Shown: positions 1 to 64,000 of the stretch, one piece after another
Layout: each line of letters begins with the position of its first letter
Position numbering within the stretch: the first letter of the stretch is position 1
DNA from: Stieleria bergensis
Lineage (GTDB): Bacteria; Planctomycetota; Planctomycetia; Pirellulales; Pirellulaceae
Assembly: GCA_007745635.1 (NCBI GenBank)
Contig: CP036272.1
Span: forward strand, 3,922,969 to 3,986,968
DNA: 64,000 nt
Direction: 5' to 3'
Position numbers and translations under genes: made by a program
The notes under the pieces: model-generated
The model's input: the letters and a program-made list of their open reading frames with translations, nothing else
What the model was told of the DNA's origin: nothing
Database searches by the model: none

Positions 1-221
1 TCGCAAGCGGGAGAGTGCAGTTGACTGGTGCGTGCAAGCACGGCACCCGACGTAAATTTCTGAGCATTGGTGCGTGCTCGCACGTTACCGACGTCGCTGG
101 GCTGCAATTTCGTGTATTTTGGGGCCATTCCAGTGATGCTTGGAACGCATCCATTAACAGGTGAATCCTTCCGCCACTGCCCGATCAATTCTTTACCTCC
201 CGCCCCATGACCGGAACCCCC
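1..221. other. Intergenic region with two copies of a dispersed palindromic repeat
   Basis: No coding region is supported here. The stretch carries two copies of a short repeat of the form GGTGCGTGC-NN-GCACG..CCGACG, at 27-52 and 69-93. Related copies occur near 34.1-34.2 kb and 38.3 kb. Each copy can form a short hairpin (CGTGC/GCACG arms). Confidence 0.5.
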
Positions 222-1568
222 ATGAAACGTCTCTTGATAGCCGCTGGCCTCTGCCTAGCGATGATCTGCACAAGTCTCGCCCAGCACGCCGAAATCAAGC
301 TGGCCAATTCAACACTAAAATCAGACGACACCGTTGTCTTTGTCGGAGACAGCATCACGCACCAAGTGCTGTACACACAATACATTGAGGACTTCTTCAT
401 CACGCGTTATCCACAGGTACGCCTTCACTTTCACAACGCGGGCATCGGAGGCGACCGAGCCTGGGATGCCTTGCAGCGTTTAGACCGCGACGTGATTTCC
501 AAGCAACCTGACTTAGTCACGATTCTGTTGGGCATGAATGACGCCTCCTATCAGCCCTTCAATCCTGAAGTCTTCGCGATGTACCAGGCTGACATGACTC
601 AATTGCTTGAGCGTCTGCAAACGACCGACGCAGCCATTGCCCCGATCACTCCCACCATGTTTGATGCCGTTGCCGCTCGCGCCACCAAACGAGAGCGCAG
701 CGAAGACATGCTGCGCCAATACAACGCCGTCTTGGCCTTCTATGGCACTTGGTTACGTGGCGAAGCGGACCGTCGCTCGATGACATCCATCGACATGTTC
801 AGCCCACTGAACAACCTGACGCGTCAAGCCCGCCTGAATGATGCTGATTACACCATGATTAAGGACGCGATTCACCCCGGTCCTGACGGACAGTTGGTCA
901 TGGCCTCTGCCTGGCTTGAAGACCTGGGTCTGCGTGGAGGCGTGTCCAACATTGTCCTGACCCCATTCAAAGAAAGCTATAAAGCCCGTGTTCAAAACGG
1001 AACCGTGACGGATCTCAAGATCACCGACGGAACAATCGAATTTGTCTTTACTGGCCACTCACTGCCGTGGGTGACTCCGACAGACACCGCAGCGGCTCGC
1101 GACATGCTGAAAATTGGGCATCGCTTTAGCCGGGAAGGATTCCAAGTGCACGGCTTAGAACCCGGCAAGTATGAATTGCAAATTGACGGCACCGTGATTG
1201 ACAGCTTCACCCACGTTCAGCTCGCCAACCACGTTGAACTGCAAAACTTTCCCAACACGCCGCAATCGATTCAGGCCGCTCAGGTTGTGAGCCGAAATCA
1301 GACACGCAGCAGCGAAACCGTGCGAGCGCTGCGAACGCATTGGTTCAAGTTCCGCAACCTGCAACGCAGTCAACGGACCTTGAGCGAAGCATCCGACCCA
1401 AAGACGCGTGAGGGCTTGGCCGCGAAAGTTGCCAAAAACGAAGCCGCCATGGAAGGCTTCGAAGCACAGCTCGTTGAACTGGAAGCCAAAGCTGCGGCTG
1501 AACTGGACGAACTCTACGAACTTGCCCAACCGAAACCGCACCGCTACACACTGCGCCAGGTCAAGTGA
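222..1568 (+). CDS. Secreted SGNH/GDSL-type hydrolase
   Basis: A predicted exported esterase/lipase-like hydrolase of 448 residues. I chose the ATG at 222 because it directly precedes a signal peptide (MKRLL, hydrophobic core, cleavage near SLAQ); an in-frame ATG at 207 would add five residues. All four family blocks are visible: GDS around residues 42-44 (nucleophile Ser), a GIGGD block near 74-78, GMND at 104-107, and DAIH at 215-218 giving the catalytic Asp and His. The roughly 200 residues after the SGNH domain form a beta-rich extension, then an Ala/Glu-rich helical tail. SGNH enzymes deacetylate or deacylate carbohydrates, lipids or peptides; the substrate cannot be told here. It stands alone, convergent with the next gene. 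Confidence 0.85.
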   Translation: MKRLLIAAGLCLAMICTSLAQHAEIKLANSTLKSDDTVVFVGDSITHQVLYTQYIEDFFITRYPQVRLHFHNAGIGGDRAWDALQRLDRDVISKQPDLVTILLGMNDASYQPFNPEVFAMYQADMTQLLERLQTTDAAIAPITPTMFDAVAARATKRERSEDMLRQYNAVLAFYGTWLRGEADRRSMTSIDMFSPLNNLTRQARLNDADYTMIKDAIHPGPDGQLVMASAWLEDLGLRGGVSNIVLTPFKESYKARVQNGTVTDLKITDGTIEFVFTGHSLPWVTPTDTAAARDMLKIGHRFSREGFQVHGLEPGKYELQIDGTVIDSFTHVQLANHVELQNFPNTPQSIQAAQVVSRNQTRSSETVRALRTHWFKFRNLQRSQRTLSEASDPKTREGLAAKVAKNEAAMEGFEAQLVELEAKAAAELDELYELAQPKPHRYTLRQVK

Positions 1569-1574
1569 TCTGGA

Positions 1575-2090
1575 TTAACCATCAATGATGACTTGGGCCA
1601 GTGCCTGCCACTCGGCCCATTGAGACTCCATGCAGCGATCGGCCTGGCCCTCAGCCGAGGCCCGCTGGCAGTGGTCAACGAAATCGAACGGGTCGCTGTA
1701 ATGCCCATCGGTCACCTCAGCGATCTGTTGGAACACCGGATGAGCCCCAACGCGGCGGAACCAGTACTTTGCGTTGCCAAAATCACCTTCTCGACGGTGC
1801 ATGATGCCGTGCAAAAAACTGCCTTCGGCGCTGGGCAGATCTTGGCTGATGGAATGGCTCAGATGGATGTCGCCAGCGACCAGCCATAACGCGCTCAACA
1901 GCTCCATCTGACGTGTTGGCGACACATCAATCAAATGGTCGCCGATTCCGCCCTGCAGCAGCGTCTTGAGCGGACCGTGCACTGCAGAACCTTCATCCAG
2001 AGCCGGCAGCGGTGCCGAACCGATCGCAGCGGTCAATTCGGCAGAGAAAGAATCGGTAAGCGAGGAGCTGAATTCGGAAAATTCTGGCAT
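1575..2090 (-). CDS. Conserved hypothetical protein with HGIMHRREGD motif
   Basis: A 171-residue cytosolic protein with no signal peptide or membrane segment. The ATG at 2090 (MPEFSEF) is preferred over the far upstream in-frame codon at 2261, because the intervening residues look like intergenic translation. The most distinctive stretch is around residues 93-118, where HGIMHRREGD is followed by NAKYWFRRVG and a HPVF motif. I recognise that pattern from uncharacterised bacterial proteins but know no assigned function. The C-terminal part is rich in Asp, His and Trp. It lies just downstream of, and convergent with, the SGNH hydrolase and is divergent from the S1 protein gene. Confidence 0.65.
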   Translation of the reverse strand: MPEFSEFSSSLTDSFSAELTAAIGSAPLPALDEGSAVHGPLKTLLQGGIGDHLIDVSPTRQMELLSALWLVAGDIHLSHSISQDLPSAEGSFLHGIMHRREGDFGNAKYWFRRVGAHPVFQQIAEVTDGHYSDPFDFVDHCQRASAEGQADRCMESQWAEWQALAQVIIDG

Positions 2091-2299
2091 CGGACGGAAA
2101 AACAGAGGTGAAAGATGGATTGACTGTGTGCAGACTACCGACATTCGCGGGGCGTTGCTAGACTGCACCGTTACAGACCGGCGAAAGTCTGCGACGCGAT
2201 CGTGGCTGTTGGCAAAAAACCTAAGTTTCCGCCGACCTCCACCAACGCCTTCGCGACCCACTCAATGGCTCACATCTTCCCTACCTCACGTTTGCATCG

Positions 2300-3919
2300 A
2301 TGAGTAACGAACAGCAACCCACCGATCCCTCTGCTCCCGCCGTCGAAACCAGCGAACCTCAGGCAGCAGCGCCAGCCGCACCGGAATCGCAGGTCGCGAC
2401 GGAGACTCTGGCAGGCGAGGCCACTGAATCTCCCGCGAAAACGTCGACCGCGAAACCATCGACCGCAGGAAGCGGGCCACTGGCAGCGAGAGGTCTTGGC
2501 GTCAGCAAACCTGCCTCTCCTACGGTCACGACCGAACAACTGGATGCTGCCGATTCCAAAGGCAAACCCGGTAAGGGAAAGAAAAAGGCTCCCAAGCCAC
2601 GCCTGGGTGGACAACGTGACGGCCAAAAGAGCGAAACAGCATCGGCCAAGGCAGCCAAGCCCACTCGGATTGCCGTCCCATCTCTGCGAGACGACCTCAG
2701 TGATGACCTTCAAGCATTGCTTGATGCTGAACTCGCCGGTGCAGACGTCGATTCAATGCTGGGCGGTTCTGCTGGCATGCCGGATCGCAAGGAACCCTTG
2801 GAAGACGGCGCTCGCATCCAAGCCAAAGTGCTGAAGATCCACAACGAGAACGTTTACCTCGCGCTGGGCGGACCGGACGAAGGCGTTGTCGCCTTTGAAC
2901 AGTTCACCGAAGCGGAACCCGAAATCGGATCGTTTATCGAAGTGGCTGTTCGCGGACGCAGCGCCGCCGATGGACTGTACCAATGCTCGCTCCCAGGCGC
3001 AACGATCGCTGTCGACGACTGGTCGGATCTGGAAGAAGGCTCCGTGATCGAAGCGATCATCACCGGCAGCAACAGCGGTGGTCTGGAATGCAAGGTTGGC
3101 GGTGTTCGCGGCTTCATTCCCATCAGCCAAATTGCTGAATATCGTGTGGAAGACACCACCGAATTTGTTGATCAACGGTTCGTTTGCTTGGTCACCGAAG
3201 CCAACGAACGCCGTGGCAACTTGGTCTTAAGCCGTCGCGCGATCCTGGAGCGTGAACGCGAGCAACGCCGAGCCGAACAACTGGAAACCATCGCCGTCGG
3301 CGACACCATGCAAGGCACCGTCGGAACCATCAAAGACTTCGGCGCCTTCGTTGACTTAGGTGGCGTTGAAGGCTTGATTCATATCAGCAAACTCAGCTGG
3401 GAACGTGTCAAACACCCCAGCGATGTACTGGAAACGGGACAGAAGGTCGAAGTCAAGATCGACGCGATCAACAAAGAGACCGGCAAAATCAGCCTCTCCT
3501 ACCGCGACCTCCTGGAGAATCCCTGGGACGCCGCCGAAGCCGAATTCGCTGCCGGAAGCATCCACACAGGAACGGTCACCAAGATCGCAACCTTTGGTTG
3601 TTTCGTGCGATTGACCGCTGGCGTCGAAGGCTTGGTGCACGTCAGCGAGATCGATCATAAACGCGTCTCGAAAGTTGATGCAGTTGTGAAGCCCGATCAG
3701 GTGGTCGAAGTCAAAGTGCTTTCCTTTGACCGACAGTCACAAAAGATCAGCCTTTCGATCAAACAGGCCAAGCAAATCGCCGATGCCGACGTCAAACCGG
3801 TTCAAGAAGAAATCGATGAACCACCACGCGAAGTCGCCATCAAACCGATGCACGACGGACCATTGAAAGGCGGCAACAACCGCCCCAGCGGTGGCGAACA
3901 GTTTGGCTTGCGTTGGTAA
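2300..3919 (+). CDS. rpsA: Ribosomal protein S1 homologue (four S1 domains)
   Basis: A 539-residue RNA-binding protein. Residues 1-125 are a low-complexity Ala/Thr/Lys-rich tail. Four S1 (OB-fold) domains follow at about 170-232, 247-315, 333-403 and 420-492. Domains 3 and 4 are the most canonical, with the GxVxxIxxFGxFV and EGLxHxSxL/I patterns. Bacterial S1 has four to six such domains and helps 30S subunits engage structured or leaderless messages. Planctomycetes often lack Shine-Dalgarno sequences, and I see none before this ATG. A smaller S1-domain regulator is the alternative, but four domains and the KISLS endings favour S1. A near-perfect inverted repeat follows the gene. Confidence 0.85.
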   Translation: MSNEQQPTDPSAPAVETSEPQAAAPAAPESQVATETLAGEATESPAKTSTAKPSTAGSGPLAARGLGVSKPASPTVTTEQLDAADSKGKPGKGKKKAPKPRLGGQRDGQKSETASAKAAKPTRIAVPSLRDDLSDDLQALLDAELAGADVDSMLGGSAGMPDRKEPLEDGARIQAKVLKIHNENVYLALGGPDEGVVAFEQFTEAEPEIGSFIEVAVRGRSAADGLYQCSLPGATIAVDDWSDLEEGSVIEAIITGSNSGGLECKVGGVRGFIPISQIAEYRVEDTTEFVDQRFVCLVTEANERRGNLVLSRRAILEREREQRRAEQLETIAVGDTMQGTVGTIKDFGAFVDLGGVEGLIHISKLSWERVKHPSDVLETGQKVEVKIDAINKETGKISLSYRDLLENPWDAAEAEFAAGSIHTGTVTKIATFGCFVRLTAGVEGLVHVSEIDHKRVSKVDAVVKPDQVVEVKVLSFDRQSQKISLSIKQAKQIADADVKPVQEEIDEPPREVAIKPMHDGPLKGGNNRPSGGEQFGLRW

Positions 3920-3984
3920 GCCAACGCTCTACAGCAGCGGCCGCTCTTTGCTGGCAATCAACTGCCACTGCGCGGCCATTTGCC

Positions 3985-4019
3985 ATCCCGTTTCGCAGCT
4001 TCGTTCGCGAAACCGGGAT
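3985..4019. terminator. Hairpin between convergent S1 and lipid-operon genes
   Basis: ATCCCG-TTTCGC pairs with GCGAAACCGGGAT (one bulged base) around a ten-base loop. It sits about 65 bases after the S1 stop codon and about 30 bases after the end of the opposing minus-strand operon, so it could end both transcripts. There is no strong U tract. Confidence 0.45.
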
Positions 4020-4050
4020 TTCCCGAGCAGTGCTTTAACGCGCCGCGCAA

Positions 4051-5910
4051 CTAGCTGTCTTCAGTCGCTGGGACCTTTGCCGTCAAGCGGCGACCAGACA
4101 GACGAATCTCTTGGCCCAAGACCAGGCCGTAGGCAATCAGATGCCCCGCGATCAGCCAACCGAACTGCTTGCGGACTGGGCTGGCACCCAGCATGCAAGC
4201 AATCCCAATCAGGGCACCAAGAATCATTGGATGCGGAATCACTCCGTAGGGAAAACGACTGATTCGTTCCGGTGGCTCTAGCCCCAGTTCACTTGAGAAC
4301 AAGGTTCGAGTGGGACCTAACACGACAGCGGCATAACCCGCCAGTGTAAATCCACCGATGACCCCAAGCAGTGATCCCCAGTCTTTTTGGAATCCCATCG
4401 CATAGACGGCGAACAACTGCAACAGCGACACCGTTTTAAAGAACACGGCATCGCGTTTGAAGGTCCCAAAGGAAACCGGTGTTCGTTCTTGAACAGTTCC
4501 CAGGTAGATCGCATAGTGAACAAAGCTGGTCGCGGCCAACCAGATTCGCCAGTCACTCATTAGCATTGAAACCAGGCCCACGGCCACCAAGAATGCCAAA
4601 TTCGTCCAGCCAACGAATCGAACGGCCAGTTCAAAGAGTTTCGTCCATCCCAGAACCCATTGCGTCTTCAACGCTGCCCACCAACCCGTTGGCTGAATCG
4701 TCTCGAGAAACAATTCCCGGGCTCGTTGATCGTACCAAGTGGTCATCGCTGCTAAGAGCTTTCCATACCAGGCCAATCGCACGGGATACGCGACGAAATG
4801 CAACTTCAGATTGATGCGACTTTCACTTTGCCGCGGATCAGGGTTCCGAGTGATGTAGTGCAGTTCTCGGTTAAAGTCAAACGCCACCGCATCACCATGT
4901 TCCAAGCGATGACCATCGGGGACACTGTATCGTAGGGAGGCCATGGGAAAGTGAGTCGTCACTTCCAAGTTTTGATTCAGCGCCAACATACAGCGATAAA
5001 GCCGAGCGCCGGGGAAGACCGCCCAGGGACCGTCAACGTGTCCCCGATAAAAAACGGTGTCTGATGTTGCCTGTTTGGATGGTCCCGTCAAGTAGACCTC
5101 GTTCATTCCAGAGACCGGTTCGACGCCGTAACCAGCCCCGTGAAACCGGCGGATTTTGTTGATCAATTGTGGATCCCGGCTAAGACGCCTCAAGGCTTCC
5201 GCCGCCTGATCATCAAGGTCGCTCTGCCACCAATGCGTGCTTTGCTCGCTGGTGGTTTGATTGGCCCTGACCCAATCCAAAACCTGTTCAAAGTCCTGTC
5301 GCTGGCTCTGGGCGTTCAATTTTGTCTCCAGAACAGGCTTGCGAGCGACCAACATCCGAAGCGGACTTTGCCGCGACCGCAGGGCTAGCGTCAACAAGAC
5401 AGGCAACAGCAGCAACGTATGCTCCAGAAACGCCTGCCCCCAACGCGCTTCGTTTCGATAACTACTTTGGTACGTCGACTCCTTGACCAACCAGTGCGCT
5501 GCATCCTGCAAGCAATAACCCACAACGAAACAGCACACACCGACGAATGGCCCCGCTTGCACTTGATAGGCAGCCAATCCCACCGCGCCGCAAACCAACG
5601 CGTGCAACACTGAAATCGCCACAGGAGTCAAGCAGGCAACCAGCACAACCTGAGCGGCCGCGATACCAACCATCAGCCAAGGATCAAGCCAGCCGATCAG
5701 GATGTACACCCCCAACAGCGCGAGCGGCGTGGTCAACAAATGGAACAGTACGTTCAACGGACTGCGGTGATGCCGCAAGAACCGCCGACACAGCTCTTGC
5801 CATGCCGTCGATTCCAGTACCGCAGGATCCACACTCGTTGGTGAAGCCGACCGTCTGCCTGGACCTTTTTCCGTGTGACCAGGTTCCTTCACCAGCACTT
5901 CCGTTGCCAT
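4051..5910 (-). CDS. Three-domain membrane protein: DUF962/Mpo1-like, aspartyl-hydroxylase-like, PEMT-like methyltransferase
   Basis: A 619-residue protein and the last gene of the plcP-btaA-btaB operon, starting three bases after btaB ends. Residues about 36-175 resemble DUF962/Mpo1: HHRSPLNVLFH (45-57), several membrane segments, then QDAAHWLVKE (135-144). Yeast Mpo1 is an Fe(II) dioxygenase that alpha-oxidises 2-hydroxy fatty acids. Residues about 255-378 resemble the aspartyl/asparaginyl beta-hydroxylase fold, the family that includes LpxO and OlsC lipid 2-hydroxylases: HVD (291-293), R304/R307, FDFNRELH with H351, and R365 before LKLHFVAYP. Residues about 420-605 are multi-pass membrane and end like PEMT/isoprenylcysteine methyltransferases: RISRFPYGVIPHPM (549-562) and QE (600-601). 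The role in betaine-lipid tailoring is inference. I know of no described protein with this architecture. Confidence 0.7.
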   Translation of the reverse strand: MATEVLVKEPGHTEKGPGRRSASPTSVDPAVLESTAWQELCRRFLRHHRSPLNVLFHLLTTPLALLGVYILIGWLDPWLMVGIAAAQVVLVACLTPVAISVLHALVCGAVGLAAYQVQAGPFVGVCCFVVGYCLQDAAHWLVKESTYQSSYRNEARWGQAFLEHTLLLLPVLLTLALRSRQSPLRMLVARKPVLETKLNAQSQRQDFEQVLDWVRANQTTSEQSTHWWQSDLDDQAAEALRRLSRDPQLINKIRRFHGAGYGVEPVSGMNEVYLTGPSKQATSDTVFYRGHVDGPWAVFPGARLYRCMLALNQNLEVTTHFPMASLRYSVPDGHRLEHGDAVAFDFNRELHYITRNPDPRQSESRINLKLHFVAYPVRLAWYGKLLAAMTTWYDQRARELFLETIQPTGWWAALKTQWVLGWTKLFELAVRFVGWTNLAFLVAVGLVSMLMSDWRIWLAATSFVHYAIYLGTVQERTPVSFGTFKRDAVFFKTVSLLQLFAVYAMGFQKDWGSLLGVIGGFTLAGYAAVVLGPTRTLFSSELGLEPPERISRFPYGVIPHPMILGALIGIACMLGASPVRKQFGWLIAGHLIAYGLVLGQEIRLSGRRLTAKVPATEDS

Positions 5911-5913
5911 TGT

Positions 5914-6855
5914 CTAGGTGCTCTTCTTACCAACAAAGAGATAATACGGAGCGCGAAGCAAGGGCAGGTAAGGCACCTTCCCCAAACGCTCGCAGAAACA
6001 CTGCACTTCAAACTTGCGATGCAGCATCGCACAATGATCTGAGCTCAGATAAACATTGTCGCCAGCAAACCAAGCCGGCCAAAACCAGCGCGTGGCCCAG
6101 GAGTGCTGACGATGCTTGGACGACGCATATTTCCGCGACACATAAAAATCAGTCACGGCAATCATGCCCCCAGGCTTTAAGATCCGATGCGCCAGTTCAA
6201 TGGCAGCAAACCAATCAGGGACCATCGTCAACGAATAAGAAAATGTGACAAGATCAACGGAGTTATCGGGTCGATCCCACGTCGTCACATCAGCCAACTG
6301 AAACGAAGCATTGTCAATTTTTGCGTCGGCAAGTTGCCGCTGAGCGACATCCAGCAGCGATTCGGCGAGATCCACCAAGATCACTTCGTTTAAACTGCCG
6401 ACATGCTGCTTTGCCCGCAAGATGTTTTCGCCCGTGCCAGCACCGAGGTCCGCCCAAACGCCACCGACGGGAAACTGCAACCGTTCAATCAGCGGTCCGC
6501 GACCATGCAACAGCCGACTTCGAAAAGAATCGTAGTCGTCAGCCTGACCGCGATAAAAGCTTTCTAAGCGTTCTTGGTGAGAGTTGCCACGAACGGGATG
6601 GGCGATCAAGTGCCAGAGCACGCGCAGATCACTCCGCAAGGATTTCTTTGCGATCGGCGCCGGACCATCCGCGTCAACGTGCTCGTCCGGCAAACCCGAC
6701 CAATCGCTGTCCGGAAGGTTGGACTGCTGACGATCGCCGCCACGCGGTGGCAACGATTCGATTTCACCCGGGCGCGACACAGACGCAGTGTTGCTGACTG
6801 CGGCGACGGCATTTTGTCTGCCAGGGTCGGGTGGTGTTTGCTGTGATTGACTCAT
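5914..6855 (-). CDS. btaB: S-adenosylmethionine methyltransferase, BtaB-like (betaine lipid N-methylation)
   Basis: A 313-residue class I methyltransferase. BtaB trimethylates diacylglyceryl-homoserine (made by BtaA) to the betaine lipid DGTS. Residues 1-75 are a polar, Pro/Ser-rich tail. The family signature begins near residue 99 (FYRGQADDYDSFR, then LLHGRG). The SAM-binding motif I, DLGAGTG, is at 136-142, an acidic VDLAES strand end follows near 160, and the LKPGG motif comes late in the domain. The C-terminus (LRAPYYLFVGKK) matches the end of BtaB-type proteins. Its ATG overlaps the last four bases of btaA, so the two are translationally coupled. Without BtaA next door it would be an unassigned methyltransferase; the context makes BtaB by far the best call. 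Confidence 0.85.
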   Translation of the reverse strand: MSQSQQTPPDPGRQNAVAAVSNTASVSRPGEIESLPPRGGDRQQSNLPDSDWSGLPDEHVDADGPAPIAKKSLRSDLRVLWHLIAHPVRGNSHQERLESFYRGQADDYDSFRSRLLHGRGPLIERLQFPVGGVWADLGAGTGENILRAKQHVGSLNEVILVDLAESLLDVAQRQLADAKIDNASFQLADVTTWDRPDNSVDLVTFSYSLTMVPDWFAAIELAHRILKPGGMIAVTDFYVSRKYASSKHRQHSWATRWFWPAWFAGDNVYLSSDHCAMLHRKFEVQCFCERLGKVPYLPLLRAPYYLFVGKKST

Positions 6856-8057
6856 GCGGCAACGTCCATCAGGTCCGCGATGTAGAAACTTCCATAAGTG
6901 TGAACACGATCCTGCTGGTGTAGCGATTCCGCCAACCCTTGGTCATATTCCAACAAGTCGCGCAGTTCTCGGCACCGACCATTCACCTGGACATTCAACG
7001 GGTCAACAAAGTCCACACTCAACGCGGCACTTCGCCAGAGGATACGCGTCTGACGATCAGCACGATTGACAATGCTTTGCCACTCCGCCGCCAACAGCTC
7101 GGGATAGTTGTGGTACAGCCAGTCCATGTGATCCAACAAGACAAACCGAGAGATGGGCTGCTGGTGTTGACCAAGAAAGCTTTCGACAGTGTTGGTATGG
7201 GTGTGAACGCGCTGAGCATAACCGTCTTTCAGCTGCTGGAACCCGGCCTCGGTGAGATACTCTGGACAACACTCTTTCGTGTAACTGCCCGTCAGATAAA
7301 CGCGCCAGAAATAGTTATCTCGCAACGGAATCCGCTTAAACACCGTCTCAATGCGATCCTGAATAAAACCACCCAAACCGCCAGGATAGCCGCAATCGAT
7401 CTGCATCCGCTGGCTACGCGGTACACCCAGCATCGCCATGGTGGTGTCGCGGCGAAGCGCCCATCGCAAGGACTTGGAGAACAGTCGGTTGCTGACACCT
7501 TGTGACTCATAGATCTCCGCTTGCCGATCAACGCTGGCCGCGGCAAGCATTTCCTCCACCGTCGCGCGCAAACCTTTGGGGCGATTCAAATAGCCATTGA
7601 TCATCCACGCAAACGTGCCCGACGTGCCACGAAAGTAGAAACTTTTTCGTTTCGCTGTGCCGTCAAAGAAGTTAATGCGCCGATCCCAAACCCGCTGATC
7701 TTGTTCACGCAACCGTCCTCTGACAACGTCATAGTAAATCTCCCGCCAATGCGGATGCATGCCCGTCCCAAACACTTGAAAAAAGTCTTCGTAGTCAAGG
7801 CCGCCGATCGAAGCGAGCTTCAATTCGAGCAATGCATTCTGATGGTGGTTCATATCAACTGCATGGACAGCCTTAGGCCCTTGCAATGCATAGTCCAATG
7901 CGTTGCAACCCGCCGAAGTAATCACCATCACGCTATCTTCGGGAGACAACTTGAGCGCCTGCCGATCCAAACGAGGATCTTCCCAGCACGTGTTGTAGAC
8001 CAAATTTCGCTGATGCATTAACGAAAAACAGCGTCTGCCAATCCAATCACTAATCAT
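6852..8057 (-). CDS. btaA: S-adenosylmethionine:diacylglycerol 3-amino-3-carboxypropyltransferase (BtaA)
   Basis: A 401-residue DUF3419 protein. BtaA moves the 3-amino-3-carboxypropyl group of SAM to diacylglycerol, the committed step to the phosphorus-free betaine lipid DGTS. Visible family motifs are NLVYNTCWEDPRLD (residues 18-31), SAGCNALDY (48-56) and AVDMNHHQNALLELK (66-80), then FYFRGTSG and a conserved GGFIQDR region. I prefer the ATG at 8057 because homologues begin close to the CWEDP block; a TTG at 8099 would add 14 residues. It lies 53 bases after the plcP-like gene and overlaps btaB by four bases. PlcP would supply its diacylglycerol substrate. Confidence 0.92.
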   Translation of the reverse strand: MISDWIGRRCFSLMHQRNLVYNTCWEDPRLDRQALKLSPEDSVMVITSAGCNALDYALQGPKAVHAVDMNHHQNALLELKLASIGGLDYEDFFQVFGTGMHPHWREIYYDVVRGRLREQDQRVWDRRINFFDGTAKRKSFYFRGTSGTFAWMINGYLNRPKGLRATVEEMLAAASVDRQAEIYESQGVSNRLFSKSLRWALRRDTTMAMLGVPRSQRMQIDCGYPGGLGGFIQDRIETVFKRIPLRDNYFWRVYLTGSYTKECCPEYLTEAGFQQLKDGYAQRVHTHTNTVESFLGQHQQPISRFVLLDHMDWLYHNYPELLAAEWQSIVNRADRQTRILWRSAALSVDFVDPLNVQVNGRCRELRDLLEYDQGLAESLHQQDRVHTYGSFYIADLMDVAA

Positions 8058-8110
8058 CGTTTTCTCAACTCTTTCAAATTCCAAATCATTCTCGATCAAC
8101 GCACACGGGA

Positions 8111-9001
8111 TCAGGCGATGCTCTGTACTTGTTCGTAGGACTGACCAAGGGGCAACGCCGGGATTCCAGGCAATGTCTCGCTTGTGTCCTGACTTGACGG
8201 CAGAGCATCAGCGGACAATTCGGGCAGCGAAATCTCCTGCGTCTGGCCATACAAACTGACAAGCTCCAAGCGACCATCGTGCCTTTCCACCAAGCCCGTG
8301 CAGTTCTCCATCCAGTCACCAGTATTGAAGTAAAACGCATCCCCAATCCGCTTGAAACAAGGCGTGTGGATGTGCCCGCAAACGACACCATCACAGCCTT
8401 GGTCCTGTGCATGTTCCACTAGCTTGCCTTCAAACCGGCTTAAGAAGCGGACGGCGCTTTTCACGCGCTGCTTGAGTCGCGCACAGATGCCGTAAGGGTT
8501 CTTGTCCTCGCCTCTAAACCGGCGCACGAACCACTGGTTCCAGAACAAGCAACTGTCGTAAAAGAATGAACTGGCCTTCGATGCCCACTGAGCCTTGGTT
8601 TCAAAGAAGTCGAACAAGTCCCCATGGGTGACAAGCAACCGATGCCCCTGAAGACTTTCGAAAATAAACTCATTGTCAATCCTGACATCCGGAAACCGAC
8701 TGGGAATGATCGCCTGAAATCCAGGCTGCCTCAAAAACGCATCATGGTTTCCGGGAGCGTAGAACAGCTCCGTCCCACTCTCCACCAGTTTGACAAAGTG
8801 ATCGATCACGTGATCACAATCGGTGGTCCAGTGCCAGCCGTAATTTATCTTCCAAGCGTCAAAAAAGTCGCCGACCAAATAGAGAGTGTCGGGCTGATAA
8901 CCTTGAATGAATTCTAAGAATTTTGATGTGCGAGCATGCTTGCAGCCCAGATGCACGTCACTGACAAACAACGTCCGTACCTTTTGCAACGTCCGTTCCA
9001 T
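8111..9001 (-). CDS. plcP: Metallophosphoesterase, PlcP-like phospholipase C (LpxH-related fold)
   Basis: A 296-residue calcineurin-like phosphoesterase. Metal ligand motifs in order are SDVHLG (14-19), GDFFD (44-48), GNHD (84-87), THGD (125-128) and GHIHTP (209-214). The NTGDWMENCT stretch near 228-237 and the W-rich region after GDFFDAW are typical of PlcP. PlcP is induced by phosphate starvation in rhizobia and marine bacteria and releases diacylglycerol from phospholipids. UDP-2,3-diacylglucosamine hydrolase (LpxH) is the sister family, and the next-door BtaA favours PlcP. A clear AGAAGGAT ribosome site lies about seven bases before the ATG at 9001. The C-terminal 45 residues are a polar tail. 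It is the first gene of the lipid operon. I could not identify a Pho box upstream by eye. Confidence 0.82.
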   Translation of the reverse strand: MERTLQKVRTLFVSDVHLGCKHARTSKFLEFIQGYQPDTLYLVGDFFDAWKINYGWHWTTDCDHVIDHFVKLVESGTELFYAPGNHDAFLRQPGFQAIIPSRFPDVRIDNEFIFESLQGHRLLVTHGDLFDFFETKAQWASKASSFFYDSCLFWNQWFVRRFRGEDKNPYGICARLKQRVKSAVRFLSRFEGKLVEHAQDQGCDGVVCGHIHTPCFKRIGDAFYFNTGDWMENCTGLVERHDGRLELVSLYGQTQEISLPELSADALPSSQDTSETLPGIPALPLGQSYEQVQSIA

Positions 9002-9458
9002 ACCTGTATCCTTCTGGTGATGTCGGAATCGCGATTGGGGGAATCAACTCTGCCGCATGTTTTAGCGACGAGATGTGTAAATCCTGTTAGCGATTGAATC
9101 GAACTCGCAGAAGAAAATCTCACATTCACAATCCACACTCTGGCCCTGAATCAGTTCTTCATCAAAGCAGATCATTCCCCGTCTCGGGCTGCCAGACCTT
9201 TCGCTCATCGATGACGAAAGGGTGAAGAAACGATGTGCAACCGAACCCGTTGACAGCGACGATCGCCGCACCTGCACGCGCGTTACGAACGTTCACGGAC
9301 GGTAAAGAAAGAGCGGGCCTTCAGGTTTCCCCTAGGCCCGCTGATGAAGAGGCATTGATGCGCCCCGCGAATCTCGTGGCAGATTCGCCCGGCTCACCGA
9401 ACACCAAATGATTCCGTCATGATCAATGCAGAACCCCAACGAGGTCCTGCATTCGGTT
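9002..9458. other. Intergenic region upstream of the lipid operon
   Basis: No convincing gene is present; a 71-codon minus-strand reading frame at 9062-9277 has no recognisable features. The region should hold the promoter of the plcP-btaA-btaB operon (minus strand) and holds a terminator for the outer-membrane barrel gene. Confidence 0.5.
9312..9342 (-). terminator. Intrinsic terminator of the BBP7-like gene
   Basis: A perfect nine-base inverted repeat (AGCGGGCCT / AGGCCCGCT) with a 13-base loop. Read on the minus strand it is followed by a pyrimidine-rich TCTTTCTTT tract. It lies about 115 bases after the stop codon of the barrel gene and upstream of the plcP-like gene, so it would also insulate the lipid operon. 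Confidence 0.65.
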
Positions 9459-11078
9459 CTACCAGTTGTATTCCAAACCGAACCGGAGACCGTGTAACAT
9501 CAAGCCTCCGTCGGCCTGCACACTCACGGCGTTGTTATTCACCGTCAGATACTGCGTTGGAATCTCGTCCACAGGCCTGGCGACACCGCAAACACTCAGC
9601 AAGCGGTAACCGACGGTCGCTGTCCAACAGGTGCACAGCTGATAAGCGGCCCCCACATTCAACTCGCCAATGGTGGCCAAACGAACGTCGGACGATTCAC
9701 CGACCACGTCCCCTGCACCGGCTCCCTGCAGAGTGGTGAATGCGGTGGCGGTTTCGTTACCAATGTTGTGAAAAACCGACACGTCATTGGCAAAGACGCC
9801 AAACTGGCCACCGATTTGCAGGGAAAGCCGGCAGCCAAGCTGATAGCTGATCTCCGAACCGAATTGGTATCCGTACAAGTCGTTGCGCGTTTCGAACTGA
9901 TAGAAAAGGTCCGTAGCTGAATAGCCCAAGTTCCCATCGACGTCCGCTGCGATTTGAAAGTTTTCATCCAGCTGGAAGTAACGCAAACCATGCCAAGAAC
10001 GCAGTCGCACACATCCATTGCAGGGTCGAGCCAGCGGGCCAAAAAGGCCTCCACACTGCCGTGCACAAGGATCGCAGCAGTTCGAATCACACTGGCCCTT
10101 GCCGCACCATCTCCGCAACGGACCACAGCAACCACCACAGGGATCGCAGCGTCCCAGACGACGTGCTCCGCCAAGACCAAAGCAACTCAGGTTGGCTTCG
10201 AACCCACGGATGCTGGTTTCATTCTCTGCACAAACATTCGCGGCATTGTTGCTGATGTCATCAAACACCGTGACAACTCCACCACCACGATCGATCGAGA
10301 CGTCACGCAGGACACTGAGTGGCACGACTAACCCAGCGCCACCGTTGGCGACATTGTGTTGCTGGTCCTCTGGGTCCCAGGCGAAGAACCGCATTCCAAG
10401 TGCATAGCGTCCGCAACACAGATAGCGGCCAACCGTTGCATCGTAGCCAACAAAATCGTAGCCGTTCACATCACCCGCGGTGGTCAGCGTGTCACCGCCA
10501 TCAGTCGCCAACAGCAGCGTTCCATCGCTACCGAGCGACTGCCAATAGGTCGCGCCAACACCACCAAACCAACGCCGAATGGGGGACGCAGTTGGCATCA
10601 GATTTTCTGTGCCATACGCAGTCACGTCCACCGTCGGCTCTACCACAAGAGGATCAGAGCTAGGCGGCTGGGCCACCTGGGGCTCCATCACAGACGGTGC
10701 CTGCACATAACCCGCGGAACTGGCCGGAGCGTCTAAGTAACCCTGATCGGGTGCCTGAGGTTTAGGGAGGCTGACGCCAACAGCATCACTTAAGGGAGCG
10801 ATCGCGATGCTGTTGGCGCCACCCGCACCCGTTGCTGGTGGGCGACTTAATGCAACGGGCTGATGACTGATTGATGATGGTGCGTTCTGTGGTGCCCAAG
10901 CATCTGGCCCCCAATGGGCTGGCGCATAGAAGCCTGGCAAGCGAGAACCGCTGTGGTTTTGCGCCGAGGCCACCGGCGACAGGATCAAGCAACAGATCCC
11001 CACCAGGGCGCAGGAGATGGCCGCTCGAAGGTGACAGGATGGAATCCGATCACGGTGGAAAGAGGGAACTAGTTGCAC
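9459..11078 (-). CDS. BBP7-like outer membrane beta-barrel protein
   Basis: A 539-residue exported protein. It starts with GTG at 11078, eight bases after an AAGGAG ribosome site. A basic n-region, a hydrophobic core and cleavage near ASAQ form the signal peptide. Residues about 40-150 are a Pro/Ala/Gln-rich linker. The rest alternates short strands with aromatic ends, as in planctomycete porin-like barrels: a GVGATYWQSLG start strand, a Cys/Gly-rich loop cluster in the middle (about 300-345, many CDPCGG-type pairs), WHGLRYFQLDENF, and a final RFGLEYNW that fits a C-terminal barrel strand with an aromatic end. Function is probably structural or porin; no substrate is indicated. The Cys-rich insertion is unusual for a barrel and could be disulfide-bonded in a surface loop. 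Confidence 0.7.
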   Translation of the reverse strand: MQLVPSFHRDRIPSCHLRAAISCALVGICCLILSPVASAQNHSGSRLPGFYAPAHWGPDAWAPQNAPSSISHQPVALSRPPATGAGGANSIAIAPLSDAVGVSLPKPQAPDQGYLDAPASSAGYVQAPSVMEPQVAQPPSSDPLVVEPTVDVTAYGTENLMPTASPIRRWFGGVGATYWQSLGSDGTLLLATDGGDTLTTAGDVNGYDFVGYDATVGRYLCCGRYALGMRFFAWDPEDQQHNVANGGAGLVVPLSVLRDVSIDRGGGVVTVFDDISNNAANVCAENETSIRGFEANLSCFGLGGARRLGRCDPCGGCCGPLRRWCGKGQCDSNCCDPCARQCGGLFGPLARPCNGCVRLRSWHGLRYFQLDENFQIAADVDGNLGYSATDLFYQFETRNDLYGYQFGSEISYQLGCRLSLQIGGQFGVFANDVSVFHNIGNETATAFTTLQGAGAGDVVGESSDVRLATIGELNVGAAYQLCTCWTATVGYRLLSVCGVARPVDEIPTQYLTVNNNAVSVQADGGLMLHGLRFGLEYNW

Positions 11079-11364
11079 GGCTACGTCTCCTTACGGACCT
11101 TGCGCTTCATCGATCGTCTCAAGCCAGGAATTCAATCCTGGACCGATACTGGCCTGAGACGTCAAGATTGCCGACTGTGCGGATCATCCTGATCACAACA
11201 GTCGACATGAGATGATCGGACGTCTGACAACCCTCATCTCACTCAGGTGTAGAGTCCGGTATCGGCAACGCCGACTCAATGCGCCGCGCTCACTGTGGGA
11301 ATACCCTCAGCTTAAGTCGCCGTCCGCTGTTTAACCGTTCCATTCGGAACCATAGGAACACGGG
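11079..11364. other. Intergenic region
   Basis: Upstream region of the barrel gene on the minus strand. It contains the AAGGAG ribosome site for the GTG at 11078. No further element is recognised. Confidence 0.4.
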
Positions 11365-12294
11365 CTAGCCAAACAAGGTGACGGGATCGATGACGGTTGG
11401 TTCTGCGGAAAGTTTCTTCCAGTCAAATTGCGTGATCAAGTCACGTGCTGCGCAGGGTTCCTGGCGGTCAATCAATCCCAGCGAATACGCCGCCCAACCG
11501 ACCACCTGACTAGCACTGACCCCGTTTTCCCGATAGAAGCTTAAACGCGTGTCGCCATGCCGCTTGGCCAGACGCCGCCCATCGACGCCTAGGACCAATG
11601 GAACATGAGCGTAGGCGGGGGGATCCCAACCTAGCAACTGATGGATTTGCAACTGACGAAACGTACTGGCAACCAAATCATTGCCTCGAACAACGGTGTC
11701 TACGCCCTGCAAATGATCGTCAATAACAACCGCTAGCTGGTAACTGACTTGACCGGAGCGGGTGGTCATGGGAAAGTCCCCCAGTTCATCGGCGGGACAA
11801 CACCCCTGAGTTCCAAGCACACGGTCGTGGAACACAAGCTGCTGCTCGCTGGCTCGCAAACGCCAATAAGAGTCCTCGGCGCTGGCCTGCCTGCCATCTG
11901 GTGGTCGACAAATGCCTGGATAAATCGGCCCCTCTCCCCGAAAGCGACTTTCATGAGGCGCCGACAAAGCCTCCGCGATATCGTTGCGAGAACAAGCGCA
12001 GCGGTACGCCAAACCAGCGGTGGCGTCAGTCAATCGCTCTAGAATCTGCTGGTAGTGCTGCTGGTGCGACGACTGAATCACCGGCGCGCCGTGACATTCG
12101 ATTCCCAACCAAGCCAAATCATCAATCGCCTGCTGCACCGCCCAAGCCTTCACACGCGGCGAATCCAAGTCGTCGATGCGCAACAGCAACTCCTGACCGG
12201 CTTGCTGGGCGGCCCAATAAGCAATCAAGTGAGTCCGGGCGTTTCCCAGATGCTGGGCTCCGGTCGGCGAAGGTGCTAAACGTGATCGAGTCAA
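11365..12294 (-). CDS. gluQ: Glutamyl-Q tRNA(Asp) synthetase (GluQRS)
   Basis: A truncated glutamyl-tRNA synthetase paralogue of about 309 residues. GluQRS attaches glutamate to queuosine at position 34 of tRNA-Asp. The HIGH-type block sits at the N-terminus (LAPSPTGAQHLGNART), followed by RIDDLDSPR. A CAC motif and a later PGIC provide the zinc-site cysteines typical of GluQRS. The KMSKS loop appears as RLAKRHGD. The anticodon-binding domain of true GluRS is absent, which separates the two families. No ATG lies near the conserved start. A TTG at 12294 gives a family-like N-terminus, while a TTG at 12357 would add 21 residues of intergenic-looking sequence. Confidence 0.85.
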   Translation of the reverse strand: MTRSRLAPSPTGAQHLGNARTHLIAYWAAQQAGQELLLRIDDLDSPRVKAWAVQQAIDDLAWLGIECHGAPVIQSSHQQHYQQILERLTDATAGLAYRCACSRNDIAEALSAPHESRFRGEGPIYPGICRPPDGRQASAEDSYWRLRASEQQLVFHDRVLGTQGCCPADELGDFPMTTRSGQVSYQLAVVIDDHLQGVDTVVRGNDLVASTFRQLQIHQLLGWDPPAYAHVPLVLGVDGRRLAKRHGDTRLSFYRENGVSASQVVGWAAYSLGLIDRQEPCAARDLITQFDWKKLSAEPTVIDPVTLFG

Positions 12295-12428
12295 AGCAAT
12301 AAACCGCTGGTGTCGGTGATTCGAATCCAGATTCCCGCCAGCACTGGCGAGGCACAACGGGCGTCAAACGAATTGGCAGCCGTCCCAACAGGCAACCGCC
12401 GCCTCGCCAAATCCCCGTCCCCTTTTTT

Positions 12429-13502
12429 TTACATCATCCCTGCGTCACGCAACATCAGTTGCAAATCATCCCACGCGGCTTTCTTGGCACCGGTGTTCCG
12501 CAAAAGGTAAGCCGGATGATAGGTGACCAAGACCTTACTCGAGTGATAGCTGTGCAACCTGCCGCGCATCTTGCCAACGGACAGTTCGGAGTTCAGCAGC
12601 GACTGAGCCGCGATCAGCCCCAAGCAAACGATGTACTCGGGTTGCAACACATTGAGTTGCGTTTGCAGGTATTCACTGCACTGCTCGATCTCTGTGGCGG
12701 ATGGATTGCGATTCTGTGGTGGACGACACTTGATGGTGTTAAGGAGATAAACATCTTCGCGCGAGAGTCGACAGGCCTGGATCATCTTGGTCAGCAATTG
12801 GCCGGCGGGCCCTACAAAGGGAAGCCCTGCATGATCTTCGTCTTGTCCAGGAGCCTCTCCCAAGAAGACAAACCGAGGCGTGGGATTGCCGTCGCCGAAC
12901 ACCGTGTGCTTGCGACACTTGGCCAATACCGAGCAACGCTGGCAGGCGGCAACGGCCCCACTCAATTGATGCAAGATCTCAATGCGGTTCTCCGCTGCCA
13001 TCGACGGTTCGGTGTAGCTGCCCGCAATGCCGATCTCCGGCAAAGCCGATCCAGCGGCCGGCAAAGCCGGGAGCGTTTTCCGCTGCACCGTTTCTTGCTG
13101 GGCCGTTTCTTGCTGCACGGTTTCTTGCTGCACCGCTTCTTGCTGGGGCCTGGCCGTTGTCGGAGCGGTGCTGGCGGGCTGGTTTGGAGCCTGCGTAGCC
13201 GCTGAAGCCTGCGTAGCTGCCTCGATGGGATCAGCCGACGGGGCCTGCGGAGACGTTGGTTTGGCGAACTGGTCTGCCAAAACGGCGACTTCTGGCTCGC
13301 CGGCCGCTGGCAGAAACCGCACCCCCGACCGCTTCAAGTGGTCAGCAAAAGCGGCCAGCTGGAATTGCACGAGGCGTCCCTCCGGCGCCACCCCCGACTG
13401 GACCACTCTGGCGGATTGACCGTCAACAGACTGGGCGGGATCGCTGGCTTGGGTACTGGAGTCAGGAAATTCGGATTGCGAGGTGGGGATTTCTGCAGAC
13501 AT
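12429..13502 (-). CDS. Family 4 uracil-DNA glycosylase with long N-terminal extension
   Basis: A 357-residue DNA-repair enzyme that removes uracil from DNA. The catalytic domain is the C-terminal half: CQRCSVLAKC (first [4Fe-4S] cysteines), GEAPGQDEDHAGLPFVGPAG (water-activating loop), NTIKCRPPQNRNP (further Cys), and HPAYLLRN near the end. Residues 1-170 are not part of the family. They are Ala/Gln/Pro/Thr-rich and contain four tandem five-residue QQETV-type repeats encoded by a 15-bp repeat at 13087-13146. The extension is probably disordered. The ATG at 13502 is the only good start and is divergent from der. Confidence 0.9.
   Translation of the reverse strand: MSAEIPTSQSEFPDSSTQASDPAQSVDGQSARVVQSGVAPEGRLVQFQLAAFADHLKRSGVRFLPAAGEPEVAVLADQFAKPTSPQAPSADPIEAATQASAATQAPNQPASTAPTTARPQQEAVQQETVQQETAQQETVQRKTLPALPAAGSALPEIGIAGSYTEPSMAAENRIEILHQLSGAVAACQRCSVLAKCRKHTVFGDGNPTPRFVFLGEAPGQDEDHAGLPFVGPAGQLLTKMIQACRLSREDVYLLNTIKCRPPQNRNPSATEIEQCSEYLQTQLNVLQPEYIVCLGLIAAQSLLNSELSVGKMRGRLHSYHSSKVLVTYHPAYLLRNTGAKKAAWDDLQLMLRDAGMM
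13087..13146. repeat. In-frame 15-bp tandem repeat in the uracil-DNA glycosylase gene
   Basis: Four near-identical 15-bp units of the form ACCGTTTCTTGCTGG encode QQETV-like pentapeptides on the minus strand. The repeat keeps the reading frame and lies in the probably disordered N-terminal tail. Confidence 0.85.
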
Positions 13503-13612
13503 AGCACCATAAATACCACACGGGCTACTGCATTTGCACCGGTCGGCTTACATTGAACAGCAAAACACGTTCAAAAAGTTTTCCGCCCCAGTAACGCGAT
13601 TGTCAATCTCCC

Positions 13613-14965
13613 ATGCCTATCCCAAAAGTTGCCATCGTCGGTCGCCCCAACGTCGGCAAAAGCAGCCTTTTCAACTGGCTCGCCGGTCGCCGTCTGGCGA
13701 TTGTTGACGATTTCGAGGGTGTGACGCGAGACCGCATGACGACTCTGATTCGCGACGAAGACGAAGACTACGCCTTTGAATTGATTGACACCGGCGGTCT
13801 GGGAATCGATGACCCCGATGACCTGACGGCCGACGTGCGTCATCAGATCGAACTGGCGATCAATTCGGCGGATGTGATTCTGTTGGTCGTGGACGTGCAA
13901 ACCGGGCTGATGCCGCTGGACGAAATGGTCGCCGAGCGTTTACGGGGCTTGGATCGCCCTGTGATTCTTGTTGCCAATAAATCGGATCAACCGCACCAAG
14001 ACAACCTCGCCAGCGAATTTCATCGCTTCGGTCGTGGCATAATGATCACCGTCAGCACCACGCAAAACCGTAATCGATCGGACTTGCTGGAACTGATCGT
14101 CGAGCGATTGCCACCGAGTGACCAAACGGTTGCTGATCCATCGATGAAAGTCACCATCGTCGGTCGCCGTAATGTCGGCAAGAGCACGTTTGTCAACACA
14201 TTGGCAGAAACAGATCGAATGATCGTCAGCGAAGTCGCGGGAACCACGCGAGATAGCGTCGACGTTCACTTTGAGATCGACGGCCAGACCTTCATCGCCA
14301 TCGACACACCGGGGCTGAGAAAACGCAAAAGCCAACGAACCGACTTGGAATTCTACGGCATGCACCGCGCCCAGCGCAGCATCCGACGCGCCGATGTGGT
14401 GCTGATGTTTTTTGACGGCAATGAAAACGCCAGCAAGGTTGACAAGCAACTGATCGGTTACGTCATCGACAACTACAAACCCTGTATCTTTGTCGTCAAC
14501 AAGTGGGACTTGCTGAAAGACACGATGCCTACCGAACGCTGGGTCCGTTACTTACGGCGTCAGTTCCCAACGTTGGCCTATGCACCGATTGCCTTCATCA
14601 CGGGCCAAACAGGAAAGAACGTTAAAACGCTCCTGAACCACGCCACCATGCTTTACAAGCAGTCTCAAGAGCGCGTCTCCACCGGCCAACTGAATCGATT
14701 GCTACGCAGCGCGATCTCAGCGCACCAACCGCCGATGTATCAGAACCGCCGGCCAAAACTGTACTATGCAACACAAGTTGGAACGGAACCGCCAACCATC
14801 GTTGTCATGTGCAATGATCCCAAAGCCTTCGGCAATGATTATCGCCGCTATCTCTTAAGCGTCTTGCGTGACCACTTAAGCTTTGGAGAAGTCCCGATCA
14901 AAATGTACTTGGAAAAGCGGGGCCGCAATGATGACGAAGATGTCATCAACCGCAGAGACAACTGA
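13613..14965 (+). CDS. der: Ribosome biogenesis GTPase Der (EngA)
   Basis: A 450-residue essential GTPase for 50S subunit assembly. It has two tandem G domains, which is diagnostic: the first with GRPNVGKSS at the N-terminus, DTGG, and NKSD; the second with GRRNVGKST near residue 184, DTPG, and NKWD. A KH-like C-terminal domain follows (RRPKLYYATQVGTEPP, typical of Der). Length matches the family. The protein starts MPIPKVAIVG, so the start is firm. It is transcribed divergently from the uracil-DNA glycosylase gene and is convergent with the CPBP protease. Confidence 0.97.
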   Translation: MPIPKVAIVGRPNVGKSSLFNWLAGRRLAIVDDFEGVTRDRMTTLIRDEDEDYAFELIDTGGLGIDDPDDLTADVRHQIELAINSADVILLVVDVQTGLMPLDEMVAERLRGLDRPVILVANKSDQPHQDNLASEFHRFGRGIMITVSTTQNRNRSDLLELIVERLPPSDQTVADPSMKVTIVGRRNVGKSTFVNTLAETDRMIVSEVAGTTRDSVDVHFEIDGQTFIAIDTPGLRKRKSQRTDLEFYGMHRAQRSIRRADVVLMFFDGNENASKVDKQLIGYVIDNYKPCIFVVNKWDLLKDTMPTERWVRYLRRQFPTLAYAPIAFITGQTGKNVKTLLNHATMLYKQSQERVSTGQLNRLLRSAISAHQPPMYQNRRPKLYYATQVGTEPPTIVVMCNDPKAFGNDYRRYLLSVLRDHLSFGEVPIKMYLEKRGRNDDEDVINRRDN

Positions 14966-15009
14966 GCGACGCTGCCTTCCAATCCAAACGGCAACCAGCA
15001 TCCCTAACG

Positions 15010-16065
15010 CTACTCCACGCCTGCACCTATCTTGCTGAATTCCAGCAACAGCATGGTGCCGTTTAGCAACATGTGCACCACGATGCAAGGCGTCAATCGC
15101 CCCGTGCGTTGGTACAAGAATCCCAGTCCAACGGCCAAGAAGAAAAGCGGAATCGGAGCCCCGCCCTGGCCAAGGTGCAGCAGCGCAAAAACCAAACTGG
15201 AAACCAGAATGGGCCACCTTTTTGTAGGATTCCAAGCCCACATCGATTCACCCTGGGAATCGCTCCGCACGTCCACCCCAGGTACCGCCGGCAAGCCTTC
15301 TGCAGCAACCTGTAACCCGCCTTGCAACAGCATGCGAAACAGCAACTCTTCCAACACCGGTGTGACGATCGCCGCAGAGACGAACAGCAACAAGCTTATC
15401 TGCCAGTCGCTTTGCTGTTCCAATGTGTCCGTAACGGGGTGATGATAAGGGATCAATTGAGCCACGATCATGTTGATCACGATCACCGGTGCCAAGATCC
15501 AAACCGTGGCCACAGCCCCTCGCCGAATGTCCACCGTTTGAGGCATCACGCCCATGTCACGGAGGTTCGTGCGATAGAGAATCGCCATCAATCCCAACAC
15601 CAGCGTGATCGTCAACACACCGGCTAGGATCCCCATCACAATCACCGCAGGCTGAAGCACCGCAACGGGTTCGGCGGTTGATTCACCGCCAGCGGTTTCA
15701 TCAGTGTCTGGTTCAGTGTCTGGTTCAGTGTCTGGTTCAGTGTCTGAATTCACCGCGACGGCATCGGACTGCGAAGCCGCGGGGGTTGGTGCCACCGCAG
15801 CATCACTGGTGTTGGTTTGCCGCGCCGCCAGCGTCAAGAGCGATGTCAGCGTCAGCGAAACACCAAAGGCAAACACAAAGTCCACAAACGTCCAGCGCGG
15901 AGTCGACTGTGGCAGACGAGTGATCAATTCCGGTGATCGGTCACCGATCAAATTCCAGCGGCTGCGTCCCAGTAAATACTGAACCCAGAACACAAGTCCT
16001 AGCAGGACCGAAGAGAACACCAGCAGGGACAGCCCATAAAGAGCGAATTGGCAAAAGGTCTCCAA
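15010..16065 (-). CDS. CPBP family intramembrane protease
   Basis: A 351-residue multi-pass membrane protein of the CAAX-protease/bacteriocin-processing (Abi) family. The active-site motifs lie in the C-terminal half: EELLFRMLLQGG (EExxxR), FALLHLGQGG with the second His, and VVHMLLNGT. The N-terminal half has two membrane segments separated by an acidic linker with four TEPD repeats, encoded by a 12-bp tandem repeat at 15701-15748. The start is TTG at 16065, supported by AGGAG eight bases upstream. It begins 11 bases after pgsA ends, so the two are an operon. The substrate is unknown. Confidence 0.85.
   Translation of the reverse strand: METFCQFALYGLSLLVFSSVLLGLVFWVQYLLGRSRWNLIGDRSPELITRLPQSTPRWTFVDFVFAFGVSLTLTSLLTLAARQTNTSDAAVAPTPAASQSDAVAVNSDTEPDTEPDTEPDTDETAGGESTAEPVAVLQPAVIVMGILAGVLTITLVLGLMAILYRTNLRDMGVMPQTVDIRRGAVATVWILAPVIVINMIVAQLIPYHHPVTDTLEQQSDWQISLLLFVSAAIVTPVLEELLFRMLLQGGLQVAAEGLPAVPGVDVRSDSQGESMWAWNPTKRWPILVSSLVFALLHLGQGGAPIPLFFLAVGLGFLYQRTGRLTPCIVVHMLLNGTMLLLEFSKIGAGVE
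15701..15748. repeat. In-frame 12-bp tandem repeat in the CPBP protease gene
   Basis: Four copies of TCAGTGTCTGGT (the last one ending AA) encode TEPD repeats on the minus strand. They lie in a linker between membrane segments. Confidence 0.9.
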
Positions 16066-16076
16066 GCCAACGGCTC

Positions 16077-16724
16077 CTATTGATCGTCTTCGTTGTCGCC
16101 GCTTTGACCTGTGTGACTTCCTGCGGCATCATCGCCTGCAGGCACAGGTTCGGAAATCAGTTTGGCAGCACGAATCGTGTAGTCATAACCAGAGTAAACG
16201 GTCAATGCGATCGCCGCCCAAACAATGACTCGCGAGATCCAACTTAGCGATTCCGAATCGGGTTGCTGCAAGACGACAAGTGGTCCCACCACCGCGGCAC
16301 ACTGCAACACCATTTTCCACTTCCCCAGCCAACTGGCTGAAAAATCACCGCCCTTGCCTTCGACCATCCCGCGTAAACTAGTGACTAGCAATTCGCGTCC
16401 CACAACGACCGTGGCCATCCAAGACTGGATCAATGAACCTTCCAAACCAACCAAGGCAATGAAGGATCCACAGATAATGATTTTGTCTACAAACGGATCG
16501 AAGATCCGCCCAAACTTGGTCACTTGGCCATACTTTCGTGCCCAGTAGCCATCCATCCAATCGGTGGAAACGGCAATCAAAAAGACGATGGTCGCCGACA
16601 GAAAGTAGCCCAGTGGAACAAGCGCCATGACAGCGATTGCCATGCCAAACCGGATGCCGGTCAACGCATTGGGAACGTTGTAGATCGACGGAGGGCCCTG
16701 GGAAGGGGGGGAAGCTTGATTCAC
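16077..16724 (-). CDS. pgsA: CDP-diacylglycerol-glycerol-3-phosphate 3-phosphatidyltransferase
   Basis: A 215-residue membrane enzyme that makes phosphatidylglycerol phosphate from CDP-diacylglycerol and glycerol 3-phosphate, the committed step to phosphatidylglycerol and cardiolipin. The CDP-alcohol phosphotransferase motif, D-x2-DG-x2-AR-x8-G-x3-D-x3-D, is complete: DWMDGYWARKYGQ, then FGRIFDPFVDK. Several hydrophobic segments and a short acidic, Asp/Glu-rich tail follow. It starts with GTG at 16724, just before the NVPNALTGIRF motif typical of PgsA. Operon partner: the CPBP protease. Phosphatidylglycerol would be a natural substrate of the PlcP-type enzyme encoded 7 kb away. Confidence 0.92.
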   Translation of the reverse strand: MNQASPPSQGPPSIYNVPNALTGIRFGMAIAVMALVPLGYFLSATIVFLIAVSTDWMDGYWARKYGQVTKFGRIFDPFVDKIIICGSFIALVGLEGSLIQSWMATVVVGRELLVTSLRGMVEGKGGDFSASWLGKWKMVLQCAAVVGPLVVLQQPDSESLSWISRVIVWAAIALTVYSGYDYTIRAAKLISEPVPAGDDAAGSHTGQSGDNEDDQ

Positions 16725-17100
16725 GTCTTAGTCATTGATGTGGAAGGATATTCACACGAGCAACTATCGGGAGGGGTCTGGCGTGGCCAACCATAGGTTA
16801 CAGACCGAACAAACCCATACCCAAAGCCACGTTAGTGTAGGTTTTCAGGCCAAATTTTTATAGGCCTACTGAGAAACGAAACTCATGCGGCAAATCTTGT
16901 TACCCCAACTGGCAGCTCGACGCATCCCACTGGCATCAGCGGCGGCAAGTTCGCAGTCTGAAATCAACGGCCTGCCATCAACCGTCGCAGGGGTTTGCCT
17001 GCCTGAGTTGTTGTTTTCGGCGATCGACCACCAAGTTGTTGCAATAAAAACGTGCCGCCCACCTTGGCGCTTTCCAACAGACCGATTTCAATGACGCCTT
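16725..17100. other. Intergenic region between pgsA and the FabZ-like gene
   Basis: A divergent promoter region. I see no credible gene, tRNA or repeat in it. Confidence 0.4.
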
Positions 17101-17580
17101 ATGAGCATGCGAGAAATTGAAGCGGCGATCCCGCACCGACCACCCATGTTGCTGTTGGATCGAATCCTTCAACGCGACGAGAATTCGATCCGTTGCGAAA
17201 AACGCTTCTTCGATGATGAGTTTTTCTTCCAAGGACACTTCCCCGGGCAACCGATTGTGCCAGGCGTGATTCAGTGTGAATGCTGCCTGCAAGCGGGGGC
17301 TGTTTTGTTGCACCAGCGTCTGGCCGCACAGGCATCCGCTGATGACGAATCAGCCGCGCCCTCAGAAAATCTTGTCCCCGTCGCAACGCGGATGGACAAC
17401 GTCAAATTCAAAGCCATGGTTCACCCCGGTGATGTGGTTGAAATCAGCGTTGAATTGAAAGACCAAGTCAGCAATGCGTTCTTCATGACGGGAAAGGTCA
17501 AAGTCAACGGCAAGCTGGCCACACGATTGGACTTTGCCTGCAGTGTCGCTTCAGTGCCAACGTCCACTCCATCGCCGTAA
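17101..17580 (+). CDS. fabZ: 3-hydroxyacyl-ACP dehydratase FabZ-type
   Basis: A 159-residue hot-dog-fold protein. FabZ dehydrates 3-hydroxyacyl-ACP in fatty acid elongation. Visible motifs are IPHRPPMLLLDRI near residue 10, FFQGHFPGQPIVPGV (catalytic His in GHFPG) and a following Glu-containing helix (QCECCLQAGAVLL), where the catalytic acid sits. The later loop is longer than usual, with an acidic insert around residues 80-95. It is followed 60 bases later by the FabI-like gene, so the pair supplies two consecutive steps of type II fatty acid synthesis. Confidence 0.88.
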   Translation: MSMREIEAAIPHRPPMLLLDRILQRDENSIRCEKRFFDDEFFFQGHFPGQPIVPGVIQCECCLQAGAVLLHQRLAAQASADDESAAPSENLVPVATRMDNVKFKAMVHPGDVVEISVELKDQVSNAFFMTGKVKVNGKLATRLDFACSVASVPTSTPSP

Positions 17581-17640
17581 GGTCGCTCCGGGCGGGCGCT
17601 CGGATCAACCAGCACCTCCAACGGATCAACAAGTAGCATC

Positions 17641-18459
17641 GTGTCTGAGTTTGACTTTTTAGGGTTTCGCGGCAAGACGTTCTTGGTCATGGGAGTGGCC
17701 AATAAAAAGTCTGTCGCGTGGAATATTGCCAAGACCATTGAATCGGCCGGTGGCACGGTGCTTTACACCGTGCGCAGCGAGCAGCGAAAACAATCCACTG
17801 CCAAACTGTTGGCTGACCGTAAAGTGATTGTCTGTGACGTTCAGGAGCAGCAACAGATCGATGCACTCAGGCAATCGCTAAGCGATGACAACGTGCAGCT
17901 CGATGGGCTGGTGCACTCGATTGCCTTTGCTGATTATCCGGAAGGCATCCGCCCTTTCCACGAAACCACGCGGGCCCAGTTCTTACAAGCAGTGGACATC
18001 TCCGCTTATTCGCTGATCAATGTCTGCAACACCTTGAAAGATTGCTTCTCCCCCGAGGCGTCCGTCGTGACCATCGGGATCAGCACCACGCGCATGGCCA
18101 GCGAAAGCTATGGCTTCATGGCACCGATCAAAGCGGCGTTGGAATCATCGCTCGCGTTTTTAACCAAGTCGTTTAGCCGATTCAGCAAAGTCCGCTTCAA
18201 TGCTGTTGCAGCCGGATTGCTAAAAACGAGCGCCTCTGCCGGCATCCCGGGTTACGTGGATTCCTATCTTTATGCCGAACAGGTCATTCCACGCGGCGAA
18301 GCCGTGGCGACGTCCGAAGTGGCTGACACCGCGGCCTTTTTGCTTTCGCAGCGCAGCAGTGGCATCACCGCCCAAAGTGTCGTGGTCGATGCAGGCATGT
18401 CAATCAACTACTTTGACGCCAACGTGGTTGCCGCGGTGACCAACAGTCAAGTCGACTGA
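17641..18459 (+). CDS. fabI: Enoyl-ACP reductase (FabI-type short-chain dehydrogenase)
   Basis: A 272-residue SDR that reduces enoyl-ACP with NAD(P)H, the last step of each elongation cycle. The N-terminal nucleotide site is FabI-like ([16 protein letters not shown], not the classic GxxxGxG), followed by [12 protein letters not shown]. The active site Y-x6-K appears as [13 protein letters not shown], the spacing of FabI. The C-terminal region GIPGYVDSY...[14 protein letters not shown] also fits. The start is GTG at 17641, close before the conserved [13 protein letters not shown]. Downstream of fabZ in the same direction, probably co-transcribed. Confidence 0.88.
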
Positions 18460-18593
18460 AATCCGGCTTGGCACACCAGCCAGTGGACTTATTTTTTTGC
18501 GTTCTGGGCTCACCACTGCCCGTGTGCACTCGCTGCGGGCTGGGCTACAATTCCAGCGTCCCAATCATTTCGACCGTTAGCAGTCAATCTAAG

Positions 18594-19451
18594 ATGCCAA
18601 GACAGATCTATATCAACGGCCAATATTTCGCACCAGACGATGCCAAAATCAGCGTCTACGATCATGGACTGCTGTACGGCGATGGCGTTTTTGAAGGCAT
18701 GCGAGCGTACAGCGGCAAAGTCTTTCGCCTGACAGAACACCTGCAGCGTTTGGACGAATCGGGACGAGCGATTGGGTTACAAATGCCCATCGATCTGGAA
18801 ACGATGGCCAATGATGTCAATGAAACCGTCGCTCGCAATGAAATCACCGACGGCTACATTCGTTTAATCGTCACCCGTGGTGCCGGAGCACTGGGACTGG
18901 ACCCTTTTAAGTGTTCGAATCCTCAGCTGATCATCATCGCGGATTCCATCACGCTGTACCCAGATTCCGCCTATGAAAACGGCTTGGATTTGGTCACTGC
19001 ATCGACGATTCGCAACCACCCTGCAGCGCTCAGCCCCCGAATCAAGTCGCTGAATTATCTGAACAATATTTTGGCCAAAATGGAAGGCTTGCGCGCTGGC
19101 TGTGTCGAAGCACTGATGCTGAATCACAAAGGCGAAGTCGCTGAATGCACCGGCGACAACATCTTCATTGTAAAAGATGGCAAGTTGTTCACTCCGCCGA
19201 TCGAAGCGGGCATTCTAGAAGGCATCACACGCAACGCCGTGCTACAGCTCGCACAACAAGCGGGCATTGAAACCGCCGAGATTCCTCTGACCCGTCACGA
19301 CCTGTACGTCGCTGACGAATGCTTTCTAACCGGCAGTGCCGCCGAAGTGATTGCTGCGGTCAAGTTAGACGGCAGAGCGATCGGCGATGGCTCGGTGGGC
19401 CCCATCACTCAGCAACTCAATCAAGCCTTCCGCACACTGGTGCGGCAGTAG
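18594..19451 (+). CDS. ilvE: Branched-chain amino acid aminotransferase (class IV PLP enzyme)
   Basis: A 285-residue fold-type IV aminotransferase, probably making Leu, Ile and Val from their 2-oxo acids. I chose the ATG at 18594 (MPRQIYINGQY) over the in-frame codon at 18468, because family members begin right before this strand. Motifs are VYDHGLLYGDGVFEGMRAY near the N-terminus, the PLP lysine region (RIKSLNYLNNILAKMEG) at about residue 150, and GEVAECTGDNIFIV (about residue 182). D-amino acid transaminase or aminodeoxychorismate lyase are the other members of this fold; FEGMRAYSG favours IlvE. Confidence 0.88.
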   Translation: MPRQIYINGQYFAPDDAKISVYDHGLLYGDGVFEGMRAYSGKVFRLTEHLQRLDESGRAIGLQMPIDLETMANDVNETVARNEITDGYIRLIVTRGAGALGLDPFKCSNPQLIIIADSITLYPDSAYENGLDLVTASTIRNHPAALSPRIKSLNYLNNILAKMEGLRAGCVEALMLNHKGEVAECTGDNIFIVKDGKLFTPPIEAGILEGITRNAVLQLAQQAGIETAEIPLTRHDLYVADECFLTGSAAEVIAAVKLDGRAIGDGSVGPITQQLNQAFRTLVRQ

Positions 19452-20141
19452 TCCGCCCAACACCGGACGAATCCAGGCCGATCAGCTCACCGGCGGCCAG
19501 CGGTGTCTGAGCGTTGCAGCGTCTCAGCGCCGCGGTGATGCATCCCCCCGCGGCAAGCGTTCGCATTCTCCTGCCGTGACGCACTCTTTGCAATGACGCA
19601 AGTTGCGTCAAATCGGCCCCGCACGTTGATCGAATCAGGTTCCACATTGTGGCAGCGGCCCCGAAACCTAGACACTCTTGGAGAGGCTTTCGCTAAAAGT
19701 GGGGTTGGCCCTCAGTCTGGCAAAGATCGTGCAACCAATCAGCAGGCCAGCCGATAACTTCCTTTGCAGGCGGTTCGTTGGGGGTGCGTGGGGCAGCACC
19801 TGACGACATTGGCTGCACGAAGTCGAGCGACTCGGTTTTTCTAGGAACGTCTGTTCGAGCGACAGATACGTGGGGCAGAAGAACCGGGTCTGCTCGCATG
19901 CGCGGACCCAAAAAAGTAAAATGATCGAGATATTCTGTAGAAAACCCGCTCGTTAGATTTGACTTTTTTGAGGGTTTGAGCCTTAATTGTGTGCGACGAC
20001 AGATGGTGACGCGACCATCGATTTTCGTTTGCCCCACATTCAACAATGCCGAAGCACCTGCCCGCGTTAGGTCTTACGGCTCATGAACCTGAGACGGTTG
20101 ACGCTCAGCCGCCAGGATCAGGAATTCCCCGGAGAGTTTGC
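19452..20141. other. Gene-poor region with a TGACGCA palindrome
   Basis: No credible gene; a 117-codon minus-strand frame (19693-20046) has no protein-like features. The most structured part is TGACGCA-AGT-TGCGTCA at 19594-19610, a perfect seven-base inverted repeat, with a third direct TGACGCA at 19577-19583. This could be an operator or part of a structured RNA. Confidence 0.4.
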
Positions 20142-20540
20142 ATGAAACGGTTTGCAGTTGCATTCATTGGTCTTGCCTTGTTCGCCACTCCTTCACTGGC
20201 CACCAGTGAATTCAGTAAGCAGTGGAAAGCGAAATACCTCAGCGGCGACGAAGTCGACAAGGATTTCGTCAAAACCGCTCGTAAGCATGGCTGTTACATC
20301 TGCCACGTTGTCAAACAAGACAAAGAAGAAGTGCGCAACGAGTACGGTGGAGCGATCCTCAAGTTCCTCAAGGCTGAAGACTTCCCGAAAGATTGGGTCA
20401 AAGAAAACCCAGAAGAAGCTCAGAAAAAGATTTTCGCGGGCCTGGAAGCTGCCGGCAAACTGAAGAGCAAAGACGGCAAGACCTTCGCTGACAAGATCAA
20501 AGCCAACGAAGTTCCTGCGACTGATTCCGGCAAAGAGTAG
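20142..20540 (+). CDS. Small secreted mono-heme c-type cytochrome-like protein
   Basis: A 132-residue exported protein. The ATG at 20142 follows GGAGAG and begins a clear signal peptide (MKRFAVAFIGLALFA, cleavage after SLAT/S). The mature part is lysine- and glutamate-rich and has one CYICH, the CxxCH heme c attachment motif, at about residue 50. A Met axial ligand is not obvious, so heme ligation is uncertain. It may be a periplasmic electron carrier, or a planctomycete-specific protein with a cytochrome-like motif. It stands alone and ends in a strong intrinsic terminator. Confidence 0.75.
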   Translation: MKRFAVAFIGLALFATPSLATSEFSKQWKAKYLSGDEVDKDFVKTARKHGCYICHVVKQDKEEVRNEYGGAILKFLKAEDFPKDWVKENPEEAQKKIFAGLEAAGKLKSKDGKTFADKIKANEVPATDSGKE

Positions 20541-20583
20541 TCAGGTGCTCGCCTTGGCGAGCGATCGCAGATAAAATAGATAA

Positions 20584-20617
20584 CGTCTGTCGTGGGTCCC
20601 ACGGCAGGCGTTTTTTT
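20584..20617 (+). terminator. Intrinsic terminator after the cytochrome gene
   Basis: CGTCTGTCGTGG pairs with CCACGGCAGGCG (two G-U pairs), followed directly by seven T residues. It is one of the clearest terminators in the window. Confidence 0.85.
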
Positions 20618-20726
20618 CATGCCGGCAGCCCCTGTCTTTGTCTTCATCAGACGCCTGGCGTTTTCGTTGTCGTGCTCCAACGATGCATTCGTCCCACCTT
20701 TCTCGCCCCAATTGATCTCAACACCT

Positions 20727-21365
20727 ATGCGAACTTCACTTTTAACTCTCGTTACGACCGCTGTTGTCGCGTTCAGTGCCGTGTTCACCGCTCATGCTGA
20801 AGAAGAGGGTTTCACACAGCTCTTCGATGGCAAAACGCTGACGAACTGGAAAAAGGCAACCGAGAACCCCGATGCCTGGAAAGTCGAAGATGGCATGCTG
20901 GTCTGCGCCGGCGAACGCTGCCATTTATTTTACAGCGGCCCCTTGGCCCCGTTCAAAAACTTCCACTTCAAAGCGGATGTCAAGACCACCCCCGGCAGCA
21001 ACGCAGGGATTTACTTTCACACCAAGTACCAGGAAACCGGCTGGCCCAAATTCGGCTACGAATGCCAAGTCAACATCACGCACAAAGACCCCAAGAAAAC
21101 CAGCAGCCTGTACGGCGTCGAAAACATTGCTGATCCGGGCCTGAAAGACAACCAGTGGTACACTCAGGAGATCATTGTCAAAGATCGCAACATCAAGCTG
21201 ATCGTGAACGGCAAAGTGATGGTCGATTACACCGAGCCGGAGAACAAGCCAGCCTTTGACAAGAATTTTGAACGACGCCTTGGCGAAGGCACCTTCGGCC
21301 TGCAAGCTCACGACCCCAAGAGCGTGGTGTACTTCAAGAACTTGCGCGTCAAGCCACTGAAGTAG
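20727..21365 (+). CDS. DUF1080 secreted protein (3-keto-disaccharide hydrolase domain)
   Basis: A 212-residue exported protein with a single DUF1080 domain, a concanavalin-like beta-sandwich family enriched in planctomycetes; some members are assigned to 3-keto-disaccharide hydrolysis. I chose the ATG at 20727 (MRTSLLTLV, cleavage near AHAE). Typical motifs are FTQLFDGKTLTNW at the mature N-terminus, WKVEDGMLVC, FHFKADVKTTPGSNAGIYFHT, and the final GTFGLQAHDPKSVVYFKNLRVKPL. It has no enzymatic or cytochrome partner nearby. Its 3' end faces rsmD. Confidence 0.88.
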   Translation: MRTSLLTLVTTAVVAFSAVFTAHAEEEGFTQLFDGKTLTNWKKATENPDAWKVEDGMLVCAGERCHLFYSGPLAPFKNFHFKADVKTTPGSNAGIYFHTKYQETGWPKFGYECQVNITHKDPKKTSSLYGVENIADPGLKDNQWYTQEIIVKDRNIKLIVNGKVMVDYTEPENKPAFDKNFERRLGEGTFGLQAHDPKSVVYFKNLRVKPLK

Positions 21366-21442
21366 CCCGCCTGGCCGTCGCTTGGATCCAGCCGGCAAAT
21401 CACTCTGCCGGCAAATCCTGTTCTCGCTGGCAACGCATTCAC

Positions 21443-21462
21443 AGACCGCTGCTCAGCGGTCT
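21443..21462. terminator. Hairpin between convergent DUF1080 and rsmD genes
   Basis: AGACCGCT-GCTC-AGCGGTCT, a perfect eight-base stem with a four-base loop. It touches the rsmD stop codon and lies about 80 bases after the DUF1080 gene. No U tract, so activity is uncertain. Confidence 0.4.
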
Positions 21463-22147
21463 ACATGCCGCAAACCATCGGCGGTTCTAGAAACGACAAT
21501 CGCGTGTTGCCATACATGCGATGATCCCACTGCCCGGGCGGCAAACCGTCCGGGTCAAAGTGCTTCTCCGATTCAGCCACGATCAGACTATTGGGTGGAC
21601 TGTTCTCAACCGCGTTCTTGAGCAGTTTGGCAAGCTGTTCGGCTCGTGATTCCCACATCGCGTATGGAGGGCAAAAGAAGATCACTCGCGGAGTATCATC
21701 GATTACATCGGCACGAATCGAATGCTCCAGCAAGGGTCCGGCTAGGCGAAAGGTATCACCGGCCAGAAACTTGATTTGCTCCGCAACCCCCAGCGTCTCG
21801 GCAGTCGAACGCAAGAACCGCAGCGCCATGCGATTCATTTCGATCGCGGTGGCTCGACTTGCTCCGCGGCTCAAGGCCTCAAACGACACCGCACCGGTGC
21901 CGGCGAACAAGTCAATCGCGTAGGCCCCCTTAATGCGGGGCCCAATGATATTGAACAGACTTTCGCGGACGCTGTCTTTCATCGGTCGAGTGAATTCCGC
22001 GCCGTGGTAAACCACCACACGGCCACGCATCGAGCCACCGATGATTCGCAGTTTTTGCGAACGCCGTTTTTGCGGCTTCTTGGGGCCACGATTGGGCTCG
22101 TCATCGTCGTCCATCTGACGAGATCGGGAACGTTTTTGTTGTCTCAT
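21461..22147 (-). CDS. rsmD: 16S rRNA (guanine966-N2)-methyltransferase RsmD
   Basis: A 228-residue rRNA methyltransferase that modifies G966 of 16S rRNA. I chose the ATG at 22147 (MRQQKRSRSR); residues 1-30 are a very basic and acidic tail. The domain begins LRIIGGSMRGR (about 34-44), then RPMKDSVRESLFNII and DLFAGTGAVSFEALSRG (SAM motif I, about 79-95). The catalytic tetrapeptide, usually DPPY or NPPY, here reads CPPY (about 159-162, after VIFF). All other features fit RsmD, so either the first position tolerates Cys in this lineage or activity is altered. Confidence 0.88.
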   Translation of the reverse strand: MRQQKRSRSRQMDDDDEPNRGPKKPQKRRSQKLRIIGGSMRGRVVVYHGAEFTRPMKDSVRESLFNIIGPRIKGAYAIDLFAGTGAVSFEALSRGASRATAIEMNRMALRFLRSTAETLGVAEQIKFLAGDTFRLAGPLLEHSIRADVIDDTPRVIFFCPPYAMWESRAEQLAKLLKNAVENSPPNSLIVAESEKHFDPDGLPPGQWDHRMYGNTRLSFLEPPMVCGM

Positions 22148-22380
22148 TCCGGAAGTATAGACACAAAACCGGATTCCTGGCATGGGCTGGGCGGTTCGGG
22201 TTCACGACGGCTTGGAAACCGTGCATTTCGCGATATCTTGTCAGAAAACCCTTTCCCCGCTCACTGCGTAGCACTGCATGCGGTGCCAAACTTCAGTGGG
22301 GTTCTCCCTGCCAATCGCCGCTTTCAAGACGCTGGGTGACGAAAAACACGTTGCCAGCCGCCACCAGACCAGGCAAAACC

Positions 22381-23856
22381 ATGAATTGCCAACCACACTC
22401 GGATTTCAATTCCATGCAAATGAAGCAAATCGTGGACCGCGCCCGCTATTCGCTGGCGGCCATTCTGATGGTTTCTGTTCTGTGCCTGCCCGACTGGCGA
22501 GCATCTGCACAAGAAACGGCACAAGCCCCCCCCCCCGCGACGCTGCCCAGTGCTGAGACCGAGCAAGCAGCGACCGAGCAGGCGACTGCCAGTTCTTCGG
22601 CGTCCTTGCCGCCGACCGCCGTACCGCCCAACACGGGAACTGACGAGCCTGCAGCGAACCAAGTCCCCCTGCCTGGTGAATCCAAGTTTGACATGGAACA
22701 GGGCAAGGTCGACCAGATGACTCAAGAGCAGCAAATGCAGGTGCAGCTTGACTTCGCTCTCAAACAGTTGAAGGAACGCACGCCTGAAGACCAGGAAACG
22801 ATTCAGAAATTGATTGCAGCGTTTAACGCCGAGACCGAAACGCTGCGTGAAGTGACTTGGGCCATGCGCGAGCAGCACACGCTTTACGTCAACGGATACA
22901 TCGACGACAAAGCCCCGTACCTTGCCGCCCGCGACGCGGTGCACGCGCAGATGGAGATCACGTTCGAAAGTGCCCTCGATCTGGTCACCAGCGGATTCGG
23001 AGACCCCTATGCGTTGCAGTACATCCTGGTCATGGTCAAACGCCGATACGACACCGGGCTGTATGATTACAAAGCCTACATTGGCAGCCGCATCCTGTCG
23101 CAGCAGCGGGAACAGTTCGTCTATGTCCTGCTGACCCTTGCACGCGCCGCGATTTACAACGGTGCTCCAGAGGAAGGCAAACGCATCTACCAAAATTTAG
23201 AAGAAGAAATGGTCGAAGACATCGACCGTCGCTTGTTTGCCACCGCCGAAACGATTTCCGAACAATACAAGCAAGAAATCGAATTGATTCGCGCACAGGC
23301 GAAAGACTTGCCCGAGGTCAAAATCAAAACGACACGAGGCGATTTCACGGTCCAATTGTTTATCGATGAAGCCCCTGAAACCGTGGCCCACTTCATCACG
23401 CTCTGCGAAGAAGGCGCCTACGACGGCAATGACTTTTACTCGGTCAAAAAAGAAGAGACCATCTTGACCGGCGACCCGGCCGGTGACGGCAGCACGGAAC
23501 CAGACCAGTTCATTCCTGATGAACACGAACGAGAAACCACTCGCATGCCGCTGGCGGGCTCACTGGCGTTCCTAAAACTTCCCATCCCAAACTCCCCCGG
23601 CCAATTCGTGAAAAACTCCGCCGGCACTCAGTTCGCTATCCTGCTGGCTCCGATTCCATCGATCATCAAGGCGCAAACCGTCTTCGGTCGAGTGGTCGAA
23701 GGCATGGAAGTCGTCACCTCATTGCGACAAGTTGACCCCAAGAAAGAAAAGAGCAAGAACGAGATCAGCCTGCCGAACGACCGCATCATCAGCGTCGAAG
23801 TGATCAACCGGCCGGAACAACTGCCCAAGGTCAATTACCTCAGCCAACCAGGCTGA
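22381..23856 (+). CDS. Secreted cyclophilin-type peptidyl-prolyl isomerase
   Basis: A 491-residue exported protein. The ATG at 22381 is preferred over the in-frame GTG at 22336; a hydrophobic segment (AILMVSVLCLP, cleavage near RASA) follows. Residues about 50-120 are an Ala/Pro/Thr-rich linker. Residues 130-310 are helical and probably form a periplasmic domain. The cyclophilin domain spans about 315-490: VKIKTTRGDFTVQLFIDEAPETVAHF, the FYSVKKEE strand, GSLAFLKLPIPNSPGQ and FVKNSAGTQFAIL, then TVFGRVVEGMEVV. The catalytic Arg of the FxRVI motif is not obvious, so isomerase activity is uncertain and a chaperone role is possible. Confidence 0.82.
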   Translation: MNCQPHSDFNSMQMKQIVDRARYSLAAILMVSVLCLPDWRASAQETAQAPPPATLPSAETEQAATEQATASSSASLPPTAVPPNTGTDEPAANQVPLPGESKFDMEQGKVDQMTQEQQMQVQLDFALKQLKERTPEDQETIQKLIAAFNAETETLREVTWAMREQHTLYVNGYIDDKAPYLAARDAVHAQMEITFESALDLVTSGFGDPYALQYILVMVKRRYDTGLYDYKAYIGSRILSQQREQFVYVLLTLARAAIYNGAPEEGKRIYQNLEEEMVEDIDRRLFATAETISEQYKQEIELIRAQAKDLPEVKIKTTRGDFTVQLFIDEAPETVAHFITLCEEGAYDGNDFYSVKKEETILTGDPAGDGSTEPDQFIPDEHERETTRMPLAGSLAFLKLPIPNSPGQFVKNSAGTQFAILLAPIPSIIKAQTVFGRVVEGMEVVTSLRQVDPKKEKSKNEISLPNDRIISVEVINRPEQLPKVNYLSQPG

Positions 23857-24190
23857 TCCTCATCGGCTGGATCGGTTCTCCGCCACGCCAATTGGAAGCC
23901 GCCAAATTGAACCCGCCAGCTGGACCCTTCATCGGGTGGGGCAATCGAGTTTTGCGGGCCAAGAAACGGCCCGCATCCACCAAACAAGGGATTTCCAAAT
24001 CGATCCGCCGACCGAGCCCGCTGGTTTCCCTGTAAACACCCAGCATTTCGTACGATCACCTTCCAGGCTGACCCCATCTTCCGCTATCTTGACCCTAGGC
24101 GGATTGGTTTGAAGATGCCTGCAGGGCGGCTCAAACCGGTGAACGAGATTCTTCGAGACAGCATTGGACTCACGAGAGATTGGATTGAGC
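23857..24190. other. Intergenic region
   Basis: Between the cyclophilin and the asparagine-synthase-like gene. Nothing recognisable apart from the presumed promoter of the latter. Confidence 0.35.
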
Positions 24191-25582
24191 ATGTCAAACC
24201 CATCCAACCCGGAACAGCCGACGGAATTTCAGGGACAGTCTCCCGCGTTGATCGATCGAGTGGTCAACTTGATGGCCCCGGAAGGAAACATCTTCCTGAA
24301 CACAAGCTATGAAGAGGCTTGTGCTGCCTTGAACAGTGGCAACGCCGAAGCGGTGGGCAAGATCCGCGGACAGTTTGCGATCTGCCAGCAAAGCGGCAAA
24401 ACGATTCGCATGGCGCGGTCCATTGGTCGACCGATGCGATACTTTTTGGCCAAGCGAGCTGAGGGGCCAGCACTGATTATCGCCGAACGAATGAGCGAGA
24501 TCTTGGACCAATTGCGGCGTGAAGGCTTGGAGGATCAGTTCCATCCTTCCTACACACGTATGGTCCCTGCCCACTACTTGCTGGAATTGCAGCTCGTTGG
24601 ATGCCCTGACCCCAATCCTAAACTAACGCGTTACTTCGCGCCGGATCGCAACCGCCTGCCTGCAGACATTCAGTCCATCGGAGCGGCGTACATTGAACGC
24701 TTGGCTGAGGTCATCGATCAGTTTCTGGTGCAGATCCCCGAGGATCAACCGATCGGCGTCATGTTTAGTGGCGGCATCGATAGTGGTTCCGTCTTGGTGC
24801 TGGTCGACTACTTATTGCGCCGCCGGGGACAGTCGCCGTCGCGGATCAAGGCATTCACGCTAGCGGTCAACGGTGACCCCGGCGATATCCAACAAGCACG
24901 AGACTTTCTGAAAACGATCAACCTCGAAATGCTGCTGGAGCCCATCGAAGTTGATGCCACCAACATCCGTTGGCAAGACGCGATCGCGTCCATGGAAGAC
25001 TACAAACCTCTGGACGTGCAATCAGCGACGATGGGATACGCTTTGTTGCGCGAGATTCGCCAGCGCTATCCCGACTGGCAATACCTGATCGATGGTGATG
25101 GCGGCGACGAAAACCTGAAAGACTATCCTATCGAAGACAATCCAGAACTAACGATCCGCAGCGTGCTTGGCAACCGCATGCTCTACCAAGAAGGCTGGGG
25201 AGTCGATGCCGTCAAGCACTCGCTCGTTTATAGCGGCGGACAGAGTCGTGGGCACAGCCGCACCAGCGCACCGGCTGCCCAATTTGGTTTCAAAGGATTT
25301 AGCCCCTATGCGGTTCCGGCGGTGATTGAAATCGCGGAGTCCGTCCCCTTTGTTTCACTGACCGACTGGGACCACAAGAAACTGTATGACCTGAAAGGAC
25401 AAATCGTAGCGGCCGGCGTTCGCCACGTGACAGGCGTGGACATGCCCGTTTACGAGAAGCGTCGTTTCCAGCATGGCGCCGCCGATTCAGACACCTTCGG
25501 TGCCATGTTCCCCAACGACGATCAAGTCTATCGCGATGAGTTCAAGCGATTCATGGAATCCCTGGTCGAACAGTCCTCTTAA
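24191..25582 (+). CDS. Asparagine-synthase-like ATP pyrophosphatase lacking the catalytic Cys domain start
   Basis: A 463-residue protein related to AsnB. Residues about 30-110 look like the C-terminal half of a class II glutamine amidotransferase domain (GKIRGQFAICQQSGKTIRMAR, then ARSIGRPMRYFLA), but there is no Cys at position 2 and no N-terminal nucleophile block. The synthetase domain has the PP-loop SGGIDS (193-198), ASMEDYKPLDVQSATMGY and the LIDGDGGDENLKDYP loop. AsnB normally uses glutamine; this form would need ammonia or an amine, or could be a beta-lactam-synthetase-like enzyme. The ATG at 24191 is preferred because it starts MSNPSNPEQP. It is a single gene with no obvious biosynthetic neighbours. 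Confidence 0.75.
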   Translation: MSNPSNPEQPTEFQGQSPALIDRVVNLMAPEGNIFLNTSYEEACAALNSGNAEAVGKIRGQFAICQQSGKTIRMARSIGRPMRYFLAKRAEGPALIIAERMSEILDQLRREGLEDQFHPSYTRMVPAHYLLELQLVGCPDPNPKLTRYFAPDRNRLPADIQSIGAAYIERLAEVIDQFLVQIPEDQPIGVMFSGGIDSGSVLVLVDYLLRRRGQSPSRIKAFTLAVNGDPGDIQQARDFLKTINLEMLLEPIEVDATNIRWQDAIASMEDYKPLDVQSATMGYALLREIRQRYPDWQYLIDGDGGDENLKDYPIEDNPELTIRSVLGNRMLYQEGWGVDAVKHSLVYSGGQSRGHSRTSAPAAQFGFKGFSPYAVPAVIEIAESVPFVSLTDWDHKKLYDLKGQIVAAGVRHVTGVDMPVYEKRRFQHGAADSDTFGAMFPNDDQVYRDEFKRFMESLVEQSS

Positions 25583-25969
25583 ACCGATGGATCTAGTCCA
25601 CGCGACGCGCTGATGAATGAGGCTTCGATTCCAGCGGGCATTGCTTATCGCATGATCTGGGCTTATCGCATGATCTGGCAATGTTAATGAGCGCATTGTT
25701 TGGACGGGTTGTTCGAATGCGGAGTTTGGGCGGGTTGTTTGGGCGGCACCTGCCTTCGCAGTGCCAAGGCTGAATCACGCACCGGATCCCGACTGGCCAA
25801 AACGCCCGCCTCTCCGCCGGGGTGCGAAATCGCATCTCCGACAAACGAGCTTTGCGCGGCAAATTTGTTGATTTGCCAGCTCTGGGAACAGAGAACTGTC
25901 GACTTGAAGCGAGTCAATAGGTAGGCTGCATCTCCCGCCTTTCCATCCCTCCAATCGTAGCACTTTCTC
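25583..25969. other. Intergenic region with an 18-bp tandem duplication
   Basis: No gene supported. GCTTATCGCATGATCTGG is present twice in tandem at 25643-25660 and 25661-25678. Confidence 0.5.
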
Positions 25970-27430
25970 ATGAAGCGTCATCATTGTCGTCGCTATCGAC
26001 AGCCGGCCATCAGTCGTCGTCAGATGCTGACAAACGCTGGCAGTGGTCTAGGGGCACTTGCTCTGGGTTCTTTGGCTCTGGGTCCTCTGCCTCTGGGGCA
26101 TCAAGCAAGCCATGCAGCGGGCACGGAGTCTCCACTGGCTCCCAAGCCGCCACATTTTGCACCCAAAGCCAAAAGCATCATCTTCCTGTACATGGACGGT
26201 GGGCCCAGTCACGTTGACACGTTCGACTACAAGCCGATGCTGGAGAAGTTTAACGGCACGGATCCTCGTCAATCGATTGGAAAACTGGCCCCCACCCAGT
26301 TTGATAACGTCGGCAAGCTGCTGAACAGTCCCTGGAAGTTCAAGCAACATGGCGAGTGCGGCCGCTGGGTCAGTGACTTGTTTCCACATGTATCGACGGT
26401 GGTTGATGACCTGGCGTTTGTCCATTCGATGACCAGCGAGTTTTCCGAACACACCTCAGCAAACTATTTCCTGCACACCGGCAATGGCCTTCAGGGTCGG
26501 CCCAGCATGGGCGCCTGGCTTGGCTATGGCCTGGGCACCGAAAATCAGCAGCTTCCCGGATTCGTCGTGATCAACGGTGGTCTGATCCCGCCCGGTGGCT
26601 TGGATTGCTTTGGAAGCGGGTTCCTGCCGTCAGCCTATCAAGGCAGTGTGTTTCTGCCAAACAAGACGCCGATCGCAAACATTCGCCCCAGTGAACCCAA
26701 CGACCAGTTACAGCGGAACAAGCTGGACTTGATCAATCAGTTCGATCAGCAAACCCTGGCCGAAAGCGGCACCTCGCCGGAGATCGAAGCGGCGATCCAA
26801 AATATGGAAACCGCTTACCAGATGCAGACAACTGTCCCCGAATTGGTCGACCTGAGTCAAGAGACCAAACAGACCCAGCAGATGTATGGACTGGAGGCGG
26901 AATTTAAGAACACCCAAGTCTTCGGCCGCGAGTGCTTGATTGCTCGTCGGCTAGTCGAGCGCGGCGTTCGCTTTATTGAACTGACCTGCCCCGGTGGCAA
27001 CGGCGATCGCTGGGATCAACATGGCGGCTTGGTTGATGGGCATACCAAAAACAGCAAGTCCGTCGATCAGCCCATTGCCGGATTGATCAAAGACCTCAAG
27101 CAACGCGGCCTGCTCGATTCGACTCTCGTTGTCTGGGCAGGAGAATTCGGCCGCACGCCGTTCGCCCAAGGTTCTAACGGCCGCGACCACAACCCGTTCG
27201 GCTTTACCATCTGGATGGCCGGCGGTGGCATCAAAGGCGGTGTGTCCATCGGTGCGACCGACCAGTGGGGCTATCGCGCCGTTCAAGATCGCTATCAAAT
27301 TCATGATTTGCACGCCACAATGCTGCACTTGATGGGCATTGACCATACCAAATCAACCTTTCGTTTCAGCGGGCGTGATATGCGACTGACCGATGTTCAT
27401 GGACGTTTGATTGAAGGAGTGCTGGCATGA
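25970..27430 (+). CDS. DUF1501 domain-containing protein (Tat-exported)
   Basis: A 486-residue DUF1501 protein, a sulfatase/alkaline-phosphatase-like fold common in planctomycetes. The N-terminus has a Tat-type signal (SRRQMLTNAGSGLGALALG). Family motifs are SIIFLYMDGGPSHVDTFDYKP (about 68-88), GVRFIELTCPGGNGDRWDQHGG (about 336-357), LVVWAGEFGRTPFAQG (about 388-403) and GRDHNPFGFTIWMAGGGIKGG. These supply the Asp/His metal ligands of the fold. It overlaps the next gene by four bases (ATGA), so the two proteins are translationally coupled. Such pairs are very frequent in planctomycetes and are usually linked to degradation of complex sulfated polysaccharides, but no substrate has been shown. 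Confidence 0.92.
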   Translation: MKRHHCRRYRQPAISRRQMLTNAGSGLGALALGSLALGPLPLGHQASHAAGTESPLAPKPPHFAPKAKSIIFLYMDGGPSHVDTFDYKPMLEKFNGTDPRQSIGKLAPTQFDNVGKLLNSPWKFKQHGECGRWVSDLFPHVSTVVDDLAFVHSMTSEFSEHTSANYFLHTGNGLQGRPSMGAWLGYGLGTENQQLPGFVVINGGLIPPGGLDCFGSGFLPSAYQGSVFLPNKTPIANIRPSEPNDQLQRNKLDLINQFDQQTLAESGTSPEIEAAIQNMETAYQMQTTVPELVDLSQETKQTQQMYGLEAEFKNTQVFGRECLIARRLVERGVRFIELTCPGGNGDRWDQHGGLVDGHTKNSKSVDQPIAGLIKDLKQRGLLDSTLVVWAGEFGRTPFAQGSNGRDHNPFGFTIWMAGGGIKGGVSIGATDQWGYRAVQDRYQIHDLHATMLHLMGIDHTKSTFRFSGRDMRLTDVHGRLIEGVLA

Positions 27431-30400
27431 TGATTCGTCTTCAAACACTTGGATTCTATTTGGCGACCAGCGCCGTCGCGGCATTGCTCTCGAGCACCGT
27501 TGTGCGCGCGGACGAGGCGGAAAAACGTGAGTTCTTTGAGAACAAGATTCGCCCCTTGTTGGTGCAATACTGCTTTGAATGCCATAGCGGCGAAGAAATC
27601 GAAGCGGGGCTGTCGCTGGAATCCAAACCTGGCTGGGAGTTTGGCGGTGACAATGGAGCGGCGATCATTCCCGGAAAACCAGACGAAAGCCTCTTGGTCG
27701 ATGCCGTTCGCTACACGGAAAACCTTGCTCCCGCGATGCCTCCGGATTCCAAACTCTCCGACGAAGAGATTGCACTGTTTGAAAAGTGGGTTCAGGACGG
27801 CGCGTTTGATCCGCGTACTGAACAAGCGGGTCATGCGCCAACGAAACTCCCCTTCGATGTCAAGTCTCGCGCGGACCAGCAGTGGTGCTGGCAACCCATC
27901 AAGCATCCAGCTCCACCACAGGTCAACCATGCAAAGTGGCCGACCAACTCCGTTGACTCATTCATCTTGGCTCGCATCGAACAGGCTGGCTTGCACCCAG
28001 CCGATGATGCCACTCCAGAGATTTGGCTCCGTCGCGTTTACTTTGATTTGATCGGACTCCCCCCGTCGCCACAGCAGATTGCAGCCTTCCTTGCCGATCC
28101 CTCAGCGGCGGGGAAAGCCAAGGTGGTCGACGAATTATTGGGCTCGGATCATTTCGGTGAAAAGTGGGCTCGCCACTGGATGGACCTGACACGTTACGCA
28201 GATAGCTACGGTCATGAATTTGATTATCCGATTCGCTACGCCCACGAATACCGAGACTACTTGATTCGCGCGTTCAACGCAGATGTTCCCTATGATCAGT
28301 TCCTGACCGAACATGTCGCAGGCGACCTAATCGAATCACCGCGTCGCCATCCGACGGAAAAGTACAATGAGTCCGTGATTGCCACCGGCTCATGGTTCTT
28401 GCATGAAGCCACGCATGCGCCCACCGATGTATTGCAAAACGAAGCGGACATTGCGTCAAACCAAATCGACGTGTTCGCCAAGTCATTCCTGGGCTTGACC
28501 GTCGCGTGTGCCCGTTGCCACGATCACAAATTTGATGCGATCTCAACGGCTGACTATCACTCGATCTTCGCTTACTTGCAAAGTAGTGGCCGCCGCGAGT
28601 TGGACCTGGACCCAAATGAGACCAGCAAGACCGCGGCCTCCCAGGTTGCCTCGATCCGTGAAGGCATTCCCGATCAATTGAAATCACTTGCCACCGGTGA
28701 AACCGAACTTCACTCCGACGCCCTGCGCAGTGCACTAGAACAGGCGTGGACGAATCGTCCCAAAGTCAATGAAGACGACCGTCAGGCCAAATGGAATGAC
28801 TTCACCTCTCAAAGCACGCTGCTCGCTGACTTCACTGACGGCAAGCTTCCCGAAGGCTGGCAGAAAGACGGGCAAGCGTTTGTTGGAATCGACAACACCG
28901 CGGGCTTGCTGCTGTCCCCAACCGGCATCGTTCTCCAGCCACATTCGATGGACAGCTCTGCCAATGGCGGAAAGGCAACCGGCAGCATTCGATCGCCCTA
29001 CTTCGAACTGACAGCCAATCAAATCCATCTGCGGATCCGTGGTGATCAGAACCTGTTCATTCGTTTTGTGATGGACAACTATCAACTGGCCCCTGCCAAT
29101 GCGTTGCTGTTCCGTGGCACGTTCATCAACGGAGGCGGTACAAAGACGGACGGAAACTGGAAATGGGTCACGTTGGGTGGCGACATGCGCAAGTACGTCG
29201 GCCACCGCGGCTATCTGGAAATCGTTGACAACAACGGTGGCTCGATCGCCGTCGATCAAATCTGGATGTCACCGCGCGGCCCAGCGGAGCCACCCGAAGT
29301 CAATCCAATTGCAGCAGATGACTTTGAGACCGCCTGGCAGGAAACCTTACAGAAAGCCCAGCAGGGTCAGGTGACTCCGATGCTGCGTTGGGCGCTGCAG
29401 CAGACCTTAGCCGACGAAGCGAAAACTCCGATCACGGAACAACTTTTCGCTGACCTGATCAAACAGTTAGCGGACGCCGCGAGCGGTTTTGGGAACCCGC
29501 GTTTCGCGATCACGATGACGGAAGTCAGTCCCGAAACCATGCCGGTCTATATTCGGGGAAGCCACAAGAACCCAGGTGAAACGGTTTCACCGCGTAACCT
29601 ACAAGCACTGGGCGGGCGAGAAGGCAGTCGCTTAGAACTGGCCAACGAACTGACAACGCTGGAAAATCCTCTTACCAGTCGTGTGATCGTCAATCGTCTT
29701 TGGCATCACCTCTTTGGCCGCGGCATCGTGGCAAGCTTGGATGATTTTGGCCCCCAAGGCATCGCCCCAACTCACCCAGACCTGATCGATCATTTGGCGA
29801 CCACCTTTGTTCAGCAAGATGACTGGTCAATCAAAGCAATGCTCCGACGGTTGGTGCTCTCGCGCACCTATGGCCAAGCCAGCGTTGCCAGTCCAACCAA
29901 CGATCCGACTTTGATCGCAGATAAAGACCCCAGCAATTTGCTGCTGCACCGCATGAGTGTGCGTCGCTTGCCGGCTGAATCCATTCGAGATGGTATCTTG
30001 GCCAGCGCGGGAACCTTGAACCGCCAAGCTTATGGCCCCGGTGTTTCAACGCACCGTACGGCCTTCATGAGCGGTCGCGGAGCCCGCGGCAGTGGACCTT
30101 TGGATGGTGCTGGTCGACGGTCGGTCTACCTTACCGTCTATCGTAACTTTCTGAATCCGATGCTCAGCACGTTCGATCGCCCCACCCCATTCGGGCCCAA
30201 GGGCAAACGAAGTCAGTCCAATGTGCCCGCCCAATCGTTGGTCATGATGAACGATCCATTCATTGTCGATCAAGCAAAACGCTGGGCACAAAATATGGCA
30301 CGCGACCAACGCGATGCACCGACCAAGATCAGCGAAATGGTGCTGGCGGCTCATGGCACCACACCAAGCCCAGAACAACAGCAACTGTTGAGCGACTTCT

Positions 30401-30501
30401 TGCAAAATCAGACCAAGCAACACGGTGGAAACGAGAGCTTGGCGTGGCAAGACTTAGCCCAATCATTGTGGACCATGAAGGCCTACTTGTACCTGCGATA
30501 A
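27427..30501 (+). CDS. PSCyt1/DUF1549/DUF1553 domain protein (planctomycete cytochrome-like)
   Basis: A 1024-residue exported protein with signal peptide (hydrophobic residues 6-25). Domain order: PSCyt1 at about 45-135 with CFECH (CxxCH) and a later MPP; DUF1549 at about 165-385 with LRRVYFDLIGLPPSPQQ, ARHWMDLTRYADSYG and a second CARCH near 360; a beta-sandwich-like insert at about 450-620; DUF1553 at about 720-1000 with ENPLTSRVIVNRLWHHLFGRGIV. The two CxxCH motifs predict two hemes c. It starts inside the DUF1501 stop codon. In most planctomycete pairs I know, the PSD1-type gene comes first; here DUF1501 is upstream. Confidence 0.92.
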   Translation: MMIRLQTLGFYLATSAVAALLSSTVVRADEAEKREFFENKIRPLLVQYCFECHSGEEIEAGLSLESKPGWEFGGDNGAAIIPGKPDESLLVDAVRYTENLAPAMPPDSKLSDEEIALFEKWVQDGAFDPRTEQAGHAPTKLPFDVKSRADQQWCWQPIKHPAPPQVNHAKWPTNSVDSFILARIEQAGLHPADDATPEIWLRRVYFDLIGLPPSPQQIAAFLADPSAAGKAKVVDELLGSDHFGEKWARHWMDLTRYADSYGHEFDYPIRYAHEYRDYLIRAFNADVPYDQFLTEHVAGDLIESPRRHPTEKYNESVIATGSWFLHEATHAPTDVLQNEADIASNQIDVFAKSFLGLTVACARCHDHKFDAISTADYHSIFAYLQSSGRRELDLDPNETSKTAASQVASIREGIPDQLKSLATGETELHSDALRSALEQAWTNRPKVNEDDRQAKWNDFTSQSTLLADFTDGKLPEGWQKDGQAFVGIDNTAGLLLSPTGIVLQPHSMDSSANGGKATGSIRSPYFELTANQIHLRIRGDQNLFIRFVMDNYQLAPANALLFRGTFINGGGTKTDGNWKWVTLGGDMRKYVGHRGYLEIVDNNGGSIAVDQIWMSPRGPAEPPEVNPIAADDFETAWQETLQKAQQGQVTPMLRWALQQTLADEAKTPITEQLFADLIKQLADAASGFGNPRFAITMTEVSPETMPVYIRGSHKNPGETVSPRNLQALGGREGSRLELANELTTLENPLTSRVIVNRLWHHLFGRGIVASLDDFGPQGIAPTHPDLIDHLATTFVQQDDWSIKAMLRRLVLSRTYGQASVASPTNDPTLIADKDPSNLLLHRMSVRRLPAESIRDGILASAGTLNRQAYGPGVSTHRTAFMSGRGARGSGPLDGAGRRSVYLTVYRNFLNPMLSTFDRPTPFGPKGKRSQSNVPAQSLVMMNDPFIVDQAKRWAQNMARDQRDAPTKISEMVLAAHGTTPSPEQQQLLSDFLQNQTKQHGGNESLAWQDLAQSLWTMKAYLYLR

Positions 30502-30555
30502 CGAACCTAGGCAGCGCGGCTGACAACTGGCTTTCAAGATGGAAGCCAGTGTCAG

Positions 30556-30600
30556 GTCGCAGTTTTCAGTTCGCAGTTTTCAGTTCGCAGTTTTCAGATC
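30556..30600. repeat. Short tandem repeat of CAGTTTTCAG type
   Basis: Three tandem copies of a 14-bp unit (close to TTCGCAGTTTTCAG) between the convergent PSD1-type gene and carA. No coding function. Confidence 0.7.
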
Positions 30601-30647
30601 GCAATCGTCAGGGCGTTGCAACAGAGAGCTCGCCACCAGTGCCGGGC

Positions 30648-31778
30648 TTATTTAGCCAACTGCTTTTGGAAGCGGTCGAACAGGTAGTGGCTATCGTGCG
30701 GTCCGGACGATGCTTCGGGGTGATGCTGAACGCCAAACGCAGTGGCTTCTTTATGTCGCACACCGGCGATGGTATCGTCGTTTAGATTGCGGTGAGTGAT
30801 TTCCAGGCAATCGGGCAACGAATCTTCTTCTACCGCGAAGCCATGGTTCTGGGTGGTGATTTCAACTTTTCCGGTTTCTAGATCCAAAACCGGCTGGTTT
30901 GCACCACGGTGCCCGAACTTAAGCTTGAATGTCTTTGCTCCACAGGCCAGCGACAACAGTTGGTGTCCCAAGCAGATCCCAAAGATCGGCGTCTTACCGA
31001 TCAGTTCCTTGATCGTCTTCTGAGCATAATCCAGCGGCTCTGGGTCACCCGGTCCGTTGGACAGAAAGACTCCGTCGCCACCGAGTTCCAAAATCTTTTC
31101 CGCAGGCGTGTCTCCGGGAACGACAGTGACTTGGTTACCGCGTGAAGCGAAGTGCCGTGGAATGTTCCACTTCATGCCGAAGTCCATGCAAACCAAGTGC
31201 GCCTTTCCAGTGCCGATTGCACCGCCCTGACGCTTCACTTCTTCCTCGGTCCACTGATCCAGGTTTTGATCCCAAGACTGAATTTCGAAAGGCATTACCT
31301 CGCGAACCAAATCTCGGCCGACCAATCCCGGGGAATTTTTCGCTTTGTTGACCAAGGAGTCATCGTTTAGATCTTCCGTCGACAAGACGCCTTTCATGGC
31401 CCCTTGTTGCCGAATGCGCCGCACCAGAGCTCGGGTGTCGATCCCCGCTAGGGCGACGATATTGTTGCTTTTTAGATAAGCTGCCAAGTCACCGTTAGCT
31501 CGGTAGTTACTGAACACGCGGCTTTGTTCGCGAACGATGAATCCAGCCAGTGAAGGCGAGGCATGTTCGACGTCCTCAGCATTGACTCCATAGTTCCCAA
31601 TTTCGGGATACGTCATGGTGACGATCTGGCCGCGGTAACTGGGATCGGTCAAGATTTCCTGATACCCGGTCATGGAAGTGTTGAAAACCACTTCACCGGC
31701 AATTTCGCCTGACGCCCCAAATGCCTCTCCGGTGTAAACCGTACCGTCTTCCAAGGCAAGTTTTGCGGTCTGAATCAT
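30648..31778 (-). CDS. carA: Carbamoyl-phosphate synthase small subunit
   Basis: A 376-residue glutaminase subunit. It hydrolyses glutamine and feeds ammonia to CarB for carbamoyl phosphate, used in pyrimidine and arginine synthesis. The N-terminal CPSase small-chain domain begins KLALEDGTVYTGEAFG and includes VVFNTSMTGYQEILTDPSY. The class I amidotransferase domain (about 190-375) has the nucleophile Cys in GICLGHQLLSLACG and the His/Glu pair in GVQHHPEASSGP. Full length for the family. carB is not in the window. The gene stands alone. Confidence 0.96.
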   Translation of the reverse strand: MIQTAKLALEDGTVYTGEAFGASGEIAGEVVFNTSMTGYQEILTDPSYRGQIVTMTYPEIGNYGVNAEDVEHASPSLAGFIVREQSRVFSNYRANGDLAAYLKSNNIVALAGIDTRALVRRIRQQGAMKGVLSTEDLNDDSLVNKAKNSPGLVGRDLVREVMPFEIQSWDQNLDQWTEEEVKRQGGAIGTGKAHLVCMDFGMKWNIPRHFASRGNQVTVVPGDTPAEKILELGGDGVFLSNGPGDPEPLDYAQKTIKELIGKTPIFGICLGHQLLSLACGAKTFKLKFGHRGANQPVLDLETGKVEITTQNHGFAVEEDSLPDCLEITHRNLNDDTIAGVRHKEATAFGVQHHPEASSGPHDSHYLFDRFQKQLAK

Positions 31779-32205
31779 GAGTTCTCAACTGGCTGGGGTA
31801 AGGATCGATCGGCTCGCCTGGGTCAAAACCGGAAGGTGACGCGGCCGGAACTGGCGATTGACCGTCTAGAAAGCGCATCCCATGAGAGAATTCAGCTCAG
31901 GAATTTCATCGATACACGAACATCCCCGAAACAATGCCCATCGCCGAGACCGCAACGGAAGGCAGCCCCAAAGGCAAGCGCAAGGGAACATGGCACAGAC
32001 TTCCCAGACTGGGCCCAAAGATAGCCTAACAAGGCGTTTGCGCGGAGAGGGTGCAGGACCATTCGGACACCCATTTTTCCCAGTCGATGATCCGCCCCAA
32101 TGAAGCGGCAACAGACTGGCAATCGAAACAATTTGCGGGATTCAGCCACGCGCTGGCCGCCTTTTAGTGGCGGAACGAACGCGGCCCAGCCAAAGAAAGC
32201 CGGGA
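31779..32205. other. Intergenic region upstream of carA
   Basis: No supported gene. Several short frames on both strands overlap each other and lack family-like features. I see no pyrimidine- or arginine-responsive element by eye. Confidence 0.35.
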
Positions 32206-32421
32206 TTAACGCCCCGCTTCTTCAATTTCAAACAGCAGGATGATGGTCACATCACCCCCGGAAAACGTATTCATCGGACCAGCACTCTGCGAGGGGCTGG
32301 ACGAATGGTTCCCCGAGATCGAAAGCACGCGAACTTTGTTCTTACGCAAAAATCGGTTGATCTGCGATTCGAGATCGCCGATCTCACTGTCGACGGCTTT
32401 GAAAATCTTGATTTGCTGCAT
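32206..32421 (-). CDS. Small conserved hypothetical protein
   Basis: A 71-residue protein starting MQQIKIFKAVDSEI at the ATG at 32421; the upstream in-frame extension to 32523 is unlikely. The sequence has a helical first half (LESQINRFLRK) and a beta-like end (DVTIILLFEIEE). I have seen similar short proteins (IKIFK...LE..IN..I, RVLSISGN, then a hydrophobic strand) as uncharacterised planctomycete proteins. No function is known. Confidence 0.6.
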   Translation of the reverse strand: MQQIKIFKAVDSEIGDLESQINRFLRKNKVRVLSISGNHSSSPSQSAGPMNTFSGGDVTIILLFEIEEAGR

Positions 32422-32534
32422 GATGAAATGCTGAACCCTTTGGTAGTCGATGCGTTTGCTGGCACCAGTATAGCGGTTGCCTGACCCCAGTGGTGTCAGC
32501 AACCCACGCAAACGCACCGTCAAGATTGCCAGGA

Positions 32535-32906
32535 CTACGCGACCGTCGTGAAGCGATTAAACGCGTCATCAACGGGTGGTTGAGCACGAGCCAATTGCAG
32601 TTTCAAATTGCTGACCAATTGATGCCATTGCTGAATCAGTTCCGGGATCGACATCCATTGCACCTGCCGCTGGTCGGCGTCCTGAAGGCCAAATCCCTGC
32701 TCGCTAATCTTTAGCTCGGTCGGCAAATGCAGCAGTGCCTCGACCATCAAGTGCTGGAAACGTTCCAGCGGCCCTAAATCTGGATCATCGTAAATCCACA
32801 GGTGTGATTGCAGCTGACGATGAATCATGGCCAGCGCCGCAGACGTGGCCGAATCGGAACTGACAACCATTTCACTCGAACCGCACTGCACATAGAACTT
32901 AGCCAT
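32535..32906 (-). CDS. Conserved hypothetical protein
   Basis: A 123-residue cytosolic protein starting MAKFYVQCGSSEMV at 32906; an in-frame ATG at 32921 adds five residues. The N-terminal third reads like a beta-alpha unit (FYVQCGSSEMVVSSDSA then AALAMIHRQLQ). The rest is helical with many Gln and Leu. It precedes the 71-residue protein on the same strand with a gap of about 110 bases, so they may be co-transcribed. I do not recognise the family. Confidence 0.6.
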   Translation of the reverse strand: MAKFYVQCGSSEMVVSSDSATSAALAMIHRQLQSHLWIYDDPDLGPLERFQHLMVEALLHLPTELKISEQGFGLQDADQRQVQWMSIPELIQQWHQLVSNLKLQLARAQPPVDDAFNRFTTVA

Positions 32907-33363
32907 CGAAAAATCCTCCATGAGAGTTCACCAAGGCCGGAACAACCGATTCGGCTGGGTGAAGCGAATGCTGAGCTGGGAAAGCGTGTCGCCCTCCTCG
33001 TGTGCTAGGATCATCGCGATCCATGTGACACCTCTGGTCCAGGCTCAGAAATTGCCGGTTGATTTTTCCAGCCCCGGCCGTTTTAACCGGCAACCGATGT
33101 TTTAACCCGGAACCGACAGACCACCGATCGCGGCCCCCGCGGCGCAAGTGCCTCAACATTGCAAGATTCAATGCCAGCTCTAGAAGTCGTCGCCAGAGGT
33201 TCGCGGCGGTGTTTCGATGGCCGTGTTCCTCTCGCTAGGCTTGTGTTCATCCATCGCTTAGCTAGTTTAGTGGCAGCTTAAGGCGTTCGTTTTGTCCTTT
33301 GGCGTTCGATCAACGCGGCTCCAGGCAGCCGTTTTCGCTTGCACACCCACCCCCCAAAAAAAG
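32907..33363. other. Intergenic region upstream of the ankyrin lipoprotein gene
   Basis: A divergent regulatory stretch. Overlapping short frames on both strands are not convincing, and no repeat or RNA was recognised. Confidence 0.35.
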
Positions 33364-34131
33364 ATGATCAAGACGTTCGCAACTGGCCTTACGATCTGCT
33401 GCCTCATGATTCTGTCCGGCTGCGGCCAGAAATCCGAACCAATCGACAAGGGTGATGCGGGCAAATCCGCAACAACCGGTGACACGTCCGGTGACACGTC
33501 CGGTGACACGTCCGGTGACAGCCAGCCAGCGGACGCAACCACCGACACAGCTGACGATCCATCCGCGACGGGCTCTGGCTCGGACACGACCGAGGAAGGA
33601 GAAAGCACTGATCAGGCGAGCCAACCAGCGAAATCGATGTACGATGCCACTGCATTCTGCTACGCCGCCTACGAAGGCAATCTAGCGGTGGTTAAGAAGT
33701 GCCTGGACGATGGTCTAAGCGTAAACACGGTCGGAAATGAGGGCCTCTTTGTGCTTGGCTATGCCGCTCATGCAGGCCAGCCCGAAGTCATCAAACTGCT
33801 CGTAGAAAAGGGAGCCAAGGTCAATGCCTTCGATTCCAAAGGCGTTACAGCACTTTACCACGCCGCCGGCAGCGAGTCGCCCGCCGCAGTCAAAGCGCTG
33901 CTCGACGCCGGAGCTGACGTTAACTCGCGAAACACGAACGAGCGTTTCACTCCTTTGATGATGGCCGCGATGGAAGGCCAGCTAGCCAACGTCAAACTGC
34001 TGCTAGAAGCCGGCGCGGATAAAAGCCTTCAAGACGCTGACGAAGACAACGCATCCAAATTTGCCGCTGACGGAGGGCACACCGCCATCGCAGAACTACT
34101 CCAAGTGGACAAAGCTCCTGAAGAGAAGTAA
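33364..34131 (+). CDS. Ankyrin-repeat lipoprotein
   Basis: A 255-residue predicted lipoprotein. The ATG at 33364 begins a signal peptide with lipobox LSGC (Cys near residue 19). A low-complexity linker with GDTS repeats, encoded by a 12-bp tandem repeat at 33476-33523, spans about residues 35-85. Ankyrin repeats fill about 95-250: for example GLFVLGYAAHAGQPEVIKLL, KGVTALYHAAGSESPAAVKALL, RFTPLMMAAMEGQLANVKLLL and DNASKFAADGGHTAIAELL. Ankyrin repeats bind other proteins; the partner is unknown. No operon partner. Confidence 0.85.
   Translation: MIKTFATGLTICCLMILSGCGQKSEPIDKGDAGKSATTGDTSGDTSGDTSGDSQPADATTDTADDPSATGSGSDTTEEGESTDQASQPAKSMYDATAFCYAAYEGNLAVVKKCLDDGLSVNTVGNEGLFVLGYAAHAGQPEVIKLLVEKGAKVNAFDSKGVTALYHAAGSESPAAVKALLDAGADVNSRNTNERFTPLMMAAMEGQLANVKLLLEAGADKSLQDADEDNASKFAADGGHTAIAELLQVDKAPEEK
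33476..33523. repeat. In-frame 12-bp tandem repeat in the ankyrin lipoprotein gene
   Basis: Three perfect copies of CCGGTGACACGT plus a partial one encode the GDTS linker next to the lipobox. Confidence 0.9.
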
Positions 34132-34134
34132 CTT

Positions 34135-34245
34135 GCCGTGCTTGCACGCACAAAAATCGTAACGTGCCGTTCTTGCACGCACCTCTGCCCCAGAAACGAT
34201 GCGGATCTGCGTGGAAAATTGTGCGTGCAAGCACGGCACTCGACG
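34135..34245. repeat. Cluster of three dispersed GTGC/GCAC palindromic repeats
   Basis: Two copies lie in one orientation (34135-34151 and 34164-34182) and one in the other (34221-34245, GTGCGTGCAAGCACGGCAC then TCGACG). The opposed copies can form a large hairpin. The same element occurs at 27-52, 69-93 and 38297-38322. Confidence 0.7.
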
Positions 34246-34267
34246 CAACTGCTAGGAAACGAAAAAA

Positions 34268-34297
34268 GGCGATTGTTCTGTGTCCAGAACAATCGCC
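34268..34297 (-). terminator. Intrinsic terminator of the YTV-repeat gene
   Basis: A perfect 13-base inverted repeat (GGCGATTGTTCTG / CAGAACAATCGCC) with a four-base loop, followed on the minus strand by TTTTTT. It lies about 180 bases after the YTV gene stop and would also block read-through into the ankyrin gene. Confidence 0.85.
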
Positions 34298-34478
34298 TCT
34301 CGCATTAGTCGCATGCACAACTCGTGATTTGCAACTCACTGTCAGTGATGTTGATCATCACTCGTTACAAAGCAGCCCCGATAGAAAAGAAGATGAGAGG
34401 AGCTGACGAACAACGATGGTCCAATTTGGCGGCTCTGCTCTGCATCACCGCCAGTGGACTCAAACGTTGTCAATTAGA

Positions 34479-36245
34479 TCATGATCCGCAGCCGTCACAG
34501 CCGGAGTCACAACCACTTTCGCAGCAAGGTTTTGGGCAGCGAATGGTCACAGGCACCTGAACGCAAACTCGTCGTGGAACACATTTGGTGACAGTGTAAG
34601 GTTCGCAGACCTTGCGGCACTTCGCGACCTTAACGGTCTTGGTGTAGCACTCTTTTTTGCATTTTTGGACGCAAACAGTGCGAGTTCGGCACTCGGGAAC
34701 CATCTTGCAAACTTTGTAGCTGCAAGTCTTGGTTCGGCACTCAGGAACCATTTTGCAAGTGGTGTACTTGCAAACTTTCTGACGTGGCTCGCAGACGTAC
34801 TTGCAAGTGGTGTACTTGCAGGTCTTGGTGCGGCACTCAGGAACCATCTTGCAAGTGGTGTACTTGCAAACTTTCTGACGTGGCTCGCAGACGTACTTGC
34901 AAGTGGTGTACTTGCAGACCTTCGTGCGGCACTCAGGAACCATTTTGCAAGTGGTGTACTTGCAAACCTTGGTACGGCACTCAGGAACCATCTTGCAAAC
35001 CCGGTAGGTGCAAGTCTTGGTCTTGCATTCAGGGACCATCTTGCAGACGGTGTACTTGCAAACCTTGGTGCGGCACTCAGGAACCATTTTGCAAACCTTG
35101 TAAGTACAAGTCTTGGTCTTGCACTCAGGAACTCGCTTGCAAACGGTATAAGGAATTTCACGCGAACGGCATTCGGTGCGATAGCGAGTGCAGGAGATTT
35201 CCTTTTCTTCGCAAGTCGGCACCCAAACGCGTTTGCAGATCTTCTTTGGAGGGCACTGAACGCATTCAGTGCGGCATTCGCCTGGAGTGTAAACACAACG
35301 GCAAGTGCAAGGATCGTAGCTCCAGCAGCCAGGCTCACGTACGGTGCGAGTCATGGTCTTGCCGGGAATCTCTTCCACTTGCTTTTCCCAGTGGCCACCC
35401 TTAACTTGGATGGTCTTGGTGTAGCACTCAGGAACTCGAACGGTGTAGTTTTCCGTGCGAGTCTTTTGCTCTTTTACCGTGTGGTACACGGTGTAGTTGA
35501 TCGTGCGTTCACGAGTTTCGTAAACAGGCTTGCAAACGGTGTAGTTGATCGTTCGCTCACGAGTTTCGTACACAGGTTTCATGACTGTGTAGTTGATCGT
35601 GCGCTCACGAGTCTCGTAGACAGGCTTGCAAACGGTGTAGTTGATCGTGCGCTCGTGAGTTTCGTACACAGGTTTCATGACCGTGTAGTTCACGTTGCGC
35701 TCGTGAGTCTCGTACACAGGCTTCTTCACCGTGTAGTTGATCACTTTTTCGTGCGTTTCGTACACGGGTTTCATGACCGTGTACTTCACTTCGCGTTCGC
35801 AAGTTTCGTACACAGGCTTTTTCACCGTGTAGTTGATCACCTTTTCATGAGTCTCGTACACAGGTTTCATGACCGTGTAGTTGACTTGACGCTCACGCGT
35901 CTCGTAAACAGGCTTCATCACGGTGTACTGAACTTCGCGCTGTTCCGTGTAAGGAACCATACGAGTGCACTGAACTTCTTTGTCTTCGTAGTAAACTTCG
36001 TTACGCGTACGGTAACGGGTCTCTTCGCACTTTTCCCAGACAGTTTTCGCGACGTTACGCATCACGGTGTACGAATTGCAATCGCCGGTCGCTGCCTCAG
36101 CAGACTCACCTTCGGTTACATTCGAATCACCACAATTTGTACAGCCGGTGTAGCTGACGGCACCGCAATAAGCGGCGTGTGCGGATTGAGCAGCAACAGC
36201 GATCAACACGATCGCAGCAGCTTGCATAAACCACAGCCTCTTCAT
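34479..36245 (-). CDS. YTV-repeat, cysteine-rich secreted protein
   Basis: A 588-residue exported protein with a signal peptide (hydrophobic residues 7-20, cleavage near AHAA). The first half carries nine 16-residue YTVxKPVYETxExxxN units plus one divergent unit (about residues 108-267), the planctomycete YTV domain, which is known from cell-wall fractions. After a linker with many Cys and Pro, the second half (about 380-540) has ten 16-residue units of YxxCKMVPECRTKxC type, each with three Cys. The C-terminus is extremely Cys-rich (CESGCDSGCDGCGS). It is likely a structural wall or matrix protein cross-linked by disulfides. The long complementary frame on the plus strand is a by-product of the repeats. 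Confidence 0.85.
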   Translation of the reverse strand: MKRLWFMQAAAIVLIAVAAQSAHAAYCGAVSYTGCTNCGDSNVTEGESAEAATGDCNSYTVMRNVAKTVWEKCEETRYRTRNEVYYEDKEVQCTRMVPYTEQREVQYTVMKPVYETRERQVNYTVMKPVYETHEKVINYTVKKPVYETCEREVKYTVMKPVYETHEKVINYTVKKPVYETHERNVNYTVMKPVYETHERTINYTVCKPVYETRERTINYTVMKPVYETRERTINYTVCKPVYETRERTINYTVYHTVKEQKTRTENYTVRVPECYTKTIQVKGGHWEKQVEEIPGKTMTRTVREPGCWSYDPCTCRCVYTPGECRTECVQCPPKKICKRVWVPTCEEKEISCTRYRTECRSREIPYTVCKRVPECKTKTCTYKVCKMVPECRTKVCKYTVCKMVPECKTKTCTYRVCKMVPECRTKVCKYTTCKMVPECRTKVCKYTTCKYVCEPRQKVCKYTTCKMVPECRTKTCKYTTCKYVCEPRQKVCKYTTCKMVPECRTKTCSYKVCKMVPECRTRTVCVQKCKKECYTKTVKVAKCRKVCEPYTVTKCVPRRVCVQVPVTIRCPKPCCESGCDSGCDGCGS

Positions 36246-36892
36246 CTTTGTTTCTCCAACATGGTCGAGGGATGCAATGGACGCAGGCGAGGGAGAAGCC
36301 CTCTGCTCCTGCCCTCTTCAGAAAGTTGTGCATTTGCACAGCGACTAAACCCCCACCATCGACCGCGTTCTCTCAGCGACTCAATGGACATGCCAGTGAG
36401 CAACTTCAATGAAACGAAGCCCAATCTTCAGAACCAACCGCAAGAGGGTTGGCAACCTGAAGGGTTGACACAAACCACGCGTGTTATGGAAGGGGGTTCT
36501 TCTGCGACAGATTCATCGACACAGGCATGATTGCTGAATAAGTAAACTGGGAACCCCAGGCAGAAACACAGCCCTGCGGGGTTTGGATGTATCACCGGAA
36601 CGAATCAGGCCACCTATGTGGCTTTTGAGCGGTTCGATGATGAAATTCCCCCTCTTTTTCCTTCATTGCATCGGCGTATTGACAAACCATGTTCTAAGGG
36701 GGGCGCCATCTGATCAGGGCTAAAGATCGTTTCGATTGTCACAATGGAACCATTGCATCACTCGGGGTGCCGTCGAGCCTGATTGGTACCGCGCCAGCGC
36801 TGCTGACCAACCTCCGCAAAACCAGTGCAGACAGTAGATCAATGCCAACCGCGCCACCCCAGTCGCTCAATAAACTCGTTACAATCCGCAAC
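36246..36892. other. Intergenic region between YTV and rex genes
   Basis: Divergent regulatory region of about 650 bases. It contains a perfect ATTGT-C-ACAAT palindrome at 36736-36746 upstream of rex. No supported gene. Confidence 0.4.
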
Positions 36893-37636
36893 ATGAGCGC
36901 CCCATCGAACGACGACAAACACCTACCTCCTGCATCACTGCGGCCGCATGATGCGCCTCTAGCTGGCAGTGAATCGAACGCAGAAGAAAACCTGTCGCCT
37001 GATGCCCCCTCGGCTTCAAAGCTTTCACGCCCTACCGTTGGCCGGCTTAGTCTTTACTACCGGGAATTGAATCGGCTGCACACCAGCGGCAAAACTCATC
37101 TCAATAGCACCCAGCTCGGATCCCTGGTGGACGTTTCACCTGCAGTGGTTCGGCGTGATCTCAGTATGTTGGGCACCATCGGCCAGCGTGGGATCGGCTA
37201 TTCGATTACCAAAGTCATTGAAAAGATTGGCTTGGTGATGGGCAGCGGCGTTCACTGGCAAGTGGTTCTGATTGGTGTTGGTTCACTGGGCAATGCGTTG
37301 CTGCGCTATCGCGGTTTTGAACAACTGGGATTTCGCTTGGTTGCCGCTTTTGACCAAGACCCTACCAAGGTGGGCACAGCGATTGGCGGAGTGATTGTCC
37401 ATGACACGGAACTGATGGCGGCTCGCTTAGCCGAATTGCAACCCGAGCTTGCGATTCTAGCGGTGCCCGCTGACCAAGCTGCCACCGTCGCCGCAACCTT
37501 AAAAAGTTGTGGCATTAGTGGCATCTTGAACTTCGCCCCGACGACCCTGCGTCTGCCGGGTTCCTGCGCCGTGGTCAACGTGGACTTGGCCAGCGAGTTA
37601 CAGCGACTGGCCTTTTCGGTTCAGCACCGATCGTAA
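36893..37636 (+). CDS. rex: Redox-sensing transcriptional repressor Rex
   Basis: A 247-residue DNA-binding protein that senses the NADH/NAD+ ratio. I chose the ATG at 36893 (MSAPSNDDKH); upstream in-frame ATG and GTG codons at 36842 and 36767 would only extend a disordered tail. Residues about 40-105 form the winged-helix domain: LSLYYRELNRL, then STQLGSLVDVSPAVVRRDLSMLG and GQRGIGYSI. The Rossmann domain follows: VVLIGVGSLGNALLRYRGF, AAFDQDPTKVG and ILAVPADQAATVA, ending with ILNFAPTTLRLP and VVNVDLASELQRL. All segments match Rex. It is a single gene; its targets cannot be seen here. Confidence 0.93.
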   Translation: MSAPSNDDKHLPPASLRPHDAPLAGSESNAEENLSPDAPSASKLSRPTVGRLSLYYRELNRLHTSGKTHLNSTQLGSLVDVSPAVVRRDLSMLGTIGQRGIGYSITKVIEKIGLVMGSGVHWQVVLIGVGSLGNALLRYRGFEQLGFRLVAAFDQDPTKVGTAIGGVIVHDTELMAARLAELQPELAILAVPADQAATVAATLKSCGISGILNFAPTTLRLPGSCAVVNVDLASELQRLAFSVQHRS

Positions 37637-38296
37637 CAGGACCGAAAACGCAGGAAGTGTCCCGCTGAGTGTTAAAAGTTGAAGGATGGTCTCCCGGAAG
37701 GCAGAACACTGCCTTTCGTAACGTCTCAATTTTCGTCGGGTGCAACCGAGGGATGTCGCGGGGTTGTCGCGTTTTGATCAGTGGCTCACGCTGCCCCATG
37801 CTTCACGCTCGTCGTACAAGAGACGGAGTGTTCGACGTCTCGAATCGGGAACACTAATAGGCACTCATTTCCACTAATTGAATAGTGTTGATAAGTGCTG
37901 ATTAGCGTTCTCCATTTCCAGCAATTGCCTCCATTCGCATTCGAGGCTGCGGACTTGACTTAACAGGCCATCAACCGAGTTCTGAAGTGGAGACGGATTT
38001 TGATCGTTGATGGGTTGCCTGGTTTCACTTGGGTGTCCAAGGCGTGTTTGGGTTGGTGGCTGGGTTAGAAAGGCCGTGCGTTTGACGGCTTGGCAGTACG
38101 TTGTCGCGGTGAGAGTGCGTTTGATTGGCCCGGTGGATTGAAATGGCTCGGTTTTGAGGGCTTTAGATTTGGTAATGGCATGCCGCTAGCCGGATCGAGT
38201 TTCAATGACTCGATTTTCTGCTCATCGGTCGTGGCCCCGTTGTTGTCAATCATGGGGGTGGCCGCTGGTGTGATTGCCGCTTGTGCGGAGAAAATT

Positions 38297-38322
38297 GGTG
38301 CGCGCAAGCACAGCACCCTACG
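38297..38322. repeat. Dispersed GTGC/GCAC palindromic repeat copy
   Basis: GGTGCGCGCAAGCACAGCAC followed by CCTACG differs at three positions from the copy at 27-52. Confidence 0.65.
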
Positions 38323-38361
38323 ATTTTCGTCGAGCAATTCCATCGTTTATTGTGACCTCCT

Positions 38362-38392
38362 CCTTCGTGCTCTTCGTGTCCTTCGTGGTTCA
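38362..38392. repeat. Short CTTCGTG tandem repeat
   Basis: Three spaced CTTCGTG units (CCTTCGTGCTCTTCGTGTCC and on), a pattern often seen as dispersed intergenic repeats in large bacterial genomes. Confidence 0.5.
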
Positions 38393-38550
38393 TTCCCGGT
38401 TTTGCGACGATTGCAAGTTTCGGTGGACTGTACCCGGCAGATTATGAGCGTTTGCATGGCCAGCGGCGCTGGTGTCAGTTTTCTAGTGCAAGGGTTTGGG
38501 CGAGAAGCCTTGGTGTTCCTTGCATTCCAAGCGGCTATCCCGAACCCGTT

Positions 38551-38650
38551 GTAGAACACCTACGGCGTTCGGGGACGATGTGTGTGGGACCTGTCCCCAG
38601 GGTGCGCTGCGCGACCCTGGGCTATGGGGTAGAACGCCTTCGGCGTTCGG
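38551..38650. repeat. Direct repeats around a hairpin
   Basis: GTAGAAC-x-CC-T-x-CGGCGTTCGG occurs at 38551-38572 and 38629-38650. Between them, CCCAGGGT pairs perfectly with ACCCTGGG (38596-38603 and 38614-38621). The block looks like a dispersed non-coding element rather than a gene. Confidence 0.6.
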
Positions 38651-39083
38651 AACTCTGGATGCAATTGTGAAAGCCACCGGCCTGGATTTGGCAGGTTACC
38701 GACGTGCATTTCTCTGCCATACGTTGTCAGCGGCGCTGGCTCATTTGGCAAGCCGTCGTAAGACGCGTTGAGCAGTTGTCTACTCATGTGATCAGTGAGA
38801 GGCAAGCGGATCTTCTGGCTGTGTAACCAGTCCTTGATCCTGACGACCAAGGCCGGTCTACCTTGCTAACAGTGTGATCAGCTTTTGAGAGCACCGCAAC
38901 GACGGCCACCGACGGCCACAGATTGGTTACAATTTCGACGAAAGCGGCCGAGCGGCATAAAAACGAGGATCCTCCTTCTGTCCATTTTGTATTGTCCCCG
39001 GCGATGGAAAGACTCTCCCTGGTGTGCGACGTTGATCGCCTCGCAACAAGCAATGACCAAACAACTTCTGGAGAAGAATGGCC

Positions 39084-39680
39084 ATGGATCGTTTTGCACA
39101 AAATGAGCTGGATCCTTTGAACCCCTATGCAGCACCAGCAGCACCCACTGGGTTCACTCATCCTGCGGCAAACTACGAGGTGATACGTCAGGAGCACCTC
39201 AACCACGAAGCGAATATTCGTTCCTTTGGCGCGTTGTACTACCTCGGGTCGGTGGTCCTAAGTGTCGGAGGCGCAGCAGCTATGGTAATCGGCGCCATAC
39301 GCATCACTGATGGTGGTCCCGATGCCGCGTTTTTGGTGATAGTGGGTGCGATTTATTTTTCAATTGGTATCTTTCAATTCTTTGTCGCTCGCGGACTTCG
39401 CCGCTTCACGCCCGTCGGTAGGATTGGTGGATCCATCCTCGGAATCATCGGTTTGGCTGGATTTCCCGTGGGAACCCTGATCAGTGCGTATTTCCTTTAC
39501 CTACTGTGGTCGGAAAAAGGGACAATGGTATTTTCGGACGAGTACAAAAAAGTGCTAGAGGCGACGCCTCACATCGTCTATCGAACCTCGATCATCGTCA
39601 AGATCTTCGTCGGGCTTTTGCTGCTTGTGCTCGGACTTGCCATTGTCGGTGCGATCGCTGCCGCCCTAACCGCGGTCTAA
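39084..39680 (+). CDS. Multi-pass membrane protein of unknown function
   Basis: A 198-residue membrane protein. Of two nearby ATGs I prefer 39084, because the GGAGAAG site then lies seven bases upstream; 39078 would be one base away. The N-terminus has the NPYAAP motif that many planctomycete membrane proteins carry before the first helix. Four hydrophobic segments follow: about 47-70, 77-98, 110-140 and 170-195. The C-terminal segment is rich in Leu, Ala and Val. I do not recognise a specific family. It is an isolated gene in a repeat-rich stretch. Confidence 0.75.
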   Translation: MDRFAQNELDPLNPYAAPAAPTGFTHPAANYEVIRQEHLNHEANIRSFGALYYLGSVVLSVGGAAAMVIGAIRITDGGPDAAFLVIVGAIYFSIGIFQFFVARGLRRFTPVGRIGGSILGIIGLAGFPVGTLISAYFLYLLWSEKGTMVFSDEYKKVLEATPHIVYRTSIIVKIFVGLLLLVLGLAIVGAIAAALTAV

Positions 39681-40187
39681 ACGCTCAACACGTGCTTCTG
39701 ACATCTCCGGCGTCGTTTGACGTTGCCCTCTAAGACGCCTCTGGCTTCTCATTGAATCAGCGGCGTGGCTGAGGTGAGTCCAATTCACCGCCTGAGCAGC
39801 ATGACGCTGCACAAGCGAAACGCCGCTCGTTTTGGGAGACTCTGAAAGCCGAAGCAGCGCGTCGCCGACTGAAAGATCACCCTCTGGTCTGGAAACACAG
39901 TCCCCTTGATCCACCAACAGCTGGATCAAGGCGGACGATCGTGATCACATCTTCAAGAAGTCCTCAAGCTTGAAGAGTCCCGTACAGAGACGTCGCAAGG
40001 TGATCGGCAAGCGGATTCCGATTGCCGTGGCGATCGCGAGATGATGTGGAAAACAAAAACACTTGGTTCGGGACACGAGCGTCAGCATGGACGGGCTTGC
40101 AGAAACGAGCCAAGTAAGCGGGATCTCCAGCATGCCCTGGTTCTCTGCCATTGTTTCGCCAAACGCAAACCAGCGCTGGCGATGAAC

Positions 40188-40348
40188 GCTCTTCGCAGCG
40201 CGATGCCGGCTCTTCGCAGCGCGATGCCGGCTCTTCGCAGCGCGATGCCGGCTCTTCGCAGCGCGATGCCGGCTCTTCGCAGCGCGATGCCGGCTCTTCG
40301 CAGCGCGATGCCGGTTCTTCGCAGCGCGATGCCGGCTCTTCGCAGCGC
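40188..40348. repeat. 21-bp minisatellite
   Basis: Seven tandem copies plus a partial eighth of GCTCTTCGCAGCGCGATGCCG. One copy has a C-to-T type change (GTTCTT), the others are identical. The unit is a multiple of three and has no stop in several frames, so it reads as ALRSAMP or SSQRDAG forward and as SRCEEPA, SRHRAAK or GIALRRA in reverse. No spacers, so it is not a CRISPR array. Confidence 0.95.
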
Positions 40349-40429
40349 AAATTTGGCAATCTGCACAACTCACCCTGATCTCGAAACTCCAAAACCATGG
40401 AGCCAAGACAGAAGCTCTGCGTATAAAAA

Positions 40430-40450
40430 AAGCCCGCGAATTGCGGGCTT
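40430..40450 (-). terminator. Terminator of tRNA-Gln
   Basis: AAGCCCGC and GCGGGCTT form an eight-base stem with a five-base loop. Read on the minus strand it is followed by a run of T residues. It ends nine bases after the tRNA. Confidence 0.85.
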
Positions 40451-40458
40451 AGACTCAG

Positions 40459-40529
40459 TTACCCCGTTAGGACTCGAACCTAAAATGACTGAACCAAAAT
40501 CAGTAGTGTTACCATTACACCACGGGGCA
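40459..40529 (-). tRNA. tRNA-Gln (anticodon TTG)
   Basis: On the minus strand the sequence folds as a tRNA: acceptor TGCCCCG / CGGGGTA with A73, anticodon stem ACTGA / TCAGT around TTTTGGT (anticodon TTG at 34-36), and T loop GGTTCGAGTCC. CCA is not encoded. The D arm is short but normal for this isoacceptor. A terminator follows immediately, so it is a single-tRNA transcript. Confidence 0.93.
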
Positions 40530-40929
40530 GTGTCGCATGCGACGTGCGGGATTCTAGCAACTGATCGCCGGTTGCAGAATAGGAGACAAGCAGAACTTTT
40601 CAGGTTCGCAGCAAAAAGTTTTTACGGCTCCCGTCTCCCCCATTTCTAGGGCAATCGGCCCGTATTGGTCCGCCTGCTTCGTAACCTTATCACCCACCGA
40701 CGACCACTTATCCCACGAAATAAAGGGGCTCCCGGCCGGTTCACCAAAGCGATGCAGGCCAACTCCGATGCCTGTTTTCACGTGCCATTTCCCCACTGCA
40801 TTTCCCTGGCGCATTGGCCTGGCGGGCGCGGGGAAAAACGTCATCCCCAATCGCCTCTGGTCTTGACGAATTCACGCCGCCATCGAAATTCACGCCGTAG
40901 GGACCGAAGCTTGCCAGGGAGACCGCAAC
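40530..40929. other. Intergenic region between tRNA-Gln and the RND transporter
   Basis: Contains the tRNA promoter region on the minus strand and the 3' flank of the transporter operon. No gene recognised. Confidence 0.35.
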
Positions 40930-43900
40930 CTAGATCGCTTTGGATTCCAGCCCAGGCCTTTGGGCCAATCCTGCGTTGGTCGCCGGCACCGCTTTCTCAG
41001 CCGAGAAGAACCCTCGCAGGAAAAGCAATCCACGCAGATAAATCGAGTACGAAACCGGAACCAAGAACAACACCAGGCTGGTCGCCAGCAACAAACCGAA
41101 GGCCAACGACGCCGCCATGGGGATCAGCAACTGTGCTTGGAACGAGCGTTCTAACATTAGCGGAATCAGACCGGCAATCGTCGTCATACTGGTCAGCAAA
41201 ATCGGCCGAAAACGGCGCCGTCCCGCCTCCACCAACGCTTCCATCGACGGGTTATCAGTACGAGCCCTGGCATTGATAAAGTCGATCAAAACGATGGAGT
41301 CGTTAATCACCACTCCTGAAAGTGCGACCAGGCCGAACATGCTGAACAATGTCAGCGGCAACCCCAACAGAGCATGCCCCCAGACAGCACCGATGAAACC
41401 GAAGGGCACGATCAGGAGGATCAAGATGGGTTGCACATAGGACCGGAACTGGATCACGAGCAACACATACATCGCAACAATCGCAACCAGAAAACCGATC
41501 ATCAAACTTCCCACCGACTCGCGGCTTTGCTCTGCTTGCCCTTCCCAACGGACTTCGACGGTTTGATTGCGTTCGTCTTTGTAACGTTGAATCAGCTCTG
41601 GAACGAAACTGGCTTGCAACTCGGCAATGATGTCGGTCGCGTTGGCGGATGACTCATCGATATCGGCTGTGATGGTGATCGAGCGTTTCTGGTCAACGCG
41701 GTTGATTTCCGAAAAGCCTCGTTCTGTCGTGACTTCAGCAAGTTCATGAATCGGATGCGCATTGCTATTTTGATCCGAGACACGAATCTCTCGGAAGTTC
41801 ACCAGCGATTCGCGTTCTTCTTTGGGATAGCGCACCATTAGTTTGACTTCATGGCGACCGCGTTGAAGCCGCATCGCTTCGGCACCAAAGTAAGTGTTCC
41901 GCACCGTTCGCCCGAGCTGAGCCTCATCGATGCCTGTCGCCAACGCTTGGTCTTGCACTTTAAACTGATACTCCCATTTCCCGGGAGTGTTGTCGTCCGC
42001 GATATCAAAGACTCCAAGATAGGTCTCTAGCTTTGCTTTGATCTCTTCGGTTGCGTCTTGCAAGGCGTCGGAATCTTGACTGCTGGCGAGCAATTTGAAT
42101 TCAATCGGCTTTCCACCCGGCCCGACACCCACGGTGCCGTAGGTAACGCTCTCCGCACCGGCGATCTCACCGACTCGTTGCCGCCATCTTGCAATCAGAT
42201 CTTTACTGTGCACATCGCGGATTTCAGTGTCATACAGTTCAGCAAAGATCTGACCGACGGCACTGCCCGATCCACCACCGCCGGCTGGATTCTGGGTGTT
42301 GGTAAAGTTTCCAACTTCACGGTACGTCAAACGAACCGGTCCGGCGATGACTCCATCGTCGCTGCCATAGATATCAGTGACGGTGCGTTTCTCTTTGGTG
42401 GCACGTTCCTCGGCAATTTCGCGGCTGACATCGCGGAGCGCTCGCTCCATTTGCTGGGTTGCTAAATTGGTGTCAGCGACCGGTGTTCCATCTGGGAAAA
42501 CGACCACGGCCTGCAGGAAATTGTTATCAACTTTAGGAAACACAATCCGAGGGACGATGCCACTGGTCACCAATCCGATGGTCGACAACGCCAACAGGGC
42601 CAAAATTCCACAAGGCAGCAGTGGGTACTTCAAGACGAATCGCAACGCCGGAACATAGTAGCAATCACAAAACCGCTCGAGTCCCCGTGAGGAGCGTTTC
42701 GAGCAATAGGAGAGCACTAACCCAATCGGGCGAAGCGGATAGGTCACCACCGCCAGGAACTTAAAGAACCCTTTGTGCGGATGCGCCAAGTGACTGGGCA
42801 GGACGAAGATGCTTTCCCAGAGCGACAACAATAGCATCGCAATCACGGCGAAGGGGATCACTGCCATAAACTTGCCCATCACGCCACTGACAAAGAACAT
42901 CGGCGAAAACGCGATGACAGTGGTCATCACCGATGCGGTCACCGAGCCAAAGACTTCGACGGTGCCGTCAACGGCGGCTTGATGAACGCTCTTGCCCATC
43001 TGGCGGTGCGCGTGGATGTTTTCACCGATCACGATGGCATCATCAACCACGATCCCCAGTGCCACCAAGAAACTGAACAAAGAAAGCATGTTCAGAGTCT
43101 GATCGCCCAGGCCGAGAAAAATCCCCGCACCAAGAATTGAAATTGGAATGCCCAGCGCGACCCAGAACGCAAGTCGCATGTCCAGGAACATCGTCAGCAC
43201 CAAGAACACCAGCAGCAAACCTTGCAAACCGTTTCGCTGCAACAGCTCCAAACGACCACGCACCTCCGTGCTGGAATCGTTCCAAACTTCGAAGCGATAA
43301 CCGGGCGGCAATTCATGACCTTCGACGTACTCGCGAACCGAAGTCACCATGGCCAGCAAGTCTTCGCTTTTGGAGCGCAGCACGTTGACGACCATGGCAG
43401 GTTCACCATTGATCTCACCGATGGAAGATGAATCATCAAAACCATCAATGACAACGCCCAAGTCGTTGACCGTCAGCACGACGTCATCGCGAGTGACCAA
43501 TGGAATCTGTGCGATCTCTTCTCCGATGTGGCTCTTGTTCTTTGCACGCAGTAGGATTTCTTGCCCCTGCGTTTTCATCTGCCCGCCGGGCAGTTCAATG
43601 TTTCGCGAGCGAATTTCGGCGGCCACGGAATCGAGTGTCAAGCCATGGCTGCGCAGTGTTGACTCGGGGATTTCGACATCGATTTGGTAGGGCCGAGTGC
43701 CCATGATTTCGGCGGCCGAAACGCTGCTTAACGTCAGAATATCGTCGCGGATGCCTTCAGCGACCTCGCGAAGCTTTAACTCGCCCTCCAGAGTGCGATC
43801 ATCTGGACCAATGATGCCGACTCGAATCGCTGCATCACGGAACGTGATCTGCTGAATCTCTGGATCTTCAGCCAGATCGGGAAAGCTGGGGATTCGATTG

Positions 43901-44241
43901 ACTTCGCGATCGATCTCCCCGAGCACCTTCTGCACGCTCGGCACATCGGATCGCAATTCGCAAAGCACGAATGCACCACCTTCGCGAGCGATCGAGGTCA
44001 CTTTCTTAATGCCGTTGATGGACCGAACCGACTCTTCGATCTTTTGGCAGATCGCGACTTCGCAGTCCTTCGGAGTCGCTCCAGGATAGGCGACGGTGAC
44101 CATCACGACTTCCAGTTCAAACTCTGGAAAGACTTCGCGACGCATGCGATAGAGGGACAGGCCTCCGATCAGCATGACAGCGATCATCAGCACATTCATT
44201 CCGGGGCCGTTTCCGATGGCCCATGCAATTAGTCGTTTCAT
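40930..44241 (-). CDS. RND efflux transporter permease (AcrB/HAE1 type)
   Basis: A 1103-residue inner-membrane proton-driven pump subunit. Two-fold pseudo-symmetric: a first membrane helix (GMNVLMIAVMLIGGLSLYRMR), a large periplasmic loop, then a six-helix bundle with FLVALGIVVDDAIVIGENIHAH, where the two Asp of TM4 are the proton relay. The second half repeats this with FGLVALSGVVINDSIVLIDFINARA. The ending LIPLMLERSFQAQLLIPMAASLAFGLL is typical of this family. Its start overlaps the end of the adaptor gene by four bases. No outer membrane TolC-like gene is in the window. The substrate is unknown. Confidence 0.93.
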   Translation of the reverse strand: MKRLIAWAIGNGPGMNVLMIAVMLIGGLSLYRMRREVFPEFELEVVMVTVAYPGATPKDCEVAICQKIEESVRSINGIKKVTSIAREGGAFVLCELRSDVPSVQKVLGEIDREVNRIPSFPDLAEDPEIQQITFRDAAIRVGIIGPDDRTLEGELKLREVAEGIRDDILTLSSVSAAEIMGTRPYQIDVEIPESTLRSHGLTLDSVAAEIRSRNIELPGGQMKTQGQEILLRAKNKSHIGEEIAQIPLVTRDDVVLTVNDLGVVIDGFDDSSSIGEINGEPAMVVNVLRSKSEDLLAMVTSVREYVEGHELPPGYRFEVWNDSSTEVRGRLELLQRNGLQGLLLVFLVLTMFLDMRLAFWVALGIPISILGAGIFLGLGDQTLNMLSLFSFLVALGIVVDDAIVIGENIHAHRQMGKSVHQAAVDGTVEVFGSVTASVMTTVIAFSPMFFVSGVMGKFMAVIPFAVIAMLLLSLWESIFVLPSHLAHPHKGFFKFLAVVTYPLRPIGLVLSYCSKRSSRGLERFCDCYYVPALRFVLKYPLLPCGILALLALSTIGLVTSGIVPRIVFPKVDNNFLQAVVVFPDGTPVADTNLATQQMERALRDVSREIAEERATKEKRTVTDIYGSDDGVIAGPVRLTYREVGNFTNTQNPAGGGGSGSAVGQIFAELYDTEIRDVHSKDLIARWRQRVGEIAGAESVTYGTVGVGPGGKPIEFKLLASSQDSDALQDATEEIKAKLETYLGVFDIADDNTPGKWEYQFKVQDQALATGIDEAQLGRTVRNTYFGAEAMRLQRGRHEVKLMVRYPKEERESLVNFREIRVSDQNSNAHPIHELAEVTTERGFSEINRVDQKRSITITADIDESSANATDIIAELQASFVPELIQRYKDERNQTVEVRWEGQAEQSRESVGSLMIGFLVAIVAMYVLLVIQFRSYVQPILILLIVPFGFIGAVWGHALLGLPLTLFSMFGLVALSGVVINDSIVLIDFINARARTDNPSMEALVEAGRRRFRPILLTSMTTIAGLIPLMLERSFQAQLLIPMAASLAFGLLLATSLVLFLVPVSYSIYLRGLLFLRGFFSAEKAVPATNAGLAQRPGLESKAI

Positions 44242-46061
44242 TTCTCTACGTTCGCCCTTGCGGCAATCCCTTCTTGAGGCACGACGCCTAATTGCGACAG
44301 CACAACGTAATCGCCGTCCTTGATTTCGCCATCAGCGGCCTGACAGACCCAATAATCACGTTTCTTTGCCCGCGTTGCAAAGGCATCCGCATTGGCAGGT
44401 TCGACCAACAGCGATTCAATGGGATACAGCGACTGGGAGGTTTTCACCCATCCAGCGGTCCACGATTCTGGATCAAACGCGGCCTTCGATGCCAGATCGG
44501 TCCCTTCAGTTAGTCCGCTGTCAGCACCCTGGCTTTCCTGATCTTCTTGGAGTTGTTTCTCTTCTTGCTCCTTGGCCAAGGCCACCAGATCAATGTCTTT
44601 TTTCTTGGCCTCAGAAATCATCATTTCCGCTTTCTGTGTCAGTTCCTTCAGCCTGGAATCGAACGCCGTTTGATTGGGCGTGAATTTCCATACTTTGTTG
44701 CCTGGACGCAGCGCCTTAGCGGGGACAATCACTAAATCGTCTTTGGGATCCAACTGCAATCTGACTCGCACATACATCCCCCGCATCAGAGCGTTGGTTT
44801 GATCGACCATGATCGTTTTTCCAGTGACCGCATCACGCACCACGGAGGGCTTGTCAACGATCAGACGAACGGGGACAGTCCTTGTGCTGGGGTCCATTCC
44901 CACGCCATCATAGGACATCAACATGGCATCCCAGTGGCGCACGACGCCTTGGCGACCGGCAACTTTGTATTCAATGATTGCCTTGGTTTGCGGCAACTCA
45001 TACTGCGTCAGTTGATCATTGCCGTTCTGATTGATGACCCAGTAAAGTTGGTCCATCCTCAGATTCGCGGCCACTTCGGCTTTGGAGGTATCTTCGATGG
45101 TTACCAACACGGTTCCGCGATTGACAAAGGCGTTGACATCAACCCTCTCGCTGGAGATCACACCGCTGATCGGACTGTGCACTTCGCAACGAGCCAGATT
45201 GGTGCGAGCGACGCGCAGGTTGGTCTCAGCGAGCTGCAAACTGGACTCAAGCCGATAGCGGGTTTTATTCAGTAGATCGCGTTGATTCTGCAGCTCAAGC
45301 ACTTGCTGTTGGGACTGAATCAACGCTTTTTTCGCTTGATCAATTTCTGCGTTGCTTGCGAATCCGCCCAGGTCGATTTGACGTTTCAGATCCGCCTGCT
45401 GCAGCATCTCATCTTTCTTGGCAAGCTCAATCGAGCGATCCGCGTTGACCACTTGCTGCTGGACTTCAGCCAGGGCATTTCCTTCGCGTTCTTTTAGCTT
45501 CGTCAGGCGATCGACTTCGAGCTGATAATCAGTGTCATCAATCTTGATCAGCAAGTCCCCTTCACGAACGATCGTACCGGGCTCGCAGATTGGCATTTTC
45601 TCAACGACGCGGCCGCTGACTTCAGCCGCAACAAATGATTCAATAAATGGGACAACATTTCCATCAACCATCAATTCCAGCTGAAGCTCGCTGCTGGCAA
45701 GCGATCGAACCTGTTCAATTCGCGTTTCTGGAAGCGACTGCAGGACCGAGGCAGCGTCTAGTTGGGGCGGCAGCTGCGGATCAGCGGTTGCCTTGCCAAG
45801 CAACTTCATGACCGAGATGCCAGCGACAACCAACAGAATGGGGATGGCAACGTTGTAAAGCAGGAAGCGATCCCAACGAACGGGACCTGACCCGCTAAGG
45901 GAATCCGTCGGCGATTTGGCCGCCTGCAGGGACGACGTCGACGCCTGTTCGCGTTCTACACGAGAGGTGTTCTCAGATGCCAAGTCTTCCGGGGACTCGG
46001 CGCTGACCACTGGATCTCCAGCGTCAGAGTCTGTGACACTCGGTTCAGTACTACTGTGCAT
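44238..46061 (-). CDS. RND efflux periplasmic adaptor (HlyD/AcrA family)
   Basis: A 607-residue membrane fusion protein that links the RND pump to the outer membrane. An acidic Ser-rich N-terminal tail of about 70 residues precedes one membrane helix (FLLYNVAIPILLVVAGISVM). Next come a barrel strand with VPFIESFVAAEVSGRVVEKMPICEPG, a lipoyl half, a long coiled-coil hairpin (about 195-285), the second lipoyl half (CEVHSPISGVISSERV), and a beta-barrel with MRGMYVRVRLQL. A Glu/Lys-rich insert at about 475-520 interrupts the C-terminal domain and is unusual. It is the first gene of a two-gene operon. Confidence 0.9.
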   Translation of the reverse strand: MHSSTEPSVTDSDAGDPVVSAESPEDLASENTSRVEREQASTSSLQAAKSPTDSLSGSGPVRWDRFLLYNVAIPILLVVAGISVMKLLGKATADPQLPPQLDAASVLQSLPETRIEQVRSLASSELQLELMVDGNVVPFIESFVAAEVSGRVVEKMPICEPGTIVREGDLLIKIDDTDYQLEVDRLTKLKEREGNALAEVQQQVVNADRSIELAKKDEMLQQADLKRQIDLGGFASNAEIDQAKKALIQSQQQVLELQNQRDLLNKTRYRLESSLQLAETNLRVARTNLARCEVHSPISGVISSERVDVNAFVNRGTVLVTIEDTSKAEVAANLRMDQLYWVINQNGNDQLTQYELPQTKAIIEYKVAGRQGVVRHWDAMLMSYDGVGMDPSTRTVPVRLIVDKPSVVRDAVTGKTIMVDQTNALMRGMYVRVRLQLDPKDDLVIVPAKALRPGNKVWKFTPNQTAFDSRLKELTQKAEMMISEAKKKDIDLVALAKEQEEKQLQEDQESQGADSGLTEGTDLASKAAFDPESWTAGWVKTSQSLYPIESLLVEPANADAFATRAKKRDYWVCQAADGEIKDGDYVVLSQLGVVPQEGIAARANVEK

Positions 46062-46279
46062 TCGTCTCTATGAATGTTGAAGAAAACATGTCCGAAATCG
46101 CTGTGTAGGGCCACTTCCGTAGACCAGCAAGAAAAGTCGCCGACTGGACATGATAATTGCCGAACCGTTCATCTCAGCAGGTCATCTGGTTGGCTTTTAC
46201 CAGGATAAACCTTGGATCACGCTGAAAGTCGCGATGTTTTGATGCTCTGGGCGAGTGAATCTCGACATTCTGGCACGTT

Positions 46280-47521
46280 TTACACCGGTTCGACTCTTTC
46301 ATTATCGCTCAATGCAACCCCCTCGGCATAGTGGCGGATTGACTCTGGCGTCAAATCATGTTGGTCGGCCATTCGACAGGCATCATCATGCTCGACCTTG
46401 ATACGTTGTTCATGGGCGGAGATTTGCACGGATTTTGCCGGGATGGTGCCCCAGGGCGTGTCAATGGTGATGGTCTGACGCGGCAGCAAGCTGCGCTGAC
46501 AGATCCGCTTGCGCAAACCGATGGTCGGGGAAAACCGAAACATCACCGTTTCAAGCTTAGAACTTAATTCAGGGGGCGCAATCACAGAAAGCACGACACC
46601 GGGACGCCCTTTCTTCATGATGCAGGGGATCTGAGTCACATCTAACGCCCCCGCATCGAACAACCGATTGACGCAATCCGCGATCTGTTCCCCGCTGGCG
46701 TCATCGAGATTGGTTTCCAACACGGCGACGGAGTCCGACTGAATGACCGTTGGCTGGCGAAATTCACTGATCGATTGCTGTTCACTGGTATCGAGCTCCC
46801 CGCGCTGACCGATCAGGATTCGCAACATGTTAGGCTGTTCGGGGAAATCCGCCGTGCCAGCTCCATAGCCAATCGATTCGATTTGTAGCGGAGGCAGCGG
46901 CCCAAAATCGGTCGCCAGCTGCTTGATGATCGCTGCCCCGGTGGGCGTGGTTAGCTCTGCTTGAAGACTAGAAGCAGCCAGCGGAACGCCCTGCAAGATT
47001 TCAGCGGTGGCCGGTGCTGGCACCGAAACGCGACCGTGATCGATCACGATCTGTCCAGAGCCAACCGGAACTGGCGAGGCCATTGCGGCCGTGATGCCAA
47101 GAGAGGTGATCGCGACGGAAACACCAACGATATCGGCGATCGAATCAATCGCGCCGACTTCATGGAAGTGAACCTTTCTGAGAGTCGTGCCGTGAACCTT
47201 GGCTTCTGCCACCGCGACGTGCTGAAAAATGCTCTTTGCCAGCTCTTTGGCCTGATCGTCAATCTCACCAGCACTATCGATCATCTCGGTAATGTGGTGC
47301 AGGTGCCGGTGAGCGTGCTCGGGGGGATGTTTAACCTGCAAATAGAGCGCTCGGAAACCGCATTTCTTGACGTCCTGTGTCTCCAGCTTCAGCTCCGGCA
47401 ACCCCATCGAACACAGCGCTGCCTGAATTTGTTCCTGATCCGCCCCAGCATCGATCAAAGCCGCAAGCGTCATATCGCCGGCAATTCCACTAAGACAATC
47501 GAAGTACGCGAACTTTGCCAT
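46280..47521 (-). CDS. larC: Nickel pincer cofactor biosynthesis protein LarC
   Basis: A 413-residue protein. LarC inserts nickel into the pyridinium-dithiocarboxylate precursor to finish the Ni-pincer cofactor of lactate racemase and its relatives. It starts MAKFAYFDCLSGIAGDM, a family signature. A long His-rich stretch follows (KHPPEHAHRHLHHI, about 64-77). TTPTGAAIIKQL and ETNLDDASGEQIADC mark the LarC domain. In some lactobacilli larC needs a programmed frameshift; here it is one open frame. No larA, larB or larE is in the window, so the partner enzymes must be elsewhere. Confidence 0.93.
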   Translation of the reverse strand: MAKFAYFDCLSGIAGDMTLAALIDAGADQEQIQAALCSMGLPELKLETQDVKKCGFRALYLQVKHPPEHAHRHLHHITEMIDSAGEIDDQAKELAKSIFQHVAVAEAKVHGTTLRKVHFHEVGAIDSIADIVGVSVAITSLGITAAMASPVPVGSGQIVIDHGRVSVPAPATAEILQGVPLAASSLQAELTTPTGAAIIKQLATDFGPLPPLQIESIGYGAGTADFPEQPNMLRILIGQRGELDTSEQQSISEFRQPTVIQSDSVAVLETNLDDASGEQIADCVNRLFDAGALDVTQIPCIMKKGRPGVVLSVIAPPELSSKLETVMFRFSPTIGLRKRICQRSLLPRQTITIDTPWGTIPAKSVQISAHEQRIKVEHDDACRMADQHDLTPESIRHYAEGVALSDNERVEPV

Positions 47522-47791
47522 GATTTGTTTTCCTAACAGAGCGAACAGAAACTGTGTGAGAACGACCGGCGCCGCAGGTCAAGCACCTGCACCGTGAAGA
47601 CAGTCTTGGCGGTCACCCTACCGATGCAAGCGGGTTGTCAAAAGCAGGCATCTGGCAGTCAGACGACGAATTCGGCGAGAATTGTGTGACTTCAGGACAG
47701 CGTTGGCGACAACAAATGGGCTGAAACAGTGGCCCATCGGCAAAAAAAGTCGCGAAAACGGGCTTTCACAGGGATCGTCCCCCACAGCCAC

Positions 47792-47820
47792 TTTGCACGA
47801 GGCCTCGGGATCGTTATACT
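47792..47820 (+). promoter_or_regulatory. Sigma-70-like promoter of rpmJ
   Basis: TTTGCA (-35, 47792-47797) and TATACT (-10, 47815-47820) with a 17-base spacer, about 120 bases before the rpmJ start. The match and spacing are good for the housekeeping sigma factor. Confidence 0.6.
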
Positions 47821-47850
47821 CCGCCACCCTAATGCGAAACCAGTCGCGTC

Positions 47851-47871
47851 CTGTGAAGATTGGCTTCACAG
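47851..47871 (+). promoter_or_regulatory. Hairpin in the rpmJ leader
   Basis: CTGTGAAG and CTTCACAG form a perfect eight-base stem with a five-base loop, about 70 bases upstream of the start codon. Ribosomal protein genes are often autoregulated through such leaders; this is inference. Confidence 0.4.
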
Positions 47872-47941
47872 TGAACGGAATTATTAAAACGCTCTGGATG
47901 GTTACGCTCTGGAGCGAGCGTCACTCGGTGAGAAAGGTCAG

Positions 47942-48094
47942 ATGAAAGTTGTCAGCAGCATCGGCGCGTTGAAGTACCGCCATCCTGATTGCCAGGTTGT
48001 AAAACGCCGCGGCCGCGTTTACGTGATCTGCAAAAGCAATCCAAAATTCAAAGTCCGCCAAGGCGGCGCGAAAGTCAAAAAGACTCGTCGCTAA
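47942..48094 (+). CDS. rpmJ: 50S ribosomal protein L36, alternative (zinc-site-poor) form
   Basis: A 50-residue ribosomal protein, too short for most gene callers. It begins [20 protein letters not shown] and continues [21 protein letters not shown]. This matches the L36 form with an R/KHPDCQ-VV/IKR motif and only two Cys, rather than the four-ligand zinc form. Such paralogues replace the zinc form under zinc limitation in some bacteria, while in others they are the only copy. A GAGAAAGG ribosome site precedes the ATG. A terminator follows at 48131-48160. Confidence 0.93.
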
Positions 48095-48130
48095 ACCGAT
48101 CGTGCCTCGCACGAACCAAACGATTCAACA

Positions 48131-48160
48131 AACGGCGTCCAGCATTGGTCGCCGTTTTTT
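48131..48160 (+). terminator. Intrinsic terminator of rpmJ
   Basis: AACGGCG and CGCCGTT form a seven-base stem with a 12-base loop, followed by TTTTT. It lies 36 bases after the rpmJ stop. Confidence 0.75.
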
Positions 48161-48370
48161 GTTGGCTCAATGGATCGCTCGCGACCAGCACTGGGCCAAA
48201 GCGTTGGGATTCGTCTCCCCCACAAGCCGCCCGGCACAACCGATATGCCACCGGAAACGCAAGACCTGCCCCGGGGTGCGAACGCGCTAAGATTGCCTGC
48301 TCAGTAAGCTCGGCCTCTGGCCCAATGGAGGCCCAAAGCAGGCGATGTCGTTGCTGCTGAAGTTCCGCCG

Positions 48371-50098
48371 CTACTGAAGTTCCGCCGCGAGTCGCTCACG
48401 AAAGATCTTGCTGTTGTGGCGAATGTCCACCGGCAAGGGTTCCTGGCGCAGGATGATCTCATCGATCGATTGAGTCAGCGGGTTGCGTTTGGCCAGCGTC
48501 TGCAATTCAGCGATCAACGCCTGCTGAGCCGGTTCATCAGCTGGTTGCTTTTCCGGATACAGCTCGACCATGATCACCGGTTGCTGATCACCGGGTTGCC
48601 CGCGTCCGACCAACGCCGAGCGATAGACGCTTGGATGAGCATTGAAGACCGCTTCACAGGGAACGGTGTACCAGGCTTTTTTGCCTTTGGTCACACGATG
48701 CGCTTTGCGACCGCAGAACCAAAACCGATCTTGAGGATCCAGGTAGCCAACGTCTCCCATGCGGTGCCACACTCGATCGCCATCAGCGACTTTGTGCATC
48801 GCGTTCTGGTCCGCTCGCACCACGTATTGCCGCGTGACCATGGGGCCGCTGACCATGAGTTCACCAATTTTGCCCTGAGGCAATTCTTCGATCTGGTCGA
48901 TGGAATCGAGGGGTCCGTCGTCAACGCGAATCACTTTCCATTGCACACCTTCGAAACGATTGCCCACGCAAACGCCCTTCCCTTTTGCTGTTGCGGGACC
49001 GGTTTCGCTGATCACCTGGCGCGATTCGATGGATGCGATCGGCAGTGCTTCGGTGGCGCCATAGGGCGTGTAAATCTTGGCGTCTTCATCCAGCAGTTCT
49101 CGCAAGGCAGCCATGGTCGCAGCGGGAACCGGCGCACCGGCGGACAACACGCGCCGCAGATGGGGAAAAGGATTTTTCACTTGATTTTGCTGGCACCAGC
49201 GAATCACAGTGTTCCAAAGCGCCGGCGATCCAAACGCTTGATCGAACTCCCAGTCCTCCGAAGCGTCGATCAAACGTTGTGTGTTGACTTCCGCTGGCTT
49301 GGTAGGATCCATGTCGGGGATGATTGTGGTCACTCCCATGACTGCGTCGAAAAGCCCAAACAACGGGAAACAAGCCAAATCACGTGATCCACGATGGATG
49401 TCGTAGCGTTCTCGAATGCGATCAATTTGGGCGTGAAACGTGCCGTGGGTGTACTGAACGCCTTTGGGCGGCCCGGTGCTGCCGGTAGTAAAAATGATCG
49501 CAGCGGGATCGGGGCGTTGAATCATCGGCAACTCGACGTCACTGCCCTTCCCTAGCTGAATGATCTGATCAAGCGTCTTGCCACCCCAGCAATAACGCTT
49601 GCCGACGGTGACATTCCAGCGAGCGTCTGGGAAACGCCGTCGCAACACAGTACGAATGGCTTGCGCTTTGGGGATGCCCACGAACCCGTCGGGCTTCGCA
49701 TCGGAAAGACAGCGCACCAAGTGCTTGCGACCAATGCCCGGATCAATCAGGATCACGACGACACCTGTTTTCAGCAGCGCGAAAACCAATTCGATAAACG
49801 AGGCGCTAAAGGGCACCAGCATCCCAATCCGCATTCCCGGTTTGACGCCCCAAGCCAGCAAGCCCTTGGCGATATCGGTACTGCGTTGGTCAAGATTCTC
49901 AAACGTCGTCAACGAATAACCTCGCTGACCGCCCGAACCAACTGTCCCATTTGATTCAGCGATGGAGACTGCCGAGGGCATCAACGTCGCCACCAAGGTT
50001 AACCGTGATGCGACATTGCCATCACGCACATTGCTGCGGCTTTGTTCTGCCTGGTCATCGCCAGAACAACGATCGGAGGTGGGTTCAGGTTCATTCAT
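48371..50098 (-). CDS. OleC-like AMP-dependent ligase
   Basis: A 575-residue adenylate-forming enzyme. OleC converts beta-hydroxy acids to beta-lactones in long-chain olefin synthesis, and this sequence resembles OleC closely. Motifs: ALLKTGVVVILIDPGIG, the P-loop IIFTTGSTGPPKGVQYTHG, a FPLFGLFDAVMG segment, LRRVLSAGAPVP, YTPYGATEALPIASI, and the hinge HRMGDVGYLD with FCGRKAHRV. I chose the ATG at 50098 (MNEPEPTS). It overlaps the RimK-like gene by eight bases, so it forms an operon with it and mch. oleA, oleB and oleD are absent here. The link to C1 genes is unusual, so its true substrate is open. Confidence 0.82.
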   Translation of the reverse strand: MNEPEPTSDRCSGDDQAEQSRSNVRDGNVASRLTLVATLMPSAVSIAESNGTVGSGGQRGYSLTTFENLDQRSTDIAKGLLAWGVKPGMRIGMLVPFSASFIELVFALLKTGVVVILIDPGIGRKHLVRCLSDAKPDGFVGIPKAQAIRTVLRRRFPDARWNVTVGKRYCWGGKTLDQIIQLGKGSDVELPMIQRPDPAAIIFTTGSTGPPKGVQYTHGTFHAQIDRIRERYDIHRGSRDLACFPLFGLFDAVMGVTTIIPDMDPTKPAEVNTQRLIDASEDWEFDQAFGSPALWNTVIRWCQQNQVKNPFPHLRRVLSAGAPVPAATMAALRELLDEDAKIYTPYGATEALPIASIESRQVISETGPATAKGKGVCVGNRFEGVQWKVIRVDDGPLDSIDQIEELPQGKIGELMVSGPMVTRQYVVRADQNAMHKVADGDRVWHRMGDVGYLDPQDRFWFCGRKAHRVTKGKKAWYTVPCEAVFNAHPSVYRSALVGRGQPGDQQPVIMVELYPEKQPADEPAQQALIAELQTLAKRNPLTQSIDEIILRQEPLPVDIRHNSKIFRERLAAELQ

Positions 50099-51062
50099 GG
50101 TTTTCTGTTCGCTCGGCTTCCACCAAGGTCTCGATAATCCAATCGGCAATCGAAGGTTGGTACACCGCTTGGGTGGCTTTCCAACCGGGAATGGAATTGA
50201 CTTCCAAAACAAGCGGCGGCCCATTGTGCTGATCGATTAAGTCTACCGCCGCAAAGGTCAACTTGAAACGGCGGGTCACCTGCAAAGCAAGCTCACGCAT
50301 TGCCGAATCGATTTCAACGGCTTCGGTTTTAGCACCCGCTGACGCATTGGAGCGGAAATCATTGGCATTGTGTCGCCGCACCGCCAGAACACGCTCCCCG
50401 ATCACTAACAACCGCAGATCACTGCCACCGGGCGGCACAAACGCCTGGACAAGAATCACTTTGTTGAGTTGTTCCAAAGTCGAGAAACACGTCCAAGCTA
50501 ACTGCCGATCGGTGACTCGCATGACGCCGCGACCTTCACCACCGAAGATCGGTTTCACCACGCAATCGCCGCCTAACCGATTAAACGCCTGCATCGCTTC
50601 ACTGCGAGTTTGAACCACTCGCGTTGCCGGGGTGGGACAACCTGCGGCGGACAAGCGGGCTTGGGTCGCGAACTTATCGATCGCCCATTCTAGCGACCGT
50701 GGCGGATTTACGATCAAAGGGCAACGATCGGCCAAGCCATCGGCCAAGGCATGCAGTGCCGCCAATCGAAAGGTCACTTGCTCAAGCGATCCCACCGGCA
50801 TGGTTCTGGTCAGGACTGCGTCGTAGTCGGTGAACTGAACGGCCTCGGCCGGTTCGGAAGGATGCTCTTGCAGTGAAATCGGCTGGGCCGCAGCATGCAA
50901 GCCACAGTCTTTGCCAGACACCGCCAATGTCCCTGACACCGTTTCCCAGGGAGCCGCTTCGATGACATGCCCCATCCTATGGGCAGCTTGACGCAGTTGA
51001 TCCGCGTGCCAACCGTAGGGCGCCCCCAGGACCAACAGTCGCTGCTTGGGCCGAGCACTCAT
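50091..51062 (-). CDS. RimK-type ATP-grasp ligase (MptN/Orf17-like)
   Basis: A 323-residue ATP-grasp enzyme. RimK-type ligases add glutamate to a carboxylate; in methanogens MptN glutamylates tetrahydromethanopterin, and methylotrophs keep a related gene beside their H4MPT genes. Family marks: IVNPPRSLEWAIDKFATQ near residue 120, DCVVKPIFGGEGRGVMRV (ATP-binding loop), QAFVPPGGSDLRLLVIG, and FAAVDLIDQ...PLVLEVNSIPGWK (metal ligands). It starts inside the stop codon of mch (four-base overlap). The combination with mch strongly suggests H4MPT side-chain biosynthesis. Confidence 0.85.
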   Translation of the reverse strand: MSARPKQRLLVLGAPYGWHADQLRQAAHRMGHVIEAAPWETVSGTLAVSGKDCGLHAAAQPISLQEHPSEPAEAVQFTDYDAVLTRTMPVGSLEQVTFRLAALHALADGLADRCPLIVNPPRSLEWAIDKFATQARLSAAGCPTPATRVVQTRSEAMQAFNRLGGDCVVKPIFGGEGRGVMRVTDRQLAWTCFSTLEQLNKVILVQAFVPPGGSDLRLLVIGERVLAVRRHNANDFRSNASAGAKTEAVEIDSAMRELALQVTRRFKLTFAAVDLIDQHNGPPLVLEVNSIPGWKATQAVYQPSIADWIIETLVEAERTENHE

Positions 51063-52057
51063 GAACCCATTCCAAACGACGCTCGCATCACCGCTGGATT
51101 CAATTTGCCTGCCGAAAACGTCTTGCCTGTTGCCAGGTTATGAAAGTGCACGACTGCCGGACTAAACAGCGCCGGATCGACTTGATAGAAGTCGTACTTG
51201 TAGTCGGCAAAGATCTTTGCAAACGGTTGCCCGTAGTCCTTTGATGAACAACTGGGCATTTGCTGAAAGACACTTTCAATGGCATCGTCACTGCAATCCA
51301 CCCACAAGGTGACCGTTGCTCCATACAGCATGGCATCATTGGTGCGTCCGATCCCAGCGACACTATCGCCCGGTTTTGCTGGCGGTGGCAAGGGTGCAAT
51401 GGCGCTACCGCTGACAACCGTGTTCAGGTCGAACTTCAGGTCGTGCAGTTTGTGCATTGCCGTTTCAACACTGCGTGCAACCACCTGCACCGTCCCTGCG
51501 ATCGAAGTGCTTGGCGCAACGGCAAGGGTCAATTGGTCCGGACGAACTTGGCAATCAGCTGCGATCAGTTCAATGATCTGGTCGGTCGGCAAATGATCCG
51601 ACTCCAACACGCCGGCGACCTCAGCGCAGCGGGGAACATCGGCAAGTTGATACTCTTGCAATACATCCTCTTTGCCACGCAGCAACCGCATCGGTCCGCT
51701 GCCCATGGCAAAGTACTTCTCGTGACTCACCGGCCAACCGGCATACTGGCAGCCCAAGCAAGACAACAAGGGCAAGTCAACGTTCACGGTCACCGCATTA
51801 GCGGCGACCAAGGCGGGATCGGACTGAGGCACCACTTGCACGTTGGCGAGCCCACCCATGCAGCCTTCTGCTAACGCCACCCCGGCCTCCAGCGAACCCT
51901 TGACCTGCACGCCGAAATCCAGCACCGTCGCACCGTGAATCGTCTGCTTCTGAATGCGATGCGATCGAAGGTTGCTGGCAAGCGACTGCCAGCGCTGCTT
52001 GGCAAGTGAATTGGGTGTCAATAAATCGGAAGCGTCTTCCCAACACGAATCATTCAT
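51059..52057 (-). CDS. mch: Methenyltetrahydromethanopterin cyclohydrolase
   Basis: A 332-residue enzyme that hydrolyses methenyl-H4MPT to formyl-H4MPT in the tetrahydromethanopterin C1 pathway, which bacteria use to oxidise formaldehyde. Typical segments are VKGSLEAGVALAEGCMGGLANV, LPLLSCLGCQYAGW, DVPRCAEVAGVLES and VAGIGRTNDAMLYGATVTLWV. Length fits the family. It is first in an operon with the RimK-like ligase and the OleC-like ligase. Planctomycetes are among the few non-methylotrophic bacteria that carry these genes. Other pathway genes (fae, mtdB, fhc) are not in the window. Confidence 0.93.
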   Translation of the reverse strand: MNDSCWEDASDLLTPNSLAKQRWQSLASNLRSHRIQKQTIHGATVLDFGVQVKGSLEAGVALAEGCMGGLANVQVVPQSDPALVAANAVTVNVDLPLLSCLGCQYAGWPVSHEKYFAMGSGPMRLLRGKEDVLQEYQLADVPRCAEVAGVLESDHLPTDQIIELIAADCQVRPDQLTLAVAPSTSIAGTVQVVARSVETAMHKLHDLKFDLNTVVSGSAIAPLPPPAKPGDSVAGIGRTNDAMLYGATVTLWVDCSDDAIESVFQQMPSCSSKDYGQPFAKIFADYKYDFYQVDPALFSPAVVHFHNLATGKTFSAGKLNPAVMRASFGMGS

Positions 52058-52522
52058 TCTGGAGAACCTGAGAAATACAAAGCTGGAAAGCGTGATAACG
52101 AGCCAACCACTGCTTGGCCGTCACCTGACAGGGCGATCAGACTGACAGGGCGGTGTCATGACAAAGCAACCATTGGAACACTTGATGCGGAGAACGCTTG
52201 CACCCCCGCCTAGCGGAGATTCATTGCCTAGCGGAGATTCATTGCCCGGCAGAGTGTCGCAGCGGGAACCAAGCGTTTTCGCCAACCCAACCGGTCATCT
52301 TGCCGCGATCCGTTGTTGCCGCATCAAGTTGCGGGCATTTTAGAGCAAACCAAGCTCTGGTGGCAGTAGTGCAGAAAGGTTCAACTGGACCGATTTCGCT
52401 CCACCAAAACCGCTGAATTTCCCTCTTGAAAACGATTCAGCCGGCTTCACCGCCTGACAAACCGGCTTCCATCGGTCATTCTATGGACTGTCAATGTTTT
52501 GCCGCCAGCATCCAAAATCACC
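52058..52522. other. Intergenic region with an 18-bp tandem duplication
   Basis: TAGCGGAGATTCATTGCC is duplicated in tandem at 52211-52246, and CTGACAGGGCG occurs twice nearby (about 52126 and 52141). Divergent promoters for mch and def are expected here. No gene supported. Confidence 0.5.
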
Positions 52523-53107
52523 ATGACTTTAGAAGTTATTCACTACCCCCACCCGACGCTTCGTTTCAAAAGCAAAACGCTGAAGAAGGTTGACGCAGAC
52601 CTGATCAAGATTGCCGACGAAATGCTGGATCAGATGTATGAAAAGAATGGGGTTGGCTTGGCGGCCAATCAGGTCGATCTACCGATTCGCATGTTTGTTG
52701 CCAACCCCACCGGCACCAAGGGCGATGGCGAGGAATTTGTGATTTTGAACCCCGTGATTCAACATCCCAAGGGTTCCGTTTCCATGGAAGAAGGCTGCCT
52801 GAGCCTGCCAGGGGTCAACGGCGAAGTCACTCGCCCCAAGAGCATCCATCTCAGTGCGTATGACATCAAAGGCAACGCGATTGAGACCACGCTGGAAGGC
52901 TTCCTGGCCCGCGTTTTCATGCACGAAATCGATCACCTTGACGGCACCCTGTTCTTTGATCGCATGAGTGACGTCAATGTTGCCGTCTTGCAACCTGAAC
53001 TGGATGAACTGGAAACCGTCTTTCGTTCCCAGCAGAGCACCGGCACGATCGAATCAGATGAAAAGCTGATCGAAAATCTAAGTCAATGGACTGAGAAGTA
53101 CTGCTAA
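52523..53107 (+). CDS. def: Peptide deformylase
   Basis: A 194-residue Fe/Zn enzyme that removes the formyl group from nascent proteins. All three catalytic motifs are present: GVGLAANQVD, EEGCLSLPG (metal Cys) and HEIDHLDG (two metal His and the catalytic Glu). The ATG at 52523 (MTLEVIHYPHP) is preferred over the upstream TTG at 52499 because homologues start at the IxxYPxPxLR strand. It is followed 11 bases later by fmt, the usual operon. Confidence 0.96.
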   Translation: MTLEVIHYPHPTLRFKSKTLKKVDADLIKIADEMLDQMYEKNGVGLAANQVDLPIRMFVANPTGTKGDGEEFVILNPVIQHPKGSVSMEEGCLSLPGVNGEVTRPKSIHLSAYDIKGNAIETTLEGFLARVFMHEIDHLDGTLFFDRMSDVNVAVLQPELDELETVFRSQQSTGTIESDEKLIENLSQWTEKYC

Positions 53108-53118
53108 GAGAATCGCCG

Positions 53119-54090
53119 ATGCCTCTGAAAATCATCCTTATGGGAACCGGCCCCTTTGCCGTGCCGGCGTTTGACGCGATTCGGCAATCCGAGCACGAAG
53201 TCACACTGGTGGTGACGAAGCCGGAGCCACCGGTCAAAAGCCGCAAAGGTCCGCCACCTGCACCGGTTCGAACCTGGGCCCTACAGCATGAACTGCCGAT
53301 CTTTGATCCGCTAAGCATCAACGATGACGAAGCGGTTGAACGACTCAATCAGTTTGCCGCCGATCTGCTGGTTGTTTGTGATTACGGTCAGATTCTAAAA
53401 CCCGCCGCCCTGGCGTCCGCAACGCTCGGTGGAATCAACTTACACGGCTCGCTGCTGCCAGCCTACCGTGGCGCCGCGCCCGTGCAACGTGCGCTGTTAT
53501 CGGGTGATGAAATCACCGGCATTTCCGTGATTCACATGACACCGAAATTGGATGGCGGACCACTCCTGTGCACCGCCGAGACGCCGATTCGCGATGACGA
53601 AACCTCGGGACAACTCGAAGAACGCTTGTCCCAACTCGGTGTCGATCCGGTCATGCAAAGTCTTGAATTACTGATCAACTGGGATCGCGAGTCAACGATT
53701 GGCCAGCACCAAGATCCGGACAAAGTCACCAAAGCAGCGCGCCTTTCCAAAGCCGAAGCCCAGATTGATTGGACGCAGCCCTGTCGTGAAATCGACTTGC
53801 TGGTTCGTGGCATGCAACCATGGCCGGTGGCCTATTCGCTGCTAAAGGTTCGCGATAACAAACCCGCACTGCGAATGACCGTCCTAGAAGTCAGTCGCGT
53901 CCCCGCCGCTGATCAACCAACCTCTTTGTCCCCGGGACAGATCACCGGTGGCAAGCAACTGCAAGTGGTGACGGCCGACGGAGTGATCCAAATCGAACGG
54001 CTCTGCCCCTCAGGCAAACGCGAAATGACTGGCGAAGAGTTGATGCGCGGCTATCAACTGCAAGCCGGCCTGCAGTTTGAGTCTCCCTAA
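53119..54090 (+). CDS. fmt: Methionyl-tRNA formyltransferase
   Basis: A 323-residue enzyme that formylates initiator Met-tRNA. The N-terminal formyltransferase domain contains the catalytic region GINLHGSLLPAYRGAAPVQRAL (Asn, His) and the Asp of HMTPKLDGGPLLC. The C-terminal OB-fold domain (about 210-320) ends GEELMRGYQLQAGLQF. It lies just after def, the classic def-fmt pair. A GC-rich inverted repeat follows at 54164-54194. Confidence 0.95.
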   Translation: MPLKIILMGTGPFAVPAFDAIRQSEHEVTLVVTKPEPPVKSRKGPPPAPVRTWALQHELPIFDPLSINDDEAVERLNQFAADLLVVCDYGQILKPAALASATLGGINLHGSLLPAYRGAAPVQRALLSGDEITGISVIHMTPKLDGGPLLCTAETPIRDDETSGQLEERLSQLGVDPVMQSLELLINWDRESTIGQHQDPDKVTKAARLSKAEAQIDWTQPCREIDLLVRGMQPWPVAYSLLKVRDNKPALRMTVLEVSRVPAADQPTSLSPGQITGGKQLQVVTADGVIQIERLCPSGKREMTGEELMRGYQLQAGLQFESP

Positions 54091-54412
54091 AACGACACTT
54101 GCCCGTTCGTCCGCGCAGTCTGTTTCGCTCGTCAACCTTGCTGACCTGATCCAGCCAGCCACCCAGCCGGCCGGCTCTGGCACGGCGCCGGCTGTCAATC
54201 GCGACACGCTGGATTAACTGTTACAAGCGATATAGAAACAGCGACTCGCTGGGAAATCAGCGCTTCGATCCCTTCCTGCTCTCAGCAGGTTGCCAGCAGA
54301 TCCGAAACAGGAATCAGAGCACTGGCGAAACCCAACTGCAATCACACTGAACGTGGTTTCGCTTTTCGAAGGACCGGATTATTTCCTCCCTATTTGATCG
54401 GATCCTGGTTTC
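54091..54412. other. Intergenic region after fmt
   Basis: Contains the GC-rich hairpin at 54164-54194 and the upstream region of the Cys-rich secreted protein. No other feature recognised. Confidence 0.35.
54164..54194. terminator. GC-rich hairpin after fmt
   Basis: CAGCCGGC and GCCGGCTG form a perfect eight-base stem with a 15-base loop about 75 bases after the fmt stop. There is no U tract. Confidence 0.4.
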
Positions 54413-55180
54413 ATGGACGAATCCACACGCAGTTCCCACCTCTGGCAACCTCCGCCTCACCGCGCCAAGCGGTTGCCCCAAGCGATCTTGATGACCACCG
54501 CGCTGTGTGTGTTGACAAGCGTCGTGAACCTCGGCACCAGTTGCCTTGCACTAGACAACGCTTGCATCCGAAGGCATGCACGCAACCTGGGCATCGGCTG
54601 GAGTGATGGTTACCACACCTGTCGCTACAGCGGCCCTCGTCACCATGCTGATCTGCCGCCGACCGGATACTCCGATCCTAAGTGCTCCAACCCCTGTGGG
54701 TCGCAGTGCCAGGACTGGTGTGTGCAGCCCTGTGACTCCATCGTCGATTGCCAGCCCTGCCTTGGACGCTGTTGCAAACTGCCTGACTGGTTACAAAAGA
54801 AGCCTGACTGGTTACCAAAGAGGCCCTGCTCAGCGGATTGCGATGGTGGCCCCATCCCCGTGACGTCCTGTGATGAAATGGGATGCGACAAAGTGCCTGA
54901 ACCGTCCAGCGTTGTGATCACCGCACAGCCACAAGCATCGCAGCCACAAGCATCGCCTAGCTGGGTGGCTGCCTTGCCAGAAATCGAATCGCCAACGGTT
55001 GACTTCACAGCCGAACATGTCGCAACGCCAACGATCAGCCTGCCGCGTTCACCAATCCGGCGTCTGCCTTCAACCATCAGCGGCCTGCCTTCAACGATCG
55101 CGACTCAAGACGTGCAATCGATTCAGCTAAAGGTTACCGAGCGACCAACGGCCCCCGGGACCGTGCGTCGCATTCGATAA
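54413..55180 (+). CDS. Secreted Cys-rich protein of unknown function
   Basis: A 255-residue predicted exported protein. A basic N-terminus (HRAKRLPQ) precedes a hydrophobic core (AILMTTALCVLTSVVNLG). The next 110 residues hold about 20 Cys, many in CxxC or CC pairs, with a duplicated LPDWLQKK/PDWLPKRP motif. The second half is Ser/Pro/Thr-rich and ends TAPGTVRRIR. I know no family function. The Cys pattern recalls other planctomycete surface proteins that may be disulfide-linked, such as the YTV protein here. It stands alone. Confidence 0.65.
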   Translation: MDESTRSSHLWQPPPHRAKRLPQAILMTTALCVLTSVVNLGTSCLALDNACIRRHARNLGIGWSDGYHTCRYSGPRHHADLPPTGYSDPKCSNPCGSQCQDWCVQPCDSIVDCQPCLGRCCKLPDWLQKKPDWLPKRPCSADCDGGPIPVTSCDEMGCDKVPEPSSVVITAQPQASQPQASPSWVAALPEIESPTVDFTAEHVATPTISLPRSPIRRLPSTISGLPSTIATQDVQSIQLKVTERPTAPGTVRRIR

Positions 55181-55205
55181 ACTCCGATCCTAGAATTGGG
55201 ACGCA

Positions 55206-55232
55206 GTCGCCTCTTGTCGAATGAGAGGCGAC
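55206..55232. terminator. Hairpin between convergent genes
   Basis: GTCGCCTCT and AGAGGCGAC form a perfect nine-base stem with a nine-base loop between the Cys-rich protein gene and the opposing small membrane protein gene. It could act on both strands. Confidence 0.5.
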
Positions 55233-55248
55233 CATGCAATCACTCCAA

Positions 55249-55623
55249 TCAATCTGGATTCACCCCGGCAGAACGCAGCCCCGATTTCCACTGCGAATAA
55301 ACAACCAACACAAACAGCAACTGTGGAACCCAGACGAATACGGTCCCGATCGCAATGCTCAGGTAAACCTCAACAGCCCCCCAAATGATGCCGCATGTGA
55401 ACATGCAGGCCAAGAAGAGAAACAACAAGAGTCCACTCGCGATCGACCTCCGATAGCGTCGCTCTGCAACGCCCCGCGAAAATGATAGAACAATCGAAGG
55501 AGCAAATAAGTACCCCATCACCAGAACGCTGACCGTGCCGGGAAGACCAATGGCTTTGGCAATTGCGAACACAAACGCACTGACCAGGGTGATGACGACA
55601 AGGTGTCTAATGGAGAATTGCAT
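55249..55623 (-). CDS. Small membrane protein of unknown function
   Basis: A 124-residue membrane protein starting MQFSIRHLVVITLVSAFVF, a beginning shared by many small planctomycete membrane proteins (M-x-FSIR-x-L). Four hydrophobic segments are visible: about 8-24, 27-47, 64-84 and 88-112. No catalytic motif. It is a single gene between the Cys-rich protein and the methyltransferase. Confidence 0.65.
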   Translation of the reverse strand: MQFSIRHLVVITLVSAFVFAIAKAIGLPGTVSVLVMGYLFAPSIVLSFSRGVAERRYRRSIASGLLLFLFLACMFTCGIIWGAVEVYLSIAIGTVFVWVPQLLFVLVVYSQWKSGLRSAGVNPD

Positions 55624-55736
55624 CTAGCGGGCGTATCCCTTGGCTGGCTGATAAACAAATCCAAGCTCCCTGCAGAAGCAAGCGAGCTGGTGTCCCAATG
55701 CATCGGGGACAGAATAACATTCGTTGGCACCAGGCG

Positions 55737-56339
55737 TCAAATTGCAACGCTGACTCGGCGCAGCTGCAAACGGCTACCGCCGTGATAGGTCAGGTACCGA
55801 GCCCCGTGTTTGCAATGCTGTTTTACCACCGACGCGAGATACGTCTGCTCGGACGGCCAGGGATAGCCATAAATGAGATCCGCCTCACGCAGCGCTGACA
55901 GCCCTTTTCGCGCAGCGGCGCTCATTTCAGACGTTTGGCCACCCTCCCAGTCGCGATAACTGCAGGGAATAAACTTGGTGGACAGCTTGCAGGCCGTCGC
56001 CAGCTGGTTCGATAGCTCACACAAGCCAGGCTCGATCTCAATGCCACTGGACTCCACGCCCAGCAGTGCTGCGATGTTGGCCACGACACCACACCCACTC
56101 CCGAGCTCAACCAACCGCAACCCTGGCCGATTCAGTTCCTGTATCTGCTGCTTGATGGCATGAAAGGCGATGTAATAGTTGCTGTTCACCAGCGAGACAA
56201 GTCGCGTTTCATCGGCGGATCTCTGGTCCCAGATCCGCTGTGCTTGATCAATCAGATCCGTCACAGCAGCGGGGACAGGATCCCAGCAAGCAACAACCGG
56301 GACAGAAACCAGCGATCGGTAGGTCAGGGAATCAGACAT
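55737..56339 (-). CDS. Class I SAM-dependent methyltransferase
   Basis: A 200-residue methyltransferase-like protein with the SAM motif LVELGSGCGVVANIAALLG (about 94-112), then GIEIEPGLCELS (acidic end of strand 2) and a DLIYGYPWPSE segment in the motif IV position. The GYPWPSE motif is unusual and could help to define the family. The protein lacks a C-terminal substrate domain. Start is the ATG at 56339 (MSDS); a TTG two codons upstream is possible. Substrate unknown. Confidence 0.75.
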   Translation of the reverse strand: MSDSLTYRSLVSVPVVACWDPVPAAVTDLIDQAQRIWDQRSADETRLVSLVNSNYYIAFHAIKQQIQELNRPGLRLVELGSGCGVVANIAALLGVESSGIEIEPGLCELSNQLATACKLSTKFIPCSYRDWEGGQTSEMSAAARKGLSALREADLIYGYPWPSEQTYLASVVKQHCKHGARYLTYHGGSRLQLRRVSVAI

Positions 56340-56524
56340 GGTCAATGGCTTGAGACTTCTATCCTAACAAAGTCTGTCAAAGATACATAAACGCATCAAA
56401 CGGGCAACCGTACCGAGTCAGCACTGGAATCGCAAACTCCCGGAACCGTGAAATCCTGGCACAGACTGGCAAGCACTGCTCTCAAGCACTGCCCAAACTC
56501 TGTCCCCAAATCCAGTCCACTGCA

Positions 56525-59500
56525 TCACGCTGCATCTTCACTGATTTGGCCGTCTTCGCTCACGTCTTCAAAGCGAATGGACACTCGTTTGCTAACGCCT
56601 GACTCCTGCATGGTCACACCATACAAAGTGGTTGCTGCGGTCATTGTTTTTTTGCTGTGAGTCACGACCACAAACTTACTGTGATCCAAGAACTCATTCA
56701 AGACGGTGACGAAGCGACCAATATTTGCTTCATCGAAAGGCGCATCGACTTCGTCCAAGACACAAAACGGACTGGGTCGATACTGAAAAATCGCCATCAA
56801 CAAAGCGACTGCGGTCAGTGCTTTTTCACCACCAGAAAGCAATGAATTGCTAAAACTGGGTTTACCGGGCGGCGTGGCGATGATTTCCACGCCCGCTTCC
56901 AGCGGATCCTCGGATTCCTCCAGCACCAGGTCCGCATGCCCACCGCCAAACGACTTGCGGTACAAGGTTTGAAAGTTCTGGCGGATCGCTTCCAAGGTGT
57001 CCAAAAACAGCCGGCGGCTATCGGCATTGATCCGGCCAATGATTCGCAGCAACGAATCTTTCGCAGCAGAAAGGTCTTCGTACTGGCCGCTCAGGTGATC
57101 ATAGCGGGACTGCAGGCCTTCGAGCTCGGCCAAGGCTTCCATGTTGACGTTGCTGGTGCGTTGCAACTGATCACGCAGTTTGGTGATCTCTTCGTTCATC
57201 GCGTTGCGATTTTCAATCTCAAACAATTCTTCCGGCGGATCGTCGTGATGCAAATCGATCTGATAATCTTCTTTGATCCGATCGGCCAACGTGGTTTGAC
57301 GCATGGTCGCGTTGTCGCGTTGACTGGTTAACGCATGCAAACTTTCACTGGCCTTGGCGGTGTCATTGATAACCTGTTCGGATTCTTGATTGATCTGCCG
57401 CGTGCTCTTGCGGACCGTCTCGGCCTGTTGGGCAAGCTGATGCAACTGGGTATCGAACTCATCGCGTTGAACCACCAGCTTTTCAAGCTCTTCTGCCGAC
57501 GCATCAAGGCGTTCGTTCAGTTCCGCCAACCGCTGATACCCCGTCTCGGCCTGGAGCACGGATCGCTCCACCGATGACTCGTGCTGATCCTGCACGTGCC
57601 GCAGTTGACGAAGGTTTGACTGCAGCGACTCATCGCGTTGTTCGACGCGGGCAATTTCAACGCTGACGGCGGTCAGTTCACCGATCGCATCTTGCAAGGC
57701 TTGCTGAGTTTCAGACAGTGTTTCTTCGATTTCTGCAGCTTCAGCAGACAAGGCTTCTGCATGCTGCTTGGCTTCGCCGATCTGCTCATTGAGCTGTGTG
57801 ACCCGCTGCGTCGCCGTGTCGACGAGTTGCTGGGATTGTCCCTGTTCCTGCAACAATTGGCTGTGCGTGCCGCCAGCCGCGGCAAGTCGTTGGCCAGCGT
57901 GACGTCGCTCGGCCTCCGCGGCAGCCAGTTCGGCGACGAAGTTGCGATGCGCGATCTGCAATCGCCCCAGTTCGCTGGCATGTTCGTCGACTAATTGTGC
58001 GAGCCCCGCGATCGCTTGATCGTTATCAGAGATCTGCAATGTAAAGCGTTCGATTTCCTCGGCCGCAGCATTCAGTTCACTGCGGCGACTGATCAGTCCC
58101 GTCGAAGCGGTGGCGGGACCGACGATCATCGTGCCGTCACTTTCCAACACTTCGCCCAGTCGGGTGACAACGCGTTGACCTGGACCGGCGATCTGTTGCA
58201 CCTGCAGTGCGGTGGCGATGTCTTCGACCAGCCAAGTCGACGCCAGCAGGTGCGAGAACAAGCGTCTTTGGTCGGGATCAAACCCAATTACCCGATCGGC
58301 GCGGCCGATCACGCCTTGCAAACCTTCGAGTTGAATGGGGTTTTCAATCGGTGGTTCCGGCAACAGGTCACAACGAATGATGCCCACACGCCCTTCGGCC
58401 GGCAAGCGACCACTGCAGATCGCGTCGGCCAGGTCAGCGGAGTGCGCGACCAGAAACTGTGCTCGATCACCCAATGCGGCGTCAATCATCGGCGCCACAT
58501 CAACGTCCGCGTTGATTAAGTCAGCAACCATCCCGTCAACATCGGATTCCAGTGCGGCAATGTCTGCTTGCCTGCTGTTGCCGCGTAACTGATCCAGGAC
58601 CCCCAGAACGCCACTGGCAACTCCTTCCTGACGTTGCTGTAAATCCTCAAGAACCAAATAACGCTGCCGGGCGCCTTCCAGTTTGGTCCGCAGTTCAGCG
58701 GTTTCCCCACTGCGTCGATCAAGGACTTTGCGCTGCCGATTAGTAATCTGCTCGGCGACATCTACCTTCTCACGCGCTGAAGCGACGTCGGCCTGCAGCA
58801 CACCAACACGCTCGGCTGTTTCGTGGTCTTGATCCTTCGCCGTCGTCAGCGCTTGCTCGGCTTCGGCAATGCGATCTTGCAAGCTTTGCAGAGTCCGATT
58901 GCCTTGTTCAATCTCACTTTCAAGACTTTGTCGCTGGGACTCCATTTCGGCGGCTTTGCGAACCGCATCAACTTGGTGCTGCTGGTTCAACTCACGCAGC
59001 TTGACGATCTCGTTGGCTTCACCTTGAATGCGATCCTGCCGGACTTGGACCTCGTCCCGCTTGGCGGTAATGGTGTCAAGGCTTTGTGTGCTTTCTTGCA
59101 GCGATTGCTCTAGCTCTGCAATCTCCTGCTCGCGCTGTGCCGCTTCGCGCTTGAGCGTTCGTGATCTTCGCAACGAGTTGGCGATGGACAAACGCAGGTC
59201 CGCCTGCCCCGCTTGGTCAGCATCGTTGCGTCCAGTTAATGTCGCAGCGCGATCGGCACAGCTCTGACGCTGCGATTCAACCTCCTTGGCTTGCTCGGCA
59301 ATGGCTTGCAATTCAAGCTCGGTTGCCTGGCGTTCGGCGTTGATCTGTTCACGACGCTCCTGTAACGCGTCGACGCCGATTTGGGTTTTAGCAAGCTCGG
59401 CTTCGTACTGCTCTAATTCGTCCGACAGCTTCGCCCAATCGGTCCAGGCGGCAACGGTACGCAACTCCTTGAGACGCTCGCTGGACTGCCGATAACGCTC

Positions 59501-60133
59501 TGCCTTTGCTGCCTGAGAGCGAACACTCTTGAGACGCGATTCGACTTCATCAACGATGTCTCGAAGCCGAGTCAGGTTGGACTGCACACGCGTCAATCGC
59601 CGTTGCGCTTCCTGCTTCTTGGCTTTAAAGCGACTGATGCCCGCGGCCTCTTCGAAGATCGCGCGGCGATCCTTGGCGTTGGCCTGCAACATGCGATCGA
59701 CTTTCCCCTGCTCAATCAAGCTATAGGCATCGATCCCAATCCCAGTGCCGCGAATCAAATCGCGGACGTCCTTGAGCCTGACCGACTGCTTGTTGATCAG
59801 GTATTCGCTTTCCCCACTGCGGTAGACTCGGCGAGTGACATGAACCTCGGGTGCATCGACCGGCAGATTGCCCGCGGAATTGTCGAACACAATGGTGGCT
59901 TCGGCAGCCCCCGCTGGGGCCCGTGTCTGCGACCCCTTGAAAATGACGTCAGACATTTCCTTGCCGCGCAGGCTCTTGGCACTCTGGGACCCTAGAACCC
60001 ACTTCATCGCATCAACAATGTTCGATTTTCCACTTCCATTGGGCCCCACCACCACGGTGATCCCATCGGGAAAATCGAATCGAGTGCGATCCGCAAAGCT
60101 TTTAAATCCGGCCAGTTCGAGCGCTTTGAGCAT
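56525..60133 (-). CDS. smc: Chromosome segregation protein SMC
   Basis: A 1202-residue condensin subunit. The head domains at both ends form one ABC ATPase: Walker A GPNGSGKSN near residue 32, signature LLSGGEKALTA and Walker B FCVLDEVDAPFDE near the C-terminus. In between are two long coiled coils and a central hinge (about 510-670, with VGIIRCDLLPEPP and a GRADRVIG region). Start is the ATG at 60133 (MLKALELAGFKSF), the canonical SMC beginning. ScpA and ScpB are not in the window. It is divergent from the TPR gene. Confidence 0.97.
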   Translation of the reverse strand: MLKALELAGFKSFADRTRFDFPDGITVVVGPNGSGKSNIVDAMKWVLGSQSAKSLRGKEMSDVIFKGSQTRAPAGAAEATIVFDNSAGNLPVDAPEVHVTRRVYRSGESEYLINKQSVRLKDVRDLIRGTGIGIDAYSLIEQGKVDRMLQANAKDRRAIFEEAAGISRFKAKKQEAQRRLTRVQSNLTRLRDIVDEVESRLKSVRSQAAKAERYRQSSERLKELRTVAAWTDWAKLSDELEQYEAELAKTQIGVDALQERREQINAERQATELELQAIAEQAKEVESQRQSCADRAATLTGRNDADQAGQADLRLSIANSLRRSRTLKREAAQREQEIAELEQSLQESTQSLDTITAKRDEVQVRQDRIQGEANEIVKLRELNQQHQVDAVRKAAEMESQRQSLESEIEQGNRTLQSLQDRIAEAEQALTTAKDQDHETAERVGVLQADVASAREKVDVAEQITNRQRKVLDRRSGETAELRTKLEGARQRYLVLEDLQQRQEGVASGVLGVLDQLRGNSRQADIAALESDVDGMVADLINADVDVAPMIDAALGDRAQFLVAHSADLADAICSGRLPAEGRVGIIRCDLLPEPPIENPIQLEGLQGVIGRADRVIGFDPDQRRLFSHLLASTWLVEDIATALQVQQIAGPGQRVVTRLGEVLESDGTMIVGPATASTGLISRRSELNAAAEEIERFTLQISDNDQAIAGLAQLVDEHASELGRLQIAHRNFVAELAAAEAERRHAGQRLAAAGGTHSQLLQEQGQSQQLVDTATQRVTQLNEQIGEAKQHAEALSAEAAEIEETLSETQQALQDAIGELTAVSVEIARVEQRDESLQSNLRQLRHVQDQHESSVERSVLQAETGYQRLAELNERLDASAEELEKLVVQRDEFDTQLHQLAQQAETVRKSTRQINQESEQVINDTAKASESLHALTSQRDNATMRQTTLADRIKEDYQIDLHHDDPPEELFEIENRNAMNEEITKLRDQLQRTSNVNMEALAELEGLQSRYDHLSGQYEDLSAAKDSLLRIIGRINADSRRLFLDTLEAIRQNFQTLYRKSFGGGHADLVLEESEDPLEAGVEIIATPPGKPSFSNSLLSGGEKALTAVALLMAIFQYRPSPFCVLDEVDAPFDEANIGRFVTVLNEFLDHSKFVVVTHSKKTMTAATTLYGVTMQESGVSKRVSIRFEDVSEDGQISEDAA

Positions 60134-60390
60134 GCCGTGGAACAACGAGGGTATTTAGATGACGATTCGGAGCCATTTTGGTCAAAGCATTGCTAACAAA
60201 ACAGTCGAACACTTAGCGAAAGGTTAGACGATCTGGCGCGAGCTGAATAGAAGCAAGATTCGTTTGACCGGTGCAGTTTCGCTTACACCAGGCAATTTAT
60301 GCCAAATAGGCAATCAGGGAGGTGTAAATGACCTTGCGTGGTCCTCGCCGCAAAAGGTATTTGCGAGCTTCTTAACGACTTTGGTTTCCA
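60134..60390. other. Divergent promoter region between smc and the TPR gene
   Basis: About 250 bases with no gene. Nothing more specific recognised. Confidence 0.35.
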
Positions 60391-62661
60391 ATGCTGCTTC
60401 CTTCAGGACAAGCTCGCCTCTTCAAAATTCCACTGCGGCTTGGTGACAAAGACCGCGGAAACGCTGCCTGCTGCGCAACATTGGACGCGGCCCGGAGCTC
60501 AAAACAGCGAACTTCATGGTGGCGGCGCTGCGTCCCCCATCCGATTGTTTCTATTTTATTGCCGCTAGCACTTTGGGCAACAAGTTTTGCCTCACATTTA
60601 CAGGCCCAACAGGTCTCCGATCAAAGCCAACAGGCAAGTGACTCAGCAGGGCCCACACCCCCACCGGGCAATCCCGCCACTCTGGACTTGCACCACATCC
60701 ATTCACTGATCGCCGCGGGCAAGAGTCGCCAAGCCGCCAACGCCTTGTTGGCTTCACCGAGCAGCGTAGCCCAGAGCCCCAGTCAAGGCGACGCGGAATT
60801 CGGCTCGACTGATTCCATCGCGGCAGTTCAGACCATCGTCAAACTACTGCAATCCTCAGCAACCGGCGAGCCGATCTCGGCCACAGAGCGACTGAAGCTG
60901 GCACAACTCGGTGACGAGCTTTTGGGAAAGGGGCCGCAGACTGAACAGCCTCGCATGCTGGCGGTCCTGCTGAGAACGTCACTGGCAAGGGACCTGACCA
61001 ATCAACTGGCAACGGTAACCGACCAAGACCTGCGCACGCAACAGACACAGCAACTCACCGACCTGCTGCTGCAAGCGATCACCGACCTGACAGATGACCA
61101 GACCCAGACGCCTCCCGGTTTTACATCGGCGGTACTGGACGTTGCGATGCGTGCGGCAGGTAAATGCTTGGCCCTTGGACATCACCGCACCGCGGAAGCG
61201 ATCTATCGCAAACTGATGGCGACGCCTACCAGCGGAGCTTGGGGAAATTTAACCTCTCCGTCACGCCAACTGGCTCGCCTGGGACTGGGCTGGGCTCTGG
61301 CAGGACAAGCTGACCGCAACCAAGAAGCCGCCGACGCACTGGGCGAATTCCTGCGATACAGCCCCAGCCACCCCGACGCACAAAATGCTGCCTCGTTGCA
61401 AATTGAATGCCTGCGACGCGCCGGCAAAAGCACCGATGCTGCCGCACGAGAGATGATCAAGCAGTGGCCGCAATCAAAACTCGCGATTCAACACGTGCAA
61501 CAGCTTTTAGCGCAGATCCCCTCGCACAACGCCAGCACGCCGCCACGAACGCTCTCGGCGGAAGTCGCCTCATGGCTTGCGATCGCACCGAATGCGGATC
61601 GCTGGCCCATCGAACTGGTCGCCCAGTCACTTCGGTGGCCCGTCACGGGGACCGAATCCGATGACACCATCGACCTGCTGGGGAGACTGAGACGCGAGGA
61701 CCGCACCGGACGCCACACCGCTTGGCTGCTAAGCGAACTCGACGCGACAGCGCGACAAAATGCAACCGATTCAGCAACCGATACGGGCATCGAACATCGG
61801 GCAACGCTGGAACCGGAGGCCATCTTGGTCGGCCACCTCAGCGACCCCGCCAGCACCGTCATGGCGTGCGAAGCCGCCACCCGGTGGGCAGCACGAAACC
61901 AACGCTGGGAACTGCTTTCGGTGGCCGCAGACGCAATGCCTAGCGACCAATCGCACGACCGCTGGACGGAACACACCGAGCGACTACTGGCCGAAGCCCT
62001 GGTGCAAACTGGACAGCGCGGACCTGCAATCCGCTTATGGCGACGCTTGGTCCATGAGCGGAACTGCACGGACTTCCCTACCCTGCTGCGCTACGCCGAA
62101 TGCTGCGTCGCCAAAGCACCGCTGGCGGAGGCCAAAGAAAGCCTTGCCACCGCGACAGCCTCCCTGGAAGGGGTTGAACCCAACGACAGAAGCCAACAAG
62201 AGACTCTGCTGAAGCTCCTGCAGGGCGATCTGTTTATCCGAAACGCCCAGTTCGACCAAGCTCGCAGCCTTTACCAGACCGCCATCCGCGACGCAGAATC
62301 TTCTGCAGAATTACGCGCCCGGGCACAGTGGATGGTCGGAGAGTCCTATTTGATGCAGCGGCAGTACGCAACCGCGATCGACGCCTATCGGCGGGTCGAA
62401 GCGATGCAACCCAACGGTCCCTTTGCTGCAATCGCTTTGATACAGGCGGGAAAAAGCTTCGAGCAATTGGGGCGGACACGGGACGCCGTGCTTTGCTATG
62501 ACGTTCTCATTGAGCGGTTCGCGGACAGCCGCTTTGCTGGAGAAGCACGTAAACGACTCGCATCATTGCCAACCAAACCACTTGAAAAGTCGTTTGCACC
62601 TGGGGAAAACCAGGACGGCCCATCCGGCGATTTCCCCACCACAGGCACTCACTTGCGTTGA
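60391..62661 (+). CDS. Secreted tetratricopeptide-repeat protein
   Basis: An up to 756-residue exported protein rich in helical TPR-like repeats. The true start is uncertain: the ATG at 60391 lies about 50 residues before the signal peptide, and a TTG at 60481 fits better (basic SSKQRTSWWRR, then ILLPLALWATSFA and cleavage near LQAQ). The TPR motifs are clearest in the C-terminal part: about 645-735 (LRARAQWMVGESYLMQRQ, then ATAIDAYRRVEAMQPNGPFA and AVLCYDVLIERFADSRFAGEA). It precedes an ExbB-like and an ExbD-like gene with a 10-base gap. Comparable TPR proteins next to ExbB/ExbD are common in planctomycetes. Confidence 0.8.
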   Translation: MLLPSGQARLFKIPLRLGDKDRGNAACCATLDAARSSKQRTSWWRRCVPHPIVSILLPLALWATSFASHLQAQQVSDQSQQASDSAGPTPPPGNPATLDLHHIHSLIAAGKSRQAANALLASPSSVAQSPSQGDAEFGSTDSIAAVQTIVKLLQSSATGEPISATERLKLAQLGDELLGKGPQTEQPRMLAVLLRTSLARDLTNQLATVTDQDLRTQQTQQLTDLLLQAITDLTDDQTQTPPGFTSAVLDVAMRAAGKCLALGHHRTAEAIYRKLMATPTSGAWGNLTSPSRQLARLGLGWALAGQADRNQEAADALGEFLRYSPSHPDAQNAASLQIECLRRAGKSTDAAAREMIKQWPQSKLAIQHVQQLLAQIPSHNASTPPRTLSAEVASWLAIAPNADRWPIELVAQSLRWPVTGTESDDTIDLLGRLRREDRTGRHTAWLLSELDATARQNATDSATDTGIEHRATLEPEAILVGHLSDPASTVMACEAATRWAARNQRWELLSVAADAMPSDQSHDRWTEHTERLLAEALVQTGQRGPAIRLWRRLVHERNCTDFPTLLRYAECCVAKAPLAEAKESLATATASLEGVEPNDRSQQETLLKLLQGDLFIRNAQFDQARSLYQTAIRDAESSAELRARAQWMVGESYLMQRQYATAIDAYRRVEAMQPNGPFAAIALIQAGKSFEQLGRTRDAVLCYDVLIERFADSRFAGEARKRLASLPTKPLEKSFAPGENQDGPSGDFPTTGTHLR

Positions 62662-62671
62662 AGGATCAACC

Positions 62672-63745
62672 ATGCCACGAGGCAGAACTTCGAACTCATC
62701 CAGCCAGCTTCAGCTTCGTCCCTCGACGCGCCGAAGCCATTTCCCTGCGCTGGCATCACGCGTCTTGCCCATCATGGTCTTGGCCGCCGGATTGATCTGG
62801 CTGGGCAACACGCTGAATCAGGCACACGGTCAACAAGCGGGCTTTGGACAGCCCTCCCCGGCAGGCTTTGCCCCCCAGTCGCAACTGCAACCGGCGCCAA
62901 CTGCCCCCTTTAATCAGTCCAATTTCAACGGTGCGTCGCAACCGGTTTATCAAACCGCTCAAACCGCACAAAACGCACTCGGTGGCGGCAACGTGCAGTC
63001 TGCAATCCCACCCGCGCCAGCCCAGTCAGAAACGGGGACGGAGCCATCGAAAGAGAGCGCCGAGGCCGAAACCAGCTCGGGGCCGTCCTTGATCGCCCGA
63101 GTCATGTCCGGCGGATGGCTGATGCTGCCTTTGGCATTGTGCTCCTTGGTGGTCATGGCGTTGTCCATGGAACGCTTGCTGGCGCTGCGACGTGGCCGAG
63201 TGATCCCCAAGCCTTTTGTCCACCGCTTCACCGAATGCGTCGAAGATGGCGTGCTGAGCTACGACGAAGCGACCGAACTGTGCAAAGAGTTTGAATGCCC
63301 AGTCAGTGAAGTCTTTCGCGCAGCTCTGCGGCGCTGGGGACGCCCGATGCTGGAAATCGAACAAGCCGTCATGGACGCCGGTGATCGCGTCTCTGATGGA
63401 TTGAAAAAATACCTCCGCGTCTTCCACGCCATCAGCAACGTCGCACCGCTGATCGGATTGCTGGGAACCGTGATCGGAATGATTCGAGCCTTCGAGGCCA
63501 TCAATGCTCAAGCGAACATCGGTCAGCCCGATATGCTTGCCAGCGGCATCAGCGTGGCGCTGATCACCACCGCCGGCGGCTTGTCTGTGGCGATTCCAGC
63601 CTACCTGGCTTACATGTACTTCAGTGCTAAATCAGACCAATACCTGGGCGAAATTGAGAAGCTCTGCCAACGGGTGATCGATTGCATCAGCGAAGAAAAC
63701 CTCGAAACCACTTCGTCTCGATCCAGCAAACGCCGAGCTGCCTAA
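62672..63745 (+). CDS. exbB: MotA/TolQ/ExbB proton channel protein with periplasmic N-terminal extension
   Basis: A 357-residue inner-membrane protein. It starts at the ATG at 62672, preceded by AAGGATC. An N-terminal signal-like segment (VLPIMVLAAGLIWLG) is followed by a Gln/Pro/Ala-rich periplasmic stretch of about 110 residues. The ExbB domain then occupies about 140-345, with membrane helices around 145-167 (GGWLMLPLALCSLVVMAL), 255-280 (SNVAPLIGLLGTVIGMIRAF) and 300-325 (GISVALITTAGGLSVAIPAYLAYM). ExbB with ExbD uses proton flow to power TonB or Tol-type work. The C-terminus is Ser/Arg-rich. Confidence 0.9.
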   Translation: MPRGRTSNSSSQLQLRPSTRRSHFPALASRVLPIMVLAAGLIWLGNTLNQAHGQQAGFGQPSPAGFAPQSQLQPAPTAPFNQSNFNGASQPVYQTAQTAQNALGGGNVQSAIPPAPAQSETGTEPSKESAEAETSSGPSLIARVMSGGWLMLPLALCSLVVMALSMERLLALRRGRVIPKPFVHRFTECVEDGVLSYDEATELCKEFECPVSEVFRAALRRWGRPMLEIEQAVMDAGDRVSDGLKKYLRVFHAISNVAPLIGLLGTVIGMIRAFEAINAQANIGQPDMLASGISVALITTAGGLSVAIPAYLAYMYFSAKSDQYLGEIEKLCQRVIDCISEENLETTSSRSSKRRAA

Positions 63746-63829
63746 ATGCAGGCGGTCGCGAATGCGATCGGACCCATTGCGACCTCCATCTCAACTCACC
63801 TAGCGAACGACAGACCAACCCGAGCGACG

Positions 63830-64000
63830 ATGAGTCACCGAAAACGATCCAGCGAAGATGCTTCCATCAACCTGACACCCATGATTGACGTGGTGTTCTT
63901 GCTGGTCATCTTTTTCCTTGTTGGGTCCAAGTACAGCGAACAGGAAAGCCAGATTGACGTGACGGTCCCGGCCATCGGACAGGTGCAACCGATTGCCAAT
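63830..64000 (+). CDS. exbD: ExbD/TolR biopolymer transport protein (partial)
   Basis: The first 57 codons of an ExbD/TolR protein, cut by the window end. ATG at 63830. Cytoplasmic basic start (MSHRKRSS), then INLTPMIDVVFLLVIFFLVGS with the Asp needed for proton coupling in the single membrane helix. It is 84 bases after exbB. Confidence 0.9.
   Translation, partial: MSHRKRSSEDASINLTPMIDVVFLLVIFFLVGSKYSEQESQIDVTVPAIGQVQPIAN

Follow-up and report, generated by a model that had tools for sequence, protein, structure and literature searches.

A putative phosphate-starvation lipid-replacement operon of Stieleria bergensis with a fourth gene encoding a three-domain membrane protein

The window analysed here, a 64,000-nucleotide stretch of the Stieleria bergensis genome, contains four genes on the minus strand at positions 4051–9001, which encode a PlcP-type phosphoesterase, BtaA, a BtaB-type methyltransferase and a membrane protein combining a predicted oxygenase with a methyltransferase domain. 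We propose that these genes form a phosphate-starvation lipid-replacement operon in which the fourth protein tailors betaine lipid. This reading is only somewhat more likely than not (probability about 0.55), and the reaction of the fourth protein is hypothetical. Betaine lipids replace phospholipids under phosphate shortage, and the synthesis of the betaine lipid DGTS is known. Gene order, co-occurrence and a common phosphate-type promoter element tie the oxygenase-methyltransferase to the DGTS genes.

The existence and placement of the four open reading frames were confirmed (Table 1), and their order is shown. The btaA stop and the btaB start overlap by 4 nt (6852–6855), and 3 bases (5911–5913) separate the btaB stop from the ATG of the fusion gene. 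The start of btaA is most likely the ATG at 8057 and not the TTG at 8099; the resulting length of 401 amino acids is also that of nine of the relatives' open reading frames.

Table 1. Features of the locus (positions in the window)
Feature	Position	Strand	Basis
PlcP-type phospholipase C (metallophosphoesterase)	8111..9001	-	Metallophos match, LpxH scores, tree
BtaA, S-adenosylmethionine:diacylglycerol 3-amino-3-carboxypropyl transferase	6852..8057	-	DUF3419; ORF open to TTG 8099
BtaB-type N-methyltransferase	5914..6855	-	methyltransferase folds, similarity to S. meliloti gene
Three-domain membrane protein, 619 aa (Mpo1-like, tentative; 2OG oxygenase, predicted; PEMT)	4051..5910	-	relatives, alignments
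Domain 1, residues 34–182, tentative Mpo1-like membrane domain	5365..5811	-	sub-cut-off Pfam, invariant residues
Domain 2, residues 183–410, predicted Fe(II)/2OG oxygenase fold	4681..5364	-	AlphaFold2 + Foldseek
Domain 3, residues 411–611, PEMT-type membrane N-methyltransferase	4078..4680	-	Pfam PEMT in relatives
Pho-box-like promoter element, 34 bp, upstream of plcP	9059..9092	-	matrix from relatives

The product of the first gene matches the Metallophos family of Pfam (E = 9.2e-13). It scored 51.6 and 45.9 bits against two curated LpxH models, below the respective cut-offs of 134 and 190.35. In an unrooted tree of 33 rows, which included 20 of the 24 plcP products of the relatives, the four LpxH rows were split from the PlcP-type rows at 100/100; three rows were flagged as long, one from LpxH and two from the PlcP side. 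An identity as LpxH was rejected because of this split. The protein is 32% identical to the S. meliloti protein, which we take to be PlcP and which is labelled in its record as UDP-2,3-diacylglucosamine diphosphatase, and 24% identical to E. coli LpxH. Its grouping with PlcP-type sequences is shown, while the phospholipase C activity is inferred from characterised families. BtaA, the only DUF3419 (PF11899) match in the source genome, scored 380 bits against a cut-off of 28.2 (Pfam, E = 1.6e-113). BtaB matches methyltransferase folds in Pfam, is extended at its N terminus by about 55 residues and shares 31% identity over 153 aa (pairwise E = 2e-19) with the product of the gene that follows btaA in S. 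meliloti. No curated BtaB model stood among 25 of the 28 model matches. The position of btaA and btaB downstream of plcP corresponds to the type 1 plcP cluster, and this order has already been published (PMC4796936).

A preliminary description, made from the sequence alone, had reported four close genes on one strand with the 4-base overlap and the 3-base gap; this held, with the btaA start probably to be corrected. Its identification of PlcP-like, BtaA and BtaB proteins also held at the sequence level, with the enzyme activities inferred from the families, and clustering of the phosphoesterase with LpxH, named there as a refutation, was not seen in the tree. The joint function assigned to the genes, from phospholipid through diacylglycerol to betaine lipid, is supported at the same level, and the lipid products are inferred. 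A single transcript had been inferred as well; gene order and spacing are confirmed, while cotranscription is still an inference.

The promoter element upstream of plcP consists of CTAACA-N5-TACACA, an 11-bp repeat, followed by GCTA. With a matrix built from 13 sites of relatives, from which the source window was excluded, it was the best of 127934 positions scored in the window, reaching 17.6 compared with 10.7 for the next site. The top site of the same matrix also precedes the pst operon of the source genome (score 19.7), a second plcP gene, plcP2 (14.5), and the one unlinked fusion gene of Pirellulaceae. The score of 17.6 alone is not decisive, since the best score of one of 12 simulated 64-kb sequences reached 17.4; it is the position that counts. 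Leave-one-out analysis ranked 13 of 13 training sites first, which is partly circular because these sites were chosen by eye, and the sites of loci L052, L053 and L064 are near-copies of rows of the trained box. Among ten column-shuffled matrices, none exceeded 7.9 in the pst stretch (true matrix 19.7), one scored 13.7 in the plcP2 stretch (true 14.5) and one scored 15.3 in the L056 stretch (true 14.9). In L069, L085, L086 and L088 the top site lay elsewhere than upstream of the genes, in L087 the box site was only second best, and 12 distant btaAB loci as well as L135 and L136 yielded no convincing box. When the box was searched as a profile over the genome, with scoring limited to 150 of 939 candidates, the plcP site, itself part of that model, and one weak site came back; pst did not. 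The E. coli-type PhoB consensus was dropped, with 8–10 of 14 matches at scattered places. The presence of a common box at the operon and at pst is shown, and it supports a phosphate control that had been invisible to the earlier reader. The 34-bp element is probably a Pho box, as inferred from its sequence.

None of the domains of the source-genome fusion gave a Pfam match above the cut-off. Domain 3 scored 18.1 against PEMT (PF04191) in isolation (E = 0.0037) and 13.2 within the whole protein, for a cut-off of 25. This cut-off is exceeded in the relatives L113 (40.7), L114 (34.5), L136 (41.2) and L135 (33.4), and PEMT is matched at E ≤ 1 in 15 of 15 fusion members (best 2.3e-8). H560-P561 and E601 of this domain are invariant. 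Domain 2 carries H291, D293 and H351 of an invariant HxD...H motif, together with R365. Its AlphaFold2 model, computed from 15 sequences, has a pLDDT of 76, with the HxD loop itself below 50. A Foldseek search of the PDB with this model returned 131 matches at E ≤ 1e-3 (best 7.1e-7), of which at least 50 are 2OG oxygenases, at 10–15% identity; the top match is AndA, which we take to be of the PhyH type. Domain 2 is predicted from the model to adopt an Fe(II)/2OG oxygenase fold with HxD...H, with low local confidence at HxD. The full-length model gave 103 PDB matches at E ≤ 10 and none at E ≤ 0.001. Isolated domain 2 matched no Pfam family at E ≤ 10, and no Pfam or NCBIfam family was found for it. 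Searches of solved structures by sequence, whether started from the full fusion family, from domain 2 or from domain 3, gave only one chance-like match (E = 1.2). Domain 1 may be related to the Mpo1-like family (PF06127), which we take to be the former DUF962, and this assignment is tentative. The isolated domain scored 17.2 (E = 0.0057) and its counterpart in L113 21.6 (E = 0.00025), for a cut-off of 24, and no more than 4 of the 15 members reach E ≤ 1. Inclusion of stand-alone Mpo1-like relatives left domain 1 under the Pfam cut-off, and the stand-alone relative L133 is also under it. Residues H48, N53, H57, Q135, H139 and E144 are invariant in 15 of 15 members.

Full-length fusions with one architecture were found at 17 loci, 13 from the family Pirellulaceae, one from the order and three from the phylum sample of a Myxococcales MAG. 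The fusion gene follows btaB in 12 of the 13 intact Pirellulaceae copies. Owing to this recurrence the gene order is not a chance arrangement of one genome, though the Pirellulaceae loci share descent. In the Myxococcales MAG, the fusion gene is the convergent neighbour of a btaA (23% identical) with btaB, and no plcP match was found within the 11.7 kb read. All 13 intact fusion carriers of Pirellulaceae contain DUF3419, which is weak evidence by itself because the background is 179 of 241 genomes. The association is more informative in the Myxococcales MAG's phylum sample, with DUF3419 in 4 of 4 carriers against a background of 83 of 282 (about 0.007, calculated by hand without correction for kinship); in one of the four, G504, the PEMT part alone matches. 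Distances among the fusion proteins parallel those among the BtaA proteins (r = 0.91, 0 of 2000 permutations), as would also arise from shared ancestry.

The fusion is dispensable, since the same-genus genomes G449 and G453 contain plcP-btaAB without a fusion match and G455 has kept plcP-btaAB with a decayed fusion. Other genomes of this genus, such as G450, G451 and G452, carry the fusion. Decayed copies also occur in G454 and G427, and most DUF3419-bearing Pirellulaceae genomes have no fusion (13 intact copies compared with 179 of 241). No btaAB was present in the stretch read at 4 of the 17 full-length loci (L056, L135, L113 and L115). The oxygenase and PEMT parts are encoded by separate adjacent genes in L114 and L136. 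A tblastn search with the fusion found no domain 1 match near these pairs (16 kb at E 1e-2 for L114, 6.3 kb at E 1e-3 for L136), and the recurrent core is therefore the oxygenase with the methyltransferase. A single-sequence search of the phylum sample containing the source genome found that genome alone (1 of 246), and a profile search of the class sample gave 13 matches in 397: eight full-length, one PEMT-only, one remnant and three Mpo1-like-only. Scanning of named genomes gave no match with the single fusion protein and seven loci with the fusion alignment. A match in G417 (26%) was dropped as a long ORF resembling, by eye, an unrelated membrane protein. No BtaA was found on viral contigs and no fusion on plasmids, including P0004 and P0005. 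The gene-neighbourhood comparison suggested in the preliminary description recovers the order at all but one of the 13 intact Pirellulaceae fusion loci, and the membrane fusion protein that it called "new" is also present outside the source genome. Among the profile checks suggested there, DUF962 remains tentative, Asp_Arg_Hydrox (PF05118) for domain 2 failed, being absent from all Pfam scans including those of 15 members, and PEMT is below the cut-off in the source genome and above it in four relatives.

In the proposed pathway, a PhoB-type regulator would bind the box, PlcP would free diacylglycerol from phospholipids, and BtaA and BtaB would convert it into DGTS. Regulation by phosphate and the three activities are inferred from the sequence and from characterised families. 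DGTS would then be tailored at the membrane by the fourth protein, whose substrate and product are hypothetical. The 2OG oxygenase domain may oxidise the DGTS head group or an acyl chain, the PEMT domain would probably methylate a lipid amine, and the Mpo1-like domain, possibly an Fe-dioxygenase relative, may provide the site at the membrane or cleave the product oxidatively in a further step. A bolder reading is possible, though less likely, in which the fourth protein makes a betaine lipid without an assigned enzyme, by oxidation of the DGTS head group and its remethylation or rearrangement. The products might be lipids resembling DGTA or DGCC, or a hydroxylated betaine lipid that has yet to be described. 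According to PMC10685587, it is unknown which enzyme makes DGTA, and DGCC synthesis is wholly unknown. If this reading is true, the split oxygenase-PEMT pair would be the minimal form of the enzyme.

The alternative that survives best, though unlikely, is acyl-chain alpha-oxidation. The 2OG domain would hydroxylate acyl C2 and the Mpo1-like domain would cleave to a one-carbon-shorter chain; acyl length would be tuned for a betaine-lipid membrane, with the PEMT domain an added or separate function. It is supported by the role of Mpo1, an Fe(II) dioxygenase by which 2-hydroxy fatty acids undergo alpha-oxidation (Seki et al. 2019, cited in PMC9624242), by the six invariant motif residues of domain 1 and by the AndA fold match. 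However, domain 1 is only tentatively Mpo1-like and was not matched beside the split genes of L114 and L136. It is also unlikely that the fourth protein works at a step before PlcP, with a PEMT domain that turns PE into PC-like lipids for PlcP to hydrolyse and an oxygenase that modifies the same phospholipids. PE, MMPE and PC are degraded by PlcP (PMC3972451) and PE is methylated by the PEMT family (Pfam name; PMC7828035), but the Myxococcales MAG fusion adjoins btaA-btaB without a plcP match, and the oxygenase is left without a clear role. It is very unlikely that the protein hydroxylates and N-methylates another planctomycete phosphorus-free aminolipid, such as ornithine or trimethylornithine lipid. 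In its favour, trimethylornithine and hydroxylated ornithine lipids are known, with OlsG as the known N-methyltransferase (PMC12493201, PMC7828035). Against it, the fusion gene tracks btaA-btaB, and inspection of the ORFs of two loci by eye revealed no ornithine-lipid gene. A passenger gene, cotranscribed under Pi stress without a lipid role, would fit the patchy presence and the decayed copies but is equally improbable, as the PEMT domain suggests lipids, the unlinked fusion copy seems to retain the box and the second phylum sample ties the fusion to DUF3419.

The fusion architecture is not described in the open-access literature searched, including betaine-lipid, PlcP and ornithine-lipid papers, nor was a paper on hydroxylated or novel betaine lipids found there. 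The locus shares with the type 1 plcP-btaA-btaB cluster (Sebastian et al., PMC4796936) its gene order, putative Pho boxes and the inferred phosphorus-lipid replacement, but adds a tightly spaced fourth gene for an oxygenase-methyltransferase; the string "planctomycet" is absent from the main text of that paper. Planctomycete sequences stand in the BtaA tree of PMC10685587, whose sections bearing on them contain no plcP, promoter or fourth gene. Domain 1 resembles the Mpo1-like dioxygenases in being a membrane domain of several helices that conserves H..N..H and Q..H..E, but is below the Pfam cut-off and fused. Domain 2 shares its predicted fold and the invariant HxD...H with AndA, AsqJ, SnoN, OkaE and other Fe(II)/2OG oxygenases, but at 10–15% identity and within a membrane protein. 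Domain 3 matches the model of the PEMT-family phospholipid N-methyltransferases, with relatives exceeding its cut-off, but is part of a fusion with an oxygenase and an Mpo1-like domain, encoded beside betaine-lipid genes. The conserved three-part fusion, its linkage to btaB, the split oxygenase/PEMT pairs and the box shared with pst are new.

The four genes of the operon lie on the minus strand from 9001 to 4051. The preliminary description had btaA and btaB overlapping by four bases and the fusion gene starting three bases after btaB, and this close spacing held when the ORFs were read again. The window (G000:C1:3922969-3986968) belongs to a genome consisting of a single contig of 7,107,266 bases. 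The start of btaA is probably the ATG at 8057, which fits best and gives a protein of 401 aa. BtaA matches DUF3419 with 380 bits (Pfam) and is the sole match in the genome; DUF3419 is present in 179 of the 241 Pirellulaceae genomes. The product of btaB has a methyltransferase fold (Pfam) and shares 31% identity over 153 aa with the product of the S. meliloti gene following btaA. Its N-terminus is extended: alignments with relatives begin at residue 56-76 in most loci, unlike in L089, where the alignment begins at residue 1.

The window PlcP reaches 51.6 and 45.9 bits with the LpxH models, below the respective cut-offs of 134 and 190.35. In an unrooted tree of 33 rows, which took in 20 of the relatives' 24 plcP products, the four LpxH rows separate with support of 100/100. 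The window PlcP falls on the same side as 28 further rows, including the S. meliloti protein, which we take to be PlcP, and four proteins whose genes adjoin a glycosyltransferase gene (L140, L146, L147, L148). On the tree split, an LpxH identity of the window phosphoesterase is rejected. Public records label the PlcP-type genes of L140, L146 and L147 as UDP-2,3-diacylglucosamine diphosphatase (LpxH), probably a misannotation. Separately, plcP-type and btaA-btaB genes occur on CP090106.1 (L138, L149), a record of 3.7 Mb that bears the name of the S. meliloti plasmid pSymB and which, going by general replicon sizes, we take to be perhaps the chromosome.

The host genome carries a second plcP, located after a kinase-like gene. 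By eye, the kinase-like gene resembles the family that precedes plcP-btaA-btaB-fusion in several Stieleria-group loci; therefore, the window operon may occupy a different place from that of its relatives.

Coordinates of features in the window and in related loci
Feature	Location	Strand	Remarks
Second plcP	L110:5714-6580 = G000:C1:3434713-3435579	-	54% identical to window plcP
BBP7-type beta-barrel protein	window 9459-11078	-	Pfam 4.4e-17; upstream of operon
ORF resembling glutamyl-queuosine tRNA(Asp) synthetase	window 11365-12357	-	by eye only
Stand-alone oxygenase + PEMT gene pair	L114:7487-8876		
Stand-alone oxygenase + PEMT gene pair	L136:87-1965		
PstS-like ORF (phosphate-binding protein), G409	L056:4425-5573	+	PBP_like_2 3.7e-35
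Unlinked intact Pirellulaceae fusion gene, G409	L056:6079-7959	-	close to PstS-like ORF

Helices of the predicted model and hydropathy place membrane blocks at both ends of the fourth protein and a soluble part in the middle. Domain 1 is possibly Mpo1-like, on weak matches below the Pfam cut-off (seen at E<=1 in 4 of the 15 members); its residues H48, N53, H57, Q135, H139 and E144 are invariant in all 15. Domain 2, modelled separately from 15 sequences (pLDDT 76, pTM 0.79), gave 131 Foldseek matches in the PDB at E<=1e-3 (best 7.1e-7); the 50 of these that were inspected all proved to be Fe(II)/2OG oxygenases. The full-length model (13 sequences, mean pLDDT 69) retrieved the same fold type on top, none reaching 0.001. 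Residues H291, D293, H351 and R365 of domain 2 are invariant; the loop bearing the HxD is modelled with pLDDT <50. Domain 3 matches PEMT in 15/15 members at E<=1 (best 2.3e-8, Pfam), and matches above the cut-off were obtained in L113, L114, L135 and L136.

Two distant genomes carry the oxygenase and PEMT parts as separate genes. In G504 (L114), P0003, an ORF with the PEMT part alone, overlaps the oxygenase ORF P0001 at the latter's end and on the opposite strand; in G1010 (L136), of the same class as the window's genome, the PEMT ORF P0006 and the oxygenase ORF P0005 adjoin on one strand. P0001 and P0005 share 50% identity, have no family match in Pfam or NCBIfam, and match domain 2 with E 1.2e-12 in a single profile comparison, not a database search. 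From this we infer that oxygenase plus PEMT is probably the recurrent core, to which the Mpo1-like domain was added.

The fusion search matched 17 of 241 Pirellulaceae genomes. Thirteen of the genes are intact, the window's included; the gene of G454 has an internal deletion, G455 and G427 hold remnants, and the match in G417 is an unrelated-looking ORF. Twelve of the 13 intact genes lie directly 3′ of btaB on the same strand; in G409 the gene is unlinked and plcP-btaA-btaB stands elsewhere. A single ancestral event could account for this linkage. Outside Pirellulaceae, one full-length fusion comes from another genome of the same taxonomic order (G1038). G484, G485 and G705, which belong to the sample drawn from the phylum of a Myxococcales MAG, also carry it full-length. 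Among 17 full-length loci, 12 are operon-linked, one is a convergent neighbour of btaB-btaA (L096, whose BtaA is only 23% identical to that of the window) and four have no btaA/btaB match in the stretch read. Outside Pirellulaceae, adjacency is supported by a single MAG contig. In the phylum sample, 83 of 282 genomes contain DUF3419, as do all four fusion carriers, one of which (G504) was matched by its PEMT part only; these counts leave out G1038 and G1010. Fusion and BtaA distances correlate (r 0.91, G409 entered with the BtaA of its other locus), as do btaA and plcP distances (0.91); the former correlation is also expected from common descent. The fusion is dispensable, because plcP-btaAB is present in the same-genus genomes G449 and G453 although neither gave a fusion match, and because G455 and G427 hold remnants. 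L064 (G454; same record as L097) lacks btaA, has truncated plcP and btaB, and its fusion lacks about residues 107-289; this may be natural pathway loss or an assembly fault.

Sequences upstream of plcP have in common the element TTAACA-N5-TNAACA and, after it, G(C/A)TA. PhoP/PhoB repeats are of a similar kind. With a matrix built from 13 relatives, the window left out, the best window site is 9092(-), 57 bp before plcP (17.6, next 10.7). In the pstS-pst-phoU stretch of the same genome (L137; pstS, a permease, ATPase and PhoU by Pfam), it is 5056, before pstS (19.7, next 3.3); in the second-plcP stretch (L110), 6759 (14.5, next 11.4). For L056 the best site is 8007, immediately ahead of the unlinked fusion gene (14.9, next 5.2). 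The best site also precedes the first gene, be it plcP or btaA, in the untrained loci L052, L053, L064, L062, L063, L070, L089 and L090, the first three being near-copies of training rows. It does not do so in L069, L085, L086 and L088, and in L087 such a site ranks only second; L066, whose sequence is truncated, was left out. No convincing site was found in 12 distant btaAB loci (L071-L077, L079, L081-L084) or in L135 and L136. Since 1 of 12 simulated 64-kb sequences reached 17.4, the evidence lies in where the top sites fall and not in how high they score. The box is likely to be the Pho box of the window's clade, an inference from sequence alone.

PlcP yields diacylglycerol, from which BtaA/BtaB form DGTS (PMC3972451, PMC10685587). 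In the proposed route, PlcP would free diacylglycerol, BtaA/BtaB would build DGTS, and the fourth protein would then tailor this betaine lipid with its predicted oxygen-activating and N-methylating centres. The presence of both predicted centres at the membrane and the position after BtaB make this the simplest reading, held with moderate confidence; activity, substrate and oxidised atom are all hypothetical. Less favoured alternatives are that the fourth protein might perform acyl alpha-oxidation, act on phospholipids upstream of the PlcP step, or tailor ornithine lipids.

The plcP-btaA-btaB core is ordinary, because its order is published as the type 1 cluster (PMC4796936) and BtaA sequences from planctomycetes have already been published (PMC10685587). 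The open-access literature searched contained neither the fusion architecture, nor the split pair, nor a phosphate-type box before an unlinked copy.
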